Source: Candidatus Halobonum tyrrellensis G22
GTDB lineage: Archaea; Halobacteriota; Halobacteria; Halobacteriales; Haloferacaceae
DNA: 64,000 nucleotides
Reading direction: 5' to 3'
Assembly: GCF_000495475.1 (NCBI RefSeq)
Contig: NZ_ASGZ01000002.1
Coordinates: forward strand, 1 to 64,000
Shown: positions 1-64,000 of the stretch, piece after piece
How positions within the stretch are numbered: position 1 is the first letter of the stretch
How the letters are laid out: every line of letters begins with the position of its first letter
Program-made: the position numbers and the translations under genes
The notes under the pieces: model-generated
The model's input: only the letters and a program-made list of their open reading frames with translations
Told to the model about the DNA's origin: nothing
Database searches by the model: none

Positions 1-97
1 CCGTTCTCCGGTCACACACACGGCTCTTACGGTTTCGGCGGGAACGGCGCGGGCGGCGGTCCGCTACACTTTTTCGGGTCGGGTCGGATTCCCCCGC

Positions 98-1189
98 ATG
101 GCGATCGACGACTACCTGAACGACGCACGCGCGCGGGACTGGGCGGGGCTGGAGTCGGGGACGCTCCGGGTCGCGATGGTCGGTCTCGGCTGGTGGACCC
201 GCGAGCAGGCGATCCCGGCGGTCGAGGCGTCCGACTTCTGCGAGACGACGGTGCTCGTGAGCAGCAGTCACGACTCTGCGGAGGACGCCGCCGCGGGGGT
301 GGAAACCGCGGAGGCCGCGATCACGTACGACGAGTTTGTCGACGGCGAGGCGACCGACGACTACGACGCCGTCTACATCTGCACGCCCAACGCGAAACAC
401 CTGCCGTACGCGGAGGCGGCCGCCGACCACGACAAGGCGATCCTCTGTGAGAAGCCGATGGAGGCGACCGCCGACCGCGCGGCGGAACTGGTCTCCGCCG
501 CCGAGGACGTCCCGCTGATGGTCGCCTACCGGATGCAGACCGACCCCGACGTGCGCCGGATGCGCGAACTCGTCCGCGAGGGCGCCATCGGCGACCCCGT
601 GTTCGTCCACGGTCACATGAGCCAGCAGATGCTCGACGTGGTGGCGGACGACCCCGACCAGTGGCGGCTTGACCCCGACCTGGCGGGCTACGGCGCGACG
701 GTGATGGACCTGGGCATCTATCCGCTCAACACCGCCCGGTTCGTCCTCGACGCCGACCCGGTGTCGGTGAACGCGCGGATGCGCTCGGAGGCGCAGGCGT
801 TCCGCGACGTGCCCGACCAGCACGCCAGTTTCACCGTCGAGTTCGACGACGGCACGTACGCAACCTGCACCGCCAGCCAGAACGCCTACCTCGCGGGGCA
901 CCTCCGCGTCGTCGGCACCGACGGCGAGTTGACGCTCGAATCCGTGTTCCTCGGCGAGACGCCCCAGACGCTCACGCTCCGAACCGCCGACGGCCGCTCG
1001 GCCGAGGTGGACGACGGCCGCCGGGACATCTACGGCGACGAGATGACCGAGGAGTTCGACTACTTCGCCGACCACGTCCTCCGGGGAGAGCCGCTCGGAC
1101 CCGACGGCGAACACGGGCTGGTCGACATGCGCGCGCTGGCGGCCATCTATGAGGCGGCCGAGACGGGCGAGGACGTGTCGGTCGAGTAG
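98..1189 (+). CDS. xacA: D-xylose 1-dehydrogenase (NADP+), Gfo/Idh/MocA family
   Basis: A 363-residue cytoplasmic oxidoreductase of the Gfo/Idh/MocA family. The N-terminal Rossmann segment has VGLGWW at about residues 28-33, and the family EKP motif with its catalytic lysine is at 118-120. The C-terminal half is the usual alpha/beta substrate domain. It closely resembles the haloarchaeal D-xylose dehydrogenase that oxidises xylose to xylonolactone/xylonate with NADP+. The next two genes encode the following steps of the same pathway, which supports the assignment. The lactonase and the final semialdehyde dehydrogenase of the pathway are not in this window. Substrate assignment is by resemblance and context; other sugar dehydrogenases of the family remain possible. 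Confidence 0.85.
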
Positions 1190-1286
1190 GGACACCGCTG
1201 GGGCCGCGAACGCTTCAAACCCGCGGGATCGGGGCGTTCGGCGATTCACAACCTTTACTATCGGGCTTCGGGATACTCAGCACGCA

Positions 1287-2531
1287 ATGGTCGACCACAG
1301 GGAACTTCACGACCCGAACCAGGAGTACACGATGCGGGACCTGTCGGCGGAGACGATGGGGATCGCCAACAGCCGCGGCGAGGCCCGCGACGTCGAGATC
1401 ACCGACGTCCAGACGACGATGGTCGACGGGAACTACCCGTGGATCCTCGTGCGCGTGTACACCGACGCCGGCGTCGCCGGCACCGGCGAGGCGTACTGGG
1501 GCGGCGGCGACGCGGGGATCGTCGAGCGGATGGCGCCGTTCCTGATCGGCGAGAACCCGCTCGACATCGACCGGCTGTACGAACACCTCGTCCAGAAGAT
1601 GTCCGGCGAGGGCTCCATCGCCGGGAAGGTCATCTCCGCCATCTCGGGCATCGAAATCGCGCTCCACGACGTCGCCGGGAAACTGCTCGACGTGCCGGCC
1701 TACCAGCTCGTCGGCGGGAAGTACCGCGACGAGGTGCGGATCTACTGCGACTGTCACGCCGGCGACGAGTCCGAGCCGGAGTCGAACGCGAAGGAGGCCG
1801 AACGCGTCGTCGAGGAACTCGGCTACGACGCGATCAAGTTCGACCTCGACGTACCCTCCGGTCACGAGAAGGACCACGCCAACCGCCACCTCCGCGGTCC
1901 CGAGGTCGACCACAAGGTCGATATCGTAAAGGAGGTCTGCGAGACGGTCGGCGCCGCGGCCGACGTCGCGTTCGACTGCCACTGGTCGTTCACCGCCGGC
2001 AGCGCAAAGCGGTTGGGCGAGGCCCTCGAGGAGTACGACGTCTGGTGGCTCGAAGACCCCGTCCCGCCGGAGAACCACGACGTCCAGAAGGAGGTGACGC
2101 AGTCCACCTCGACCCCGATCGCGGTCGGCGAGAACGTCTACCGCAAGTTCGGCCAGCGCACGCTGCTGGAGCCGCAGGGGGTCGACATCATCGCGCCCGA
2201 CCTGCCGCGCGTCGGCGGGATGCGCGAGACCCGGAAGGTCGCCGACATCGCCGACATGTACTACATCCCCGTCGCGATGCACAACGTCTCCTCGCCCATC
2301 GGCACGATGGCCTCCGCGCAGGTCGCGGCGGCCATCCCCAACTCGCTTGCGGTCGAGTTCCACTCCTACCAACTGGGCTGGTGGGAGGACCTCGTCGAGG
2401 AGGACGACCTGATCGAGGGCGGCCGGATGGAGATTCCCGAGGAGCCCGGCCTCGGTCTCACGCTCGACATGGACGCCGTCGAAGAGCACATGGTCGCCGG
2501 CGAAGAACTGTTCGACGAGGCCGACGCGTAG
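1287..2531 (+). CDS. xacD: Xylonate dehydratase, enolase superfamily
   Basis: A 414-residue mandelate racemase/muconate lactonising enzyme-type dehydratase. It removes water from D-xylonate to give 2-keto-3-deoxyxylonate. The N-terminal capping domain is about residues 35-155 and the barrel about 160-390. Visible catalytic and metal residues are Lys184 (AIKFDLD), Asp230 (AFDCHW), Glu256 (WLEDPVP), Glu282 (VGENV) and His332 (AMHN). The reading frame is open further upstream, but ATG 1287 lies about 27 nt after a TATA-like CCTTTACTA (1252-1260), so this start is chosen. It sits between xacA and xacE on the same strand with its own promoter. Confidence 0.85.
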   Translation: MVDHRELHDPNQEYTMRDLSAETMGIANSRGEARDVEITDVQTTMVDGNYPWILVRVYTDAGVAGTGEAYWGGGDAGIVERMAPFLIGENPLDIDRLYEHLVQKMSGEGSIAGKVISAISGIEIALHDVAGKLLDVPAYQLVGGKYRDEVRIYCDCHAGDESEPESNAKEAERVVEELGYDAIKFDLDVPSGHEKDHANRHLRGPEVDHKVDIVKEVCETVGAAADVAFDCHWSFTAGSAKRLGEALEEYDVWWLEDPVPPENHDVQKEVTQSTSTPIAVGENVYRKFGQRTLLEPQGVDIIAPDLPRVGGMRETRKVADIADMYYIPVAMHNVSSPIGTMASAQVAAAIPNSLAVEFHSYQLGWWEDLVEEDDLIEGGRMEIPEEPGLGLTLDMDAVEEHMVAGEELFDEADA

Positions 2532-2690
2532 CTCCGTCGGACTCGACGGCGACGATTCGGTTGCGGTTCAGTTCGGCGCGGCTCCGCTCTCGTTCTCGTA
2601 CGCTCCCGTTTCGTACGGAGACGGGCGGCCTGCCGTGTGAACGGAACGGATGGCGATACTCTCTTATGGGTCTCGACTCATTGAGCGGGT

Positions 2691-3578
2691 ATGCGCTACT
2701 ACCGACTCCCCGGCGGGGAGAGCGACTCGTCCGCCGACGGCTCGCTCGTGGTGGTCGACGACGACGGCGACGCGTACGACCTGACGGCCGCCTCGCCCGA
2801 CCTCGGCTCGTTCACCGCGATAGCCCGCGCGGCCAACGCCGGCGACCGTTCCATCGACGCCATCGCCCGCGACCGCATCCCCGACGCCGACCCCGTCTCG
2901 ACCGACGATTTGGACGAGTCGGTTGCCTTGCCGGTCGTCGCCGACGAAATCTGGGCGGCGGGCGTCACCTACCACATCAGCGAGAAGGCCCGCGAGGCCG
3001 AGAGCGGCAAACCCGAAGTCTACCTCGACGTCTACGAGAGCGACCGGCCCGAAGTCTTCTTCAAGGCGACACCCAGCCGAACCGTCGGCCCGGGAGAGGC
3101 TGTGGGGGTCCGCGCGGACTCGGAGTGGGACGTCCCCGAACCCGAACTCGGCGTGGTCCTCCACCGCGGTGACGTGGTCGGCTACACGGTCGGCAACGAC
3201 GTCTCCAGCCGGTCGATCGAAGGGGAGAACCCCCTCTACTTGCCGCAGGCGAAGGTGTACGACCGGTGTTGTTCGGTCGGGCCGTGCGTCTCGACCGAAG
3301 AGACCGTCGAGGATCCCCACGACCTGACGATGTCGCTAACCATCGAACGCGACGGCGAACTCATGTACGAGGACTCCACCTCTACGGGTGAGATGGCGAC
3401 GCGGTGTGAGACGCTCGTCGAGTACCTCTACCGACACAACGAACTGCCCGAAACGGTCGTCCTGCTCACCGGAACCGCGCTCGTGCCGGACGACGACTTC
3501 ACGCTTCAGGAGGGCGACCGGATCGCGATCGATATCGACCGGATCGGCCGCCTCGTCAACGACACCGTCACCGTCTGA
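2691..3578 (+). CDS. xacE: 2-keto-3-deoxyxylonate dehydratase, FAH family
   Basis: A 295-residue fumarylacetoacetate-hydrolase-fold protein. The family metal ligands are visible as Glu150 and Glu152 (PEPELGV), with the GNDVSSR motif at about 168-174. In the haloarchaeal xylose and arabinose pathway this fold dehydrates 2-keto-3-deoxypentonate to alpha-ketoglutarate semialdehyde. A TATA-like CTCTTATGGG (2661-2670) lies 22-30 nt before ATG 2691, suggesting a leaderless or near-leaderless transcript separate from xacD. No XacF-type semialdehyde dehydrogenase or XacR-type regulator is visible nearby. Confidence 0.85.
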   Translation: MRYYRLPGGESDSSADGSLVVVDDDGDAYDLTAASPDLGSFTAIARAANAGDRSIDAIARDRIPDADPVSTDDLDESVALPVVADEIWAAGVTYHISEKAREAESGKPEVYLDVYESDRPEVFFKATPSRTVGPGEAVGVRADSEWDVPEPELGVVLHRGDVVGYTVGNDVSSRSIEGENPLYLPQAKVYDRCCSVGPCVSTEETVEDPHDLTMSLTIERDGELMYEDSTSTGEMATRCETLVEYLYRHNELPETVVLLTGTALVPDDDFTLQEGDRIAIDIDRIGRLVNDTVTV

Positions 3579-3725
3579 ACTCGCCGAGGCGACCGGGACG
3601 AACCGGACGGGAACGAACGCGAACGGGGCGGAGAGAAGACGACGAACGGAACGGAGACGAACGCGACGAACGACGACGGGAGCCGACCCCCCGGGGGTCG
3701 GCGGGATCTCCCGACGACCGCGCGA

Positions 3726-6053
3726 CTACTCGTCCGTCTCGACGTCGGTCTCGGCGAAGTACGTCCGACCGGTCGCGGGCACCTCCTTCGTGCCGGTGAC
3801 CTCGACGCCGGCGCTCGTCGCGACGTCGGCCGCGGAGTGGCCGACGCGGAACTCGTAGGGACCCTCCTCGACCGTCAGGTCCATGTCGCGGTCGTGGTAG
3901 GCGAGTTGGGAGGCGTCCACCTCGAACGAGACCCGCGCGGACTCGCCCGCCTCCAGGTCGACCCGTTCGAACCCGACGAGTTCCTGCACCGGTCGGGCCT
4001 GGTCGGGGTTCTCGGCGCGCGCGTACAACTGGACCACGTCGCGGCCCGCGCGGTCGCCCGCGTTCTCGACGGTCACCTCGGCGGTCACCGTCCCCGCGGG
4101 GGCGAGTTCGTCGACCGACAGCGAGAGGTCGCCGTACGCGAACTCGGTGTAGCTCAGCCCGTGGCCGAACGGGTACAGCGGGTCGCTGTCGGTGTAGACG
4201 TACTCCTCGTTGGCGGTGTTGGGCTTACGGTTGTAGTGGACCGGAAGCTGTCCGACGGACTTGGGAATCGAGACGGGGAGGTGGCCGGCGGGGTTCTGCT
4301 CGCCGAACAGGACCGACGCGACCCCCTCGCCGCCGCGTTCGCCGGGGAGCCACGCGTGTACCACCGCGGGGACCTCCTCGGCGACCCACTCGACCGAGTG
4401 GGGCTTGCCGCTGACGAGCACCACCACGAGCGGCGTGTCCGTCCCGTGGACGTGTCGGAGCAGGTCGCCCTGCACGCCGGGCAGGTCGAGGTCGACCACG
4501 TCACACCCCTCGCCGCTGGTGGCGACGCTCGGCTGGTTCACCCGCTCGCGGTCGGAGTCGGAGAAGTCGACCGCCGAGCGCGCGCCGACGAACGCGACCG
4601 TCACGTCGGCGTCGGCGGCGGCGTCGCGGGCGGCGTCGAACCCGTCGGTGTCGGGACCGGTCGTGGTACACCCCCGCTCGTGGCGCACGTCGAAGCCGTG
4701 CTCCGCGCCGCGCGCGTCGATGGCGTCGAGCGGCGTCGTCGCGTCGAGTTCGACCTCCTCCTCGGGGTAGTGAGCCGCGTACGCGTAGTCGCCCATCATC
4801 TCCTGGACGTCGTCGGCCTTCGGTCCCACGACGGCGACCGACCCCACGTCGTCGAGGGGGAGCAGGTCGCCCTCGTTCTTCAGGAGCGTCATCGACTCGC
4901 GGGCGGCCCGCGTCGTGAGTTCGTCCGCCTCGTCGGTGCCGAACGGGTCGGCCGCCGCGTCGGCGTCGACCGTCGGGTCGCCCCCGGGGAGCAGTCCCTT
5001 CCGCGCTTTCGCCGTGAGGACGCGCCGGGCGGCGGCGTCGACCGTCTCCTCCGCGAGGTCGCCCGACTCGACGGCGCTCACGAGGTGCTCGCCGTAGCAG
5101 TCGGTGTACGGGAGTTCGACGTCGACGCCCGCCTCGACCGCCATCCGCCCGGCCTCCTCCTCGTCGGCGGCGACGCCGTGTTCGCTCCGGAGGAACTCGA
5201 CGCTGTAGTAGTCCGACACCACCGTCCCGTCGAACCCCCACTCGCCGCGGAGCACGTCCGTCAGGAGCCACTCGTCGGCGGCAGACGGGATGCCGTCGAT
5301 GTCGTGGTAGGCGTTCATCACCGACTCGGCGTTCGCGGTGTGGACCGCCGCCTCGAACGGGAACAGGTGGGTCTCGCGGAGTTCGCGCCGGCCGACGTTG
5401 ACGGAACTCCGGTTCTTCCCGCCCTCGCCCGCACCGTGGCCCGCGAAGTGTTTCAGCGTCGCCGAGATACCGTCGCCGTCGCCCTGGAGTCCGTCCACGT
5501 AGCCGCACGCCATCGCGGCCACGAGGTAGGGGTCCTCGCCGAACGTCTCCTCGACGCGGCCCCACCGCAGGTCGCGCGCCACGTCGAGCACCGGCGAGAG
5601 CGCGTGTGCGGTGCCGATCGCCTCCAACTGCGAGCGGATCGTCGTCGTGACCTCCTCCATCAGGTCGGGCGACCACGTGCTCGCCATCCCGAGCGTCTGG
5701 GGGAACGTCGTCCCCTCCGGCCCCATGTAGCCGCTCAGACACTCCTCGTGGGGGATGGCGGGCACGCCGAGACGGGTCTCCTCGCGGAGGTACTCCTGGA
5801 GCCGATTGGTGGTCTCGGCCGCCGCCCGCGGCGAGAGGCTCCCCTCGCCGCCGATACGGGTCAGGTGACCGATCCCCCCAGAGAGGTGGTCGTCGACGGC
5901 GTCCTCGTCGAGTTCGCCGTCGTCGTCGAGGAGTTCCTCGGCGTTGACCGACCCCAACTGCGCCGCCTTCTCCGTGAGCGTCATCCGTTCGAGCAACGTC
6001 TCGACCCGCCGGTCGGCGGACCCGCCGGTCGCCTGCTCCGCGTCGGAGTTCAT
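3726..6053 (-). CDS. Glycoside hydrolase family 3 beta-glycosidase
   Basis: A 775-residue GH3 enzyme that hydrolyses beta-linked glucosides or xylosides. The N-terminal barrel includes KHFAGHG (201-207) and the nucleophile Asp281 in VVSDYYS; the second alpha/beta domain and a C-terminal fibronectin-III-like domain (about 680-750) follow. There is no signal peptide, so it probably acts on imported oligosaccharides. A TATA-like GGTTAAAG (about 6079-6086) precedes the ATG on the minus strand. It is convergent with the xylose genes, so beta-xylosidase is an attractive guess, but beta-glucosidase cannot be excluded. Confidence 0.85.
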   Translation of the reverse strand: MNSDAEQATGGSADRRVETLLERMTLTEKAAQLGSVNAEELLDDDGELDEDAVDDHLSGGIGHLTRIGGEGSLSPRAAAETTNRLQEYLREETRLGVPAIPHEECLSGYMGPEGTTFPQTLGMASTWSPDLMEEVTTTIRSQLEAIGTAHALSPVLDVARDLRWGRVEETFGEDPYLVAAMACGYVDGLQGDGDGISATLKHFAGHGAGEGGKNRSSVNVGRRELRETHLFPFEAAVHTANAESVMNAYHDIDGIPSAADEWLLTDVLRGEWGFDGTVVSDYYSVEFLRSEHGVAADEEEAGRMAVEAGVDVELPYTDCYGEHLVSAVESGDLAEETVDAAARRVLTAKARKGLLPGGDPTVDADAAADPFGTDEADELTTRAARESMTLLKNEGDLLPLDDVGSVAVVGPKADDVQEMMGDYAYAAHYPEEEVELDATTPLDAIDARGAEHGFDVRHERGCTTTGPDTDGFDAARDAAADADVTVAFVGARSAVDFSDSDRERVNQPSVATSGEGCDVVDLDLPGVQGDLLRHVHGTDTPLVVVLVSGKPHSVEWVAEEVPAVVHAWLPGERGGEGVASVLFGEQNPAGHLPVSIPKSVGQLPVHYNRKPNTANEEYVYTDSDPLYPFGHGLSYTEFAYGDLSLSVDELAPAGTVTAEVTVENAGDRAGRDVVQLYARAENPDQARPVQELVGFERVDLEAGESARVSFEVDASQLAYHDRDMDLTVEEGPYEFRVGHSAADVATSAGVEVTGTKEVPATGRTYFAETDVETDE

Positions 6054-7238
6054 GGTCGTGCCACTCTCGACCCTCCGTCTTTAACCGTTCGGTGCGCCGG
6101 GACCGCGGCGCCGACGGGAGACGCTGCGCGCCGCGATGCGGCGTTCCCCATTTGAAAACGGGTTCCGGCGGGGATTCGCCCCGCCGGCGACCGAATCCGA
6201 GCCGCTCTGACCCGCTCGATACCGGAGACAGCGGGACACACGCCCGAAGACTTCCGATCAACCCGACGGTTCTTGAATGGAGAACGAGATCACCGGCGTC
6301 TCGACGCCGGATAGCCCCGCCAGGACGCGCGCGTTCCGTGAGTCGTCACCCACACCGGGGTCGGCGAGCGATTACCTCACCGGCTACTGCCGACCGTCGG
6401 CACCTCACACCCCTCGGAACGACCTGACGGCGGATCGATCCGTTCGGGGGTCAGAAGCCGACGAGCGGTCCACCGGCCCGAGGTGGAGAACGACCGTTCT
6501 GAAAACGGGAACGATAACGGAGATTGGAGTGAAACCGCGTCAGACGCCCCCTCACGGACTGGAGGGGACGACTCGGCGGTCCGACCCGGCCGTTCGCGTC
6601 CGTCGGCGATAGTCGCTCGGTCGTCGCCGGAGCCGAGGGGTCCGCGCCGGGCGCGACGGAAGCGATTACACCGGTACCACTGTAAACGGGCCGTCGGCTG
6701 GGGCGGTGAGCGTCGCTCACGATCCCGATCGTTGCTGATCCTTCAGTGTTTGTCATGGGAGAACGCGGTGCGAGGGTCGAATGGGGTCGAACACTCGCGC
6801 CCCACGACTGAGGGCTACAGCCGACTATCGATCCCGTGTACGATCGGTATATACGAAATAGTATATGAATTTCGAGCTTATCGTTCGGTGAGTGGGACCG
6901 GTCAACGGTGCGGCCCGTGTCGTACCGTTCTCACTCCGATTGACGCCCAACGCGGCCGATCAGCGGTCTACGAGGAGGAGACGGGGACGTATCCGACCGG
7001 CCGTCAGGCGGCGACAGCGCACGTCGGATTCGAGGGCCTTCCTCGGCCGTCCGTACGGTTGTCCGCCCCTCTCCGTCCGGAGTACGCTCCGTCGAGTTCC
7101 GTCGAGTGAGTCGTCCCAGTAATGTACGACTACGAACGGTTTTCCCGAGAAGTCAACAATCACTCCTATTATCCATTCTACCTTTTCGGGCAGACCACGT
7201 CTCACAAGTTTAATCACCCCCAAATACTACCCGGTGGT
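6054..7238. other. Gene-free 1.2-kb intergenic region
   Basis: No reading frame here has haloarchaeal character: the longer open frames are arginine/serine-rich and overlap each other on both strands. The middle and right end are AT-richer than the window. ATATAC and GTATAT form a perfect 6-bp inverted repeat at 6849-6866 with a 6-nt spacer. A GAAAACGGG string occurs near 6153 and again near 6499. The right end holds the promoter of the following transcript (TTTAAT near 7209-7214). I see no tRNA, CRISPR or recognisable insertion-sequence end. Confidence 0.5.
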
Positions 7239-7304
7239 ATGAACCGACAGGGTGTGGAGCCGGCCCGCGCGGGCGGCGGGGCCGTCCGGGGTGAGCGGGG
7301 ATGA
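7239..7304 (+). CDS. Candidate 21-residue leader ORF before the Nramp-like gene
   Basis: ATG 7239 lies about 27 nt downstream of a TATA-like AAGTTTAATC (7206-7215), exactly where a leaderless haloarchaeal transcript would start. The 21-codon frame encodes an Arg/Gly/Ala-rich peptide, and its stop overlaps the next start codon (ATGA at 7301-7304), so translation could be coupled. Composition is not acidic, so the peptide itself may have no function. The alternative is that the ATG is fortuitous and the Nramp-like mRNA has a 60-nt leader. Confidence 0.35.
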   Translation: MNRQGVEPARAGGGAVRGERG

Positions 7305-8647
7305 GCGCGCTCGACCGCGTCAGGATGTACGCGCGCGAAACGGGTCCGACCTGGCTCGCGGGCGCCGTCGCGGCGGGTCCGGCGACGATGGCCAGCCTGG
7401 TCTCCGGCGGGGCGGGGTTCGGCTACGTGCTGCTGTGGGTGGTGGTGCTGTCGGCCGTGTTGGGCGCGCTCTCGCAGTACCTCGCGGCGCGGCTCGGACT
7501 GCTCACCGAGGCGGGTATCGTCTCGGTCGTCGAACAGCGCCTCGGCGAGGGGTGGGCGTGGCTCCTCGTCGTCGACGCCGTGCTGGCGGCGGGACTCGCA
7601 CAACTCACGATCACGAAGACGGTGGCGGGCGTCTCCGCGGCCGTCACCGGCGTCGGTCCAACTGTCTGGGCGGTCGTCTGGGGGGTCGTCCTCGCCGTCG
7701 GCCTCGCGGGCGGCGGCTACCGCGCGGCCGAACTCGGCGCGAAACTCCTCGTGTCGGTGGTCGTCCTCGCGTTCGTCGCGTCGCTGTTCGTGGTGCCGGT
7801 CGACCTCGGCGCGGCGGCCGGGGGGCTGGTTCCGCGGCTCCCGACGGGCGTCTCGGGCGCGCTGGTCGCGGCGGGCATCCTCGGCGGCGCGGTCCACGTC
7901 ACGCTCGTCACGATGCAGTCGTACACGACCCGCGCGCGCGGGTGGACCCGCGAGGACATGGGTCTCGCGCGGGTCGACGTGGCGGCGTCGATGCTCTGTG
8001 CGTTCGGCGTCTACAGTCTCGCCATCTTCCTCGTGACCGCGGCGGTGCTTTACGGTCCGAACGTCGACGCCGGCGAACTCACCGCGACGGCGGCCGCGCA
8101 GGCGCTCGGCCCGCTGGTCGGCGAGAACGCCCGCTGGCTGTTTCTCTCGGGGCTGTGGGGTGCGTCCGTCTCGACGCTCGGCGCGAACACGGTGGTCCCG
8201 CCGTTCCTCCTCGCGGACAAACTCGGCTGGGAGCGCGACGTCTCCGACCCCCGGTACCGCGCGGCCGTCGTCGGGGTGGCGCTCGCGGGTATCGGCGGCG
8301 TCTTCGTGAGCGGCGAGCTGTTCCCCCTCCTGGTGCTCACGCTCGCGTTCGGTCTCGTCGGGACGCCGTTCGCGCTCGCGCTGGTCGTCTACCTGCTCAA
8401 CGACCCCGGCGCGGTCCCCGAACCGCCGTCGACGGCAGCGAACGTCGGCGGGGTCGTCCTGATAGCCGTGACCGCCGTCACCGCGGGGTCGTTCCTCCGC
8501 GAGCGGGTGGCGGCGGGGGTCGGACCCGTGACGCTGTTCGTCCTCGCGTTCGCGGGCGTTCTCGGCGCGGCGACGTTGGTACTGCTCGCGCTGTTCGTCC
8601 GCGAACGGGTGGGCGGAGGTGACGCCCCCGTGGAGCCGACGGGCTGA
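7301..8647 (+). CDS. Nramp-like transporter with altered metal-binding motifs
   Basis: A 448-residue integral membrane protein with about 11 hydrophobic segments. The N-terminus aligns with Nramp/SLC11 (GP...FGYVLLWV, AARLGLLT), but the canonical TM1 metal motif DPGN is replaced by GPAT (residues about 28-31), and the TM6 motif MPH reads HVT (in GGAVHVTLVT). It therefore belongs to the Nramp-related superfamily, but Mn2+/Fe2+ transport is not supported by the site residues. Downstream, separated by 1 nt, is a P-loop NTPase, and beyond it the thiamine regulator ThiR. Mg2+, a different cation or an organic substrate are all possible. Confidence 0.7.
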   Translation: MSALDRVRMYARETGPTWLAGAVAAGPATMASLVSGGAGFGYVLLWVVVLSAVLGALSQYLAARLGLLTEAGIVSVVEQRLGEGWAWLLVVDAVLAAGLAQLTITKTVAGVSAAVTGVGPTVWAVVWGVVLAVGLAGGGYRAAELGAKLLVSVVVLAFVASLFVVPVDLGAAAGGLVPRLPTGVSGALVAAGILGGAVHVTLVTMQSYTTRARGWTREDMGLARVDVAASMLCAFGVYSLAIFLVTAAVLYGPNVDAGELTATAAAQALGPLVGENARWLFLSGLWGASVSTLGANTVVPPFLLADKLGWERDVSDPRYRAAVVGVALAGIGGVFVSGELFPLLVLTLAFGLVGTPFALALVVYLLNDPGAVPEPPSTAANVGGVVLIAVTAVTAGSFLRERVAAGVGPVTLFVLAFAGVLGAATLVLLALFVRERVGGGDAPVEPTG

Positions 8648-8648
8648 G

Positions 8649-9197
8649 ATGGACGACCGGATCCCGCTCGACGGCGTGACCCTGGTGACGGGGCCGTCGA
8701 ACGCCGGCAAGACGCGCCGGACCGCCCGCGCGCTCGACCGCTGGGTGGACGAGCGCGGCACCGACGGGGTGGTCGTCCTCGATTTCGCGCCCGAAGTGGT
8801 GCGCGAGGGGACGCTGCTGGGCGGCCGGCTCGACCGGTTCACCCGGGTCCCGGACGGCGTGTGGACGGGCGTACTCGACGCGCACGCGCCGCGTGCGTCG
8901 GCCGGAGATCGGCGGGGGGCGCTCCGGTTGGCGGCGTCGAACGCCCGGCGCGCGCGGCGGCTGCTCGACGCGATGCCGGCCGACCCGCGGGCCGTGTTCG
9001 TCAACGACGCCACCATCCCGTGTCAGGCCGATGCGGGCGACGCGACGGCGCTCGCCGACCGGTGGGAGGCCGCCGACTGCGTCGTCTGTAACGCCTTCGA
9101 GAGCGACGAACTCGGGGCCGACGACCGGGTGTCGCGCAACGAGCGGGCGGCGCTCGACGCGCTCCGGTCGCGCGCCGACCGGGTGGTCGACCTCTGA
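8649..9197 (+). CDS. Uncharacterised P-loop NTPase
   Basis: A 182-residue protein with a clear Walker A motif GPSNAGKT at residues 15-22 and a small, acidic alpha/beta body. No further family signature is recognised. It starts 1 nt after the stop of the Nramp-like gene, so the two are almost certainly one operon. It ends convergent with thiR. The size and an early P-loop suit a small nucleotide- or nucleoside-kinase-like fold or a regulatory ATPase. I do not assign a function. Confidence 0.75.
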   Translation: MDDRIPLDGVTLVTGPSNAGKTRRTARALDRWVDERGTDGVVVLDFAPEVVREGTLLGGRLDRFTRVPDGVWTGVLDAHAPRASAGDRRGALRLAASNARRARRLLDAMPADPRAVFVNDATIPCQADAGDATALADRWEAADCVVCNAFESDELGADDRVSRNERAALDALRSRADRVVDL

Positions 9198-9237
9198 CCG
9201 GTCGCGCCTCGCGTACGCTCCGCGCTCGGTCCGCCCG

Positions 9238-10191
9238 TCACTCCCGCTCGGCGGCGGCGGCCAGGTCGGCCGCCAGTTCGACGGCGTCGACGGCCGACGC
9301 GCCGAACACGTACGCGACCGGCTCCGTCCCGAACGCGCCCTCGTGGTAGCAGACGCGCGGCACGCCGCCGCGCTCGCGGAACCGGCGTTCGAGCCGCCCG
9401 CGGCGGTTCTCGTAGGCGGGGTCGAACCGGAGCGGGTCGACCCCCGCGTCGCGTGCCGCGTCGAGTAGCGCGTCCTCGGTGGCGAGGTTGAGCGCTCCCC
9501 GAACCCCCGCGTCGACGGCCGTCGCCGCCAACAGCGCCGCGGCGACGTGCTCGGACGCGCCGAACTCGGGGTTCGAGGGGACGTGCACCCGCCCGCGCAT
9601 CGCGTGGACCCGGCCGGGGACGGCGGCGACGTCCGTCGCGTCGGCCGGGTCGGGGAGCGCCATCCCGAGGTTGGTGCCGACGTTCGGCACCAGCGGCACG
9701 AACGCCGGGTCGCGTTCGACGGCGCGGACCGCCCGCCGGACGTTCGCGAGGACGGCCCGCTCGGCTTCGAGTTCGGCGTCGGGACCCCGAACGCAGAGGT
9801 CACAGCCCAGCCCCGCCAGCGCGGGCATCGCCTCCTCGTGGGCGGCGCAGATGGGACCGCGGTCCTCGAACTCGCGGACGAGTTCGAACAGTTCGGCGAG
9901 CGCCTCGTAGTCGTCCATCCCGCCCGAGGCGAACCCGTCGGCGACCCGCTCGACCGTCTCGCGCGTGCGGTCGTCCTCGGCGAACCGCTCCGCGAGCGGC
10001 GTCTCCCCGCCGACGTACCGGCTGACCTGCGCTTGGGTCACGCCGAGGCGGTCGGCCACCTCGCGTTGGGTGAACCCCCGCTCGACCAGCGCACTCGCCA
10101 GCATCGCCCGCACCGTCGGCAGGAACTGCTCGACCACGATCTCGCTGGGTAACCGGAGCGGCACGTGACCGACTCGAACCGCCACCCCCAT
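9238..10191 (-). CDS. thiR: Thiamine regulator ThiR (HTH plus ThiN domain)
   Basis: A 317-residue transcription factor. An HTH of Xre/Lambda-repressor type is at about 38-62 (REVADRLGVTQAQVSRYVGG). A Cys/His-rich linker (C..H, then CDLC) follows, then a ThiN-type domain (about 150-317) with VPNVGTNLG and GASEHVA. This architecture is that of archaeal ThiR, which senses thiamine phosphates through a ThiN-like domain and represses thiamine genes. ATG 10191 is preferred over the upstream GTG 10230, because that codon falls inside the shared divergent promoter. It is divergent from tenA, a likely target. Confidence 0.85.
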   Translation of the reverse strand: MGVAVRVGHVPLRLPSEIVVEQFLPTVRAMLASALVERGFTQREVADRLGVTQAQVSRYVGGETPLAERFAEDDRTRETVERVADGFASGGMDDYEALAELFELVREFEDRGPICAAHEEAMPALAGLGCDLCVRGPDAELEAERAVLANVRRAVRAVERDPAFVPLVPNVGTNLGMALPDPADATDVAAVPGRVHAMRGRVHVPSNPEFGASEHVAAALLAATAVDAGVRGALNLATEDALLDAARDAGVDPLRFDPAYENRRGRLERRFRERGGVPRVCYHEGAFGTEPVAYVFGASAVDAVELAADLAAAAERE

Positions 10192-10220
10192 AGTTTCGAC
10201 TACTCGGTCGTACACTCCCG

Positions 10221-10250
10221 TTGTATACACTAGTTATATTACCCACGAAT
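10221..10250. promoter_or_regulatory. Divergent thiR/tenA promoter
   Basis: This AT-rich patch in GC-rich DNA contains GTATAC, ACTAGT and TTATATT. AATATAAC on the minus strand (about 10233-10240) is about 45 nt from thiR ATG, and TTATATT on the plus strand is about 30-36 nt from tenA ATG. The two TATA elements overlap, so a repressor bound here (probably ThiR) could shut both genes; binding is inferred. Confidence 0.6.
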
Positions 10251-10269
10251 CACAACGCCGAGTCGACTC

Positions 10270-10986
10270 ATGGGCTTCAGCGACCACCTGCTCGACGTCG
10301 GGTCGGACCTCTGGGCGGCGCAGAGGCGGCACCCGTTCGTGACCGAACTCGCCGACGGCAGCCTGAGCGAAGCGGCGTTCCGGACGTGGATCGAACAGGA
10401 CTACCGCTACCTGCTCGACTACGCGCGGACGTTCGCCGTCCTCGGGGCCAAAGCGGACGAGGAGGCGACGATGGCCCACTGCTTCGAGGTGGCGAACGCC
10501 ATCGTCGACGACGAGATGGAGCTCCACCGGTCGTTCGCGGCCGACTACGGCCTGACGAGCGAGGATCTGGCGGCCGTCTCGAAGGCGCCGACCTGCGAGG
10601 CGTACACCAACTACCTGCTCCGGACGGCCCGGGAGCGACCGCTCGCGGTGGGGGCGGCGGCCATCTACCCCTGCGGCCGGGGCTACCTCGACGTGGCCGA
10701 ACACATGGCCGACTTGGCCACGGAGGAGCACCGCTACACGCCGTTCGTCGAGAAGTACACCGGCGACGCGTTCCGGGAGTCGGTCGCGTGGATGGGGGAG
10801 TTCGTCGACCGGTGTGCGGACCGACACCCCTCGCTACACGAGGAGATGGAAGCGGCGTTTCTCCGGTGTGCGGAGTTGGAACACGCCTTCTGGGAGATGG
10901 CGTACACCGAGGAGTCGTGGCCCCACGAGCGGGCGACCGACCGCGACGGCGCGCGCGCCGCCGGGTCCGCCGGGGAGGGGGTCTGA
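10270..10986 (+). CDS. tenA: TenA family thiaminase II / thiamine salvage hydrolase
   Basis: A 238-residue all-helical TenA protein. In the TenA_C class the enzyme hydrolyses amino-HMP (a thiamine degradation product) to HMP for salvage; the catalytic cysteine is visible in YPCGRGYLDVAEH, together with YRYLLDYAR and the C-terminal ELEHAFWEMAY segment holding the conserved acidic residue. Gene order tenA - symporter - thiD/thiN, with stop/start junctions TGAGTG and ATGA, points to one salvage operon: uptake of a pyrimidine precursor, hydrolysis to HMP and phosphorylation. Confidence 0.88.
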   Translation: MGFSDHLLDVGSDLWAAQRRHPFVTELADGSLSEAAFRTWIEQDYRYLLDYARTFAVLGAKADEEATMAHCFEVANAIVDDEMELHRSFAADYGLTSEDLAAVSKAPTCEAYTNYLLRTARERPLAVGAAAIYPCGRGYLDVAEHMADLATEEHRYTPFVEKYTGDAFRESVAWMGEFVDRCADRHPSLHEEMEAAFLRCAELEHAFWEMAYTEESWPHERATDRDGARAAGSAGEGV

Positions 10987-12543
10987 GTGGCTCCGACGCC
11001 GGTGTCGACGCCGGTGGCGCTCGGCGCGACGCTCGCGGCGCTCGCGGCGGTGACCGTCCTCGGTCTGGTCCACGCGCGGGGGCGGGTCGGGTCGGTCGAG
11101 CAGTACGTGAGCGCGCGCGACTCCGCGGGGACGACGACGACGGCCGCCACGCTCGTCGCGAGCGGCGCGGGCGCGTGGATCCTGTTCAGCCCCGCCGAGG
11201 CCGGCGCGGCGTTCGGCGGCGTCGCCGCCGTCGCCGGCTACGCGCTCGGGAGCGCAGTGCCGTTGCTCCTGTTCGTCTCGGTGGGCGTCCGGGTCCGCGA
11301 GCGCCTCCCCGGCGGCCACTCGCTGACCGAGTACGTCTACGCGCGCTACGGCCGGCGGATGTACGCGTACGCCCTGCTGATCGCGGCGTTTTACATGTTC
11401 GTCTCGCTGGCCGCCGAGATGACCGCCGTCGCCGACGCGCTGGGGTTCGTCGCGGGCGTCCCCGCGTGGGTCACCGCGGGCGCCGTCGGCGGGTTCGTCC
11501 TGCTGTACACCGCCTACGGCGGGCTGGTCGCGAGCATCTTCACCGACACGGTCCAGACGCTCGTCGTCCTCCCGCTGCTCGCGGTCAGCGTCGTCGCCGC
11601 GGTGGTCGGTCTCGGCGGTCCCGCCGAGGTGTACGGGTCGGTCGCGGCCGCCGACCCCGACCTGCTCGACCCGACGTTCCTCCCCGGCGTCGCGTTCGGG
11701 ACGTACGTCGTGATCGCGATCACCGGCGCGAGCGTGTTCAACCAAGGCCAGTGGCAGCGCGTCTTCGCCGCCGAGGACGACCGCGCGGTCCGCCGCGGGT
11801 TCGCGCTCGCGGCGGTCGTGCTCGTGCCGATGCTGCTGGCGGCGGGGCTGTTCGGCGTCGCCGCCGCGGGTCTCGGACTCCTCGGCGACGCCAGCCCGAG
11901 CGCCGCGTTCTTCGTCGTCGTCGCCGCGGCGCTCCCCGGGTGGGCGACGCTCGGGGTGGTGGTGCTCGTCGTCCTCCTGATGGCGAGTTCGGCCGACACG
12001 ATGGTCAACGCGCTCGCGAGCGTCGTCACGGTCGACCTGGCTCGCGCGCTCGACGGCACCGACGCGGGGACCCTCCGCCTCGTCGCGCGCGGGCTGACCG
12101 TCGTCGTCACCGCCGGCGCCGTCGTCGTCGGCGCGCAGGGGTACGGCGTGCTCGAACTGTTCTTGCTCGCGGACCTGCTCGGCGCCGCCACGTTCGTCCC
12201 GTTCCTCCACGGCCTCTACTCCGCGCGGGCGACCGAGACGGGCGCGCTCGTCGGCAGCGTCGCCGGTCTCGCGGTCGGGCTGGCGTACTTCCCCACGTTC
12301 CACGGCGCGTTGACCGGTCTCCCGGTCGTCGGGCCGCTCCTCCCCGGCGCGTCGTTCGTCCACGCGTTCGTCGGCGCCGCGGGCGTCTCGACCGCGCTGT
12401 CGGTCGCCGGCGCGCGGTGGGGCGACGACCGGTTCGACCTCGACTCGCTGGCGAGCGAGGTCCGCTCGCTCGACGACCCCGGTCGCGGTCCCGAGACCGA
12501 GCCGACGCCCGCGACCGACGGCGGGCGGGAGGTGGGCCGATGA
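10987..12543 (+). CDS. SSS-family sodium/solute symporter, probable thiamine-precursor uptake
   Basis: A 518-residue protein with about 13 membrane segments and the sodium:solute symporter fold. Family features include [31 protein letters not shown] and [12 protein letters not shown]. The C-terminal 50 residues are acidic and soluble. The GTG start directly follows the tenA stop, and the stop overlaps the thiD start (ATGA), so it is co-translated with thiamine salvage enzymes. Transport of HMP or a related thiamine precursor is inferred from context; it resembles transporters called ThiV, but substrate is not visible in sequence. Confidence 0.8.
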
Positions 12544-13901
12544 CCGACCCGGTCGACCGTCCGGTGGCGCTCACGGTCGCGGGGTCCGACAGCGGCGGCG
12601 GCGCGGGCATCCAGGCGGACTTGAAGACGATGGAAGCGCTGGGTACCTTCGGCACCAGCGCGGTCACGAGCGTCACCGCCCAGAACACGCGCGGCGTCGA
12701 CGCCATCGAGGACCTCTCGACCGGTGTGGTCGACGCGCAGGTCCGCGCGGTCGCGGACGACTTCGCGGTCGGCGCCGCCAAGACCGGCATGCTCAGTTCC
12801 GCGGCGATCGTCGAGACCGTCGCCGACTGCCTCGCCGACTACGAGTTCCCGCTGGTGGTCGACCCCGTGATGGTCGCACAGAGCGGCGACCGACTGCTCG
12901 CCGAGCGAGCGGAAGCGGCCCTCCGCGAGGACCTGCTCCCGCGGGCGGCGCTGGCGACGCCGAACCTCCCCGAGGCGGAGGTGCTCGCCGGGCGGAGCGT
13001 CGGGAGCGTCGACGACGCACGCGCGGCCGCCGAGACCATCGCCGAGGGCGGCGACGGTCCCGACGCGGTGCTCGTGACCGGCGGCCACCTCGGGGGCGAC
13101 CGACTCGTCGACGTGCTGTACGCCGACGGGGAGACCCGGACGTTCGAGAAGCCGCGGGTCGACACCGACGACACCCACGGGAGCGGCTGCACCCTCTCGG
13201 CGGCGGTCGCCGCCCGCCTCGCCGCCGGCGACGACCTGCCCGCGGCGGTCGACCGCGCCGAGACGCTGGTCGACCGGGCGATTCGCTACGCTCTCGACGT
13301 GGGGGGCGGCGCGGGACCGGTCCACCACCTCGCGGCCCTCCGGAACGACGCCGCGCGGTACGACGCGACCGAGGCGGTGGACGGCGTGGTCCGCACCCTC
13401 CGAGACCGGGACGCCTCCGCGCTCGTCCCCGAGGTGGGGACGAACGTCGTCGTCGCCACGCCGTACGCGACGGGAACCGACGAGGTGGCCGCCGTCGAGG
13501 GCCGCCTCCACCGGACGAGCGACGGCGTCCGGGCGGCCGGCGGCGTCCGCCTGGGCGCGTCGAGCCACGTCGCGCGCCTGTTGCTGGCGGTCAGGACGTA
13601 CGACCCTCGGATGCGGGCGGCCGCGAACGTCCGCCTCGACGACCGCGTGGCCGCGGCGGCGACCGACCGCCTCGACGCCGTCGAGGTGGACCGGACCGCC
13701 GAACCCGACGCCGACCCGACCGAGGCGCGCGAGGGCGGGACGATGGCGTGGACCGTCGAGCGGGCGATGGCGGGTCGAGAAGCGGTCCCCGACGCGATAT
13801 ACGACCGCGGTGCGGTCGGCAAGGAGGCGATGTGCCGGCTGTTCGCGGACTCGCCCGAACGGCTCGTCGACCTGGTCGGGACGCTCGACGACGCTCGGTA
13901 G
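12540..13901 (+). CDS. thiD: Bifunctional HMP/HMP-P kinase - thiamine-phosphate synthase (ThiD-ThiN)
   Basis: A 453-residue fusion. Residues about 8-260 are ThiD, a ribokinase-fold kinase ([16 protein letters not shown] at 15-30; the anion-hole motif [12 protein letters not shown] near 208-219) that phosphorylates HMP and HMP-P. Residues about 285-450 are ThiN, the archaeal thiamine-phosphate synthase that joins HMP-PP and thiazole phosphate; VPEVGTN and [10 protein letters not shown] are visible. ATG 12540 overlaps the symporter stop. The ThiN half is homologous to the sensor domain of ThiR encoded 2.3 kb upstream, so regulator and enzyme probably bind related ligands. Confidence 0.9.
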
Positions 13902-13959
13902 TCCGGGGGAGGCACCCGCCGACCGCGTCCGACCGCCGGCTCGGCCGCGCGAGCGTCGG

Positions 13960-15057
13960 TCAGGTGCCCGCGGTCGTCCCGTCGCCGGCCGCGCCGTCCC
14001 CCTCGGTCGGGTCTTCGAGTTCGCCCATCACCGCTTCGAACGCGTCCGTCGCGGTGAGCAGGCCGACCACCTCGCCGTCGTCGACCACCAGCGCGATCTC
14101 CTGCTGTTCGGCCTGGAACGCGTCGATAGCGTCGCTGACCTCCTCGTCGGCGGGGATCGTCATCGGCGGTTCGGCGATCGATTCGAGGTCGATCTCGCCG
14201 CTCGCGAGCGCGTCGAACCGCGAGGTGACCGCCGGCAGGTAGACCATCCCCCGGAGGTCGTCGAGACCGTCGCCGACCAGCGGGTACCGCGAGTGGGAGT
14301 GGTCGCGCATCACCGCGAGCGCCTCCTCGAAGGAGTCGTCGACCGAGAGGAGCGCCATCTCCTCGCGGGGGACCATCACGTTCCGGACCGGAAGCTCCTC
14401 GACGGCTAACGCGTTCATCACCTCCGTGCGGCGCTCCTCGGAGACGCCGCTGCCGTCGAGTACCGTCTCGAACCGCTCGTGGACGTCCGAGCGGCTCTCG
14501 ACCGGGTCGCTCCCCGCGTCCTCCTCGCCGTCTTCGAGCCACGCACCGGTCATCTCGACGCCGAACAGCCCGAGCGTCCACTTGGCGAAGAGGTCGCCGA
14601 CCCGGAGCAGCGGCCAGATGGCGCGCGTGAACCAGTACAGCGGCGTCGCGCCGACCCGACAGACCTGCTTCGAGCGCTCGACGCCGAGGTAGGTGGGCGC
14701 CTGCTCGCCGTGTGTGAGGTGGACCAGGTTGATGACCAGCCACGCGAGGACCGCCCCCGCGCCGACCGACGCGAGGAACGACCCGCCGAACAGCGGCTCG
14801 AACAGCGCCGCGAGCGCCGGTTCGGCGATGATACCGACCGCGATGCTGGAGGCGGTGATCCCGATCTGACAGCTCGTCAGGTAGATCTCCAGGTTCTCCG
14901 TCATCTCCCAGGCGCGTTCGAGCCCCGGCTCTCGGAACTCCGCCTCGGTGTACTGCTGGGCGCGGGTGAGCGCGAACTCGATCGCGACGAAGAACCCGTT
15001 CGTGAGGATCAGCGCGACCCCCGCGAGCAGGCGGAGCGATATCGTCGTCGCGTTCAT
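13960..15057 (-). CDS. CNNM/CBS-domain membrane protein, paralogue 1
   Basis: A 365-residue protein with an N-terminal CNNM (DUF21) membrane domain of 3-4 helices (to about 170), a cytoplasmic linker and a CBS pair (about 200-340) ending in LLTATDAFEAVMGEL. Family members move or sense Mg2+/Co2+ or other divalent ions. The C-terminal CorC_HlyC domain common in bacterial relatives is absent. ATG 15057 is preferred over GTG 15066 because its sequence lines up with both paralogues. It lies 46 nt downstream of paralogue 2, probably in one operon. Confidence 0.85.
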   Translation of the reverse strand: MNATTISLRLLAGVALILTNGFFVAIEFALTRAQQYTEAEFREPGLERAWEMTENLEIYLTSCQIGITASSIAVGIIAEPALAALFEPLFGGSFLASVGAGAVLAWLVINLVHLTHGEQAPTYLGVERSKQVCRVGATPLYWFTRAIWPLLRVGDLFAKWTLGLFGVEMTGAWLEDGEEDAGSDPVESRSDVHERFETVLDGSGVSEERRTEVMNALAVEELPVRNVMVPREEMALLSVDDSFEEALAVMRDHSHSRYPLVGDGLDDLRGMVYLPAVTSRFDALASGEIDLESIAEPPMTIPADEEVSDAIDAFQAEQQEIALVVDDGEVVGLLTATDAFEAVMGELEDPTEGDGAAGDGTTAGT

Positions 15058-15103
15058 CGGTCCCACCCCTCGGTCCGCGAGCGGCGGTCACGGGGCGACC
15101 GGG

Positions 15104-16210
15104 TCACGCGGGATCACCCCGCGAGTCGAGACCCAGCGAGTCGTCGGGCCGACGGGAGGGTCCGTTCACGTCGCCCGGCCCTTCGAGTTCGCCCAGCACC
15201 GCCTCGAACGCGTCCGTCGCGGTGAGCAGGCCGACGAACTCGCCGTCGTCCGCGACTAACGCGAGCTCCTGCTGTTCGGCCTGGAACGCGTCGATAGCGT
15301 CGCTGACTTCCTCGTCGGCGGGGAGCGTCATCGGCGGCGCGGCGATCGCCTCGATGGCGATCTCGCCGTCCCGGTACGCCTCGAACTCGTTCAGCAACTC
15401 CGCGAGGTAGACGATCCCGCGGAACTCCGACTCGTCGTCGCCGAACAGGAGGAACCGGCGGTGCTGCGTCCCCTCGATCAGGTCGAGGTTCTCGGCGGGC
15501 GTGTTCGCCGTCGACAGCGCCACCACCTCCTCGCGGGGGACCATCACGTTCCGGACCGGAAGCTCGCCGGCCGCGAGCGCGTTCATCACCTCGCCGTGGC
15601 GCTCCTCGGGGAGGTCGCTCTCCGAGAGCACCGTCCGGAGCCGTCGGTGGAGGTCGGCGCGTCCCTCGATCACGTCCGCCTCCGATTCGAGCCACGCGCC
15701 GGTCATCTCGACGCCGAACAGCTTGAGCGTCCACTTCGCGACGATGTCACCGAGGTCGAGGATCGGTCGGATGAGACGCGTGAACCAGTACAGCGGCGTC
15801 GCGCCGACCCGACAGATCTGTTTCGAGCGCTCGACGCCGAGGTAGGTGGGGGTCTGCTCGCCGTAGACGACGTGGACCAGGTTCACGACGAAGTACGCGA
15901 GCAGCGTCCCCGCGCCGACCGACGCGAGGAGCGTCCCGCCGAACAGCGGCTCGAACAGCGCCGCGAGCGCGGGTTCGGCGACGATCCCGAGCGAGATGCT
16001 GGCGGCGGTGATCCCGACCTGACAGCCGGTCAGGTAGATCTCCAGATCCTCGGTCATCTCCCAGGCGCGTTCGAGTCCCGCCTCCACGAACTCCGATTCG
16101 GGGTACTGACGCGCCCTGGTGAGCCCGAACTCGATCGCGACGAAGAACCCGTTCGCGAGGACGAGAGCGATCCCGGCGACGATCCGCAGCGTGATCTCTG
16201 TGGGTTGCAA
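15104..16210 (-). CDS. CNNM/CBS-domain membrane protein, paralogue 2
   Basis: A 368-residue CNNM plus CBS-pair protein very similar to the following gene in the operon, with shared GLERAWEMTE, GEQTPTYLGVERSKQICRVG and DATDAFEAVLGEL-type segments. The start appears to be TTG (reading LQPTEITLR), since no ATG or GTG is available near the homologous position. A TATA-like CCTTTTTAAC lies at about 16241-16249 on the minus strand. The TTG start is unusual next to a promoter of this type and should be treated with caution. Ion specificity is unknown. Confidence 0.83.
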   Translation of the reverse strand: MQPTEITLRIVAGIALVLANGFFVAIEFGLTRARQYPESEFVEAGLERAWEMTEDLEIYLTGCQVGITAASISLGIVAEPALAALFEPLFGGTLLASVGAGTLLAYFVVNLVHVVYGEQTPTYLGVERSKQICRVGATPLYWFTRLIRPILDLGDIVAKWTLKLFGVEMTGAWLESEADVIEGRADLHRRLRTVLSESDLPEERHGEVMNALAAGELPVRNVMVPREEVVALSTANTPAENLDLIEGTQHRRFLLFGDDESEFRGIVYLAELLNEFEAYRDGEIAIEAIAAPPMTLPADEEVSDAIDAFQAEQQELALVADDGEFVGLLTATDAFEAVLGELEGPGDVNGPSRRPDDSLGLDSRGDPA

Positions 16211-16417
16211 TTGCCGTCTCGTCGTCGTTCCGTCCGAAATGTTAAAAAGGCTGTTGCCAGCTATCGAACTAGAACCCTATTCTTCGGACAGTACGAGACG
16301 TCCGGCGAACGAGGGGAGAGACCGAACGTTCGGCGGGGAGCGGCCGTACATCGGGTAAGGAAGGTAATCGAGATGGACAGAGTTTACCGTCTGCCCCGTG
16401 CTCTCAGAGTGGAAGAT

Positions 16418-17533
16418 ATGGTCGACATCGCTACACTCGGGCAGCTATTCGCCGGCGTGGTGCTCCTGCTCGGGAACGGGTACTTCGTGACCATCGAGTT
16501 CGCGATGACCCGTGTCCGCCAGTTCGACGAGGCGGAGTTCCAGGGGTCGCGGGGGCTCGAACGGGCGTGGGAGATGACGGAACGGCTGGAGATATTCCTC
16601 TCGGGGTGTCAGCTCGGCATCACTATCTGTAGCGTCGGGCTGGGGTTCGTCGCCGAACCGGCGCTGGCGGCGGTGCTCGACCCCGTACTGCGGTCGATCG
16701 GGGTCGCGGGTCTGCTCGGTCCCGGCAGCGGGGGGCACGCGGCGCTCGCGGTGGCGCTCGCGCTCGTGATCATCAACCTCCTCCACCTGACGGTGGGCGA
16801 ACAGGCGCCGACGTACCTCGGCATCGAGCGCTCGAAACAGGTCGCCAAGTTCGGTGCGCCGATCCTCTACTGGTGGACGCGCGTCTTCTCGCCGGTCATC
16901 CGGCTGGCCGACTGGCTGGCGAAGGCGATCCTCTCGGCGTTCGGCGTCGAGATGACCCGGTCGTGGGCCGAAGAGGAGATGGAAGACGAGGAGGGCAGCG
17001 TGACCTCGCGGGGCGAACTCATGAATCAGATGGGGGGCGTGCTGGCGAACCTCGACGTCTCCGAGGAGCGCCGCGACGAGATCACCAACGCCATCGCGAT
17101 CGACCGCATCCACGCGGCCGACATCATGATCGCCCGCGAGGACATCGTCGCGCTCTCGACCGAGCGGTCGGTCGCGGAGAACAGCGAGACGATCCGGGCG
17201 AACGCCTACACCCGGTTTCCGCTCGTCGGGTCGGACCTCGACGACCTGGTCGGCGTGGTCTACCTGCCGGCGTTCGTCCGCTCGCGGGAGGCGCTCGAAG
17301 CCGACGAGATCGACTTCTCCGACATCGCCTCGCCCCCGATGACGGTCCGGCCGGACATCCCGATCAGCGACCTGATCGACGAGTTCCAAGACGCCGACCA
17401 GGAGGCCGCGTTCGTCGTCGAGGACGGCCGGACGGTCGGACTCATCACCGCGACCGACGCGTTCGAGGAGGTATTGGGCGAAGTCGAAGACCCCCTCGAC
17501 CGGGGTGCGGGCTCCGGCACCGGCGCGGCGTGA
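16418..17533 (+). CDS. CNNM/CBS-domain membrane protein, paralogue 3 (divergent)
   Basis: A 371-residue third paralogue, divergently transcribed from the other two. The CNNM domain begins LFAGVVLLLGNGYF and the CBS pair ends GLITATDAFEEVLGEVEDP; no CorC_HlyC domain follows. ATG 16418 is chosen over ATG 16373 because a TATA-like AGTTTACC (16381-16388) lies between them and the N-termini of all three paralogues then align. A Gly/His-rich insertion (GLLGPGSGGHAAL) in the membrane domain distinguishes it from the others. Confidence 0.83.
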   Translation: MVDIATLGQLFAGVVLLLGNGYFVTIEFAMTRVRQFDEAEFQGSRGLERAWEMTERLEIFLSGCQLGITICSVGLGFVAEPALAAVLDPVLRSIGVAGLLGPGSGGHAALAVALALVIINLLHLTVGEQAPTYLGIERSKQVAKFGAPILYWWTRVFSPVIRLADWLAKAILSAFGVEMTRSWAEEEMEDEEGSVTSRGELMNQMGGVLANLDVSEERRDEITNAIAIDRIHAADIMIAREDIVALSTERSVAENSETIRANAYTRFPLVGSDLDDLVGVVYLPAFVRSREALEADEIDFSDIASPPMTVRPDIPISDLIDEFQDADQEAAFVVEDGRTVGLITATDAFEEVLGEVEDPLDRGAGSGTGAA

Positions 17534-17598
17534 GCCGCCGTCCCTCGCGGGCGGGACCGCCCGACCCCGGCCGGCGGGGGTCGCGAGCGGTTCGCTAG

Positions 17599-18372
17599 CT
17601 ACGCCGAGAACCCGCCGACGAAGCTCACGAGCGACTCGCGGACCAGTTCCGAGAGCGTCCGCGCGAACATCGTGTCGAGACTCCAGATCGCGGTCTCCTC
17701 GCGGCCGCGCACGCTCAACAGGAGGCCGGCGTCGTCGACGACGAGGATACGGCTGACCGCCGGCGACCCGTCGGTCACGTCGGGCGAGAGCGCCTCGGCG
17801 CCCGTCGCTTCGAACCGCTCGCGGAGATCGGCCGACGGCGAGACCACCGTGACCTCCACGCCGCGGTCGACGAGCGAGCGGACCGCCGACTCCTCGGCCG
17901 CGGTGACGAGCGTCCGCTCGCCGAGCACGTACACCACCTCGTCGTCCGCGGTCTCGAGCAGTTTGACCGCGCGGGAGGCGACGCTCGCCGCCCCCTCGAT
18001 CCGCCAGACGTCCTGCCGTTGTTCGGTCGTCGGCTCCCGGCGGTCCGCGAGGTCGGTCAGGTGGTCGACGACGAGGTCGTAGCGCGTCTCGAACCGGCTC
18101 CGGAGCCGGTCTTTCACCTCCTCGACCGCCGCCGGGCGGTACACCTGCGGGTTGGTCTGCTGGACGTCGATCAGCCCCGCCTCCGCGAGCGACTCCGCGG
18201 CGCCGTACACCTGCGAGCGGGGGACGCCCGAGAGTTCGTGGACGTCGCGCGCGGAGCCGACGCCGAGCCGCTGGAGCGCGAGGAACGTCTCCGCCTCGTA
18301 CGTCGAGAAGCCGAACTCCTTGAGCGCCGCCACCACGTCGTCGGCGTCCGCCCCGGAGTCGCGTCCGTTCAC
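17599..18372 (-). CDS. TrmB-type transcriptional regulator
   Basis: A 257-residue protein with a TrmB-like winged helix at about 12-85 (FSTYEAETFLALQRLGVGSA, then VPRSQVYGAAESLAEAGLI) and a C-terminal phospholipase-D-like/TrmB effector region (about 110-250). GTG 18372 overlaps the stop of the RND gene (GTGA), so it is co-translated with the exporter. No sugar-binding signature can be read. It may control the operon it belongs to or a remote target. Confidence 0.8.
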   Translation of the reverse strand: MNGRDSGADADDVVAALKEFGFSTYEAETFLALQRLGVGSARDVHELSGVPRSQVYGAAESLAEAGLIDVQQTNPQVYRPAAVEEVKDRLRSRFETRYDLVVDHLTDLADRREPTTEQRQDVWRIEGAASVASRAVKLLETADDEVVYVLGERTLVTAAEESAVRSLVDRGVEVTVVSPSADLRERFEATGAEALSPDVTDGSPAVSRILVVDDAGLLLSVRGREETAIWSLDTMFARTLSELVRESLVSFVGGFSA

Positions 18373-20816
18373 CCGACCACCTGGTCCCAGACGACCAGCA
18401 CCGACGGGGAGACGACCATCGCCGCGACGTACGAGTAGCCGATGCTCAGCGCGACCACGATCCCGAACTGCCCGAGGATCGGCGTGATCGCCAGCGCGAG
18501 CACGCCCATCCCGGAGGTCGTCGTCAGCATGCTGCCGGTGAGCGCCCCGCCCGTCCCGTTGATCGTCCGGCGGAGCGCGAACGTGACGTCGCCGCCGCTC
18601 TCCTCGTACTCGTCGGCGAACCGGTGGACGACGTGCGCGGAGTAGTCGATCCCCAGCCCGATCGCGATCGAGAGGATGGTCGCCGTCAGCGCGTTCAGCG
18701 GGATGCCGAGGTAGCGCATCGTCCCGGCGATGAACGCCACCGCGACCACGATGGGGACGAGGTTGGCGAGCCCGAGCGACCACGAGTCGTTCGTGATCTT
18801 GTACGCGATCACGAGGAACACCGCCGTCGCCGCGAGCGCGAGCGCGAGGCTCTCGATCGCCGAGCTGAAGATGGTGTTCGTGACCGCGACGAGGACGAAC
18901 GTCTGACCGGTCGCGGTCGACGACTGGCGGAACCGCTCGGCCATCGTCTCGCCGCCCGAGACGACCGCGTCCTGGCTGGCGCCCGCCTCGGCGGTGTAGA
19001 CGACCTGCGCGCTGCGGTAGTCGTCGGTGAGGTAGTCGTCCGCCTGGTCGGCGTACGGCGAGGCGAACAGTTCGTCGTAGATCCGCTCGAGATTCTGGTC
19101 GGGGATGCCGTCGTCGTCGATGTCGTTCCGGTCGACGAGCGCGGCGAACTCAGGCGACTGGTCGGCGTAGTCGCGGATCACCGTGACGATGCTCGACGAC
19201 TCGGCGTACCGGTCGTCGGTGACGAACACGTCGGGGGGACTCTGACTCGCCTGCTGGATCGACTCCAGCGTCGATCCCCTGCGTAAGTCCCCCTCGACGT
19301 AGATGATGACGGAACTCCCCTGGGAGGACTCGAAGTTCTCCTCGAGGAAGTCGAGGTTCCGCGTCACCGTGTACGTCCCCGGCGCGAACGGCTCCGGAAG
19401 CTCCTGGAGCCACTGGGGCTGTTCGGCCGGCGGGAGGAAGTCCTCCTGGGAGAAGGTGGTGTCGACGCCGGTGCCGTACGCGCCCACGCTGGCCGTCGAC
19501 ACCAGGACGACGACCAGAAACAGCCGGGGGGCGTACCGGGAGACGGTGACGCCGACGCCGAGCACCGTGCTCAGCACGGAGTCCTCGCTCCCCAGCGGGT
19601 TCGACCCGAACCGCGGCAGGCCGACCCGCTCGCGGAACCGGTCCATCATCACCTTCGCCGCCGGGAGGAAGATCCCGAAGATGAAGAACGTAAAGAGGAT
19701 CCCGACCGCCGCGACCAGCCCGAAGTCGCGGATCGGCGCGAGGTCGCTGATCGTGTTCGAGAGGAAGCCCAACACGGTCGTGACGGTGACGATGGTGAAC
19801 GCCACGAGCAGTTGGTCGGTCGTGATCCGCATCGACGTCGAGATGTCGCGTCCCTCGACGCGCTCCTCCCGATACCGGTTGATCGCGTGGATGCCGAAGT
19901 CGATCCCGACTGCGAGCAACAGCGGCGGGACCGCGATCAGCATCTGCGAGAACGCGATCCCCGCCAGTCCCATGAAGCCGAACGTCCAGATGATGGCGAT
20001 CAACAGCGAGACGACCCCCAACAGGAGGTCGAACGGATCGCGGTAGGAGATGACGAGGAACACCAGGATGAGGACCACCGCCGCGGGCACGACGATCAAC
20101 AGCGAGTCGAGGATGACGCTGGACAGTTCCGCGGAGATGAGGCCGCTGCCGAACACCTCGATGTCGCTGCCGACGGTGGTGGTGATGTACTGGATCTGCT
20201 CTTGGATGCCCGTCAGCGGACTGGTCCCACCCGTCCCCGCGCCCGACGAGCCGGCGCCGGGCACGTCGTGGCTGACGACGCCGATGGTCGCCGACGCCGT
20301 GACCGACTCGCGGTTGACGTCGTCGCTGACGAGCGACTGCGCGCTCTGGGTCGACAACACCTGTCGGGCGGCCGTCCGCACCTCGGTCCGGGTCGCCCCC
20401 TCCATGGCGTCGATCTGCGCTTCGAGCGTCGTCGCGCTCGGGTCGAGCGTCCGCGCGACGATGCTGGCGAAACTCGACGTGCTCGTGACGCGTAAGCCCT
20501 CCCGCTGTTGGGCGCGGTACTGCACCCGCAACATGTCGAGCATCGCCTCCTTCGCGAGCACGTTCTGTCCGCGCTGGATGAGCTGTGTGCTCCCGCCGCC
20601 GTCGTCGAACGGTTGGCTGAACTCGCGGTCGACGGAGTCGAGCGCGTCCGCCGCGGGCGAGTCCTCGGTGAACTGGCTGGTGCCGGCCTCCGTCGAGATG
20701 TTGCCCAGCCCCGCGCTGAACACCAGCGTCACCACGAAGAACGCGATGACGACGGTCTTCGTCCGGTTGACGATGTAATCGTCGATGGTTTCGATGTACG
20801 ATTCGTAGTCGATCAT
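18369..20816 (-). CDS. RND superfamily (MMPL-type) exporter
   Basis: An 815-residue membrane protein built of two homologous halves. Each half has one helix, a large extracytoplasmic loop and then five helices, about 12 in all. The sterol-sensing/MMPL motifs GIDFGIHAINRYREER and GLGIDYSAHVVHRFADEY are visible in the two halves. Such proteins use the ion gradient to export hydrophobic or lipid-like compounds. It is 6 nt downstream of a secreted, C-terminally anchored partner protein, and a TetR regulator is divergent from the operon, the usual layout for an inducible efflux system. The substrate is not predictable. Confidence 0.88.
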   Translation of the reverse strand: MIDYESYIETIDDYIVNRTKTVVIAFFVVTLVFSAGLGNISTEAGTSQFTEDSPAADALDSVDREFSQPFDDGGGSTQLIQRGQNVLAKEAMLDMLRVQYRAQQREGLRVTSTSSFASIVARTLDPSATTLEAQIDAMEGATRTEVRTAARQVLSTQSAQSLVSDDVNRESVTASATIGVVSHDVPGAGSSGAGTGGTSPLTGIQEQIQYITTTVGSDIEVFGSGLISAELSSVILDSLLIVVPAAVVLILVFLVISYRDPFDLLLGVVSLLIAIIWTFGFMGLAGIAFSQMLIAVPPLLLAVGIDFGIHAINRYREERVEGRDISTSMRITTDQLLVAFTIVTVTTVLGFLSNTISDLAPIRDFGLVAAVGILFTFFIFGIFLPAAKVMMDRFRERVGLPRFGSNPLGSEDSVLSTVLGVGVTVSRYAPRLFLVVVLVSTASVGAYGTGVDTTFSQEDFLPPAEQPQWLQELPEPFAPGTYTVTRNLDFLEENFESSQGSSVIIYVEGDLRRGSTLESIQQASQSPPDVFVTDDRYAESSSIVTVIRDYADQSPEFAALVDRNDIDDDGIPDQNLERIYDELFASPYADQADDYLTDDYRSAQVVYTAEAGASQDAVVSGGETMAERFRQSSTATGQTFVLVAVTNTIFSSAIESLALALAATAVFLVIAYKITNDSWSLGLANLVPIVVAVAFIAGTMRYLGIPLNALTATILSIAIGLGIDYSAHVVHRFADEYEESGGDVTFALRRTINGTGGALTGSMLTTTSGMGVLALAITPILGQFGIVVALSIGYSYVAAMVVSPSVLVVWDQVVG

Positions 20817-20822
20817 CGGGGG

Positions 20823-22442
20823 TTAGCTCCGGCTGCGGTACCAGAGGGCTCCACCGACGAGCGCCACGACGACGAGAACGACGCCGATGATCCCCCACGG
20901 CAGCCCGCCGCTGTCGGTCGGTTCGGTGACGTCGACGGGAACCGAGTACGTGTCGGAGAGCTGCGTCTCGCCGCCGGTCTCGTACTGGAAGTCGACGTTG
21001 AACGAGTAGGTCCGGTCGGGGATCGCGTCCGCGCCCGCGCCGAGTTCGAACACGAGTTCGGTCGTCTCGCCCGGCCCGATCTGGCGGGCGAACGCGGTGT
21101 CGCTCGGCAGCGACAGGTCGTTGTCGGTGAACGCCCGCGCGTCGATGTTCCGGAGCGTCTCCTCGCCGTTGTTCGTCACGAGCAGCGTGACGGTCCGGGT
21201 CTGGCCCGCCTCGAGCGTCTCGTTCTCCAGCCGGACGTCGAAGCGGTCCCGCTGCGGCTGGACGTCCGCCTGCACGTTGAGCTGCGAGCTCTGCCGTTGG
21301 TCGTCATCGGAGTCGAGATACTGGACCTGGAACGCGAACTGGCGCTGGCCGGGTTCGCTGTTCTGGCTGACCTCGACCGGAACCGAGAACTCCGCGGACT
21401 CACCCGCTTCGAGCGTGCCGAGCGAGAACTCGGTCTCCTGGGCGTTGACGTTCTGCGAGGAGGGGCTGAACACCACGACGGCGTCGTGTGCCGTCGAGGG
21501 ACCCCGGTTGGTGATCGACCCGCTCAGATTCCCCTCGCGGCCGACACGGAGCGTCGACTCGTCCGCATCCAGCGAGAACTCCTGTTCGGGTTCGGGGACG
21601 ATCCCCGTCGAGAGCGGCTGTGACTCGGTCGTCACGCCGTCCTCGTCGTCGTACTGGACGCTCGCTTGGACCGCGTACGGTTCGGTGAGCGCACCCGACG
21701 CCACCGCGGCCTGGACGCGGACCGTCTGCCGCCCGTCGGCGCTCCAGTTGCCGACGTACCGGGAGGTGCTGGCCGACTGTCCGAACGTCACGTCGCCGCT
21801 CATCGACTGGAGGGTGACGGTCGCGTCCGACGCCTCCGCCGAGCCGACGTTCTCCATCGTGAGCGCGACCGGGCCGGTGCCGCCGACCTGCGCGTCGGTC
21901 GTGATGTTCACGATCTCGAAGCGCGCGCTGTCGGTGATCTCGATCGTCACGTACTCGTCTTCGGTGACGTCGTCGCGGTCGAGCACCTCGCCCGTGTAGT
22001 CGACGCTCTCGACGTGCCGGTAGGAGATGTCGATCGGGAGGCGGTACTCGCCGGGTTCGGCGTCCTCGTGGACGGAGACCCGGAACTCCGCGTCGGTCAC
22101 GCCGCCGTCCTGGAGGGCGCCGAGCGCGATCTCGTTCGTCTTGACGTCGACGGGCGCGCTCCCGCTCTCCAGTTCGACGCTCAGGTCGCGCGCGGTCGTC
22201 ACCTGCGCCTGCTGGTCCGCGCTCGGCGTGCTGGGCGCGCCGGAGCGGAAGTTGACCTGTCTGGAGTCGCCCGCGTTGGTCAACTGGACCGCCAGCGTCG
22301 TCTCCGCACCGGGTTCGAGCGTGTTGTCGGGCGCGAACACCTCGATGTCGGGTGACCCCGTGTACCCGGCCAGCGCCACGCCGGGCACCAGCAGCATCGC
22401 GACGAGCGCCACCGCACCCGCCTTTCGCCAGTTCACTCGCAT
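20823..22442 (-). CDS. Secreted CARDB/COG1361-type partner of RND exporter
   Basis: A 539-residue exported protein. A Sec signal (about 8-25) is followed by three to four beta-sandwich repeats of the CARDB/NEW3 type (phrases such as LEPGAETTLAVQLTNAG, LEAGESAEFSVPVEV and LEAGQTRTVTLLVTNNGEE). A single helix near 513-533 precedes a short basic tail (WYRSRS), giving a cell-surface anchored protein. Such S-layer-domain-like proteins often sit beside RND exporters in haloarchaea. It is the first gene of the exporter operon, with an operator-like site about 60 nt upstream. Confidence 0.8.
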   Translation of the reverse strand: MRVNWRKAGAVALVAMLLVPGVALAGYTGSPDIEVFAPDNTLEPGAETTLAVQLTNAGDSRQVNFRSGAPSTPSADQQAQVTTARDLSVELESGSAPVDVKTNEIALGALQDGGVTDAEFRVSVHEDAEPGEYRLPIDISYRHVESVDYTGEVLDRDDVTEDEYVTIEITDSARFEIVNITTDAQVGGTGPVALTMENVGSAEASDATVTLQSMSGDVTFGQSASTSRYVGNWSADGRQTVRVQAAVASGALTEPYAVQASVQYDDEDGVTTESQPLSTGIVPEPEQEFSLDADESTLRVGREGNLSGSITNRGPSTAHDAVVVFSPSSQNVNAQETEFSLGTLEAGESAEFSVPVEVSQNSEPGQRQFAFQVQYLDSDDDQRQSSQLNVQADVQPQRDRFDVRLENETLEAGQTRTVTLLVTNNGEETLRNIDARAFTDNDLSLPSDTAFARQIGPGETTELVFELGAGADAIPDRTYSFNVDFQYETGGETQLSDTYSVPVDVTEPTDSGGLPWGIIGVVLVVVALVGGALWYRSRS

Positions 22443-22502
22443 CCGTCCCCCCCGTCCGCGACCGACCGTTCGGTGTGACCCGCTGTGTCGCCGTCCCGTA
22501 TA

Positions 22503-22518
22503 CTGAACATTTAGTCAG
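22503..22518. promoter_or_regulatory. Operator-like site of the RND operon
   Basis: CTGAACATTTAGTCAG has CTGA/TCAG ends and lies just downstream of a minus-strand TATA-like CATTTATC (about 22538-22545), near the expected transcript start. It shares TGAAC-N-TT-N-AGT with the site in front of the tetR gene, so both are probably bound by that regulator (inference). Confidence 0.5.
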
Positions 22519-22787
22519 AGTCACGTTACGGGGCGGGGTAGATAAATGGTAGGGAACCGGTCCAAACAGAGTGATAGTTGTTTTCTACACACAGACGTAT
22601 CCGACGGAGCGCGACCGCGCCGGACGCGTGAGAACGTCGTGTACGTCCGTCTCCCGGAGCACTACCGGCCCGACGACCCGTGGTCGGCGCCGCGTGCGTT
22701 CGGTGGGTGAGCGTTCAACTCCCGCGACTTGTAGCTTCTGGTAAGTGGCTCGCCGGTCGGACGGACCACACCGACAAGTTTTATACC

Positions 22788-22803
22788 AACTTAACGTTCA
22801 ACT
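22788..22803. promoter_or_regulatory. Operator-like site of the tetR promoter
   Basis: AACTTAACGTTCAACT is a partial dyad centred on AACGTT. It directly follows the TATA-like TTTTATA (about 22779-22785) and precedes the expected transcript start near 22808. Its reverse complement contains TGAACGTTAAGT, matching the RND-operon site in 10 of the 12 core positions. Autoregulation by the TetR protein is inferred. Confidence 0.5.
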
Positions 22804-22809
22804 AGGTCC

Positions 22810-22983
22810 ATGACGCGGACGCAGCCACGGACCGGCCCGCCCCGTCGCGCCGCGCGCGGGCGGCCCGGCGACGGGAGCGATCGCCGGGCCGGCCGGCGGG
22901 AACGGCGGTCGGTACGCGCACGAGTCGAACCGACGGGGGTGACCGAGCGCGCCGGCGCGACGACCGGCGGCGCGCGTCGATGA
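22810..22983 (+). CDS. Candidate 57-residue leader ORF before tetR
   Basis: ATG 22810 lies about 26 nt after the TATA element, at the expected leaderless start. The 57-codon frame ends in a stop overlapping the tetR start (ATGATGG), allowing coupled translation. The product would be very arginine-rich, unlike the acidic proteome, so its function as a protein is doubtful. If it is not translated, the tetR mRNA has a 170-nt leader. Confidence 0.35.
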   Translation: MTRTQPRTGPPRRAARGRPGDGSDRRAGRRERRSVRARVEPTGVTERAGATTGGARR

Positions 22984-23594
22984 TGGATTCCGGATGGGAC
23001 TCGACCGACGGGAAGTGGAGCGCGGCCGAAGAGGCGATCATGCACGCCACCTACCGGGCGCTGTTGACCCACGGCTACGCCAACCTCTCCATCTCGCGAA
23101 TCGCCGAGGAGTTCGACAAGTCGAAGGCGTCGATCTACTACCACTACGACTCGAAGGACGAACTGCTCGTGGCGTTTCTCGACTTCGCGGCCGACCGGTT
23201 CGAGGCGCTGTTCGACACCCAGGTGGGCGAGGACCCGAGCGCGGACTTGGAACACGTCGTCGAGAAACTGCTGCCGCTCGACCCCGCCGAAGAGCAGCGT
23301 CAACTCCACTCGGTCCAGGTGGAACTCCGCGCGCAGGCGGTGACCGAGGAGGCGTTCCGCGAGCAGTTCTCCAAACTCGACGACCGGATCGTGGCGACGG
23401 TCCGCGACATCATCGAGCGCGGCATCGCGGAGGGGGAGTTCCGCGACGTCGACTCGACGCGGGTGGCCGAACACGTCCTCGCGGTGGTCAACGGCGCGAT
23501 GTACGGCCGGGCGACCGCCGAGCGGAAGAGCACGGCGGCCGTCCGCGTCTCGCTGTCGTCGTACCTCGACGCCGAACTCCACCGGGGGGAGTGA
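22980..23594 (+). CDS. TetR/AcrR family transcriptional regulator
   Basis: A 204-residue repressor. The N-terminal TetR HTH is at about 20-65 (HGYANLSISRIAEEFDKSKASIYYHYDSKDELL), with the recognition helix KASIYYHYDSK highly typical; the rest is an all-helical ligand-binding domain. It is divergent from the secreted-protein/RND/TrmB operon and very probably controls it, releasing DNA when the exporter substrate binds. Two consecutive ATGs (22980 and 22983) are possible starts. Operator-like sites with a shared core lie in both promoters. Confidence 0.85.
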   Translation: MMDSGWDSTDGKWSAAEEAIMHATYRALLTHGYANLSISRIAEEFDKSKASIYYHYDSKDELLVAFLDFAADRFEALFDTQVGEDPSADLEHVVEKLLPLDPAEEQRQLHSVQVELRAQAVTEEAFREQFSKLDDRIVATVRDIIERGIAEGEFRDVDSTRVAEHVLAVVNGAMYGRATAERKSTAAVRVSLSSYLDAELHRGE

Positions 23595-23614
23595 CGCCGA
23601 CCCGCGGCCGGCGG

Positions 23615-24469
23615 TCAGTCGAGCACCAGCCACGGCACGTCGACCAGCGGCGGGATGTGGGTCTCGACGTGGTGTTCCCAGACGCCGTGTTCGCCGAACG
23701 CCTCGCCGTGGTCGGCGGTCACGACCACCCGGCCGTCGAGGTCGGACGCGAGGTCGGACGCGGCCGCGAGCGCGAGACGGAGGTTCTCCTCGTAGTACGA
23801 CCGGATGGTCTCCGCGAACCCCCGCCCGCCGATGTCGAACACGCTCGCGGGGTCGAGTTCGACGAGCATCCCCAGCATCATCGCCACCTGGCTCCGGCCG
23901 AGTCGGCGTTCGACCCACTCCCTGACCGCGCCGACCGCCGACCCGTCCGGGGGGTCGTCCTCCGGAGGCGCCGCGACGCCGCCGCGGATCCGTCTCAGCT
24001 TCCGACCCGTCCCCCGCCGGAGGTACGGCGCGTGCGGCTGGAGGTAGTGGACCACCAGCGGGTCGTCCGTCTCCTCGCGCCACCGCCGGGCGTGTTCGGT
24101 CACGGACCCGGGGGTGACCGCGCCGAGGTCGTCGTCCCACGCGTCGCGCCAGAGGTCGACCACCGTATCGATGTGGTCGGCGGCGGCCCACTCGTACTCG
24201 CAGGAGGCGCCCCACCGCAACTCGTCGAGCGGGACGCCGAGACTGTTGACGAACGGGTTCGCCGAGAGGTAGGTGATGTCGTGGTCGGCGGTGAACGTCT
24301 TGGCGGCCCACTCGGGCGTCGCCGACCCCGGACTTCTGCGTTTTTGTAGGTCACCCGAGAAGTACCCGTCGTACAGCCGCTCGAAGGAATCGTACCGACA
24401 GGCGTCCAACACGATCAGACAGTCCCACTCCTCTCCGGTCGCGTCCTGTACAGGTACGGTATTTGTCAT
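23615..24469 (-). CDS. Sulfatase/alkaline-phosphatase superfamily hydrolase
   Basis: A 284-residue soluble protein of the alkaline phosphatase superfamily. It has the N-terminal metal-binding LIVLDACRYDSF motif (about 18-29) and the C-terminal VVTADHGEAFGEHG motif with Asp and His metal ligands (about 250-264), plus HYLQPHAPYL in the middle. It is shorter than classical sulfatases and has no membrane segment. The nucleophile position corresponds to CRYDS, so sulfatase, phosphodiesterase or phosphotransferase activity are all possible. A TATA-like AGAATAAC near 24495-24502 gives it its own promoter next to the upstream membrane gene. Confidence 0.75.
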   Translation of the reverse strand: MTNTVPVQDATGEEWDCLIVLDACRYDSFERLYDGYFSGDLQKRRSPGSATPEWAAKTFTADHDITYLSANPFVNSLGVPLDELRWGASCEYEWAAADHIDTVVDLWRDAWDDDLGAVTPGSVTEHARRWREETDDPLVVHYLQPHAPYLRRGTGRKLRRIRGGVAAPPEDDPPDGSAVGAVREWVERRLGRSQVAMMLGMLVELDPASVFDIGGRGFAETIRSYYEENLRLALAAASDLASDLDGRVVVTADHGEAFGEHGVWEHHVETHIPPLVDVPWLVLD

Positions 24470-24495
24470 AATTTGGGAGGTGGTACGTCGACGAG

Positions 24496-25077
24496 TTATT
24501 CTTTTCGGTCGGGTCGACCGGCGCTGTCGTCGCGGCCCGTGAGGTTGCCGAGGAGGCGGTCGCCGAACCGGACCACGAGCGACGCGCCCACCAGGTCGAA
24601 CACGACGTCGAGGGCCGTGTCAAGCGGGCCGTACGAGACCAACAGCGGGTCGAGACCCACCCGCCGTGAGGCGGCGTGGACGGCGTACTCGCCGAGTTCC
24701 CAGACGACACCGCCGACGGCCACGGTTCCGACGACGAGCGGACGGGGGTCGCGGCCGCGCCGCCTGGCGACGACGTGGACTGCCCCGCCGAGCATCGTCG
24801 CCGAGAGGGTGTGGGTGAGGTGGTCCCACCAGGGGACGTCGTCGTACGGGCCGAGCATCCCGACCGCGTGCGCGAGCATCCCCCCTTCGACGTAGAGCCG
24901 CTGCCACGGTCGGAACTCGACGTCGTAGCGCCGTTCGACGAATCCGGGGAGGTAGCTACACGCGAGTGTGATCAGCCCGTTCGCGACCGCTCCCGGGTTC
25001 CGGTCGCGGAGTCCGGCGAGACAGACCGCGACGAGTGCCGCCCGTAGCCCGCACTCCGTGTCCTCCGTCGTGAGCAT
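24496..25077 (-). CDS. Small integral membrane protein, DUF2238/YjdF-like
   Basis: A 193-residue protein with about five hydrophobic segments. The motif WWDHLTHTLSATMLGG and the later WELGEYAVH and GPLDTALDVVFDLVGA segments resemble the DUF2238/YjdF membrane family; biochemical role is unknown. ATG 25077 is chosen because a TATA-like GCGATAAACC (25102-25111) lies about 27 nt upstream; the longer upstream frame is not acidic. It precedes the sulfatase-like gene on the same strand. Confidence 0.7.
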   Translation of the reverse strand: MLTTEDTECGLRAALVAVCLAGLRDRNPGAVANGLITLACSYLPGFVERRYDVEFRPWQRLYVEGGMLAHAVGMLGPYDDVPWWDHLTHTLSATMLGGAVHVVARRRGRDPRPLVVGTVAVGGVVWELGEYAVHAASRRVGLDPLLVSYGPLDTALDVVFDLVGASLVVRFGDRLLGNLTGRDDSAGRPDRKE

Positions 25078-25203
25078 CGTGCTCGATCTGTCTCCGGGGG
25101 GGTTTATCGCTCGCGGGTTACGAACCCGGCGGTCGGCGGGAACGGCGGACGGAGAACCCACGGCGGAGGCCGCCACCCGACCGCCGGGGGTCGAGGACCC
25201 CCG

Positions 25204-26121
25204 CTACCGTCCGTCGGGGTCGGCCGCCTCGGTCCCGGCGTCGGCCGCGTCCGCATCCCCGTCGACGGGTGCGCGGACCGTCAACACCGGGACCGGTGCG
25301 GTCCGGACCAGCGCCTCGGTGACGCTCCCCAGCATGTAGCGGTCGAACCCGGTCCGACCGTGGGTCCCGACGACGACGAGGTCTACGTCGTGCTCTTCGA
25401 CGTACGAGTCGACCGTCCGGTGGATCGACGACCCGTACTCCATCGCCGTCGTCGGGTCGACGCCTCGCTCCTCGGCGAACGCGGACGCCTCGTCGAGCAC
25501 CGCCTCCGCGCTGGCTTCGAGCGACGCCGACTGGATGTCGGTCCGGACGTCGACGCCGAGGCTGGCGACGTCGACGACCGACAGCAGGTGGAGCGCCGCC
25601 CCCGACCCGTTCGCGACGTCGACGCCACGCGCGAGCGCCTCGTCCGCGCAGTCGCTCCCGTCGGTCGGGACCAGCACCGTCCGGTAGGGGTAGTCGACGG
25701 CGGCGTCCGGCCGGATCGTGAGCACCGGCACGTTCGACCGCCGGACCACCCGCTCGGTCGTGCTCCCGAGCAGGAGGCGGCCGAGGCCACGCCGCCCGCG
25801 GGTCGGCATCACGACGGTGTCGACCGCCTCGGCGTCGGCGTAGTCGACGATCTCGGCGTACGGTTCGCCGCGCACCACCGCGGTCACGACCGACACCCCG
25901 CGTTCGCGGGCGCGGTCCGCCGTCTCGTCGACCACCGTCTCGCCCGCGGCCACGAGACCGTCGGCGGTGGCGTCGCCCAGACGGACGCCCGCGTTGGTCG
26001 TGTCGGCCACGTGGAGGACGTGGACCGTCGCGTCGCGAGCCTCGGCGACGTCGAGGACGTGGCCGAAGGCGGCCGACGCGCCCTCGCTGCCGTCGGTTGG
26101 GAAGAGGAGCGTCCCGTACAT
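25204..26121 (-). CDS. Tandem universal stress protein (two UspA domains)
   Basis: A 305-residue protein with two Usp domains, about 1-142 and 148-290. Each ends with the ATP-binding glycine-rich motif, seen as TRGRRGLGRLLLGSTTERV and GTHGRTGFDRYMLGSVTEAL, the G-2x-G-9x-G(S/T) type that binds ATP. The last 15 residues are an acidic tail. ATG 26121 follows a T-rich BRE/TATA element (about 26144-26153). Such proteins respond to starvation and stress; specific role unknown. It is divergent from the PfkB kinase. Confidence 0.88.
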   Translation of the reverse strand: MYGTLLFPTDGSEGASAAFGHVLDVAEARDATVHVLHVADTTNAGVRLGDATADGLVAAGETVVDETADRARERGVSVVTAVVRGEPYAEIVDYADAEAVDTVVMPTRGRRGLGRLLLGSTTERVVRRSNVPVLTIRPDAAVDYPYRTVLVPTDGSDCADEALARGVDVANGSGAALHLLSVVDVASLGVDVRTDIQSASLEASAEAVLDEASAFAEERGVDPTTAMEYGSSIHRTVDSYVEEHDVDLVVVGTHGRTGFDRYMLGSVTEALVRTAPVPVLTVRAPVDGDADAADAGTEAADPDGR

Positions 26122-26277
26122 GGTCGACCGTTCGACCCGCGAGTACAAAAAACGGTCAGCGCGTCCCCACGCGGCGAGACCGCCGCGGCCTCGTCGGGCG
26201 GCGCGGGTCGCGCCCCGGGACCCACCCGGGGTACCCGCGAACCGTACGCTTTTGCCGGCGACCGACCAACCGCAGCC

Positions 26278-27327
26278 GTGTCGCGAGAGTCGGACGGTCC
26301 CGACGGGTCGGACGCGTACGGTCGCCTCCGCGACCGGCTGACCGAGCGGCCGGCGCCGACGCTCGCCACCCTCCCGGACGGGAGCGTCGACCGTCACTGT
26401 ACGCTCGCGGGCGGCGACGGCGCGTTCGACCGCCGGGCGGCGTTGGGGCGGGCGCTGGTCGACGGCGACCCATCGACGTTCGCGCTGTCGGTCGACTCGG
26501 TCGAACCCGGCGGACAGGCGGTCAACGCCGCCCAGCAACTCCACGCGCTTGGGAGCGACGTGACCTGCTACGGTCACCTCGACCACCCGGTGTTCGACGA
26601 CCTCGACTTCGAGACGGCGTCGATGGGGTCGCCCGCGTCGGTGTGCGCGTTCGACTTCGACGAGGGCGACGTGATGGTGGTCGACCGGACCGACGACGAC
26701 TGGGCGCTCGCGGACCTACGACGGGTCGCGGACCCCGGTCTCGCCGGCGTGTTCGACGTGGACGCCGTCTGCTGGAGCAACTGGAGTTCCGCGCCCGCGA
26801 TGGGAGCGGCGTTCCACGAACTGGGTCGCGAGGAACTCCCCCGGGTCCCGTTCGTCTTCGACCCGGGCGGCCTCGACGGCGTCGGTGCCGAAGGGGTGGA
26901 GGCGCTCCGCGACGCCATCGCGTCGCTCGGGTCGACGTTCGACGTGGTGTACAGCGTCAACCGGGCGGAACTCCGCGCGACGGCCGCGACGCTCCCCGGC
27001 CCGCCCGCCGTCGACGACGACGCCCGCCTCGACGCGGTTCGGGAGGCGACGGGCGTCACGGCCGCCGTGGTACACGCGACCGACGAGGCGGTCGTCGCCA
27101 CCGCCGACCGCCGGACGACCGTCGAGAGCCTCGACGTCGACCGGGTGGCCCGACACACCGGCGGCGGCGACCACTTCTCGGGCGGGCTGGCGTACGCGCT
27201 GGCGAACGGCTGGGCGTGGGACGTCGCGCTCGCGTGCGGCAACGCCTGCGCGGCCCACTACGTCGAGACCGCCGACCACGGCTCCGTCGACGACATCGTC
27301 TCGCGTATCGAGCGGACCGCCCCCTGA
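26278..27327 (+). CDS. PfkB family carbohydrate kinase
   Basis: A 349-residue ribokinase-fold kinase. The early substrate region has EPGGQAVNAAQQLHALGSDV and the C-terminal catalytic motif is HTGGGDHFSGGLAYAL, where Asp is the base and the GGGD replaces the usual GAGD. Substrate (sugar, nucleoside or keto-deoxy sugar) cannot be told. GTG 26278 is chosen because it lies about 28 nt after a TATA-like ACGCTTTT; the upstream open frame runs antisense through the Usp gene and is a shadow. Confidence 0.85.
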   Translation: MSRESDGPDGSDAYGRLRDRLTERPAPTLATLPDGSVDRHCTLAGGDGAFDRRAALGRALVDGDPSTFALSVDSVEPGGQAVNAAQQLHALGSDVTCYGHLDHPVFDDLDFETASMGSPASVCAFDFDEGDVMVVDRTDDDWALADLRRVADPGLAGVFDVDAVCWSNWSSAPAMGAAFHELGREELPRVPFVFDPGGLDGVGAEGVEALRDAIASLGSTFDVVYSVNRAELRATAATLPGPPAVDDDARLDAVREATGVTAAVVHATDEAVVATADRRTTVESLDVDRVARHTGGGDHFSGGLAYALANGWAWDVALACGNACAAHYVETADHGSVDDIVSRIERTAP

Positions 27328-27573
27328 GTCCCGGTCGGCTGGAGTCGGTAGACCCGCGTTCCGGCCGGTCGCCCTCGCCCCGACCGAGGTGAAAGACCGT
27401 GGGCTACGCGACGCTTCCCGCTCGCCGTCGACCCGTCCGTCCCACGCGAGGTCGAACCCGGTCGGCGCGGACGCGCGACCGCTCGCGACCGGGGGCGGTC
27501 GGTGTTCCGAGCGTCCGAGAATCGCGTGCGAAGTTGAAGCAGTTGGAGCCACGAGACCCACGCGGAGACAACG

Positions 27574-28098
27574 ATGGCGACGAACGAACTCGATACGACC
27601 GTTCTCAACGACGACGTAACGCTCTCCCTGTCGGGACCGTGGGTGGCCTACTGGGCCCTCTTCCTGCGCGTCCTCGTCGGGTACTGGTTCCTCCACGCCG
27701 GCCTGACGAAGGTGCTGTTCGGCTTCAGCGCCGCGGGCTACCTCGGCGGTGCCAGCCGGGGAGCGATCACCGAACCGATCATGCAGGTGTTCGCCAACGG
27801 CGCCCTGCTGACGTTCACGAACTACGCGGTGGGGTGGGGCGAACTCCTCATCGGTCTCGGCCTGCTCGTGGGCGCGTTCGTCAGGCTGGCGTCCTTCTTC
27901 GGCGGCGTCCTGATGTTCTTCTTCTACTTCACCAACCACGGGTGGGCCAACGGGATGACCAACGGCGACCTCTGGGGGCTGCTGCTGTTCGTCACCCTGG
28001 CGATACTCGGCGCCGGCCGGGTGTGGGGCGTCGACGGGTACCTCGAGGACACGGAGTTCGTACGCGAGCACCGCTGGGCGCGCTACCTGCTCGGATAA
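27574..28098 (+). CDS. DoxX family membrane protein
   Basis: A 174-residue protein with four to five hydrophobic helices of the DoxX/DoxD type, including LRVLVGYWFLHAGLTKV near the N-terminus. DoxD is the large subunit of archaeal thiosulfate:quinone oxidoreductase, but most family members are uncharacterised redox-linked membrane proteins. A Shine-Dalgarno-like GGAGA lies 8 nt before ATG, unlike the leaderless genes around it. A small membrane protein follows 13 nt later in the same operon. Confidence 0.8.
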   Translation: MATNELDTTVLNDDVTLSLSGPWVAYWALFLRVLVGYWFLHAGLTKVLFGFSAAGYLGGASRGAITEPIMQVFANGALLTFTNYAVGWGELLIGLGLLVGAFVRLASFFGGVLMFFFYFTNHGWANGMTNGDLWGLLLFVTLAILGAGRVWGVDGYLEDTEFVREHRWARYLLG

Positions 28099-28111
28099 GG
28101 AGGAGACGACT

Positions 28112-28432
28112 ATGGCAACTATCGGAGACACGAGACAACTCGACACGGTGGATAGACTCGCGATGTACGGCGGGGGCGGTCTCGTCACGCTCGGCATCGT
28201 CGTGATGGGACTGATCAACGTCCTCGTAGGCTACGAGAGCCCGCTGTACGTCTACGAACTGACGAGCGGCGGCGAGACGACGACGGGGCAGGTGGTCGCA
28301 CCCGCGCTCGTACCCGAGGGGGCGACGGTCGTCGCGAGCCCGCTGTTCGGTCCGACGCTGCGGGCGTACGTCGTCGCGCTCGGACTGATCGTCTTCGGGC
28401 TGTACGGCGTCTACCGGCTGTTCGACGGCTGA
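28112..28432 (+). CDS. Small membrane protein of unknown function
   Basis: A 106-residue protein with two hydrophobic helices (about 20-40 and 82-102) enclosing a polar extracytoplasmic loop rich in Gly, Thr and Val. I recognise no family. A strong Shine-Dalgarno GGAGGAGA precedes ATG 28112, so it is clearly translated as the second gene of the doxX operon. It may be a small partner subunit of the DoxX protein; that is inferred from the tight linkage only. Confidence 0.7.
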   Translation: MATIGDTRQLDTVDRLAMYGGGGLVTLGIVVMGLINVLVGYESPLYVYELTSGGETTTGQVVAPALVPEGATVVASPLFGPTLRAYVVALGLIVFGLYGVYRLFDG

Positions 28433-28485
28433 ACGACCGACTCGGCCGCGGGCCGGACCGTCGAAACCGACGACGGCACCTGACC

Positions 28486-28502
28486 GCGGACGGCCGTTTT
28501 TC
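28486..28502 (+). terminator. Possible terminator after the doxX operon
   Basis: GC-rich CGGACGGCCG is followed by a run of five T at 28497-28501, the kind of T-tract at which haloarchaeal transcription ends. It lies 65 nt after the last plus-strand gene. Hairpin potential is weak. Confidence 0.35.
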
Positions 28503-28589
28503 CCGCGCCACCGACGCACCGCTCGGGAGCCGCGCGTCCCCACAGCCGACGGCGGCGAGGGACCGACGGGCGAGCGGACGCGACCCGGT

Positions 28590-29660
28590 CTACCCGTCGG
28601 CGGAGGAGTCGCCGGCCAACAGCGCCTCCACGTCGGCGTGTTCCGACAGCAGGCCGCTCATCCGGTCGACCGTCCGCGCCGACCGGGTTCGGCCGCTCCG
28701 GAGCACGGTCTCGGCGCGTTCGACCGCACCGAGCGTGTCCGTCTGGACCAACAGGACGGGGACGCCGTTCTCCTCGGCGGTGCCGAGCACCGACCCCGAG
28801 GGACGGACCCCGCCCGTGAGCACGAGGCACCGAACCCCCGCGGCTTCGAGCGCGGCGACGTGGATGTCCGAGCGGTCGCCGCCGGTGATCACCGCGGCGT
28901 CTTTCGTCCGCCGGAAGTACCGCAGGGCGGTGTCGCCGCCCATCGCGCCGACGACGAACCGTTCGACGACGCCGTCCGTCGGGACGTCGGTCAGCACCTC
29001 CGCGCCGAGTTCGTCCGCGAGCGTCTCGACGCTCACCCCCGCGAGGTCGGTCGCCCGCGGGACGACGCCGACGACCGGGACCCCCCGCCCTTCGAGGAAC
29101 GGGACGACCGTGTTCTCGACGTAGTCGTACTCGGCGTCGGCGACGCCGTTGAACACGACGCCAGCGAGTCGGTCGCCCACGCGGTCGGCGGCGTCGACGA
29201 TGGCGTCGACGTCGCGCGGGCCGTCGTAGCCCGCGACGAGGAGCACGTCCGCGTCGAGCATGTCGGCCACCTCGGGGTCGGTCAGCCCGACCACGCCGCC
29301 GGTGCCCATGTCGCCTTCGACGACGACGAACTCGTGGTCGGCGGCCTGCGCCTCGAACGCGCGGCGCACCCGTTCGGCGAGGTCCGCGGGGTCCTCCCGG
29401 CCCTTCAGCACCTGGTCGACGAACGTCGGCGAGTAGACCACCGGTTCGAGGTCCGCCGGGTCGACGCCCAACTCGAGCAGGTCGGCCGCGAGCGCGGGGT
29501 CGGTGTCGAACGTCTTGCCGGCGGTGCTCTCCAGGCGGGTCCCTTTCGGCTTGAGGTAGCCCACCGACCGGCCGCGCTCGCGCGCGAGTCGCGCGAGCGC
29601 GAGTGCGACCGCCGTCTTGCCGATACTCTCCTCCGTCGCGGTGACGAGCAGTGGTTTCAT
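28590..29660 (-). CDS. P-loop/DRTGG-domain protein (phosphotransacetylase-family annotation)
   Basis: A 356-residue protein. The N-terminal half is a BioD-like P-loop domain (VTATEESIGKTAVALALARL, with Walker A lysine and threonine), and the middle/C-terminal part is a DRTGG domain (about 215-325). The same pair of domains occurs as the N-terminal regulatory part of some bacterial phosphotransacetylases, hence common annotation, but the catalytic phosphotransacetylase domain is absent. Its ATG overlaps the stop of acd (ATGA), so it is co-translated with the acetyl-CoA synthetase and probably regulates or assists it. Confidence 0.78.
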   Translation of the reverse strand: MKPLLVTATEESIGKTAVALALARLARERGRSVGYLKPKGTRLESTAGKTFDTDPALAADLLELGVDPADLEPVVYSPTFVDQVLKGREDPADLAERVRRAFEAQAADHEFVVVEGDMGTGGVVGLTDPEVADMLDADVLLVAGYDGPRDVDAIVDAADRVGDRLAGVVFNGVADAEYDYVENTVVPFLEGRGVPVVGVVPRATDLAGVSVETLADELGAEVLTDVPTDGVVERFVVGAMGGDTALRYFRRTKDAAVITGGDRSDIHVAALEAAGVRCLVLTGGVRPSGSVLGTAEENGVPVLLVQTDTLGAVERAETVLRSGRTRSARTVDRMSGLLSEHADVEALLAGDSSADG

Positions 29661-31759
29661 AGTTGGGTTGGGTTGACCGTGAGCCTGATGTCGACCGCCT
29701 GCGCGCCGTCGGGGAGCGCGACCAGCGGGTTGATGTCGAGTTCCTCTATCGCCGGGAAGTCGGTGACGAGTTGCGAGAGTCGCTGGATCGCCTCGACCAC
29801 CGCGTCGACGTCCGTCGAGTCGCGCCCGCGCGCGCCGCGCAACAGCGGCGCCGAGTCGATCTCCTCGGTCATCGTCCGCGCCTCCCGTTCGCTGACGGGC
29901 GCGACGCGGAACGAGGAGTCTTCGAGGATCTCGACGAAGATGCCGCCGAGTCCGAAGAGGAGGAGCGGCCCGAACTGCGGGTCGCGGTTCATCCCGACGA
30001 TGGTCTCGACGCCCGCGTCGATGTCGACCGACTCCTGCACCTGGACGCCGAGGACGGTGGCGTCCGACTGGTAGTTGTGCGCGCGCGCGACCAGCGTCTC
30101 GAACGTGTCGTACACCTCGTCGTTCGGAACGCCGACGCGGACGCCGCCGATGTCCGACTTGTGGAGGATGTCGGGGCTGACGATCTTCATCACGACCGGG
30201 CCGTCGTAGCGCCGGGCGACCGCCTCGGCGTCGGTCGGGTCCGTGAGGATCTCGCCTCTGGGCGTGTCGATGCCGTACGCGTCGAGGAGGTCCATCGCCT
30301 CGACGCCGAGGCGGTTGTTCTCGCGGCGCTCGACCGATTCGAGCACCTCCCGGGCGCGCTCGCGGTCGACGTCGAACTCGGCGGGCGCGTCGTACTCGCG
30401 TTCGCTGATCGCTCGGTAGCGCGCGAGCGCGTCGAGGCTCCGCACCGCCCGCGCGGGGTCGAAGTAGTTGGGGATGCCGTCGTCGTCGAGCGCGCGCGCG
30501 GCCGCCGTCGCGCGCTCGCCGCCCATCAGACACGTCACGAGCGGCTTGTCGTGGGCGGCGTCACACTCGCGGATCACCGCCGCGAGGTCGGCGTAGTCGA
30601 ACGTCGCGGTGGGACAGGCGATCACCACCGCGCCGCCCACGCCGTCGTCGCGGAGGACGGTGTCGAGCGTGTCGCGGAACCGGTCGACGGTGGCGTCGCC
30701 GATCAGGTCGAGCGGGTTGTCCGCGCCCGTCTCGTCGGGGAGCACCGCGCGGAGGTCCGCGCGCGTCGACTCCGCGAACGAGGCGAGCGAGAGGTCGGAG
30801 GCGCCGATGGCGTCGGTCGCCATCACGCCCGGCCCGCCCGCGTTCGTGACGACCGCCACGTCGTCGGTGTCGGGCAGCGGCTGGCCCGACAGCACCTGCG
30901 CGAAGTCGAACAGTTCCTCGACCGTCTCGACGCGGATGGCGCCCGCCTGGTCCATCCCCGCCTCGTAGGCGCGTTCGCTCCCCGCGATGGCACCGGTGTG
31001 CGAGGAGGCCGCCTGCGCGCCCGCGTCGGTCCACCCGGACTTGACGACGACCAGCGGGGTGTTGCCGGTCGTCTCGCGGGCGGTCTCGATGAACGCCCGG
31101 CCGTCGGAGACGTCCTCCAAGTAGCCCAACACCACCGAGGTGTCGGGGTCGTCGCCCCAGTGGTCGACGAAGTCCACCTCGTCGAGCACCGTCTTGTTGC
31201 CCAGCGAGACGATGTCCTTGAACCCGAGCCCGCGCTCCTCGGCCCAGCTCAGGACCGCCGTGATGAACGCGCCCGACTGGCTCATAAAGGAGATGTCGCC
31301 GGGGAGCGCCATCGTCGGCGCGAACGTCGCGTTCAGCCCCGCGGGCGTGCTGAGGACCCCGATGGAGTTCGGTCCAACGAGGTCGAGGTCGTACTCGTCG
31401 GCGACCGCCCGCAGGTCGCGCTCGCGGGCGGCGCCCTCGCCGCCGGTCTCGCCGAACCCCGCGGTGATCACCACGACGCTCTCGACGCCGGCCTCGGCGG
31501 CCTCGCGGACCGCATCGACCGCCACCGCCGCCGGCACGACGACGACGGCGACGTCGACGGGGTCGGGGACCGACCCCACGTCGGGGTAGCACTCCCGGTC
31601 GAGCACCCGGTCGCGGCCGGGGTTGACCGGCACCGCCTCGCCGTCGAAGTCGGCGAGCAGGTTCTCCATGAGGGCGCGGCCGACGGAGTCCGCGCGGTCG
31701 GTCGCGCCGACCACGGCGACCCGGTCGGGGTCGAACATCCCGGAGAGCCCGCCGCTCAT
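29657..31759 (-). CDS. acd: ADP-forming acetate/acyl-CoA synthetase, fused alpha-beta
   Basis: A 700-residue single-chain ACD that converts acyl-CoA, ADP and phosphate to acid, CoA and ATP, the archaeal route of acetate formation with ATP gain. A CoA-binding domain is at about 8-135 (VAVVGATDRADSVG), the ligase domain has the phosphohistidine His254 in ASSHTGAIAGSE, and an ATP-grasp domain lies at about 480-690 (GPVVMKIVSPDILHKSD). The haloarchaeal fusion order is typical. The GPNS motif replaces the more usual GPNC. It is co-translated with the downstream DRTGG-domain protein. Confidence 0.9.
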   Translation of the reverse strand: MSGGLSGMFDPDRVAVVGATDRADSVGRALMENLLADFDGEAVPVNPGRDRVLDRECYPDVGSVPDPVDVAVVVVPAAVAVDAVREAAEAGVESVVVITAGFGETGGEGAARERDLRAVADEYDLDLVGPNSIGVLSTPAGLNATFAPTMALPGDISFMSQSGAFITAVLSWAEERGLGFKDIVSLGNKTVLDEVDFVDHWGDDPDTSVVLGYLEDVSDGRAFIETARETTGNTPLVVVKSGWTDAGAQAASSHTGAIAGSERAYEAGMDQAGAIRVETVEELFDFAQVLSGQPLPDTDDVAVVTNAGGPGVMATDAIGASDLSLASFAESTRADLRAVLPDETGADNPLDLIGDATVDRFRDTLDTVLRDDGVGGAVVIACPTATFDYADLAAVIRECDAAHDKPLVTCLMGGERATAAARALDDDGIPNYFDPARAVRSLDALARYRAISEREYDAPAEFDVDRERAREVLESVERRENNRLGVEAMDLLDAYGIDTPRGEILTDPTDAEAVARRYDGPVVMKIVSPDILHKSDIGGVRVGVPNDEVYDTFETLVARAHNYQSDATVLGVQVQESVDIDAGVETIVGMNRDPQFGPLLLFGLGGIFVEILEDSSFRVAPVSEREARTMTEEIDSAPLLRGARGRDSTDVDAVVEAIQRLSQLVTDFPAIEELDINPLVALPDGAQAVDIRLTVNPTQL

Positions 31760-31941
31760 CGGGCGCTGGGAGTGACGGCGGGCGGCACCCCCACGCGGGG
31801 GGACGAGCCGGCCGTCGCGGCCCGCGTCGCTTCCCGTCGCGACCCCTGCGGCCGCGGCAACTCCTCGGCCCCCTCACCGCCCCCGTCGTCGGGGGGGATC
31901 GGGTCCTCGCTCGTCTCGTCGCTCGCACGCTTCGGTCGCAT
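31756..31941 (-). CDS. Candidate 61-residue leader ORF before acd
   Basis: ATG 31941 lies about 30 nt after a TATA-like GGTATTAACC on the minus strand, the expected leaderless start, and the stop overlaps acd ATG (ATGA at 31759). The peptide is Pro/Arg/Glu-rich and predicted disordered, with an acidic first third (DETSEDPIPPDD) and a basic tail. It might be a real small protein or only a translated leader giving coupled initiation of acd. Confidence 0.45.
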   Translation of the reverse strand: MRPKRASDETSEDPIPPDDGGGEGAEELPRPQGSRREATRAATAGSSPRVGVPPAVTPSAR

Positions 31942-32136
31942 GGGTACTGGGTGGTTCGCCCGACGGCGGTTAATACCTCACCCGCGTTCCGACCGGACGG
32001 GAACCGCCGCTGGGACGCGTCACCGCGACCCGGTCGGCGGTCGGTCGCCGACCGCGGAACGGCCGGGGAGGCGGCGTTCTCAGCCGTTCGGAACGGACGC
32101 CCTCATTTATTATACGAGGGACGAGTACCACGGACG

Positions 32137-32301
32137 ATGGATGGGGAGACGGAGTACGTGTTCGACTGCCCCGCGTGCGGGGAGTCGCTGGAGGTGAACG
32201 GTTCGATGCGTGACGCCCTCCTGGAGAAAGGCTGCGTCGTCTGCGGGTCGTCGCTCACCCCCGAAGCGTTCACGAAGACGACGTCGACCGAGTCGACCTG
32301 A
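32137..32301 (+). CDS. Small zinc-ribbon protein, DUF7560-like
   Basis: A 54-residue protein with two knuckles, CPAC (about 11-14) and CVVC (about 33-36), that would bind one Zn2+. It resembles the short haloarchaeal zinc-ribbon proteins grouped as DUF7560 (from memory, not searched). A TATA-like TTTATTATACG (32105-32115) precedes ATG 32137 by about 26 nt, so the mRNA is leaderless. Such micro-proteins in haloarchaea are often regulatory; the role of this one is unknown. Confidence 0.75.
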   Translation: MDGETEYVFDCPACGESLEVNGSMRDALLEKGCVVCGSSLTPEAFTKTTSTEST

Positions 32302-32402
32302 GCCGCCCGACGGCGGCCGGCCGGCGCCCCGAGCCGTCGGCGCCGGTCGCCGGCTCTCGAAACAGGTATTAAGTAGTCGTCGCGTGCTTGCTAACGCGAA
32401 CG

Positions 32403-32870
32403 ATGAGTCTAGGCCCGCAAACCGAGCTGTCACGGGAGGAGACCGACGCGTTCCTCGGCGAACGCGAGACGGGTGTCCTCTCGCTCGCGCTCGACAACGA
32501 ACCGTACGCGGTTCCCGTCTCGTACGGTTACGACGCCGGCGCTCGGAAGTTCTATCTCCGACTGGTCTCGACGCCCGAAAGCGAGAAGCGGCGGTTCCTC
32601 GCGTCGACGCCGCAGGCGCGTCTCGTCGTCTACGAGGAGGAGGGCGACGTCTACCGGAGCGTCGTCGTCGTCGGCCGCCTCGAGGAGATAGCCCGCGACG
32701 AGTTGACCGTCGAGCACGTCGAACAGTACGGCGAGGCCAAGCGGCCGCTGTTCGAGATCTGGGGGCAGGCGAAGCGGGACCTCGACATCAAGCTCTACCA
32801 ACTGGTCCCCGAGCAGGTGACCGGGCGGCGGATCGCCGTCGACCGGGGCGACGACGCCCCGAAGTCGTAA
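32403..32870 (+). CDS. Pyridoxamine 5'-phosphate oxidase-like flavin-binding protein
   Basis: A 155-residue split-barrel protein of the PNPOx-like family. N-terminal FLGERETGVLSLALDNEPYAVPVSYGYD is the usual opening of the haloarchaeal flavin-binding members. It probably binds FMN or F420-like flavin as a dimer; substrate unknown. ATG 32403 follows a TATA-like GGTATTAAG (32364-32372) by about 30 nt and is preferred to the upstream TTG/other start. Confidence 0.82.
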   Translation: MSLGPQTELSREETDAFLGERETGVLSLALDNEPYAVPVSYGYDAGARKFYLRLVSTPESEKRRFLASTPQARLVVYEEEGDVYRSVVVVGRLEEIARDELTVEHVEQYGEAKRPLFEIWGQAKRDLDIKLYQLVPEQVTGRRIAVDRGDDAPKS

Positions 32871-32976
32871 CGCGGCTCCCGTTTCGGCTCCGCTACCCGG
32901 GGGCGGTCTCCGGGCGCGTCGTCCCGCAGTCGCGCGGTATACTCAAGTAGTCACGCCGGCAACCGTCGGTCGATTC

Positions 32977-33612
32977 ATGGCGTCCGGGATCCGAGCCACG
33001 GTGGAGTTCGACGACGCCGACGTCTGCCCGCTGGCGGGGCTGTCGGCGGCGGCGGGGACGACCATCGACTCGGTGACGGCCAACGTCTGCCCGACCGACG
33101 ACGCCGAGAGCGTGACCGAGTTCTCGCTCGACGCCGACCACGACCCCGCTATCGACGTGACGCCCGTGTTCTCGGGGGGGCCGACCCGGCGCTACCGGCT
33201 GGTCCACGACGAGGGGGTGACCTGCCCCTGTGAGTGTCTCGGGTCGTCCGGCTGTCCGGTCGCGCGCTACACCGCCCGCGAGGGGTCGCTGACGCTCGTG
33301 TTTCACGCCGCCGACTACGACGAACTCCGCGAGGTGGTCGCCGACCTCCGCGAGCGGTTCCCGGGGATGGACATCAAGCGGTTCGTCCGCTCGCCCGGCG
33401 CCGACGGGTCGCGCGACGGCGTGTTCGTCGACCGGGGGAAGCTCACCCCACGACAACTGGAGGTGCTGGAGACGGCCTACGAGATGGGCTACTTCGAGCG
33501 CCCCCGCCGCGCCAACGCGACCGAGGTGGCCGCCGCGCTCGATATCTCCGCCTCGACGTTCGGTGAACATCTCGCGGCGGCGGAGACGAAACTGCTCGGC
33601 GACGTGCTGTGA
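32977..33612 (+). CDS. HTH_10 (bacterio-opsin activator-like) regulator
   Basis: A 211-residue regulator. The C-terminal HTH_10 domain (about 150-208) has LTPRQLEVLETAYEMGYFERPR and the recognition region ISASTFGEHLAAAETKLL, as in the Bat/DmsR group. The N-terminal sensor has an unusual Cys pattern (CPLAG, VCPTD, CPCEC, GCPVARY), with seven cysteines that could bind a metal or respond to redox state. No target is visible beside it. Confidence 0.83.
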   Translation: MASGIRATVEFDDADVCPLAGLSAAAGTTIDSVTANVCPTDDAESVTEFSLDADHDPAIDVTPVFSGGPTRRYRLVHDEGVTCPCECLGSSGCPVARYTAREGSLTLVFHAADYDELREVVADLRERFPGMDIKRFVRSPGADGSRDGVFVDRGKLTPRQLEVLETAYEMGYFERPRRANATEVAAALDISASTFGEHLAAAETKLLGDVL

Positions 33613-33664
33613 GCGCCGGGCGGCACGACTGATAAACCCACCCCGATGCTGGGGGCGACCGCTC

Positions 33665-34108
33665 GTGCCCGCCGAGCGACTACGACCGAGCGTGACCGAC
33701 CACTCGCCCGCGGTGTCGACAGGTCGACCCGAGCGGTCGCCGACCCCGACCGACGCCGAGAGCACCGACCGTCTCCTCGACGCCCTCGACGACGACGACT
33801 GCCGTGCGGTCCTCCGCGCGGTCGGCGACCGAGCGCTGTCGACGAGCGAGATAGCCGACGCCTGCGACCTGCCGCTGTCGACCGCCTACCGGAAGGTCGA
33901 CGCGCTCACGGAGGCGGGCCTGCTCGACGAACGGACCCGGGTCCGTCGGTCGGGGCGACACGCCAGCGAGTACGTCCGCGCCGCCGAGGCGGTCGTCGCG
34001 TCGTTCGACGGCGCCGACGGACTCGACCTGCGGCTCCTCGGAGCGGACGGTGACGACCGCTTCGGCGACGCGCGCGCCGGCGGCCGGGCCGCGCCGGCCG
34101 ACGACTGA
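33665..34108 (+). CDS. ArsR-like winged-helix regulator
   Basis: A 147-residue protein with a winged helix at about 45-110 (LDDDDCRAVLRAVGDRALSTSEIADACDLPLSTAYRKVDAL). A TATA-like GATAAACC (33631-33638) places the transcript start at about 33662, just before GTG 33665; GTG 33692 is an alternative giving 138 residues. The C-terminal part carries LDLRLLGADGDDRFGD and an Arg/Ala-rich tail. Ligand and targets are unknown. Confidence 0.7.
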   Translation: MPAERLRPSVTDHSPAVSTGRPERSPTPTDAESTDRLLDALDDDDCRAVLRAVGDRALSTSEIADACDLPLSTAYRKVDALTEAGLLDERTRVRRSGRHASEYVRAAEAVVASFDGADGLDLRLLGADGDDRFGDARAGGRAAPADD

Positions 34109-34385
34109 GTAGGGGAAACCGAACGTCGACTGGCCGTCCCGCGTTCTCCTCGCCGGGGCGTGGCTCCGGGACGAACGGCTCGGCGACCCCTGCGAGAGGC
34201 CGTTGACGAACCGGAGCGCGACCGGTCCGTCGACGCGGTCGGCGGCGACGCGGCGGGCGTCGCCGACGACGAGGCCGAAACGCGGCAGGTCCGCCACCGG
34301 TCCCGGGCCGACCCCGACGCGGGCCGGTGCGCTCGCCCGACGGCGGGCCACCACGCCTAACCCGGTCGCGGGCGACCCGGCGGAT

Positions 34386-34676
34386 GTGACAGACCACCAC
34401 CTGCAGGACGCCCGCGACGCGGTCGACCGCGCGACCGAGACGGCGGACGGGCCGGTCCGCGAGACGCTCCACTCGGTCCAAGACGCCATCGAGGCGCTCG
34501 GCCAGGCGGAGGGGACGGACGAGCCGTCCGACGAGTCGGACGAACTCGACGCGATCCAACAACAGCTCCGCGGCGCCGAAGACGAGGCGGGCGAGGAGAC
34601 GACCGCCGATATCCGCGAGGCGCGCGACGCGTTCGCCGACTACCGCGAACAGCGCGACACCGAACTCTCCCAGTAG
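34386..34676 (+). CDS. Small acidic helical protein of unknown function
   Basis: A 96-residue very acidic protein, with heptad-like helices (LQDARDAVDRATETADGPVR, then IREARDAFADYREQ), likely a short helical bundle or coiled coil. It resembles a family of small haloarchaeal proteins of unknown function. GTG 34386 is chosen because a TATA-like GCCTAACCC lies about 27 nt upstream. The 277 bp before it contain no convincing gene. Confidence 0.6.
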   Translation: MTDHHLQDARDAVDRATETADGPVRETLHSVQDAIEALGQAEGTDEPSDESDELDAIQQQLRGAEDEAGEETTADIREARDAFADYREQRDTELSQ

Positions 34677-34769
34677 TCCGGTAGCGCGACCGCTCGCGAC
34701 AGTAGGTCCGTCTCGATCCGTTCGAAGAAGAGGAAGGGGAAGCGCGGTCGACCGAACCGGCCGGTCAGG

Positions 34770-35159
34770 TCAGTCCTCTCGCCACTTGATGACTTCCTCG
34801 GAGCCGCAGTCGGGGCACTCCTCGGGGAGCCCGTCTTCGAGTTCGCCCATCTCGCCGCAGTTCTCACACCGCCACATGATGTACCCCTCGCCGAACTCCT
34901 GCCCCGGGTCGTGCTCCTGTTCGGAGCCGTAGAGGTTCTCGTCGTTGGTCTCGGCGGCCTGCGCGCTCTCGTCGTCGGGGACCGACACCTCCGCGTGTCC
35001 CTCGTCGTCGACGCTCTCTATCTCCGCGTTGGTGTCGACCTCGAACCCCTCGCTGGTGAGTCCGTCGATGACGCCCAGCCGGTTGCCCTCGTGGTCGTAG
35101 ACGACGGAGCCAGTCTCGATCGGGATCGGGTCGTCGGACGCGTCCGGGGAGTCACTCAT
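34770..35159 (-). CDS. Rubredoxin-like zinc-ribbon protein, DUF7130-like
   Basis: A 129-residue protein. The N-terminal half is a PRC-barrel-like or SH3-like segment (SVVYDHEGNRLGVIDGL), and the C-terminal half is a rubredoxin-like zinc ribbon with CENCGEMG and CPDCGSEEV. Two CxxC knuckles would hold Zn2+ or Fe. This layout is common in a small haloarchaeal family (DUF7130 from memory). The function is unknown. Confidence 0.75.
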   Translation of the reverse strand: MSDSPDASDDPIPIETGSVVYDHEGNRLGVIDGLTSEGFEVDTNAEIESVDDEGHAEVSVPDDESAQAAETNDENLYGSEQEHDPGQEFGEGYIMWRCENCGEMGELEDGLPEECPDCGSEEVIKWRED

Positions 35160-35306
35160 ACCTCCGCTTGGTGCGGGACACGATTTACGTTAACGGCCGC
35201 ACGGTGGTCCGGTCCGCCCGGGTCGACCGCCGCGCTCCATCGCCCCGGTCCGGCCGTCGTCGGCGGACCGACCCAGCGGGTCGGGGACGCGGTCGGCGGC
35301 GTCGGC

Positions 35307-35939
35307 TCACCTGGGCGTGTCGTACGCGTCGAGCGTCAGGTCCGACGGGTCGAGGGTGTAGTAGCGCTCCCAGGCGGGCGCGAGGCTCACGACGCGACAG
35401 CCCGCGACCTCCGTCTCGTGGTGTTCGTGGTGGTGACCGACGAGACAGAGGTCGGGGTCGAGCGCGTCGATCAGACCGTCGACGTGCTCACAGCCCGGGT
35501 CGTAGCCGTAGTACAGCAGGCCGTGGGGCGCCTCGTGGGTGACGAGCACGTCCACGTCGTCGAGTTCCGCCAACCGTTCGACGTCGTCGCGGACGAAGTG
35601 TCGCCGCCGGTCGCCCGCGAGTTCCGACCGCGGCTTGTCGTACTGGGTGGGCGCGTAGTTGCCCGACAGGCCGGCGACGCGCACCCCCTCCACGTCGGCC
35701 GCGGTGCTCGCGAGCAGGTGAGCGTTGCAGACGCCGTCGGGCGTCTCGCCCGCCCGGAGCGCGTCGACGGTGTCGTACGCCTCGTTGTTGCCCGCGACGA
35801 ACCACGTCTCGACGGGGAGGTCGTACCACAGCAGGTCGCCGGCCTGGACCGCGACGTCGGCGTCGGCGGCGTCGTATGCGGCCGACAGCGCCGCGCGCTT
35901 GTCCGCCTCGTCGGCGTGTGCGTCCCCGAGTACCAGCAT
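35307..35939 (-). CDS. Calcineurin-like metallophosphoesterase
   Basis: A 210-residue metallophosphoesterase of YfcE/MJ0936-like size. Metal-site motifs are visible as LGDAHAD (about 4-10), QAGDLLW (about 32-38), AGNNEAYD (GNxE variant, about 49-56), VTHEAPHG (about 133-140) and GHHHEHH (about 168-174). Together these form the binuclear metal centre. The substrate is probably a phosphodiester or phosphomonoester; the physiological target is unknown. Confidence 0.83.
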   Translation of the reverse strand: MLVLGDAHADEADKRAALSAAYDAADADVAVQAGDLLWYDLPVETWFVAGNNEAYDTVDALRAGETPDGVCNAHLLASTAADVEGVRVAGLSGNYAPTQYDKPRSELAGDRRRHFVRDDVERLAELDDVDVLVTHEAPHGLLYYGYDPGCEHVDGLIDALDPDLCLVGHHHEHHETEVAGCRVVSLAPAWERYYTLDPSDLTLDAYDTPR

Positions 35940-36127
35940 CGGCGGGGGTTGGGTCCCGGCCGGGGTAACCCCTCCGACGGGAGCGGGGATGAGAGGGGCG
36001 CCGCCGAGGGCGGGAGCGGTCGGCGTCGGTCGTCGCGCGCCGGCTGCGGGTCGCGACCCGCCCGGTTCCGGTCACGACGCCCCGCCCGCCGTAGAACGTA
36101 TCCGAACGGCGGCCCCACGTGCGGGTG

Positions 36128-36517
36128 ATGGCTCCCGACAGTCCCGACGCGGACGACGGGCGTACCGACGGCCGGACGCTCCAGTACACCACGGACGCGT
36201 GGACCGCCGAGAGCTTCGTCGACGACGCGAACGCGTACGTCGGCCACCCGCCCGAGTCGGAGTCGGAGGGCGACGGCGGACTGCTCCGGGTCGGCTTCCG
36301 CGACGACGACGAGGACCTCACCGAGGTGTCCGGCGAGGAGTTCCGCGAGGAGTTCGACGAGAAGGGGTTGGCGCTGGTCCGGTCGCCCGACGGGTCGGGC
36401 GTCGAGGGCGACCGGCCGCTCGCGCTGGTCGAACGGTCCGAGGTGAGCGAGGAGGCGGACGCCGACGCGTTCGAAGCGGGCGCCGAACTCGTGGACGTCG
36501 ACGAGGCGAGGGAGTAG
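36128..36517 (+). CDS. Acidic protein of unknown function
   Basis: A 129-residue acidic protein containing LQYTTDAWTAESFVDDANAY and ending in short beta-like segments (EFDEKGLALV, LALVERSE). I recognise no family; the residues suggest a small alpha/beta domain. It is separated by 2 nt from the uracil-DNA glycosylase-like gene, so the two are probably co-transcribed and may share a repair or nucleic-acid context. ATG 36128 is preferred to GTG 36119. Confidence 0.6.
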   Translation: MAPDSPDADDGRTDGRTLQYTTDAWTAESFVDDANAYVGHPPESESEGDGGLLRVGFRDDDEDLTEVSGEEFREEFDEKGLALVRSPDGSGVEGDRPLALVERSEVSEEADADAFEAGAELVDVDEARE

Positions 36518-36519
36518 GG

Positions 36520-37068
36520 ATGGACGCCGACTCGTTCGAGGCGGCGTACGAGGACGCCCTCGCCGACGTCCCAGACGAGCAGTTCGACCGCTCGCGGTTC
36601 GTCCCCGGCGTCGGTCCCGACGACGCCGACGTGATGCTGGTCGGGGAGGCGCCCGGCGCGGACGAAGTCGAGGCGGGCGAACCGTTCGTCGGCTCCGCCG
36701 GCGGCCGACTCGACGCGGCGCTCGACGACGCGGGCGTCGACCGGGCGGACCTGTACGTCACTAACTTGGTCAAGGTCCGCCCGCCGGAGAACCGCGACCC
36801 GCATCGCGCCGAGATAGACGCGTGGCTCCCGGTGCTCGACGCGGAGATACGGCGGGTCGACCCGGATCTCGTGGTCCCGTTGGGTTCGTTCGCCACCGAG
36901 GAACTGCTCGACGGGGACGCGAAGATATCCGAGGTCCACGGCGAGCGGTTCGAACGCGAGGGGTACGACGTCGTCCCGGCGTACCACCCCGCGGCGACGT
37001 TCTACAGCGACGAGGCGAAGGAGGCGTTCGCGGCGGACGTGGAGACGGTCTTCGGACGCGACGAGTAG
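36520..37068 (+). CDS. Uracil-DNA glycosylase family protein lacking Fe-S cysteines
   Basis: A 182-residue member of the uracil-DNA glycosylase superfamily. Motif A is VGEAPGADEVEAGEPFVGSA (about 41-60), VTNLVKVRPPENRDP follows, and motif B is AYHPAATF (about 157-164). These match family 4 UDG. The protein contains no cysteine at all, whereas family 4 enzymes coordinate a 4Fe-4S cluster with four cysteines. It is also shorter at the N-terminus. It may remove uracil without the cluster or have another base-recognition role. Confidence 0.8.
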   Translation: MDADSFEAAYEDALADVPDEQFDRSRFVPGVGPDDADVMLVGEAPGADEVEAGEPFVGSAGGRLDAALDDAGVDRADLYVTNLVKVRPPENRDPHRAEIDAWLPVLDAEIRRVDPDLVVPLGSFATEELLDGDAKISEVHGERFEREGYDVVPAYHPAATFYSDEAKEAFAADVETVFGRDE

Positions 37069-37122
37069 CGAAGCGGCGAGAGGAGAGAACGGATCGGGGA
37101 CGGGACGCCGGAGTCGAGCGGG

Positions 37123-38181
37123 TTACCGGTCGGAGTCGGCGTCGCCGTCGGGGCGGATCAGGTCCTCGTTCTTCCCGCGGGACGCGCCGAACAGCAGGTA
37201 GAGGACGACCGCGGCGATGCCCGCGAGCGCGGCCCGCGGCGAGAGCCGGCCCTGCGTGACCTGCGTGTAGAGGCTGGTCTCGGAGACGTGGCCGTCGTAG
37301 CTCCCCCGTTCGTCGAGGTCGCCGGTGGGTTCCTCGACGTTGTCGGGGGCGGCCGAACTCGTCGACTCGTCGGTCTTCTGGAGCGGGGTGAACACCGTCT
37401 CCATGACCGTGTCGACGAGTCCGGGCGCGTAGTGACCCACCTCCGAGATGGCCTTCGAGGCGCCCCCGACGTACACGTCGCGCTGGGGCGTCTCCGCCGC
37501 GTTCAAGATGGCGCGAGCGACCGTCTCGGGCGCGTACAGCGGCGGCGGGAGTCGGGCGTCCTCGTCCATGTGGCTGCGAGCGTGTTCGGGGTACGGCGTG
37601 TCTACCGACGCCGGCTTGACCAGCGTCACCGAGACGGGTGCACCCGCCTCCTCCAACTCCATCCGGAGCGCGTCGGTGAACCCCTTGACCGCGTGTTTCG
37701 ACGCGGAGTAGCTCCCCTGCAGGGGGATCGCGCGGTCGGAGGCCAGACTCCCGAGGTTGACGATCGCACCGCCGCGCGGTTTGAGGCGGTCGGCGGCTTC
37801 GAGCGACCCCTGGAGCAGTCCCCAGACGTTGGTGTCGAACTGCTCGCGCATCTCCTCGACGGGCGTCTCCTCCAGTGTCCCGTAGAGGAACGCGCCCGCG
37901 ACGTTGACCCAGGTGTCGAACCCGCCGTACGCCGCCTCGGCCTCGTCGGCGATCCGGGCAACGTCGTCGGGGTCGCGCACGTCCGCGACGACGTACGTCG
38001 CGTCGGCGCCGGCGGCGGTCAACTCGTCGGTCAACTCGCGGAGCGCGTCCTCGCTCCGCGCCGCGAGCACGAGGTTCGCCCCGCGGTCGGCGGCCTCGCG
38101 GGCGGTCGCCAGCCCGATGCCGGAGGTGGCGCCCACGATCACGATCGTCTGCCGTTCGACGGGCTTCAACTCGACGCTCAC
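37123..38181 (-). CDS. Short-chain dehydrogenase with C-terminal membrane anchor
   Basis: A 352-residue SDR. The Rossmann motif VGATSGIGLA is near 15-24, the NAG-type motif is NVAGAF, and the catalytic YSASK tetrad segment is near 160. After the catalytic domain there is an acidic linker (about 270-310), a hydrophobic helix (AALAGIAAVVLYLLFGA) and a short cytoplasmic tail, so it is membrane tethered. GTG 38181 overlaps the upstream DJ-1-like gene stop (GTGA). Substrate unknown. Confidence 0.82.
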   Translation of the reverse strand: MSVELKPVERQTIVIVGATSGIGLATAREAADRGANLVLAARSEDALRELTDELTAAGADATYVVADVRDPDDVARIADEAEAAYGGFDTWVNVAGAFLYGTLEETPVEEMREQFDTNVWGLLQGSLEAADRLKPRGGAIVNLGSLASDRAIPLQGSYSASKHAVKGFTDALRMELEEAGAPVSVTLVKPASVDTPYPEHARSHMDEDARLPPPLYAPETVARAILNAAETPQRDVYVGGASKAISEVGHYAPGLVDTVMETVFTPLQKTDESTSSAAPDNVEEPTGDLDERGSYDGHVSETSLYTQVTQGRLSPRAALAGIAAVVLYLLFGASRGKNEDLIRPDGDADSDR

Positions 38182-38738
38182 GCGTCGGCGAACTCCTCGA
38201 CGAGCGTCTCACAGAACACCGGGAGGTCGTCGGGGTTGCGGCTGGTGATCACGCCGTCGTCGACGACCACCGCCTCGTCGACCCACTCGCCGCCCGCGTT
38301 CCGGAGGTCGGTCTCTAAGCTGTGAAAGGAGGTCAGGGTCCGGCCGTCGACCGCGTCCGCCTCGACCAGCGTCCACGGGCCGTGACAGATCACGCCGACC
38401 GGGCCGTCGTCCGCGAGGTGTTCACGCAGGAGCGAGACGGCGTCGTCGTCGGCGCGGAGTTTGTCCGCGCCCACCGTGCCGCCGGGGACCACCAGCGCGT
38501 CGTAGTCGTCGGCGGACGCCGCCGCGAACGTGCGGTCGACCGCGTACGACTCGCTCCACTCCAGGTCGTCGTTTACGGTCCTCGCCTCGCCCTCCTCGAT
38601 CCCGAGGACGTCCACGTCCGCGCCCGCCTCGGAGACCGCCTCCTTCGACCGCGTGAACTCGACTTCCTCGGTTCCTTCCGGTGCGACGAAGACGCCCACG
38701 CTGACCCCGTCGAGGGAGTCGGAACTGGATTCGCTCAC
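38178..38738 (-). CDS. DJ-1/PfpI family protein
   Basis: A 186-residue DJ-1/PfpI protein. The nucleophile-elbow Cys118-His119 is in GVICHGPWTL and the supporting Glu in APEGTEEVE (about 19-27). The family includes intracellular proteases, glyoxalase III and redox chaperones; this closest pattern (PfpI, CHGPW) fits glyoxal/deglycase or stress roles. GTG 38738 is chosen over an upstream start because a TATA-like CTCCTTATCCG lies about 26 nt upstream on the minus strand. Co-translated with the SDR gene. Confidence 0.8.
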   Translation of the reverse strand: MSESSSDSLDGVSVGVFVAPEGTEEVEFTRSKEAVSEAGADVDVLGIEEGEARTVNDDLEWSESYAVDRTFAAASADDYDALVVPGGTVGADKLRADDDAVSLLREHLADDGPVGVICHGPWTLVEADAVDGRTLTSFHSLETDLRNAGGEWVDEAVVVDDGVITSRNPDDLPVFCETLVEEFADA

Positions 38739-38948
38739 GTCCCGGGTAGGGGGAACGAACGGATAAGGAGCGGGCAAGCCGCTGCAAGCGCCGTCGGCCG
38801 TTCCGTGAGCCGACGGTCCCGCTCGCTACCCGCCGTTCCGTTTCGCTCGGCCGAACCGGAGTCCGTCGCGTGCCGGCCCAGCGCTGGGGGTCACACCCCG
38901 GCAGATTCAGGCTGAACGTTTAGCCGCGCGGAGACGGTACGGTCGCGT

Positions 38949-39221
38949 GTGGCCGACACACCCGACGTCGAGACGGTCGAGACCGGAGACGAGTACGTCC
39001 ACGTCCGCTTTCGCGACCCCGACCGGTACGACGAGATCCGGACCCCCGACTGGGCCGACGACCCCGCCGAGTCCGTCTCGGCGGGGAGCGAGGTCCGGAC
39101 CGGCAGGGTCGAGGGGAGCGACGAGTGGGAGGTCACGAGCGTGCTGATCGACAAACACGTCGGCGAGGAGAAGGCGAGAGAGCAGGCGCGCGAGATAGTC
39201 GAGACGATCGAGTCGTCGTGA
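38949..39221 (+). CDS. Small acidic protein of unknown function
   Basis: A 90-residue acidic protein: a beta-rich first half (EYVHVRFRDPDRYDEIRTPDWA) and a C-terminal helix (EEKAREQAREIVETIESS). It is recognisable as a conserved-looking haloarchaeal protein but no role is known to me. GTG 38949 lies about 27 nt after a TATA-like ACGTTTAGCC (38918-38927), so the transcript is probably leaderless. Divergent from the DJ-1-like gene. Confidence 0.65.
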   Translation: MADTPDVETVETGDEYVHVRFRDPDRYDEIRTPDWADDPAESVSAGSEVRTGRVEGSDEWEVTSVLIDKHVGEEKAREQAREIVETIESS

Positions 39222-39642
39222 GGCGCCGTGAGAGGAGTCGCGGGACGCCCCGAGAGCCGTGCGCGGACGAGTGTGCAGGGGTGTGCGTCGCGGCGTCCGG
39301 CCGCCCTCGATTACCCTGCCTTCCCGCGGCATCACTCTCGTAGCAGGGCTGTAGCGCCCGCCGGCCGGTCGACTCGTCTACTCGGGGGGTAGATCGCCGC
39401 TCCGGAGCGTCGGACGGCGCCACGGGTACGTATCGTCCAGCGAGGGGGGTCCCGGTGGGGACCCGTTTCTGCCCGCGCCGACCGGAGCGGACGCACCGAA
39501 CCGACGAGCGGGGGCCGCCGAGCCGACGAGGCGACCGACGGAGTACGGGGTCGCCCGGGCGCGTCGGAACGCCCGTGACAGGGCCGGACGCGGCCGTCAG
39601 CGGAGCCGGATCCCTTACCCGTCCGGGCCGCCAACACGGTGT
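39222..39642. other. Intergenic region without recognised gene
   Basis: 421 bp. Open frames here are arginine/proline-rich on both strands and lack haloarchaeal acidic character. The only signal is a TATA-like CTTACCC shortly before the next gene start. Confidence 0.45.
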
Positions 39643-39885
39643 ATGGAAACACCCCAGGCCCTCCGAGCGGTCGATCAGGGGGAGATCCCGGTCCGGAAGT
39701 ACGAGTACGACGACGGGACCGTCATCGTCGCCGACTTCGGCGGCGTCGGCGACGACCCGTCGGTCGACGTCGTCGGCCGCACCGCCATCGTCGTCGGCGA
39801 CGACGAACAGGTGGAGTTCGGCGTCCCCCCCGAGGCGACCGACGTCTCGATGAACGGCGGCGTGCTCACCATCGACGCCCGATAG
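39643..39885 (+). CDS. Small Hsp20-like protein, DUF7127-like
   Basis: An 80-residue acidic beta-rich protein (RKYEYDDGTVIVADFGG, then DVVGRTAIVVGDDEQVEFGV, ending MNGGVLTID). The strand order and final GVLTI motif resemble a truncated alpha-crystallin/Hsp20 fold, as in the haloarchaeal DUF7127 family (from memory). The conserved I-x-I tail for oligomerisation is not visible. Role unknown; possibly a stress-related adaptor. Confidence 0.65.
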   Translation: METPQALRAVDQGEIPVRKYEYDDGTVIVADFGGVGDDPSVDVVGRTAIVVGDDEQVEFGVPPEATDVSMNGGVLTIDAR

Positions 39886-40315
39886 CCGGCGGCACGACCG
39901 ACGGTCCGAACCGAATCGTGGAACCGCGCCGTTCTTCGCGTTGCACCCGACCAGCGGTGCGACCGGGCGGCGTCAGCTACGCCCGGCCCGTCGGGTCCCG
40001 CGGGACCCGGGCGGTGTCCGAGGACCGTAGCGATACCGCCTGAGGAGTCGGTGGTTCGACCGGGAGGGAGACGCGACGGCCGTCGCTCCGGTCCCCGGAG
40101 CACCCCGTGCTCGTCGGAGGCGACGAGCGGGAACGAGGGGAGACGAGCGGCGACGACACGGTCGAGTCCACCCGCTCGGACTCGCCCGGGGACGCGAAGT
40201 AGCCCGAACAGCAGGAGTGTTCGAAGTGTCTAGGATACCCTGGATAGTGCAAATAGCCAAAATAGTTCGAATAGATGAGGCAGTCCGAATCGACACCGAC
40301 CGGGTCGGCGTCGGC
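39886..40315. other. Intergenic region with AT-rich minisatellite
   Basis: 430 bp without a convincing gene between the Hsp20-like protein and the convergent oxidoreductase. The last 120 bp are AT-richer than the surroundings and hold a 9-bp tandem repeat, described separately. Confidence 0.5.
40233..40277. repeat. Five-copy 9-bp AT-rich tandem repeat
   Basis: Five consecutive 9-mers start with RRATA, four of them with RRATAG: GGATACCCT, GGATAGTGC, AAATAGCCA, AAATAGTTC, GAATAGATG. The period is exactly 9 bp and the arrangement is intergenic. It is the most AT-rich patch in this part of the window. Confidence 0.7.
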
Positions 40316-41314
40316 TCAGTCGGCCACGAGCAGGATCTTCCCCACGAACTCGCCCTCCTCGGCCGTCCGGTGCGCCTCGGCGACGTCGGCGAAGTCGAAC
40401 CGCTCGGCGACGTGCGGTTCGACCGCGCCGTCGTCGACCAGCGACGCTATCTCGTCGAGTTCGTCGCCGACCCGCTCTTGGCGGTCGCCGAGCAGGACCG
40501 GCAGGATGACGAGCACGACCCCGAGTTCGAGCGAGTTGGCGTGCATCGGCGAGAGGTCCTGCGTCGAACTCGACTCGGTGGTGAGCACCGTCCCGTACGG
40601 TCGGACCGCCGCGAACGCGGTTTCGAGGTGGTCGTCGCCCACCGGGTCGAACACGGCGTCGAACCCGTCGCCGTCGGCGTACTCGTCGACGTACGACTCG
40701 ACGTCGGTGTCGGTGTAGTCGACCGTCGCGTCGGCGCCGAGGTCGGCCGCGAACCGCCGCTTCTCCTCGGTGGCGCCGGTGGCGGTCACCCGGGCGCCGA
40801 AGTGGTCGGCGAGTTGGACGCCGACGTGGCCGACGCCGCCGCTCGCGCCGTAGACGATCACGCCGTCGTCCTCGCCGACGGTCGTCTTGTCGGCGAGCAT
40901 CTCCCACGCGGTCAGCGCGACCACGGGGAGCGCGGCGGCGTCTTCGAGCGGGAGCGACTCGGGCGCGTGCGCGAACGTCCCCGCGTGGCCGACGACGTAC
41001 TCCGCGAGCGCACCCTGCCGTCCCGCGCCGCCGGGCATCCCGTACACCTCGTCGCCCGCCTCGAACGCGTCGACGTCGTCGCCGACCGCGTCGACGACGC
41101 CCGACACGTCACAGCCGAGCCTGGCGGGCAGTTCGGGCGCGAAGTCGGGCAGGTCGCCCCGGCGGATCTTGTAGTCGACCGGATTGACGCTCGACGCCGC
41201 CACGTCGACGCGCACCTCCTCCGGTCCCGGGTCGGGCACCTCGACGCTCGTCCGCTCGAAGACGTTCGGGTCGCCGTACTCCTCGATCACGTAGGCGGTC
41301 ATCTCCGTAGACAC
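40316..41314 (-). CDS. Zinc-independent MDR quinone oxidoreductase-like
   Basis: A 332-residue medium-chain dehydrogenase/reductase. The N-terminal GroES-like domain has SSVNPVDYKIRRGDLP but none of the catalytic or structural zinc cysteine sets; the nucleotide-binding motif is VYGASGGVGHVGVQLA (about 172-187). This fits NADPH:quinone oxidoreductase-like enzymes. GTG 41314 is preferred over ATG 41302 because a TATA-like GGGATATTCC lies about 27 nt upstream on the minus strand. Cofactor and substrate are not provable from sequence. Confidence 0.8.
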   Translation of the reverse strand: MSTEMTAYVIEEYGDPNVFERTSVEVPDPGPEEVRVDVAASSVNPVDYKIRRGDLPDFAPELPARLGCDVSGVVDAVGDDVDAFEAGDEVYGMPGGAGRQGALAEYVVGHAGTFAHAPESLPLEDAAALPVVALTAWEMLADKTTVGEDDGVIVYGASGGVGHVGVQLADHFGARVTATGATEEKRRFAADLGADATVDYTDTDVESYVDEYADGDGFDAVFDPVGDDHLETAFAAVRPYGTVLTTESSSTQDLSPMHANSLELGVVLVILPVLLGDRQERVGDELDEIASLVDDGAVEPHVAERFDFADVAEAHRTAEEGEFVGKILLVAD

Positions 41315-41395
41315 GCCCGGTGGTCGGGGCGCGAGCGGGGAATATCCCGCGCTGTCGGAGACATGCGATCCGGCTGGCTCGTCGACCCGGGGCGC

Positions 41396-41836
41396 TCACT
41401 CCTCGTCGGCGCCGCGCCCGGCCCGCCGGAGACGGACGACGAACACCGCCCCGCGGGGGTCGTTGTCCTCGATCCGGACGCTGCCGCCGTACTCGGAGAC
41501 GAGCGTGTGGACCAAGTAGAGGCCGACGCCCGTACCCGAACTGTCGATGCCCTTCTCGTTCTTCCCGAACACCTCCATCTTGCGGTCGTCGGGGACGCCC
41601 GGCCCGTTGTCGGCGACCCGGACCGTCACCCGGTCGCCGTCGAGTCCGACGTCGACGACGACCAGGGGGTCGTCGGCGTCGTTGTGTTGGACCGCGTTGT
41701 TCAGCAGGTTGCGGAACACCGAGCCGAGCATCCCGTTGGCCGTCACATCCACGTCCGGCACCTCCCCGCACCGGAACTCCGCCTCGGGGAACGACTCCCG
41801 CCGGAGTTCGAGTTCGGTCTCGAGGTGCTCCGGATG
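41396..41836 (-). pseudogene. Truncated histidine kinase, C-terminal ATPase half only
   Basis: The minus strand encodes the C-terminal HATPase_c part of a sensor kinase: N box NLLNNAVQHND, G1 box DNGPGVPDD and G2 box GTGVGLYLV, with a proper end (stop at 41396). Reading upstream the kinase-like sequence stops being recognisable near HLETELELRRESFPEAEF (about 41826-41836). No sensor, HisKA or phospho-acceptor histidine remains. The break coincides with the start of an FtsX fragment on the other strand. Confidence 0.75.
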
Positions 41837-42079
41837 ATCCTGACCGAGGCGACGCTGATGGGCGCGCTCGGCGGCGTCGTCGGCGCGCTGCTGTTGCTCG
41901 CGGCGGGGCTGGTGATCTTCGACACGCTCACCGGGACCCCGCTCGCGGCGCTCGACTGGAGCAGCGCCCGGTATCCGGTGTACGGGTTCGGCTTCGCCGT
42001 GGTCGCGAGCGTGCTGAGCGGGATCTACCCCGCCTGGAAGGCAGCCAACGACCGCCCGGTCGACGCGCTCCGGAGCTAG
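41830..42079 (+). pseudogene. Truncated FtsX/MacB-type ABC permease, last 80 residues
   Basis: The plus strand encodes the C-terminal end of an FtsX-like permease: LRMILTEATLMGALGGVVGA, two hydrophobic helices, then the typical ending SGIYPAWKAANDRPVDALRS. The N-terminal two thirds of the gene, and any ATPase, are missing. The reading frame upstream of residue LRMIL is antisense to the kinase fragment, so this is not an intact gene. Confidence 0.75.
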
Positions 42080-42196
42080 CGATGACGGGACGCGCCGTCG
42101 TCCGCACGCCGCCCGCCCCGTCCGCCGTCCCCACGCCGTCCACCCCGTCGGCTCCGGCCGACGCCGCCAGGCGCTCGGGGGCGACCGGAGGGACCG

Positions 42197-42433
42197 ATGC
42201 GTAGTCTACGGAGCGTCCGCGACGACGCGGCGCTCGGCCAGACGGTCCCGCTAGTCGCCGCCGCCGCGGCCGCCGCGGTGGTGGTGACGTACCTCGTCTC
42301 CGCGTACGTGTTCCCGGGGAGGGGCCGGGCGAGCCGAGGGGTCGACCCGTTCGGTCCCGTCCGCGGGCGCTACCGACCGCCCCGCTCGACCCCTCGGGCC
42401 GGGGCGGTCACCACGTCAGCCCCTCGTAGGTGA
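42197..42433 (+). CDS. Possible small single-helix membrane protein
   Basis: A 78-codon frame whose product has one good hydrophobic helix ([21 protein letters not shown], about 18-38) and a basic, Arg-rich tail. It begins 8 bp inside the end of a 40-codon Pro-rich frame (42082-42204) that directly follows the permease fragment. The 3' end overlaps the end of ugd by 26 bp on the opposite strand. Supported only by the helix; it may be an unused frame in GC-rich DNA. Confidence 0.35.
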
Positions 42434-43712
42434 GTCCCTCGCGCCGGTCGACGACACGCCGGCCCTCGATCACCACCGGCTCCTGCATCGCGTCGAACTC
42501 CTCGTCGAGGGCGGCGAACTCGTCCCAGTCCGTGACGACGAGCGCCGCCGCGGCGCCGTCGAGCGCCGCCGCGGCCGAGGGGGCGTACTCGATGTCGGGG
42601 AAGTGCGCGCGCATGTTCTCGGTCGCGACGGGGTCGTACGCCGCGACCGTCGCCCCCCGCTCGCGGAGCCCCTCGACGACGGGGATCGCCCGGGAGTTCC
42701 GCACGTCGTCGGTTCCGGGCTTGAACGCGAGTCCCAGCACCGCGACCCGTTCGCCGTCGACGTCGGCGTGGTCGTCGAGGAGACCGAGCAGGCGCCGGGG
42801 CTGCCGGTCGTTCACCTCGGTCGCGGCGTCGAGCATCGTCGGTTCGTACCCCCGGTCGCGCGCCGCCGCCCGGATCGCCGCGGTGTCCTTGGGGAAACAC
42901 GACCCGCCCCAGCCCACCCCGCTGTCGAGGAACCGCTCGCCGATGCGGTCGTCGAGACCGATCGCGTCCGCCACCTCGTAGGTGTCGACGCCGTACTCCT
43001 TACAGACGTTCCCGATGTCGTTGATCAGCGACAGCTTCGCGGCGAGGAAGCCGTTGTTGGCGTACTTGATCATCTCCGCCGTCCGGGTGTTCGTCTCGAC
43101 GACGGGCGCGTCCGCGTTCGAGACGAGCGGGTCGAACACGTCGCGCATGTCGCCGAGCGCGCGGTCGTCGTCCGCGCCGAGGACCACCTTGTCGGGGTCG
43201 AGGAAGTCGCCGACCGCCGTCCCCTCCCGGAGGAACTCCGGGTTCATCCCGACGCCGAACGTCTCGCCCGCGGTCCCGCCGGTCGCCTCCGTCAGGATCG
43301 GCGTGATCACGTCCTCGGTCGACCCGGGGACGACCGTGCTCTTGACGACGACGGTGTGCCAGTCGGCGTTCGCGGCGAGCGTGTCGCCGAGTTGGGTCGC
43401 CCCCGCCTCCATGATCGAGAGGTCGATGCTCCCGTCGTCGTTCTGGGGGGTGGGGAGACAGAGGAACGTCACCTCGGTGTCGAGGACCGCCTCGTACTCC
43501 GTCGTCGCGCGCAGTCGGCCCGTTCCCCCCTCGCCCGCGTGTTCCGCGACGAGGTCGGGGAGTCGGTCCTCGTGGATCGGGACCTCCCCGGCGTTGATCG
43601 TCTCGACGACGTCCTCGTCGACGTCGACGTTCACGACCTCGTGGCCGAGTTCGGCGAAACAGGCCGCGATGGTCGTTCCGACGTAGCCGCTGCCGATGAC
43701 GGAGATGCGCAT
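42408..43712 (-). CDS. aglM: UDP-glucose 6-dehydrogenase
   Basis: A 434-residue UGD/MurB-type nucleotide-sugar dehydrogenase. N-terminal NAD site GSGYVGT (7-13), central dimerisation domain with [20 protein letters not shown] (about 214-233), and catalytic Cys272 in [13 protein letters not shown]. It oxidises UDP-glucose to UDP-glucuronate, used in haloarchaeal N-glycosylation (AglM) and exopolysaccharide. ATG 43712 follows a TATA-like TCTTATGCG by about 26 nt. No other agl gene is nearby, so it may serve another glucuronate pathway. Confidence 0.88.
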
Positions 43713-43792
43713 CCGTTGGGGCGTTCGGGAATGTCGCATAAGAAGGGTCTGGTCACCGCGACGGGACCACGGCGGGGGAGCGGCCCGGTCGG

Positions 43793-43828
43793 CCCGGACA
43801 GCCCAGACAGCCCGGACGGCCCGAACGG
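43793..43828. repeat. Four-copy 9-bp GC-rich tandem repeat
   Basis: Four consecutive 9-mers, GCCCGGACA, GCCCAGACA, GCCCGGACG, GCCCGAACG, lie between ugd and the first iron-binding-protein gene. The period is exactly 9 bp. Sequence is unrelated to the AT-rich 9-bp repeat at 40233. Confidence 0.7.
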
Positions 43829-43885
43829 TCGGTCACCGGCCGACGCGGCGAGCGCTATGGTCCCGAGCGACCCGTCGGTCCCCGG

Positions 43886-45121
43886 TCAGAACTCCCCGTT
43901 GACGATGGCCGAGACCCGATCGCGGTCGAACAGCGGTTCGTCGCCGAACGCGTCGGGGTAGAGTTCCCGTGCGGCGTGTTCGAGTTGAAAGAGGTGAATG
44001 ATCGGTCCCTGGTAGGTCAGCCCGCCGTAGATCACGCGGTCCTCTCGGACGGCGGTGAGTTCGCTCGCCACCTCGTGGTCCTCCAGGTGCGAGACGACGT
44101 TCTCCTGGAAGTACTCCTCGGAGGTCTCGCCTTGGATCCTGACGACGATGGCGTCGGGGTCGATATCCAGGAGCGTCTCGAAGTCGACCGTCCCGCCGCC
44201 GGCCTGCGCGTCGGTGATACCGTTCCGTGCGAGCGCGTCACCCACCCCGAGGTCGCGCCACTGCTTCGACTGACCGCCCTCGCCGACGAGGTAGGGGTAG
44301 AACGTCTCGGGCGGGATCTCCGCGGGGTAGAGGACCGCGATGTCGGGTCTCTCCGCCGGGAGCGCCTCCTCGACGGTCGCGAGCACCTCGTCGTGGTACG
44401 ACGCGAACGCCTCGTAGCGCTCGCGCTCCCGAAACACCTCCGCGACCTTCTCGAACGCCTCGTACAGCGAGTAGTAGCGGTAGTCGTGCCAGTCGTACAC
44501 GCGCGTGAATATCGTGTTGCCGACGAAGGGGGCGACGTTCCCGCGGATCTCGTCGACGTCGGACTCGCTCCACCCCAGCCGGTTCACCACGAAGTTGGGG
44601 TCGATCAGGTGGACGTCCGCGTCGAGTTCGTAGAACACCTCCTTGCCGGTGCCGTCCTGCCAGAGCTGAGTCAACTCGCTCGCGTCGACCGAGACGCCCG
44701 ACAGTTCCTCGTAGTGGTGGGTGCCGTAGCGGGCGCGGACGCCGATCGCCGACAGCCCGTCCGCCTGTCCGAGCGCGACCCCCATGTCCGCGTAGTCCGC
44801 CGTGTACGGGACCCACGTCTCGGGGACCGCGTCGAACTCGACGGTGCCCACCGGTTCCATCGTCACCGAGTAGCGCCCGCCGTCCGCGTCCGTGGCGGAC
44901 TCCTCGGTCCCGGTTTCGGTTCCGGTTCCGGTCTCGGTTCCGGTCGCCGGCGCGGGTTCGGTCGTCCCGGTCGGCGCGTCGGTCGACCCGCCCTCGCTCG
45001 TTTCGACCGTCGATCCGCCGCCGTCGCCGGCGCAGCCAGCGAGGAGTCCGCCGATACCGACGCCGGCTCCCGCTTTCAGGAACCGACGCCGCGTCGCGTC
45101 GTCGCTCGGTCGTCGCGTCAT
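43886..45121 (-). CDS. Iron-siderophore ABC transporter lipoprotein SBP 1
   Basis: A 411-residue extracytoplasmic substrate-binding protein (TroA/FepB fold). The Tat lipoprotein signal is TRRRFLKAGAGVGIGGLLAGC, with the lipid-attached Cys about residue 31, then a Thr/Glu/Gly repeat linker (TETGTGTETGTEES). The C-terminal region shares YQGPIIHLFQLEHAARELYPD and LFDRDRVSAIVNG with four paralogues to the right but is shorter, lacking a 12-residue acidic insert. ATG 45121 is 3 nt from an iron-box-like palindrome. It is the only one of the five on the minus strand. Confidence 0.85.
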   Translation of the reverse strand: MTRRPSDDATRRRFLKAGAGVGIGGLLAGCAGDGGGSTVETSEGGSTDAPTGTTEPAPATGTETGTGTETGTEESATDADGGRYSVTMEPVGTVEFDAVPETWVPYTADYADMGVALGQADGLSAIGVRARYGTHHYEELSGVSVDASELTQLWQDGTGKEVFYELDADVHLIDPNFVVNRLGWSESDVDEIRGNVAPFVGNTIFTRVYDWHDYRYYSLYEAFEKVAEVFRERERYEAFASYHDEVLATVEEALPAERPDIAVLYPAEIPPETFYPYLVGEGGQSKQWRDLGVGDALARNGITDAQAGGGTVDFETLLDIDPDAIVVRIQGETSEEYFQENVVSHLEDHEVASELTAVREDRVIYGGLTYQGPIIHLFQLEHAARELYPDAFGDEPLFDRDRVSAIVNGEF

Positions 45122-45124
45122 GTT

Positions 45125-45138
45125 TTCGGCTAGCCTAA
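45125..45138. promoter_or_regulatory. Iron box A
   Basis: TTCGGCTAGCCTAA (minus strand TTAGGCTAGCCGAA), a dyad between the TATA region and the SBP 1 start. Matches the palindrome found at seven other places in 45.1-54.1 kb; a DtxR/SirR/Idr-type metal repressor site is inferred. Confidence 0.65.
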
Positions 45139-45264
45139 ACACGGCAAGTACGTTTCGATCCGACGCCGCGCCGCGCCCCGGTGTCGACCGACACGGCGCG
45201 TCTCGACGGTCGTTCGGGACGAATACGGTCGTCTCACGCCGCTCGACCGAAACGGATATACTGG

Positions 45265-45280
45265 TTTAGGAACCCCTAAA
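45265..45280. promoter_or_regulatory. Iron box B
   Basis: TTTAGGAACCCCTAAA, arms TTTAGG/CCTAAA, 4 nt before the GTG of SBP 2. The TATA-like GGATATACT (45254-45262) lies 23-30 nt before the start, so the box covers the promoter start region. Confidence 0.65.
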
Positions 45281-45284
45281 CGAC

Positions 45285-46571
45285 GTGCCAGACGACAACG
45301 TTCGAGACCGCGGGACGACGCGGCGCGAGTACCTGAAGTACGGCGGTGCGGTCGCAGGCGGCGGGTTCCTCGCGGGCTGTTCGAGCGGCGGCGGCGGATC
45401 GACGACCGGCGCGGAGTCGACCACCGCGGACGCGACGGGGACCGATGCGGCCGAGACGACCGCGGACGCGACGGGGACCGACGCGGAGTCGACCGCCGAG
45501 ACGGCCGCGGGCGACAGCTACACCGTGTCGATGTCGCCGGTCGGCGAGGTGGAGTTCCCCGCCGTCCCGGAGAACGTGATGGTGTACAGCCAGCTGTACG
45601 CCGACATGGCGGTGGCGTACGGCGCGGGCGACGCGGTCAACTCGATCGGGTTCAGCGCCGACGCCGCGGGGGCGCTGACCGCCTACTACGCGAAACTCGA
45701 CGGCGTCGAGTTCGACCGCGAGGGGCTCGCGCAACTCAACAGCGGCGGGTCGGGGAACATCCAGGTGTCGAAGGAACTGCTGTACGAACTCGACTCGGAC
45801 CTCCACCTGATGGACCCCGCGCTGATGCTGTCGTTCGACGGCTGGGAGATGGCCGACATCGAGGAGGTCCGCGAGAACGTCGCGCCGTGGTTCGGCAACG
45901 TCTACAGCCGGCGGAACACCGAACCGCCCGAGCCGTACCGCGACGACTACGAGTACTACACGCTCTGGGAGATCGCGGACAAGGTGTCGCAGGTGTTCCA
46001 ACAGCGGTCGCGCTACGAGGAACTCGCGTCGATCCACGACGGGATGCTCTCTGAGATCGAGTCGAACCTGCCGGCGGAGGAGGAGCGGCCCGCGGTGGGT
46101 TCGGTGCTGTACATGAGCGAGACGTTCTACCCCTCGAAGATCAACACCGAGGGGTTCGCCACCGCGCACGTCCGGCCGCTCGGCGCGAACGACGCGTTCG
46201 TCGGCGAGGACGTGACCTACGAGACGTCGTACGACTTCGAGACGCTCCTGGAGATCGACCCGGACGTGATCCTCCACCGCTACGGCGTCGGCGACTACTA
46301 CGACGTGAGCGCGATCCGCGAGGAGATCGCGGACCACCCCGTCGGCGGCCAGTTGTCCGCCATCGAGAACGACCGCTTTTACGCCTCGGCCGACCCGGTG
46401 CAGGGGCCGCTGATGAACCTGTTCCAGTTGGAGATGACCGCCAAACAGCTCTACCCCGAGCAGTTCGGCGAGTGGCCCGAGTACGACGGCGGAGCGTACC
46501 CCGAGATTCCCGAGGGAGAGCGACTGTTCGACCGCTCGCGCGTCGCGTCGATCGTGAACGGGGAGGCCTGA
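45285..46571 (+). CDS. Iron-siderophore ABC transporter lipoprotein SBP 2
   Basis: A 428-residue Tat lipoprotein substrate-binding protein. The signal is TTRREYLKYGGAVAGGGFLAGC. A Thr/Ala/Asp linker contains two copies of the phrase TADATGTDA. The mature body has FNLDP-like DSDLHLMDPALM, DYEYYTLWEIADKVSQVF and the paralogue ending NLFQLEMTAKQLYPEQFGEW then LFDRSRVASIVNG. It begins with GTG. Divergent from SBP 1, with an iron box immediately upstream. It would deliver ferric siderophore to the FecCD-type permease at 51.8 kb. Confidence 0.85.
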   Translation: MPDDNVRDRGTTRREYLKYGGAVAGGGFLAGCSSGGGGSTTGAESTTADATGTDAAETTADATGTDAESTAETAAGDSYTVSMSPVGEVEFPAVPENVMVYSQLYADMAVAYGAGDAVNSIGFSADAAGALTAYYAKLDGVEFDREGLAQLNSGGSGNIQVSKELLYELDSDLHLMDPALMLSFDGWEMADIEEVRENVAPWFGNVYSRRNTEPPEPYRDDYEYYTLWEIADKVSQVFQQRSRYEELASIHDGMLSEIESNLPAEEERPAVGSVLYMSETFYPSKINTEGFATAHVRPLGANDAFVGEDVTYETSYDFETLLEIDPDVILHRYGVGDYYDVSAIREEIADHPVGGQLSAIENDRFYASADPVQGPLMNLFQLEMTAKQLYPEQFGEWPEYDGGAYPEIPEGERLFDRSRVASIVNGEA

Positions 46572-46592
46572 CGAGTCGACTCCCGGCCGCTG

Positions 46593-46644
46593 TTTTAGGC
46601 TGGCCAAAAGATCGGAACCCCTATTAATAATTAGGCGGGCCTAA
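46593..46644. promoter_or_regulatory. Iron boxes C and D with TATA between them
   Basis: TTTTAGGCTGGCCAAAA (46593-46609) and TTAGGCGGGCCTAA (46631-46644) flank the TATA-like CTATTAATAAT (46621-46631). Box D ends 5 nt before SBP 3 ATG. A repressor on both would block the transcription machinery. Confidence 0.7.
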
Positions 46645-46649
46645 ACCGC

Positions 46650-47906
46650 ATGGTACGAGACGACGAAGCGCGACCGGGGCACACCCGACGCGACTGGATG
46701 AAGTACGGCGGCGCGCTCGTCGCCGGCGGCCTGCTCACCGGCTGTACGGGCGGCGACTCCGAGTCCACGCCCACCGGGGCGGCGGCGGAGGCGACCACCG
46801 GCGAACCGGTTACGGCGACGCCCGCCGACGCGGCCGCGGAGACCACGGCGGAGTCGACCGAGAGCGGTTCCTACGAGGCGTGTCTCTCGCCCGCCGGCTG
46901 CGTCGAGTTCGCGGAGCCGCCGGGGAGCGTGCTCACGATCCTCCCCCACCACGCGGACATGGCGACCGCGGCCGGCCACGGAGATGCAGTCGACGCGATG
47001 CTGTACAACCCCGGCTACAACGGGACGATCTGGAGCAAGTTCCTCGAACGCCTCCCCGGCGTCTCCGTCGAGTGGGCCGACCTCCCCGGGGAGTGGAACC
47101 CGAGCAAGGAGTTCCTCTACGAACTCGACGCCGACCTCCACCTTGACGACCCCGCGTACATGACGACGATGGACGCCTGGACCGCCGGCGACATCACGGA
47201 GGTCACCGAGAACGTCGGCCCGTGGTTCGGCAACACCTTCAGCAACGCCAACAAGCAGCCGCCGGGCGAGTGGGCGGAGGGGTACGAGTACTACACGCTG
47301 TGGGAGATATTCGAGCGGGTCGCGCAGGTGTTCCGAGCCGAGGAGCGGTACACGGCACTCAAGCGCGTCCACGACGAGATGCTCTCGACGGTCGAGTCGA
47401 ACCTCCCGTCCGAGGACGAGCGGCCATCGGTCGCTATGATCATCCTCTCGCAGGCGGAGGACAGCATGTGGGTGTACGCGCTCAACGGTCCGGGATTCCT
47501 AACCGCTCACACCCGGCCGCTGGGTGCGACCGACGTGTTCGCCGACGTCGAGACCGAGTCGACGGTCGGATACGAGGGACTCCTGGAGGCCGACCCCGAC
47601 GTGATCCTGTGTCTCGCGGGGATGTCAGACCAACGCCACGTCTCGAAGACCCGCGAGCGGTTCGAGGACGACCCGACGGCGCAGTCGGTGTCGGCAGTGG
47701 AGGACGAACGGATCTACACCCAGGGCGGGCGGAACCAGGGCCCGCTGATGAACCTGTTCCAGACCGAGATGGCGGCGAAACAGCTCTACCCCGAACAGTT
47801 CGGCGAGTGGCCCACCTACACCGAGGGACCGTACCCCGAGATCCCCCCGGAGGAACAGTTGTTCGACCGCGAACGGGTCGCGGACATCGTGACCGGAGCG
47901 ACCTAA
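46650..47906 (+). CDS. Iron-siderophore ABC transporter lipoprotein SBP 3
   Basis: A 418-residue Tat lipoprotein SBP with signal RRDWMKYGGALVAGGLLTGC and a Thr/Ala linker. It shares ELDADLHLDDPAYM, GYEYYTLWEIFERVAQVF, NLFQTEMAAKQLYPEQFGEW and LFDRERVADIV with its paralogues. It starts an operon: SBP 4 follows its stop by 2 nt. Two iron boxes flank the promoter. Ligand is probably a ferric siderophore; differences in the pocket between paralogues suggest different siderophores. Confidence 0.85.
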   Translation: MVRDDEARPGHTRRDWMKYGGALVAGGLLTGCTGGDSESTPTGAAAEATTGEPVTATPADAAAETTAESTESGSYEACLSPAGCVEFAEPPGSVLTILPHHADMATAAGHGDAVDAMLYNPGYNGTIWSKFLERLPGVSVEWADLPGEWNPSKEFLYELDADLHLDDPAYMTTMDAWTAGDITEVTENVGPWFGNTFSNANKQPPGEWAEGYEYYTLWEIFERVAQVFRAEERYTALKRVHDEMLSTVESNLPSEDERPSVAMIILSQAEDSMWVYALNGPGFLTAHTRPLGATDVFADVETESTVGYEGLLEADPDVILCLAGMSDQRHVSKTRERFEDDPTAQSVSAVEDERIYTQGGRNQGPLMNLFQTEMAAKQLYPEQFGEWPTYTEGPYPEIPPEEQLFDRERVADIVTGAT

Positions 47907-47908
47907 CT

Positions 47909-49189
47909 ATGAACGACGACACCACCCGGCGCGAGTACGTGAAGTACGGCGGGGCGGTGGTCGGAGCCGGCATCCTCGCGGGCTGTTCGGGCGACGGCGG
48001 GGAGTCGACGACGGGGTCGGACGCGACCGAGTCGGCCGACCCGACCGATCCGGCGACCGAGTCGGCGACGGCGCCCGCGACCGACACGCCCGACGGCGGT
48101 GACGACGGGACCGGGGAGGAGTCGTACGCGGTGACGATGTCGCCCGTCGGCACCGTCGAGTTCGACGCGGTGCCGACGAACTTCCTGACGTACTACCCGC
48201 TATCGGCGGGAACCGCCGTCGCGCTGGGTCACGGCGACTCCATCAACGCCATCGGGTACGACAAACAGCTGTTCGGCGACACGGTCGACTACTACTACGA
48301 CAGCCTCGACGGCGTCTCGTTCGACTGGGAGGGGCTCGGCCGCGTCACGCCGAGCGGCGACCCCGGGTCGCTCGACGCGGAACTGTTCTACGAACTCGAC
48401 AGCGACGTTCACTTCCTCGACCCGTGTCTCCTCCGGAGCAGTTCGTTCGGGTGGAGCGAGAGCGAAATCGACGCGCTGGCCGAGGACATCGGCCCGTGGT
48501 TCGGCAACTACTACAGCCGGACCGACGCTCGGCCGCCGGAGCCGTGCCGCGACGACTACGAGTACTACTCACTGTGGGAGTACATCGGCAAGATCGCCGC
48601 CGTGCTCCGGGAGGGGGAGCGGTACCGGGCGTTCAGGTCGCTACACGGGGAGGTCATCGGGCGGATCGAGTCGGCGCTGCCGCCCGAGTCTGAGCGACCG
48701 ACGGTCGCGGTCGTCGCCTACAGCGGCGGGACGTTCTGGCCGTACGACTTCACGGGTGACGGCTACCTCTGGGCGCACGTCCGCCCGTTCGGGGTGACGA
48801 ACGCGTTCACGACCACCGATGTCGCTCCCGGCGCGGACGGCTCGTACGACTACGAGGCGCTGGTGGAGGCGGAGCCGGACATCGTCTTGCGCTACTGGGG
48901 GACCGCGCTCGGCGACTCGTTCCTCGACAACCGCGCGGAGGTGCTCGGAGACGCGCTCGCGTCCGAGGTGCCCGCGTTCCGGAACGGGCGGTACTACGCG
49001 TCGGGCAACGGGATGCAGGGGCCGGTCACGAACCTCTATCAACTGGAGATGACCGCGAAGCAACTGTTCCCCGAGCGGTTCGGCGAGTGGCCCGGCTACG
49101 GGGACGGCGAGTCGTACCCCGCGATCCCCGAAGGCGAGCGGCTGTTCGACCGCGAGCGGGTCGTGAGCATCGTGAACGGGGATCTCTGA
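47909..49189 (+). CDS. Iron-siderophore ABC transporter lipoprotein SBP 4
   Basis: A 426-residue Tat lipoprotein SBP. The signal TTRREYVKYGGAVVGAGILAGC is encoded by a 60-bp stretch identical to that of SBP 5. The linker is Thr/Ala/Asp-rich. The body has DSDVHFLDPCLL, DYEYYSLWEYIGKIAAVL, NLYQLEMTAKQLFPERFGEW and LFDRERVVSIVNG. ATG 47909 is 2 nt from the SBP 3 stop, and no iron box intervenes, so it is the second gene of that operon. A Shine-Dalgarno is not obvious. Confidence 0.85.
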   Translation: MNDDTTRREYVKYGGAVVGAGILAGCSGDGGESTTGSDATESADPTDPATESATAPATDTPDGGDDGTGEESYAVTMSPVGTVEFDAVPTNFLTYYPLSAGTAVALGHGDSINAIGYDKQLFGDTVDYYYDSLDGVSFDWEGLGRVTPSGDPGSLDAELFYELDSDVHFLDPCLLRSSSFGWSESEIDALAEDIGPWFGNYYSRTDARPPEPCRDDYEYYSLWEYIGKIAAVLREGERYRAFRSLHGEVIGRIESALPPESERPTVAVVAYSGGTFWPYDFTGDGYLWAHVRPFGVTNAFTTTDVAPGADGSYDYEALVEAEPDIVLRYWGTALGDSFLDNRAEVLGDALASEVPAFRNGRYYASGNGMQGPVTNLYQLEMTAKQLFPERFGEWPGYGDGESYPAIPEGERLFDRERVVSIVNGDL

Positions 49190-49250
49190 CGGGACACCGC
49201 CGGCGGCTCCCCCCGCGGCGAGCCGGGGAGATAGGAACCACTATCACGGA

Positions 49251-49264
49251 TTAGGCGAGCCTAA
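49251..49264. promoter_or_regulatory. Iron box E
   Basis: Perfect-arm palindrome TTAGGCGAGCCTAA, identical to box G, ending 5 nt before SBP 5 GTG. An upstream GGAACCACTATCACGGA patch resembles the promoter segments before boxes D and G. Confidence 0.7.
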
Positions 49265-49269
49265 GAATC

Positions 49270-50544
49270 GTGCCATCGAACGACACCGACGAGCAGGACG
49301 CGACGCGGCGCGAGTACGTGAAGTACGGCGGGGCGGTGGTCGGAGCCGGCATCCTCGCGGGCTGTGCGGGCACCGACTCGCAGTCCACGACCGAGTCGAC
49401 GCCCGCCGAGACGGCAACCGGGACCGGGACGGCAGTGACCGCCAGTCCGACCGAGACGGCGTCAACGGCCGCCGCGATGGACCCCGTCGGCGAGGTGTCG
49501 TTCGAGACGGCGCCGGAGTCGTGGGTCGGCGGGTTCGGGTTCACCGCGGACGTGTTGACCGCACTCGGCCACGCCGACGGCGTCGCGGGCATGCTCGGCC
49601 CGTCGTACTGGTTCCAGGGCTTTTACGACCGGATCGGCGTCTCGGCGCCGTCCCCCGACGAGGTGACGAAGGTCACGAGCGAGGACTGGTCGATCCTCGC
49701 CGAGGAACTGTACGAACTCGACCCCGACGTGGTGGGGGTCGACCCGAACGTGTTCCTCTATTACGGGCTCTCCACCGAGGAACTCGGGCGACTGACCGAC
49801 GAGGTCGCTCCGTTCTTCGGCAACGCCAGCCGTCGCACGCGCGTCGAGGGGTGGCCCGACTGGCCCGACGGGGCGTACGACTACTACGACATCCCATCGT
49901 TCATCCGCCGGTACGGGCGGGCGTTCGGCGAGACCGAACGGGCAGCGGCGCTCGTCGACACGTACGAACCGGCGCTGGCCGACATCACCTCGCGGGCGCC
50001 CACGGGGTCGGACCGACCCACGGTCGGCCTGCTGAACGGCCGCTACAACCCCCAGAACCGCGACGGGTTCGTCGTCTACGACCCGGCGTCCGAGATCGAC
50101 AGGACGTACGGGAAGAAACAGTACCGCGACCTGAACGTCCGCGACGCGTTCGCGGGCGTATACGACGGCCAGTCGAGCGTCACCGTCGGCTACGAAGCGC
50201 TGCTCGAACACGACCCCGACGTGATCGTCTTCCACCTCGGCGTCTCCCACCGCGACCTCGGCGGGGAGAACTACGTCCAGCCGACGGTCGACCTCCTGTA
50301 CGACAACTCGGTCACGAGCCAGGTCACCGCCGTCGAGGAGGACGCGCTCTACGTCGGCGGAACGCCGTACCAGGGACCGATCGTCAACCTCTTCCAGACC
50401 GAGATGACCGCCAAACAGCTCTACCCCGACGAGTTCGGCGCGTGGCCGGGGTTCTCGGCGGGGGAGTCGTACCCGGATATCCCCGCCGACGAACGGCTGT
50501 TCGACCGCGAGCGACTGGCCGCCATCGTCGCCGGCGACCGCTGA
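49270..50544 (+). CDS. Iron-siderophore ABC transporter lipoprotein SBP 5
   Basis: A 424-residue Tat lipoprotein SBP starting with GTG. Signal ATRREYVKYGGAVVGAGILAGC, Thr/Ala linker, then the TroA-like body: ELDPDVVGVDPNVFL, RRYGRAFGETERAAALVDTY, NLFQTEMTAKQLYPDEFGAW and LFDRERLAAIVAG. It is the most divergent in the middle region although its signal-peptide DNA is identical to SBP 4 over 60 bp. It has its own promoter and iron box. Confidence 0.85.
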   Translation: MPSNDTDEQDATRREYVKYGGAVVGAGILAGCAGTDSQSTTESTPAETATGTGTAVTASPTETASTAAAMDPVGEVSFETAPESWVGGFGFTADVLTALGHADGVAGMLGPSYWFQGFYDRIGVSAPSPDEVTKVTSEDWSILAEELYELDPDVVGVDPNVFLYYGLSTEELGRLTDEVAPFFGNASRRTRVEGWPDWPDGAYDYYDIPSFIRRYGRAFGETERAAALVDTYEPALADITSRAPTGSDRPTVGLLNGRYNPQNRDGFVVYDPASEIDRTYGKKQYRDLNVRDAFAGVYDGQSSVTVGYEALLEHDPDVIVFHLGVSHRDLGGENYVQPTVDLLYDNSVTSQVTAVEEDALYVGGTPYQGPIVNLFQTEMTAKQLYPDEFGAWPGFSAGESYPDIPADERLFDRERLAAIVAGDR

Positions 50545-50608
50545 CCGGCCGCCCGAACGGCGGAGAGTGACCGAGGCGGCATCAGCGATGGAAAACCCAC
50601 ACGTTCGA

Positions 50609-50658
50609 TTTAGGACAGCCGAAAATGGGAAGTCCTATTAACGATTAGGCGAGCCTAA
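50609..50658. promoter_or_regulatory. Iron boxes F and G
   Basis: TTTAGGACAGCCGAA (50609-50623) and TTAGGCGAGCCTAA (50645-50658) flank a TATA-like CCTATTAAC (50634-50642), the same layout as boxes C and D. Box G ends 5 nt before ATG 50664. Confidence 0.7.
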
Positions 50659-50663
50659 CAGTC

Positions 50664-50795
50664 ATGACACCGGACGACACCGACGAAGACCATCCGACGG
50701 ACGGCGGGGACGGGGCGGGCGGCGGTCCCGCCGCGCGCACCGCCCGCACGGGGAGGGGAGACGCGGGCACCGACACCGGCGACGGGGCGCTCTGA
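50664..50795 (+). CDS. Candidate 43-residue small ORF heading the transport operon
   Basis: ATG 50664 lies 5 nt after iron box G, the same spacing as the starts of SBP 3 and SBP 5 from their boxes, so it is the expected leaderless start. The peptide is Asp/Gly-rich and acidic at first (TPDDTDEDHPTDGG). The stop is 2 nt before the FAD-oxidoreductase GTG. It could be a genuine micro-protein, or a leader for coupled translation. Confidence 0.5.
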   Translation: MTPDDTDEDHPTDGGDGAGGGPAARTARTGRGDAGTDTGDGAL

Positions 50796-50797
50796 CG

Positions 50798-51793
50798 GTG
50801 AGCGACCGAGGGCGGGGGGGACCGACCGACGGCGACGCCGGACAGGGGGCCGGGTCCGGATCCGAGGCGACCGACTACGACCGCGACGTGGTCGTCGTCG
50901 GCGGGGGACCGGCGGGCTGTTCGGCGGGCGTGTTCACCGCCAGGGACGGGCTCGACACCGTCGTCTTCGACCGGGGACGCTCGTCGATCCAGCGGTGTGC
51001 GTACCTGGAGAACTACCTCGGCTTCCCCGGCGGGGTCGACATCGAGACGCTGTACGGCCTGATGCACGACCACGCCGAGGCGGCGGGCTGTGACGTGGTC
51101 GCGGACGTGGTCGAGTCGGTCGAGCGCGCCGACGAGGGGGGACCGGGAGGGTTCGTCGTCCACCTCGGGGAGGGCGACCCCGTCACGGCGCGGCGCGTCG
51201 TGGCCGCGACCCGCTACGACGGCGAGTACATGCGCGGACTCGACGACGACGACGCGATGTTCGAGACGCACGACCACGGCGACGAGACCCACGAACAGTT
51301 CGACACGGCGTACGCCGACGACGACGGCACGACGCCGGTCGAGGGGCTGTACGTCGCCTCGCCGTCGGCGGAGGCGAACCGACAGGCGGTCATGGCCGCC
51401 GGTCGGGGCGCGCGCGTCGCGGTGACGCTGGTCGAGGCGGTCCGCCGCGAGCGGGGGTACCCCGAGGCGCTGGCGAACCACTACGACTGGCGACGGCGGG
51501 AGGCGGAGCTGTCGGGCGAGTGGGCCGACCGCGACCGCTGGCGGGAGTACGTCGACGGGCGGATCCCCGACGACGCGGACCTCGACGACGACCGCCGGGT
51601 CGAACTGCGCGAGCGGGCGATCGACCGCCGGTTCGACCAGTACCTCGACGACGACGAGGTCGACCGCCGGACCCGAGCGGGCCACGAGCGGCTGCTCGAA
51701 CACGTCGACGACGACGCGATCGTGGCGGCCGCCCGCGAGATCGAAGCCGAACGCGGGACGACGCCCGCGGAGTCGGCCGGGGGAGGTGAGTGA
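50798..51793 (+). CDS. FAD-dependent pyridine-nucleotide oxidoreductase, thioredoxin-reductase-like
   Basis: A 331-residue protein with an N-terminal FAD Rossmann motif VVVVGGGPAGCSAG (31-44) and CAYLENYLGFPGGVDI (67-82), typical of thioredoxin-reductase-like enzymes, then a GLYVASPSAEANRQAVMAAG FAD-contact segment. The redox-active CxxC is missing and the NADPH domain is not clear. The C-terminal third is acidic and helical. Its place between iron box and permease suggests a ferric-siderophore reductase or siderophore-modifying enzyme (inference). GTG start follows a small ORF by 2 nt. Confidence 0.72.
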   Translation: MSDRGRGGPTDGDAGQGAGSGSEATDYDRDVVVVGGGPAGCSAGVFTARDGLDTVVFDRGRSSIQRCAYLENYLGFPGGVDIETLYGLMHDHAEAAGCDVVADVVESVERADEGGPGGFVVHLGEGDPVTARRVVAATRYDGEYMRGLDDDDAMFETHDHGDETHEQFDTAYADDDGTTPVEGLYVASPSAEANRQAVMAAGRGARVAVTLVEAVRRERGYPEALANHYDWRRREAELSGEWADRDRWREYVDGRIPDDADLDDDRRVELRERAIDRRFDQYLDDDEVDRRTRAGHERLLEHVDDDAIVAAAREIEAERGTTPAESAGGGE

Positions 51794-51796
51794 GCC

Positions 51797-52957
51797 GTGG
51801 CGAGCGAGTCGGTGTCGCCCGGGTCGGCCGCCGAGGACGGCCGCGACTGGCTCTGGTGGCTCGACGGGAAACTCGCGGGCGTCTGTGTCGCGAGCCTCCT
51901 GGTCGTGGTCGCCGGCGGGCTCGTCCAGGTGAGCTTCGGCGCGTACACGATGTCGATCGTCGAGGCGTGGCAGGCGGTGTTCAACCCCGACGTGCTGTTC
52001 AACGCCGACGCGTGGCGGGCGTTCCTGCTGGGGGGCGAGGTACCCGAGATGAACCGGCGGAGTCTCATCGTCTGGAACATCCGCCTGCCGCGGGTGTTCG
52101 TCGCGGCGCTCGTCGGGATGAACCTCGCAGTCTCGGGCGCCATCTTCCAAGCGATCACGCGGAACGAACTCGCGAGCCCGTTCATCCTCGGCGTCTCGTC
52201 GGGCGCGGGGTTGATGATCCTGCTCGTCCTCGTGGTGTTCTCGGGGGTGACGCTGGTGATCCCGTACGTCTTCGGCACGCTCGTGCTCGGGGTGTCGTCG
52301 CTGTTGCCGGTGATCGCCTCGCTCGGCGGCATCGGCGCGTTCCTGATCGTCTACGTGATCGCGTGGAAGAACGGCACCTCCCCGATCCGGCTGGTGCTCG
52401 CGGGCGTCATCGTGGGCACCGTCTTCCAGTCGCTCCAGACGGGGCTGTTCTTCTTCGCCGACGACCTGGGCGTGGTCCAGTCGGCCATCGCGTGGACCAC
52501 CGGGTCGCTGACCGGCACCGACTGGGAGCAGGTCCGGATGGCGGCGCCGTGGACGGTGCTGGCGATGGTGCTCGCGCTGGTGAGCGCCCGGCAGTTGAAC
52601 GTGCTCCTGCTCGGCGAGAGCACCGCGAAGGCGCTCGGCATGTCGGTCGAGAAGGTCCGGTTCGCGCTGTCGGGCGTGGCGGTGCTCGCGGCGGCCGCGA
52701 GCATCGCCGTCGCAGGCATCGTGGGCTTCGTCGGCCTGATCGTCCCGCACATGGTCCGGAACGTCGTCGGGAGCGACTACAAGAAACTCGTCGTCGGCTG
52801 CGCGTTCACCGGTCCGGCGCTGATGGTCGCGGCCGACGTCGGCGCGCGGCTGGCGTTGAACCCCGTCCAGATACCCGTCGGCATCGTGACCGGACTCGTC
52901 GGCGGGCCGTACTTCCTGTACCTGATGCGGAAACAGCAGACCATGGGTGAGATCTGA
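51797..52957 (+). CDS. FecCD-type iron-siderophore ABC permease
   Basis: A 386-residue membrane protein with about ten helices, of the BtuC/FecCD fold. Signature segments are NIRLPRVFVAALVGMNLAVSGAIFQ and FVGLIVPHMVRNVVGSDYKK (the coupling region). A 40-residue acidic N-terminus precedes the first helix. GTG 51797 starts 3 nt after the oxidoreductase stop and ends overlapping the ATPase start (TGATG). It is the only permease in the island and so probably serves all five binding proteins as a homodimer. Confidence 0.88.
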   Translation: MASESVSPGSAAEDGRDWLWWLDGKLAGVCVASLLVVVAGGLVQVSFGAYTMSIVEAWQAVFNPDVLFNADAWRAFLLGGEVPEMNRRSLIVWNIRLPRVFVAALVGMNLAVSGAIFQAITRNELASPFILGVSSGAGLMILLVLVVFSGVTLVIPYVFGTLVLGVSSLLPVIASLGGIGAFLIVYVIAWKNGTSPIRLVLAGVIVGTVFQSLQTGLFFFADDLGVVQSAIAWTTGSLTGTDWEQVRMAAPWTVLAMVLALVSARQLNVLLLGESTAKALGMSVEKVRFALSGVAVLAAAASIAVAGIVGFVGLIVPHMVRNVVGSDYKKLVVGCAFTGPALMVAADVGARLALNPVQIPVGIVTGLVGGPYFLYLMRKQQTMGEI

Positions 52958-53964
52958 TGAACGACGACTACGTCACCGAGAACTGGAACGAGACCGAGAC
53001 CGAACGCGAACCCGAGACGCGGACCGACGGCGGCGAGTCGGTGGCTGTCGCCCCCGAGACCCGCCAGCGGAGCGGGGAGTCCCCCGGCGGCCCGGACGGA
53101 CCCGGCCGCTCGGGCGAGTCCGAACGGTCGGGGTGCGAGTTCGCGGGCGAGGAGTTGGTGATCGGCTACTCCTCGGGCGAGGAGCCGGTGATCGACGGCG
53201 AGACCCTCCGGGTCGAACCCGGCGAGGTGACCGCGCTCGTGGGACCGAACGGCAGCGGGAAGAGCACCCTCCTGAAGGGGCTGGCCGACCAACTCTCGAT
53301 CCGGAACGGCCGGGTCCTCCTCGACGGGGACGACGTCTACTCGCTTTCGGCCAAGGAACTCGCGAAACGGCTGGGCCTGCTCTCACAGGAGAACGTCTCG
53401 CCGAACAGCATCCCGGTCGAGAAACTCGTCGAACACGGCCGGTACCCCCACCGCGGGTTCTTCGACTCGCTGACCGACGAGGACCGCGAGGCGATCGACC
53501 GCGCCATCTCGCTGGCGGGCGTCGACCACCTCCGCGACCGCGAGGTGGGTAGCCTCAGCGGCGGACAGAAGCAGTTGGTGTGGATCGCGATGGTGCTCGC
53601 CCAGGAGACGGACGTCCTCCTGCTCGACGAGCCGACGACGTTCCTCGACCTCCACCACCAACTCGAAGTGATGGAGATCGTCGAGACGCTGCGCGACGAG
53701 AGCGACATCACCGTGGTGGTCGTCCTCCACGACATCGACCAGGCGGCGCGGTACGCCGACCACATGGTCGCGCTCAAGGACGGCTCGATCCGCGCACAGG
53801 GCGCGCCCGACGAGATCGTCACCGAGGAACTGCTCGCCGACGTCTTCGAGATCGAGGCGGTCGTCGAACCCACCGCGTACGGCCCGCAGATCACGCCGCT
53901 CCACCCCCTCCACGACGAGCACAGCCACGGGTCGGACACCCCCCGCCCGGGCGACGGCTCGTAA
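52957..53964 (+). CDS. Iron-siderophore ABC transporter ATPase
   Basis: A 335-residue FecE/FepC-type ATPase. Walker A is GPNGSGKST (96-104), the Q-loop is SQENVSP, the signature is SLSGGQKQL (about 195), Walker B LLLDEPTTFLD (about 215-225), and the switch His is VLHDIDQAARYAD. A 60-residue acidic, disordered N-terminal extension precedes the domain, and the C-terminus ends in a His/Asp-rich tail (HPLHDEHSHG). It is co-translated with the permease. Confidence 0.9.
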   Translation: MNDDYVTENWNETETEREPETRTDGGESVAVAPETRQRSGESPGGPDGPGRSGESERSGCEFAGEELVIGYSSGEEPVIDGETLRVEPGEVTALVGPNGSGKSTLLKGLADQLSIRNGRVLLDGDDVYSLSAKELAKRLGLLSQENVSPNSIPVEKLVEHGRYPHRGFFDSLTDEDREAIDRAISLAGVDHLRDREVGSLSGGQKQLVWIAMVLAQETDVLLLDEPTTFLDLHHQLEVMEIVETLRDESDITVVVVLHDIDQAARYADHMVALKDGSIRAQGAPDEIVTEELLADVFEIEAVVEPTAYGPQITPLHPLHDEHSHGSDTPRPGDGS

Positions 53965-54070
53965 CCTCACACCCGCACCCCGCCCGGCCGCGACCCGACC
54001 GAACAGCTTCCGCCGCCCACTCGCACAGCCGCTCGACCCCGCACCGTACCCGACCGGAGGAACTATGTTG

Positions 54071-54088
54071 TTTTAGGTGTGCCTAAAA
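54071..54088. promoter_or_regulatory. Iron box H
   Basis: TTTTAGGTGTGCCTAAAA, 7-bp arms, ends 3 nt before ATG 54092. It is downstream of the ATPase gene and in front of two uncharacterised genes, so these appear to belong to the same iron regulon. Confidence 0.7.
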
Positions 54089-54091
54089 CAC

Positions 54092-54214
54092 ATGCGTACC
54101 GACACGGACGAGAACGCGACGGTCGACCGGGGCGCCCGCGTGGCGTCACGTCGACCGTCCCGGCCGACCGGCGTCGGCCCGGCGGCCGGTCGACCCCGGG
54201 AGGAGGGGAGGTAG
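54092..54214 (+). CDS. Candidate 40-residue small ORF behind iron box H
   Basis: ATG 54092 follows the palindrome by 3 nt, the place where the binding-protein genes begin relative to theirs. The peptide starts acidic (RTDTDENATVD) and ends Arg/Pro-rich. A GGAGG-like run at its end (GGGAGGAGGGGAGG, 54199-54212) could act as ribosome-binding site for the next gene, whose ATG is 6 nt after the stop. Real small protein or leader; not distinguishable. Confidence 0.45.
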   Translation: MRTDTDENATVDRGARVASRRPSRPTGVGPAAGRPREEGR

Positions 54215-54220
54215 CGAGGG

Positions 54221-55159
54221 ATGGTGGGGACCACGCTCACCGAGATCCGCGAGCACATCGAGTCGCTCGCCAGCGACGACGGGTCGTTCTACCTCGTCTG
54301 CGGGCGGACGGGCGAGCGACCGGTCCCCGCGGCGGGCGAGCGGTTCGACGGGCGCGCGACTGCGCGGGCGGCGCTGCGGGCGACCGAGCAGTACCGGACC
54401 GCGCTCCGGCGGTACGACCCACAGCTCCCCTACTACGACCTGATCGTCTGCGAGGACACGCGGCCGGCCGCGACGGCGGTCCCGCCGGACGCGAGGTCCG
54501 AGCGGGAGGCGGCACCGGCGACGGGGTCGGACGCCGGAGCGGCCGCGGAGTCGGGGACGGAGCCGTCGGCCGACCCGGAGCGGCGGCGGCTGGTCGAGTT
54601 CTGCCACCGCGTCGCGGCGGCGGTGTTCGAGACGCTGTCGGACGCGGAGTACGACGGGGTCGAGACCGCCGTCATGGACGCGTACTTCGAGTTGGCGGAG
54701 ACGCTGGCCGACCCGGACGACCTCTGTCTCTGCCTGCTGGAGTGTACGGCGGCGGAACTCGACGCGCGGCTCACCCCCGCCGAGCAGGCCGACGTGCTCT
54801 CGCGTGCGGTCACCCGACTGACGCCGGTCGAACCCGCCGACGACCCGGTTTCGGCGACGTTCGACCGCCTCCAGCGGCTGGGACTGGTCGGGGAGTACAG
54901 CCGCTCGCCCGCCGCGGTCGATATCGACGCCGGGGTGCGGACGGTCGTGGTCCACCTCTCCGAGTACGCGCTCTCGCCGCGCGAGGGCCGGCTGCCGGTG
55001 CTCCCGGTCGCGTTCGACCTCTACCGCCAGCGGCGCGACCCGCCCTCGCGGTTCCGCGTCTCCCGGGTCGGCGACGGCTGGCGCGTCGTGTTGACGTTCG
55101 CGGACGGGGAGCGCGCCCCCGACGGGCTGGCGAGCGTCCCGATCCGGTCGGAGGGGTGA
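54221..55159 (+). CDS. Uncharacterised protein under an iron box (DUF7551-like)
   Basis: A 312-residue soluble protein. The N-terminal 90 residues have HIESLASDDGSFYLVCGRTG and AARAALRATEQYRTALRRYD, ending in YYDLIVCEDTRP; a low-complexity Ala/Ser/Glu linker (about 90-125) follows; then a helical domain with CHRVAAAVFETLSDAEYDGVE and VMDAYFELAE, and a beta C-terminus. I recall similar haloarchaeal proteins of unknown function, paired with the next gene. Its start is preceded by a strong purine-rich ribosome site. Iron regulation is inferred from box H. Confidence 0.7.
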   Translation: MVGTTLTEIREHIESLASDDGSFYLVCGRTGERPVPAAGERFDGRATARAALRATEQYRTALRRYDPQLPYYDLIVCEDTRPAATAVPPDARSEREAAPATGSDAGAAAESGTEPSADPERRRLVEFCHRVAAAVFETLSDAEYDGVETAVMDAYFELAETLADPDDLCLCLLECTAAELDARLTPAEQADVLSRAVTRLTPVEPADDPVSATFDRLQRLGLVGEYSRSPAAVDIDAGVRTVVVHLSEYALSPREGRLPVLPVAFDLYRQRRDPPSRFRVSRVGDGWRVVLTFADGERAPDGLASVPIRSEG

Positions 55160-55956
55160 CGGTGGGGGTCGAGACGCACGTCGACCGCGCGCGCGATCGG
55201 GTCCGTACGGAGGTGGACGCGCTCGACGCCAAGTCCGCGGCGTTCGAGACGTTCCTCGCCCGCGTGAAACGCCTCCCGCCGGAGCCGACCCCGCGGTCGT
55301 CGGCGGTGGCGGCGACCGGCGGGACCGACGCCCGCTTGCGCGCCGACGGGGCGACCGACGAGGGGTGTCGGGCGGTCCGGACCGCGTTCGACGAGACGGT
55401 CCGCTCGCACAGCGTCGCGGACGTCGAGACGCCGGAGCCGCTGTTGGAGACCGTCCGCAGCGAGTTCACCGACTCGATCGCACTCGCGCTCGCGCCGACG
55501 ACCGACACGTCGTTCTCCGCGGGAGTCAAGCGCGCGGTCGTCGCCGAGACCGAGACGCGACGGCGCGAGACGGCGGCGCTCCGTCGGGCGCTCGACCGCG
55601 AGGCGGAGAGCCTCGCGGCGGCCGCGGCGGCCGTCGACGAGGTGACCACCTGGGTCGTCGAGGCGGACGAGCGGCCGCTGACGGACTGCGGATTCGACGC
55701 CCTGCGGCGGCGGCACGCGACGCTCGCCGCCCACCGCGAGCGGTGTGAACGGGTCGCCGCCGACCGGCAGGTCCACCTCGACGGGACCACCGCCGCGGCG
55801 GAACTCGACACCGCGGTGACACACCGCGCGCTCCCCCCGTACCTCTACGACGACTTCCCCACCGACTACCCGGTGTTGTCGACGGTCGCCCGCCTCGACG
55901 ACACCTGCGCCGACTGCCAGCGCGCGGTCCGCGGCCACCTGGTCCGGCGGGCCTGA
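55156..55956 (+). CDS. Uncharacterised helical protein, DUF7260-like
   Basis: A 266-residue mainly helical protein. GTG 55156 overlaps the stop of the previous gene (GTGA). It has long Arg/Glu/Ala helices (ETETRRRETAALRRALDREA), a middle motif SHSVADVETPEPLLETV, and a Cys-rich end DDTCADCQRAV. It matches a widespread haloarchaeal family of unknown function (DUF7260 from memory). A terminal CADC could bind metal. The pair with the previous gene is behind an iron box here, which is the only clue to function. Confidence 0.72.
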   Translation: MTVGVETHVDRARDRVRTEVDALDAKSAAFETFLARVKRLPPEPTPRSSAVAATGGTDARLRADGATDEGCRAVRTAFDETVRSHSVADVETPEPLLETVRSEFTDSIALALAPTTDTSFSAGVKRAVVAETETRRRETAALRRALDREAESLAAAAAAVDEVTTWVVEADERPLTDCGFDALRRRHATLAAHRERCERVAADRQVHLDGTTAAAELDTAVTHRALPPYLYDDFPTDYPVLSTVARLDDTCADCQRAVRGHLVRRA

Positions 55957-56190
55957 GCCGGGTCGCGGTCGGCGGCGGTCGAGTGAACGGGCGCGGCGAA
56001 CCGGCCGAACCGGACGGCGAGTTGCCCCGACCGCGTCTACAATTTTATCGTCGTTCGACCGCAACGTTCGGGAGAACGACCGTGATAGAATCGACCCCGC
56101 GTGCCGGCGCCGGAATCAGGTTCGCCGGGGGCGGAGGCGCCCGCGTCGATGCGAGCACGGACAGTCGACACACCCCCACCCAGTAGAACG

Positions 56191-57534
56191 ATGAACGACG
56201 GAGCGAACGGCGAACGACGGATCGACCGACGGACGCTGCTCCGGTCGGCCGCGGTCGGCGGTGCGGTCGTCGGAGCGACCGGCGCCGCGGGCGGTTCGCC
56301 GGACGGCGACGGCGGTAGGAGCGACGCCCCGACCGAGTATCAGGTGGACTTCGCCGCGGGCGAACCGATCGAACAACTCGGTGAAGATGGGCTGTACGCC
56401 GAGGAGGACCGGCTGATGCGGTTCGCGTTCGGGTCCACCTCCGAGGGCATCACCGAGAAGGACACTGCGTGGCCGAGCGCGGAGATCCGCGACTGCGTGG
56501 AGTACGGCCACATCGTCGAGGACGACGGCACCGCGAGCGTGCGGTTTACCGTCGCCGACGACTGCGACGAGACGACGCTGTCGCTGGCGGTCTACTCGAT
56601 GCCCAGCGACGAGTTCTCGGCTGACACCGCCGACGAACAGGAACTTCTGGGTGCGACGACCGGGACGTACGAACCCGGCGACCACACCATCACCGTCGAC
56701 TTGCCGAGCGGCGCGGACGACGGCGGCGCGAGCGGGTGGGTCCCGCCGTCGGGGACCACCGAGTACGGCCGCGCGGTGACCGTCGGCGACGGCCGGGTGC
56801 GGCCGTTCACGACAGTGACGGCGGCGGGCGAGCCGCGATACCACGGCGTGCTGTTCGACCGCGACGCGCTGGTCGGCCTGCCGAGCGCGGACGAACTGGC
56901 GGCCGCGGCCGACGACGCCGAGACCGACAAGTACCGCGCCGGCGGTCAGGCGCGCCGGATCCACCGGCGGTGGTCGCGGGAGTACTTCGTCCCGTTCCCG
57001 GCCGCCGAGGGGACGCCGTTCACGTTCCTCGGACTCAACTGGAACCCGAACGGCCACCCGGGCGGCGACGGCGCGTGGGGCGTCCCGCACTTCGACGTTC
57101 ACTTTCACACCCTCGACCCGGCGACGGTCGACGCCGTCGAGGGACCCACCGCCCCGCCGTACGACGACATCCCGAGCGAGCGGGTCCCGGAGGGGTACGT
57201 CCGCGGACCGGCCGTCGACGAGCGGTACGTCACCGACATGGGCGAACACCTCGCGCCGTCGGACGCGCCCGAACTACCGGGGAGCCCCGAGGCGTTCACC
57301 GCGACGCTCGTTCAGGGGTTCGTCGGCGTCGGCGACGGGAGGACCGACCCCCGGTTGGCGTTCGTCGAGCCGATGGTCACCCGCGAGTACCTCCGCGGGG
57401 TCGACGGCACCGAGCGGTTCGCGGTCGCACGGCCCGACGAACTCCCGCACGACCTCCGGCACCCGACGGCGTACAGCGTCCGCGACGTGCCGTCGGCGGA
57501 CGCGGTCGCGGTCGTGTTGGAGGCGTTCGAGTAG
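56191..57534 (+). CDS. Tat-exported protein with a His-rich metal-like motif
   Basis: A 447-residue secreted protein. A Tat signal RRTLLRSAAVGGAVVGATGA lies at about 13-32. Residues about 50-200 form a beta-rich first domain. The second half holds GLNWNPNGHPGGDG and PHFDVHFHTLD (about 292-315), a His/Asp cluster resembling the metal-binding motif of TTHB210-like/DUF5602 proteins; that match is from memory. It probably works at the cell surface. ATG 56191 is used; a TATA-like AATTTTATCG at 56041 begins the transcript with a possible 34-codon leader ORF (56082-56186). Confidence 0.7.
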   Translation: MNDGANGERRIDRRTLLRSAAVGGAVVGATGAAGGSPDGDGGRSDAPTEYQVDFAAGEPIEQLGEDGLYAEEDRLMRFAFGSTSEGITEKDTAWPSAEIRDCVEYGHIVEDDGTASVRFTVADDCDETTLSLAVYSMPSDEFSADTADEQELLGATTGTYEPGDHTITVDLPSGADDGGASGWVPPSGTTEYGRAVTVGDGRVRPFTTVTAAGEPRYHGVLFDRDALVGLPSADELAAAADDAETDKYRAGGQARRIHRRWSREYFVPFPAAEGTPFTFLGLNWNPNGHPGGDGAWGVPHFDVHFHTLDPATVDAVEGPTAPPYDDIPSERVPEGYVRGPAVDERYVTDMGEHLAPSDAPELPGSPEAFTATLVQGFVGVGDGRTDPRLAFVEPMVTREYLRGVDGTERFAVARPDELPHDLRHPTAYSVRDVPSADAVAVVLEAFE

Positions 57535-57693
57535 GACGCGACTGCGCGTCCGGGCGGACGAGCGGTCGGACCGCGGGCGCGGTCCGCGGCCGGCCGCGAG
57601 GGGGGAGTCCGAGGGCCGTCGCGGGCGGCGCGCCCGCCGCCGAGTCGATGAGGGAAGCGTTATGGCCGGGCGCCGGAACCGGGTGGACACAAC

Positions 57694-59100
57694 ATGTCGG
57701 CTCTCTCCGACCGGGCCGGGGTCGACCTTCCGATCGACACCGCGTGGCTCTCGGTCCCCGCGGGGGTCCTCCTCGCGGGTGCGGTCCTCCTGTTCGCCCC
57801 GCTGCCGGGCGACGCCGCCGCGATGCTCGCGATCACGGCGTTCTGTATCAGCCTCTGGGTCGGCACGCCGGTCCCGCCGTGGCTCACCGGGCTGGTCGGC
57901 ATCGGCCTGATCGGCGCGCGCTTCTCGACCGACCTCGCGCTGTACGGCTTCGCGATGCCCGCGACGTGGCTCATCCTCGTCGGGATCCTCATCGGGGAGG
58001 CGACCCGGCGGAGCGGGCTGGCGGTCCTCGTCGAACGGGGCGTGCTCTCGGCGATGCCCGCCCGCGCGACCGACGACGCGGTCGCCGCCTACCGCTACCT
58101 GCTCGGCGCCTTCTCGGCGATCGCGGTCGGGTTCGTCCTGCTGGTCCCCTCGGCGCTGGTGCGGGTGCTCATCCTCGGACCGATCCTCGTCTCCGCGGGC
58201 GGGCGGTTCGCCGAGCGGCGCGCGCGGGTCGGCCTGTTCTTGGGACCGCTGTTCGTCACGTTCTACGGCGGGGCGGGCGTGCTCACGGGGTCGCTTCCCA
58301 ACATCATCATCACGGGCATCACGGAGTCGGCCGCGGGCGTCTCGATCGGCTGGGTGGAGTGGCTGGTCTGGATGGGACCGGTGATGACCGTCGGCCGGTC
58401 GCTCGCGGTCGTCGCGGTGGCGTACCTGCTGTACCGCCCCACCGACGCCGACGCGCTCGACGCCGACGCCGGGGTTCCCGACGCCGCGGCCGACGGCGAC
58501 GAGCGGCGGATGCTCGCGTTCCTGCTCGTCGGCGTCGCGGTGTGGGCGACCGACTCGGTCCACGGACTCCACCCGCTGTACGGCGCGCTCGTCGTGGCAG
58601 TCCTCGCGTTCCTCCCGCGGGTCGGCGTGGTCGAACTCGACGCCGTCGGCGACGCCGACTTCTCGATCGCCTTCTTCCTCGGCGCCATCTTCGCCATCGC
58701 CGAGGGGCTCGGCCGCACCGCGTTCACCGACATCGCCGCGGGCGCGGCGCTGTCCGCGGTGCCGGCCGACGCGCCGCTCCCGCTGGTGCTCGCGGCGGTC
58801 GCCGTCGTCTCGGTCGCGGTCACGTTCGTGATGGAGGGGCTGGCGGCCACGAGCGTGATCACCCCCGTGCTCGTCTCGTTCGCCACCGACGCGGGCGTCC
58901 CGCTGCTCCCGGTCGCGATGATAGAGGCGGTGTCGCTCGTCGCGTACGTCTTCCCCTACCAGTCGGCGGTGCTGGTCGCGATCCTCAGCCTCGATATGGT
59001 CGACCCGCGCGAGCTGATCCGGATGACCGCCGCGTGCTCGGTCGTGACGCTCCTGGTGCTGATCCCGGTACAGATCGGCGTGTTCACCGTCGCGTTCTGA
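57694..59100 (+). CDS. SLC13/DASS-type anion permease
   Basis: A 468-residue protein with about 11-12 helices of the ion-transporter superfamily (DASS/CitT/ArsB-like). The first SNT-like motif region is YGGAGVLTGSLPNIIITGI, and the second is GLAATSVITPVLVSFATDAGVP, as in Na+/dicarboxylate or sulfate carriers. A soluble, acidic loop (DADALDADAGVPDAAADGDE) occurs in the centre. The substrate could be a dicarboxylate, sulfate or another anion. A 21-bp tandem repeat lies directly after the stop. Confidence 0.82.
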   Translation: MSALSDRAGVDLPIDTAWLSVPAGVLLAGAVLLFAPLPGDAAAMLAITAFCISLWVGTPVPPWLTGLVGIGLIGARFSTDLALYGFAMPATWLILVGILIGEATRRSGLAVLVERGVLSAMPARATDDAVAAYRYLLGAFSAIAVGFVLLVPSALVRVLILGPILVSAGGRFAERRARVGLFLGPLFVTFYGGAGVLTGSLPNIIITGITESAAGVSIGWVEWLVWMGPVMTVGRSLAVVAVAYLLYRPTDADALDADAGVPDAAADGDERRMLAFLLVGVAVWATDSVHGLHPLYGALVVAVLAFLPRVGVVELDAVGDADFSIAFFLGAIFAIAEGLGRTAFTDIAAGAALSAVPADAPLPLVLAAVAVVSVAVTFVMEGLAATSVITPVLVSFATDAGVPLLPVAMIEAVSLVAYVFPYQSAVLVAILSLDMVDPRELIRMTAACSVVTLLVLIPVQIGVFTVAF

Positions 59101-59114
59101 GCCGAGCTGGCGGC

Positions 59115-59177
59115 GCGTCGGCGACGTACGGCGTCGCGTCGGCGACGTACGGCGTCGCGTCGCCGACGTACGGCGTC
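59115..59177. repeat. Three-copy 21-bp tandem repeat
   Basis: Unit GCGTCGGCGACGTACGGCGTC occupies 59115-59135, 59136-59156 and, with one change (GCGTCGCCG...), 59157-59177, followed by a partial copy. It lies in the intergenic region between the SLC13 gene and gnd and each unit holds CGTACG-type palindromes. Confidence 0.8.
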
Positions 59178-59394
59178 GCGCCGACCAACGCACACGGCGT
59201 CGGGGGTCCGACGGTGCCGCGTTCGGAGGCGGGACCGTTGGCCAATACGGTTTTACTCCTCGCTGGCGCCCGTGTACGTGTGTCAGAGCGTCCCGACGGG
59301 GGCGCGCTCCCGGCGCGCGTTCGGGCCGGAAGTCGGGGACCCGCACCCGGGAGGGACACCGACCGCAGCGCGCGCGACAACAGCGACCCAACAC

Positions 59395-60483
59395 ATGTCT
59401 GAACAGGAACGCACGCTCGGAATCGTCGGACTGGGATCGATCGGCGGCAACCTCGCACGACAGGCCGTCAGGAAAGACATCGACGTCGTCGGCTTCGACG
59501 TGAAAGAGCGCCCGGAACTGGAGGACCTGGGCGTCGACGTCCACGAGGCGGGCGACTACGAGGAGGTAGGGGAACTCGACGCGCCGCGTGTCGTCTACCT
59601 CTCGCTGCCCGCGGGCGAACTCATCGACAGCGAGATCGACGGCCTGCTCGACCACCTAGAGGAGGGCGACGTGATCATGGACGGCGGCAACTCCTTCTGG
59701 CGCGACTCGATGCGCCGCGAGGAGGCGTGCTGGGAGGAGGGCGTCTACTTCCTCGACACCGGCACCAGCGGCGGGCCGCCCCGCGCCGCGGAGGGGGCGT
59801 GCTTCATGGTCGGCGGCCGCGAGGAGGGGTTCGCGATCGCCGAACCGTACCTCGACGCGCTGTCGGTCGAAGACGGGCTGATCCACGTCGGCCCGCCGGG
59901 GAGCGGCCACTTCACGAAACTCGTCCACAACGGCATCGAGTTCGGCATGCTCCAGGCGATAGCCGAGGGGGTCGAACTCCTGATGGCGGGGCAGTTCGAC
60001 ATGGAGGACACCCTCCCCGACCTGTTCGAGACGTGGAACAACGGCGCCGTCATCGAGAGCTGGCTGGTCGAACTCATGGGGAAGGGCCTCCGCCAGGAGG
60101 ACCAACAGTCCGACGCGCCCGACGACTTCACGGACATCCCCAACTACATAGAGGACACCGGCGAGGTCAACTGGCTGGTCCAGGAGGCGTTCAAGGGGGA
60201 GACGCCGATCCCCGTCATCACGCAGTCGGTGATGGAGCTGTTCAAGTCGCGGGGCAACCAGCGGCACGCCTACCGCGCGGTCGCGCTGATGCGACACGGG
60301 TTCGGTCTCCACCCGTTCGGCGAGGACGAGTACTTCGCGAACGAACGGGTCACCGGCCGCGTGGAGAACGTCTCGCGCAACAAACTCCGAAACGACGAGA
60401 GTACGATGGACACCGTCCACTCGACGCGGACCGGCGAGTACCCGGCCGACCCGGACGAGGACTGGCCCGACCACACCACCTGA
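59395..60483 (+). CDS. gnd: 6-phosphogluconate dehydrogenase (decarboxylating)
   Basis: A 362-residue short-form 6PGDH. NAD(P) motif GLGSIGGNLA (13-22), catalytic region DGGNSFWRDS and GTSGGPPRAAEGACFMVGG, and catalytic Lys/His in GHFTKLVHNGIEFGMLQ. It converts 6-phosphogluconate to ribulose 5-phosphate and CO2. rpiA follows 15 nt after, so the two form the oxidative pentose phosphate route. ATG 59395 is chosen; a TATA-like GGTTTTACT (about 59248) would give a longer leader. Confidence 0.88.
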   Translation: MSEQERTLGIVGLGSIGGNLARQAVRKDIDVVGFDVKERPELEDLGVDVHEAGDYEEVGELDAPRVVYLSLPAGELIDSEIDGLLDHLEEGDVIMDGGNSFWRDSMRREEACWEEGVYFLDTGTSGGPPRAAEGACFMVGGREEGFAIAEPYLDALSVEDGLIHVGPPGSGHFTKLVHNGIEFGMLQAIAEGVELLMAGQFDMEDTLPDLFETWNNGAVIESWLVELMGKGLRQEDQQSDAPDDFTDIPNYIEDTGEVNWLVQEAFKGETPIPVITQSVMELFKSRGNQRHAYRAVALMRHGFGLHPFGEDEYFANERVTGRVENVSRNKLRNDESTMDTVHSTRTGEYPADPDEDWPDHTT

Positions 60484-60498
60484 CGGAGGAGACACACC

Positions 60499-61371
60499 AT
60501 GGCAAAACAGTTCGTCTACGACGACGACGGCGATGAGATCACCGCGTGGGCCGAATCCGAGGCGGAGGCGGTCGAGAACGCGCGGTCGGAACTCGACGCG
60601 GCGGGCGTCGACCTGAGCGACGACGAGGTCCGCGACCGGATCCGCGTGATCCCCTCGCCCCAACGGATCAAGAGCAGCGCCGAGGAGGTGCTGATGGACA
60701 AGCGCCGGCGCGGCGGCATCGAGGCCGCCGAGGTGGTCGAGTCCGGCATGGACGTCGGTCTCGGCACCGGGAGCACGACCGCGTGGGCCATCGCGGCCAT
60801 CGGCTGGAAACTCGACAGCGGCGAACTCGAAGATGTCCGCGGCGTCGCCACGTCGCTCCAGAGTCACGACCTGGCGCGCGAACTCGGGATCCCGCTGACC
60901 GACGTCGACGGGTTCGACGGACTCGACGTCGCCATCGACGGCGCCGACCAGTGGGACCCCGAGAACCCCCACGTCGTGAAGGGCGGCGGCGCCTCGCACG
61001 CCCGCGAGAAACTCGTCGACTCGATGGCCGACCGGCTCGTCGTCGCGACCGACGACGAGAAGCGGTCGACGCCGCTGTCGTACCCGGTGCCGCTGTCGGT
61101 GCTCCCCGAGTCGCGCAACGTCGCCCAGCGCTGGGTGCGGGAGATGGGCGGCGAGCCGCAGCTCCGCTACGCCGAACAGAAGGACGGCCCGCTGTTCACC
61201 GCGAACGGCAACGTGATCGTCGACTGTGACTTCGGCGAGATGGACGACATCGAGGGGCGGGCGACCGAACTCGCGCGGGTGCCGGGCGCACAGGAGCACG
61301 GCCTGTTCGTCGACATGGTCGACAGCGTCGTCTACGGCACCGACGACGGCGTCGACCACGTCGAGTTCTAG
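60499..61371 (+). CDS. rpiA: Ribose-5-phosphate isomerase A with N-terminal extension
   Basis: A 290-residue protein. Residues about 60-290 are RpiA: GLGTGSTTAWAI, IDGADQWDPE and VKGGGASHAREKL with the catalytic Glu in the REK segment. It interconverts ribulose 5-phosphate and ribose 5-phosphate. The DGADE motif reads DGADQ here. The first 60 residues form an acidic extra segment (VYDDDGDEITAWAESEAEAVENARSEL) not typical of the family; a strong GGAGGAG ribosome site precedes the ATG. It is co-transcribed with gnd. Confidence 0.83.
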   Translation: MAKQFVYDDDGDEITAWAESEAEAVENARSELDAAGVDLSDDEVRDRIRVIPSPQRIKSSAEEVLMDKRRRGGIEAAEVVESGMDVGLGTGSTTAWAIAAIGWKLDSGELEDVRGVATSLQSHDLARELGIPLTDVDGFDGLDVAIDGADQWDPENPHVVKGGGASHAREKLVDSMADRLVVATDDEKRSTPLSYPVPLSVLPESRNVAQRWVREMGGEPQLRYAEQKDGPLFTANGNVIVDCDFGEMDDIEGRATELARVPGAQEHGLFVDMVDSVVYGTDDGVDHVEF

Positions 61372-61429
61372 GGTCGGCGACGGCCGACCCGAGCGCTCGG
61401 GTCGGGGGCGGATTCGACCGAACCCGCGC

Positions 61430-62233
61430 TCAGATCGCCGTCCAGCCGCCGTCGACGTAGACGAGTTCCCCCGTGACGTAGGCGGCGTCGTCGGTGGCGA
61501 GGAACAGCGCCGCGCCCGCGCAGTCGTCGGGGCGGCCCGCCCGACCCAGCGGCACCGGCTTGATGAACTCGCTGTCCGCGTCGCCGCCCTGCCCCGCGGC
61601 GTCTCGCGCCTGTTCGCTCCACCCCTCGGAGAACTCGGTGGCTATCTGGCCGGGGGCTATCGCGTTCACGCGGATGCCGTGTTCGGCGAGTTCGAGCGCG
61701 GTCCCCCGGGTTATCATCTTGATCGCCCCCTTGGTGGCGTCGTACTGGACCTGGTCGTGTTGGGCCACCTCCGAACTGATCGAGGCGGTGTTGACGATAC
61801 AGCCCGGCTCCCCCCGGTCGAGCATGTCGTTGGCGGCGGCCTGCGTGCCGAAGAAGTAGCCGCGGACGTTGGTCTCCTGGAGGGTGTCGAACGCCTCCTG
61901 TCCCACGTCGAGGAACGACTCGCTGTGCTGACGGGCGGCGTTGTTCACCATCACGTCGACGCCGCCGTACTCGCGGGCCGCCTCGACGACCGACTCCAAC
62001 TGTGCGAGGTCGGAGACGTCCGTCTCGACGTACTCGGCGGTGCCGCCGTCGTCGGAGATCCGGTCGTGCGTCGGTGTCTCCTCCCCGTCGAGTTTCGGCT
62101 CCTCCCGCACGTCGGCGTTGATCACCGTCGCGCCCGCCTCGCCGAACCGGAGCGCGATGGCGCGGCCGATGCCCGCACTGCCGCCCGTGACGATCACCGT
62201 CTCGCCGTCGAAATCGAAGCTCGTCGATCCCAC
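61430..62233 (-). CDS. Short-chain dehydrogenase/reductase, glucose-dehydrogenase-like
   Basis: A 267-residue classical SDR. Cofactor motif VTGGSAGIGRAIA (about 14-26), NNAAR, and catalytic Tyr/Lys in YDATKGAI (about 164-171). The C-terminus YVTGELVYVDGGW is typical of 3-oxoacyl-ACP reductase/glucose-1-dehydrogenase type enzymes. Substrate unknown. An acidic insertion follows the second strand (about 44-65, KLDGEETPTHDRISDDGG). It lies convergent to rpiA. Confidence 0.85.
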   Translation of the reverse strand: MGSTSFDFDGETVIVTGGSAGIGRAIALRFGEAGATVINADVREEPKLDGEETPTHDRISDDGGTAEYVETDVSDLAQLESVVEAAREYGGVDVMVNNAARQHSESFLDVGQEAFDTLQETNVRGYFFGTQAAANDMLDRGEPGCIVNTASISSEVAQHDQVQYDATKGAIKMITRGTALELAEHGIRVNAIAPGQIATEFSEGWSEQARDAAGQGGDADSEFIKPVPLGRAGRPDDCAGAALFLATDDAAYVTGELVYVDGGWTAI

Positions 62234-62423
62234 GTCCGAGCGTCCTCGCGTCGGGGTGTTAAGTGTGCTCGCCGGTAGCGCGTGACTCGGGGAACGGTCG
62301 AGACGGGGAGAAGCGTCGACGCGGGAGTCGCGCCCGCCGAGGGGACCGCGTCACGCAGTCGTGGTCGGTCGGTCCCCGCCGAAAGGCACGTTAAACGACC
62401 CCCCCAATAGCCGGTAGACACAC

Positions 62424-64000
62424 ATGGACGGCCAGCACCTTCCGAGCGACAAGGACGCGCTGATCAGTTCCCCCCGCGAGGAGAGCGGGTACGTGCTGTC
62501 GACGGTGAACCAGTACCCGTCGCCCGCCGCCGACGGCGACTGGCACGGCGCGCTCATCGAGGAGACGTCGGCGTTCCGCGCCGACGTCGAGCAGTTCGGC
62601 GACTTCCACACGCTCCTGTGGGACGCCGACCGCGAGCAGACGCTCGACGTGCGCAACGACGCGTACGACAGTGCCGTCTCGACGGAGTCGGCGCGCGTCC
62701 CCGAGACGCACATCGAGAACCGGTTCGCGTTCGACGACGGGACCGATGCGTCGCTCGAACAGGACGTCGTCACCTGCGTGGACCGGCCGGCGCTCGCGGT
62801 TCACAATCGCGCGTCGTTCGAGGCGTCCGAGGCGTCCGAGGAATCCGAGGCGTCCGGGGAGTCGACCGATCGGACCGTCTTCTCGGTCGTCAACTCCTCG
62901 ATCCACGCCGGCGAGGACGAGGAGGGCGGCGACCGCGCGCACGTCGTCACCGCCGAAGACGGGGCGGGCGACGAGTACGAGTGTCTGGTCTCGACCGACG
63001 GCGAGCGGCACTTCGCGGTCGCGCTCCACCGCCCGGAGACGGGCCAGCGCTCGTTCGACGGCCGGCGGGTCGGGGTCCTCGGCGAGACGGAGGGCGACGA
63101 CAAGAGCGCCTGGCACGACATCTACGGCGAGAACGACGGCTACATCGACTCGAACGAGGCGGGCGAGGGGTCGATCGACCTCGGGTTCGGTCTCCACGTC
63201 GGCGACGACCGCGAGGTGGAGTGGACCACCGCGGTCGGCTTCGGCCGCACCGAGGAGGAGGCGGTCGATGCCGCGACGACGACGCTCGCGGCGGGCTACG
63301 ACGCCGAACGCGAGGCGTTCGCCGACGCCTGGGAGACGTGGCACGAGGGCGTCGCCGACGGACCGACCGACGACGACGCCGCGAACGACATGTACGAGCG
63401 GTCGCTGACGAGCATCAAGTGCGCGCAGGACCCCACCGGCGCGACGGTCGCGGGCGTGTTCGAACCGAACGAGCAGGGCTACCGGTTCGTCTGGCCGCGC
63501 GACCAGGTGTTCATCGTCGCCGCCCTCCTCGCGGCCGACGCCGAGACGGAGGCGCGCGAGGCGCTCGCGTGGCTCGACGACAAACAGATCGACGACGACA
63601 CCACCGACGACCGCGACATCCCCCGCGGGGGGACGTGGTGGCAGAACTACCGCTCGGACGGCGAACCCCACTGGCGCGCGCTCCAACTCGACCAGGTGGG
63701 CGGCCCCGTCTACGCCCACTGGCTGGTGTGGCAGGAGACCGGCGACGACGCCGTCCTCGACGACTACTACGCGATGAGCCGGCGCGCCGCCGAGTTCCTC
63801 CTCGGCTACGACGACGACGGCTTCCCCGGGAAGTCCCAAGACCCCTGGGAGGAGGTGTGGGGTCACTCCACCGAGGGGAGCGCCGCCGCCATCGCGGGGT
63901 TACGCGCGATGGCCGAGATGGCCGACGAGCGCGGCGACGACGCGTTCGCCGACGACTGTCGGGCGACCGCCGACGAGTGGGCGGGTACCTTCGACGACTA
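62424..64000 (+). CDS. GH15 glucan 1,4-alpha-glucosidase, incomplete at window end
   Basis: At least 525 codons of a glycoside hydrolase family 15 enzyme (glucoamylase-like) that continues past the window. The N-terminal beta-sandwich spans about 1-270, and the (alpha/alpha)6 domain begins near 330, where GYRFVWPRDQVF (about 352-363) is the typical GH15 motif. No signal peptide is seen, so it probably works on internal glycogen or maltodextrin. A TATA-like CGTTAAACG (62387-62395) gives a leaderless start. A 9-bp repeat encodes a Glu/Ala/Ser tract at about 133-147. Confidence 0.85.
   Translation, partial: MDGQHLPSDKDALISSPREESGYVLSTVNQYPSPAADGDWHGALIEETSAFRADVEQFGDFHTLLWDADREQTLDVRNDAYDSAVSTESARVPETHIENRFAFDDGTDASLEQDVVTCVDRPALAVHNRASFEASEASEESEASGESTDRTVFSVVNSSIHAGEDEEGGDRAHVVTAEDGAGDEYECLVSTDGERHFAVALHRPETGQRSFDGRRVGVLGETEGDDKSAWHDIYGENDGYIDSNEAGEGSIDLGFGLHVGDDREVEWTTAVGFGRTEEEAVDAATTTLAAGYDAEREAFADAWETWHEGVADGPTDDDAANDMYERSLTSIKCAQDPTGATVAGVFEPNEQGYRFVWPRDQVFIVAALLAADAETEAREALAWLDDKQIDDDTTDDRDIPRGGTWWQNYRSDGEPHWRALQLDQVGGPVYAHWLVWQETGDDAVLDDYYAMSRRAAEFLLGYDDDGFPGKSQDPWEEVWGHSTEGSAAAIAGLRAMAEMADERGDDAFADDCRATADEWAGTFDD
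62820..62864 (+). repeat. 9-bp tandem repeat inside the GH15 gene
   Basis: Five in-frame 9-mers, GAGGCGTCC, GAGGCGTCC, GAGGAATCC, GAGGCGTCC, GGGGAGTCG, encode EAS EAS EES EAS GES in a surface loop of the N-terminal domain. It is a length-variable tract by its nature. Confidence 0.75.

Follow-up and report, generated by a model that had tools for sequence, protein, structure and literature searches.

A predicted iron-starvation operon in Candidatus Halobonum tyrrellensis G22 encoding DUF7552-DUF7551 and DUF7260 proteins, with a tentative role in siderophore iron release

Two overlapping genes of Candidatus Halobonum tyrrellensis G22, encoding a DUF7552-DUF7551 protein and a DUF7260 protein, are predicted to belong to a DtxR/FerR-type iron regulon, and this placement is well supported by the iron boxes that precede the genes and their relatives. 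The genes lie in a stretch of 64,000 nucleotides (contig NZ_ASGZ01000002.1, positions 1 to 64,000), referred to here as the window, and the coordinates of the relevant features are given in Table 1. Leyn and Rodionov are said to have described the haloarchaeal DtxR/FerR iron regulon in 2015. The haloarchaeal regulators FerR, TroR, Idr, and SirR are of a known iron-regulon type, as cited in PMC11349517. The TroR/Idr/SirR regulon of Haloferax volcanii resembles the present system in its palindromic box before siderophore ABC-transporter genes, its DtxR-family regulator, and the position of the box right at the start of leaderless genes, but differs in that the members described here are uncharacterised DUF proteins whose iron response is predicted from the boxes. 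DUF7551, DUF7552, and DUF7260 were named in no paper of the literature searched, a search that lay outside the primary regulon papers, and those papers may already list the genes among the hypothetical members of the regulon.

Table 1. Coordinates of the iron boxes, mini-ORFs, and genes considered in the window.
Feature	Position	Strand	Remarks
Iron box of a siderophore-binding lipoprotein gene	45264..45281	.	Gene at 45285-46571; box 3 nt before its start
Iron box of the operon for the TrxR-like protein, FecCD permease, and ATPase	50643..50660	.	Partner box at 50608-50625
Mini-ORF of the TrxR-like operon, 43 codons	50664..50795	+	Starts 3 nt past box; stop 2 nt before TrxR-like start
FAD-only thioredoxin-reductase-like (TrxR-like) protein	50798..51793	+	Without NADPH domain and without CxxC
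FecCD-type siderophore permease	51797..52957	+	
ABC ATPase of siderophore importer	52957..53964	+	
Iron box (DtxR-type operator) of the gene pair	54071..54088	.	Perfect palindrome TTTTAGGTGTGCCTAAAA; 0 mismatches
Mini-ORF of the gene pair, 40 codons	54092..54214	+	Starts 3 nt past box; TAG at 54212-54214, 6 nt before DUF7551 start
312-aa gene, DUF7552 (aa 5-79) and DUF7551 (aa 124-308)	54221..55159	+	Pfam
266-aa gene, DUF7260, helical bundle	55156..55956	+	Pfam; GTG start, 4-nt GTGA overlap with preceding gene

The original prediction, made from the sequence alone, had described a palindrome 3 nt before a 40-codon ORF followed by two coupled genes of 312 and 266 residues, and each of these elements was recovered, with the ATG of the short ORF at 54092 and the two genes joined by a GTGA overlap. 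The box has the form TTTTAGGN4CCTAAAA. Across the window, 9 box matches were found at no more than 3 mismatches versus 0.07 expected from shuffles, and of the 9 sites present in the whole 3.68-Mb genome at no more than 2 mismatches, 5 fall inside the window. Boxes of the same type had also been claimed for the siderophore-uptake transcripts to the left, and these were located at 45123, 45264, 46593 with 46629, 49249, and 50608 with 50643. The box at 54071 is single, a second box 36 bp away being absent. Matches to PF01325 above the cut-off identified DtxR-family regulators in the genome, of which 2 were strong and are encoded elsewhere in the genome.

The distribution of the box was then compared among relatives, which occur in 113/171 (P0001) and 153/171 (P0002) of the family's genomes; in a sample of 392 genomes from the class, 218 carry DUF7551. 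The loci sampled comprised 60 neighbourhoods, 17 distant DUF7260 paralogues, 20 distant DUF7551/DUF7552 loci, and 80 named loci, and their genes were called with a custom codon-usage script. A box was counted if it had no more than 3 mismatches in total and no more than 1 in the core, and if it was located at the head of the gene's operon or inside it, upstream of the gene. By this measure, DUF7552-DUF7551 genes were boxed in 42/44 cases from the family set and in 64/67 from the named loci (106/111 jointly, the two sets sharing some genomes, so that the joint count covers partly overlapping samples). DUF7260 genes in DUF7551 loci were boxed in 26/29 and 19/21, and stand-alone DUF7552 genes in 3/3 and 2/2. 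The background among other genes of the same loci was 12%, distant DUF7260 paralogues were boxed in 2/13, and a DUF7551 paralogue clade found beside potassium-transport genes was boxed in 0/18. The presence of a box in homologues elsewhere had been set beforehand as the comparative test of the iron-regulon reading, and these counts come down in its favour. On a FastTree tree the box label required 4 changes versus about 20 after label shuffling; details of this tree are unsafe owing to long branches, and the paralogue clade lacks boxes throughout.

In the first step of the explanation proposed here, an Fe(II)-loaded DtxR-family repressor would occupy the 54071 box and block the promoter, and low iron would relieve the block. 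Repression of this kind is very probable, because the boxes are conserved well above background and are missing from the paralogues, because the box label clusters on the tree, and because a DtxR-type regulator with an Fe_dep_repress domain is co-operonic in relatives and two strong DtxR-family matches are present in the genome. The recurrent gene order in relatives is the box, one or more optional siderophore-binding proteins, an optional TrxR-like flavoprotein, DUF7551, DUF7260, and a DtxR-type regulator of about 130 residues, which is sometimes followed by an amphi-Trp protein. In some of these loci dpsA (Pfam Ferritin) is located close by. DUF7260 directly follows DUF7551 in 35 of 129 copies.

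The second step concerns translation. In 64 of 74 siderophore-binding protein genes the start codon is 2-3 nt past the box, as leaderless mRNAs would be expected to show, and the DUF7551 start is located farther from the box, at about 20-250 nt. Among non-redundant DUF7551 leaders, a start codon 1-5 nt past the box was present in 19/32 and absent in 13/32, and in 12 of those 19 the mini-ORF stop lay from -12 to +4 relative to the DUF7551 start, versus a mean of 5.7 in shuffles preserving base composition only, not dinucleotides (0/2000 shuffles were as high). The same abutment of stop and start was found before stand-alone DUF7552 genes (4/4) and TrxR-like genes (4/6, including the one in the window), and in Halobacterium hubeiense a 53-codon ORF annotated in RefSeq ends 1 nt before DUF7551. 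The mRNA would start at or just before the ATG of the mini-ORF, on which ribosomes would load and then terminate at 54214, and re-initiation would take place at the DUF7551 start and again at the GTGA overlap of DUF7260. The 40-codon ORF is probably a leaderless translation entry, and the full relay, which is drawn from the layout, is on balance favoured because of the binding-protein starts next to the box, the excess of abutting stops, and the re-initiation at overlapping genes documented in Haloferax volcanii (PMC6728339). The arrangement is similar to that termination-reinitiation in its overlapping or abutting stop and start codons, and differs in having as its upstream ORF a short mini-ORF of unconserved sequence that begins directly after an iron box (PMC6728339). 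Such a layout would explain how iron-box promoters, which are suited to leaderless mRNAs, can drive genes that start away from the box.

It is possible, if somewhat doubtful, that the 40-codon ORF is instead an untranslated chance frame in the leader and that initiation at DUF7551 is independent of it, with the GGAGGAGGGGAGG stretch ahead of the start as one candidate site. The mini-ORF peptide is unconserved and Arg-rich, unlike haloarchaeal proteins, a purine-rich stretch immediately precedes the DUF7551 start, and the start codon is missing in some Haloferax leaders; however, the stop-start abutment recurs above chance, the annotated ORF of Halobacterium hubeiense ends against DUF7551, and SD motifs are not used at the 5'-UTRs of H. 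volcanii (PMC3986360). A conserved leader peptide was ruled out by tblastn, the mini-ORF peptides differing between relatives. Two of them, located before DUF7551 in L200 and before the TrxR-like gene in L074, resemble by eye the Tat/lipoprotein signal start of substrate-binding proteins, and this resemblance suggests that some mini-ORFs may be remnants of binding-protein genes that have otherwise been lost, retained as sites of ribosome entry.

The two proteins had been reported to have no recognised domain. This proved wrong, as all three Pfam families matched far above their curated cut-offs (DUF7552, 127 versus 27 bits; DUF7551, 237.8 versus 52.6; DUF7260, 256.6 versus 27), although the function of all three is uncharacterised, and relatives on public plasmids, where annotated, are called hypothetical proteins. 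Residues C27, C128, H129, E137, and C169 were invariant across 58 DUF7552-DUF7551 proteins from both clades. In DUF7260, H187, C197, H223, C251, C254, and H261 were 82-100% conserved in 28 iron-group proteins and unconserved in 8 distant paralogues; the CADC motif noted earlier at the end of the second protein (C251/C254) is real and conserved in the iron-box clade. From this conservation, the Cys/His residues of DUF7551 and DUF7260 may bind iron or another metal. AlphaFold2 models of both proteins were confident (mean pLDDT 89.5 and 89.2), that of the first being mixed alpha/beta with two domains and that of DUF7260 a bundle of long helices, and both products are probably cytosolic. Foldseek comparison of both models with solved structures gave nothing at an E-value of 0.001 or better, sequence searches of the PDB, run both with individual proteins and with profiles, gave no match for either protein, and searches of NCBIfam and PHROGs gave no useful match. 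The low-ranking Foldseek matches of DUF7551 included several with the V4R / H-NOX fold of DmpR, MopR, and soluble guanylate cyclase (E-values 0.09-0.3, low TM-scores); a profile comparison of DUF7551 with 4 V4R proteins gave no similarity and did not support the likeness. The DUF7260 gene is split by a frameshift or stop in L086 and L123, which suggests that it is dispensable in those genomes.

The steadiest partner of DUF7551 is the TrxR-like flavoprotein, because it is adjacent in both iron and non-iron settings, adjoining 46 of 129 DUF7551 copies (29 upstream and 17 downstream). The protein of the window aligned only with the FAD-domain parts of thioredoxin reductases, and its relatives were mostly 245-340 aa in length, with a single nucleotide-binding motif and a CxxC in 0/52. 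IruO is a TrxR-like protein of Staphylococcus aureus that acts as a reductase on Fe(III)-hydroxamate siderophores (PMC10294844). Of its features, the FAD-binding TrxR-like domain was found in the protein of the window and the NADPH-binding domain was not, so this protein is not an ordinary reductase. In both systems the gene for a TrxR-like FAD fold accompanies iron-uptake genes behind an iron-responsive operator (PMC10294844), and they differ both in the NADPH domain and in the DUF7551/DUF7260 counterpart, which is absent from the IruO system. Under denitrification, Haloferax mediterranei represses the gene for an 'NAD(P)/FAD-dependent oxidoreductase' (log2FC -4.06), which lies beside genes for an iron ABC permease and ATPase, along with other iron-uptake genes (PMC11218638), and we infer that this oxidoreductase gene is of the same type.

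In the third step, the DUF7552-DUF7551 protein would work with the FAD-only TrxR-like protein, encoded adjacent to it or in the same regulon, and the helical DUF7260 protein, with its Cys/His set confined to the iron clade, would serve as a metal-binding partner. Most likely, these proteins would free iron from ferric siderophores after import, bind it, and hand it on within the cytosol. This role is put forward tentatively, by analogy with IruO and its reduction of Fe(III)-hydroxamate siderophores, and because the flavoprotein adjoins DUF7551 in both clades and the conserved Cys/His/Glu residues include some specific to the iron clade. Of the roles originally proposed for the pair, storage was not retained, no ferritin-like match having been found among solved structures for DUF7260; the safe reading is a part in the response to iron starvation, and siderophore or iron processing appears to fit the genomic partners best. 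The three steps taken together, as an explanation of an iron-starvation operon, are given slightly less than an even chance. A further reading, unlikely on present evidence, unites the pair and the flavoprotein in a new kind of haloarchaeal complex that would extract iron from ferric siderophores and whose translation would be tied to iron-box promoters by the leaderless mini-ORF relay. We know of no mechanism by which haloarchaea free iron from imported siderophores, and iron-boxed, widely conserved proteins whose Cys/His residues are invariant and which have a flavoprotein as their steady partner are concrete candidates for that step.

The 19 box-less DUF7551 paralogue loci (L145-L163) have a fixed order, with TrkH-TrkA-SRPBCC divergent from DUF7551-TrxR-CoaBC. 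The pairing of DUF7551 with TrxR in these loci, which have no siderophore context, is the chief caution: the chemistry common to both settings is not necessarily directed at siderophores and may be a general redox function that the iron response has recruited. In its specific form, in which DUF7551 and the FAD protein are a redox or repair module whose thiol/flavin reaction sustains an enzyme when Fe-S or heme proteins fail, this explanation is rather unlikely: the paralogue pair beside TrkAH, the SRPBCC protein, and CoaBC speaks for it, but the DUF7260 partner and specific Cys/His residues of the iron clade, together with the repeated siting inside siderophore-uptake operons, point to iron itself. 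That DUF7551 and DUF7260 tune an adjacent DtxR-type repressor, for instance by iron or redox sensing rather than bulk iron handling, is quite unlikely, for although many loci have a DtxR-type gene after the pair and 22 carry one nearby, a metal-dependent regulator is annotated beside it in Haladaptatus, and the conserved Cys/His residues could form a sensor site, the DtxR gene is often missing from the operon (in the window it does not directly follow the pair), DUF7551 pairs with the flavoprotein also in loci without a DtxR gene or box, and Pfam shows no DNA-binding or known sensor domain in either protein.

Several minor features of these loci were also recorded. Tandem iron-box pairs are frequent, with a start-to-start distance of 36 bp, as at 46593/46629 and 50608/50643 in the window and in loci L065-L141 and L195-L274; among 131 box spacings of no more than 120 bp, 88 were exactly 36 bp and 117 were 34-37 bp. 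Five siderophore-binding lipoprotein paralogues are encoded in series at 43886-50544, with a single FecCD permease and a single ATPase for all of them. A large DUF5059-plastocyanin protein (Pfam match for L076) is encoded between the box and DUF7551 in L076, L079, and L080. Elsewhere in the same genome (L142:15671-18172), a further iron box is located just ahead of the gene for an 833-aa lipoprotein, which is about the size of the DUF5059-plastocyanin protein of the other loci.
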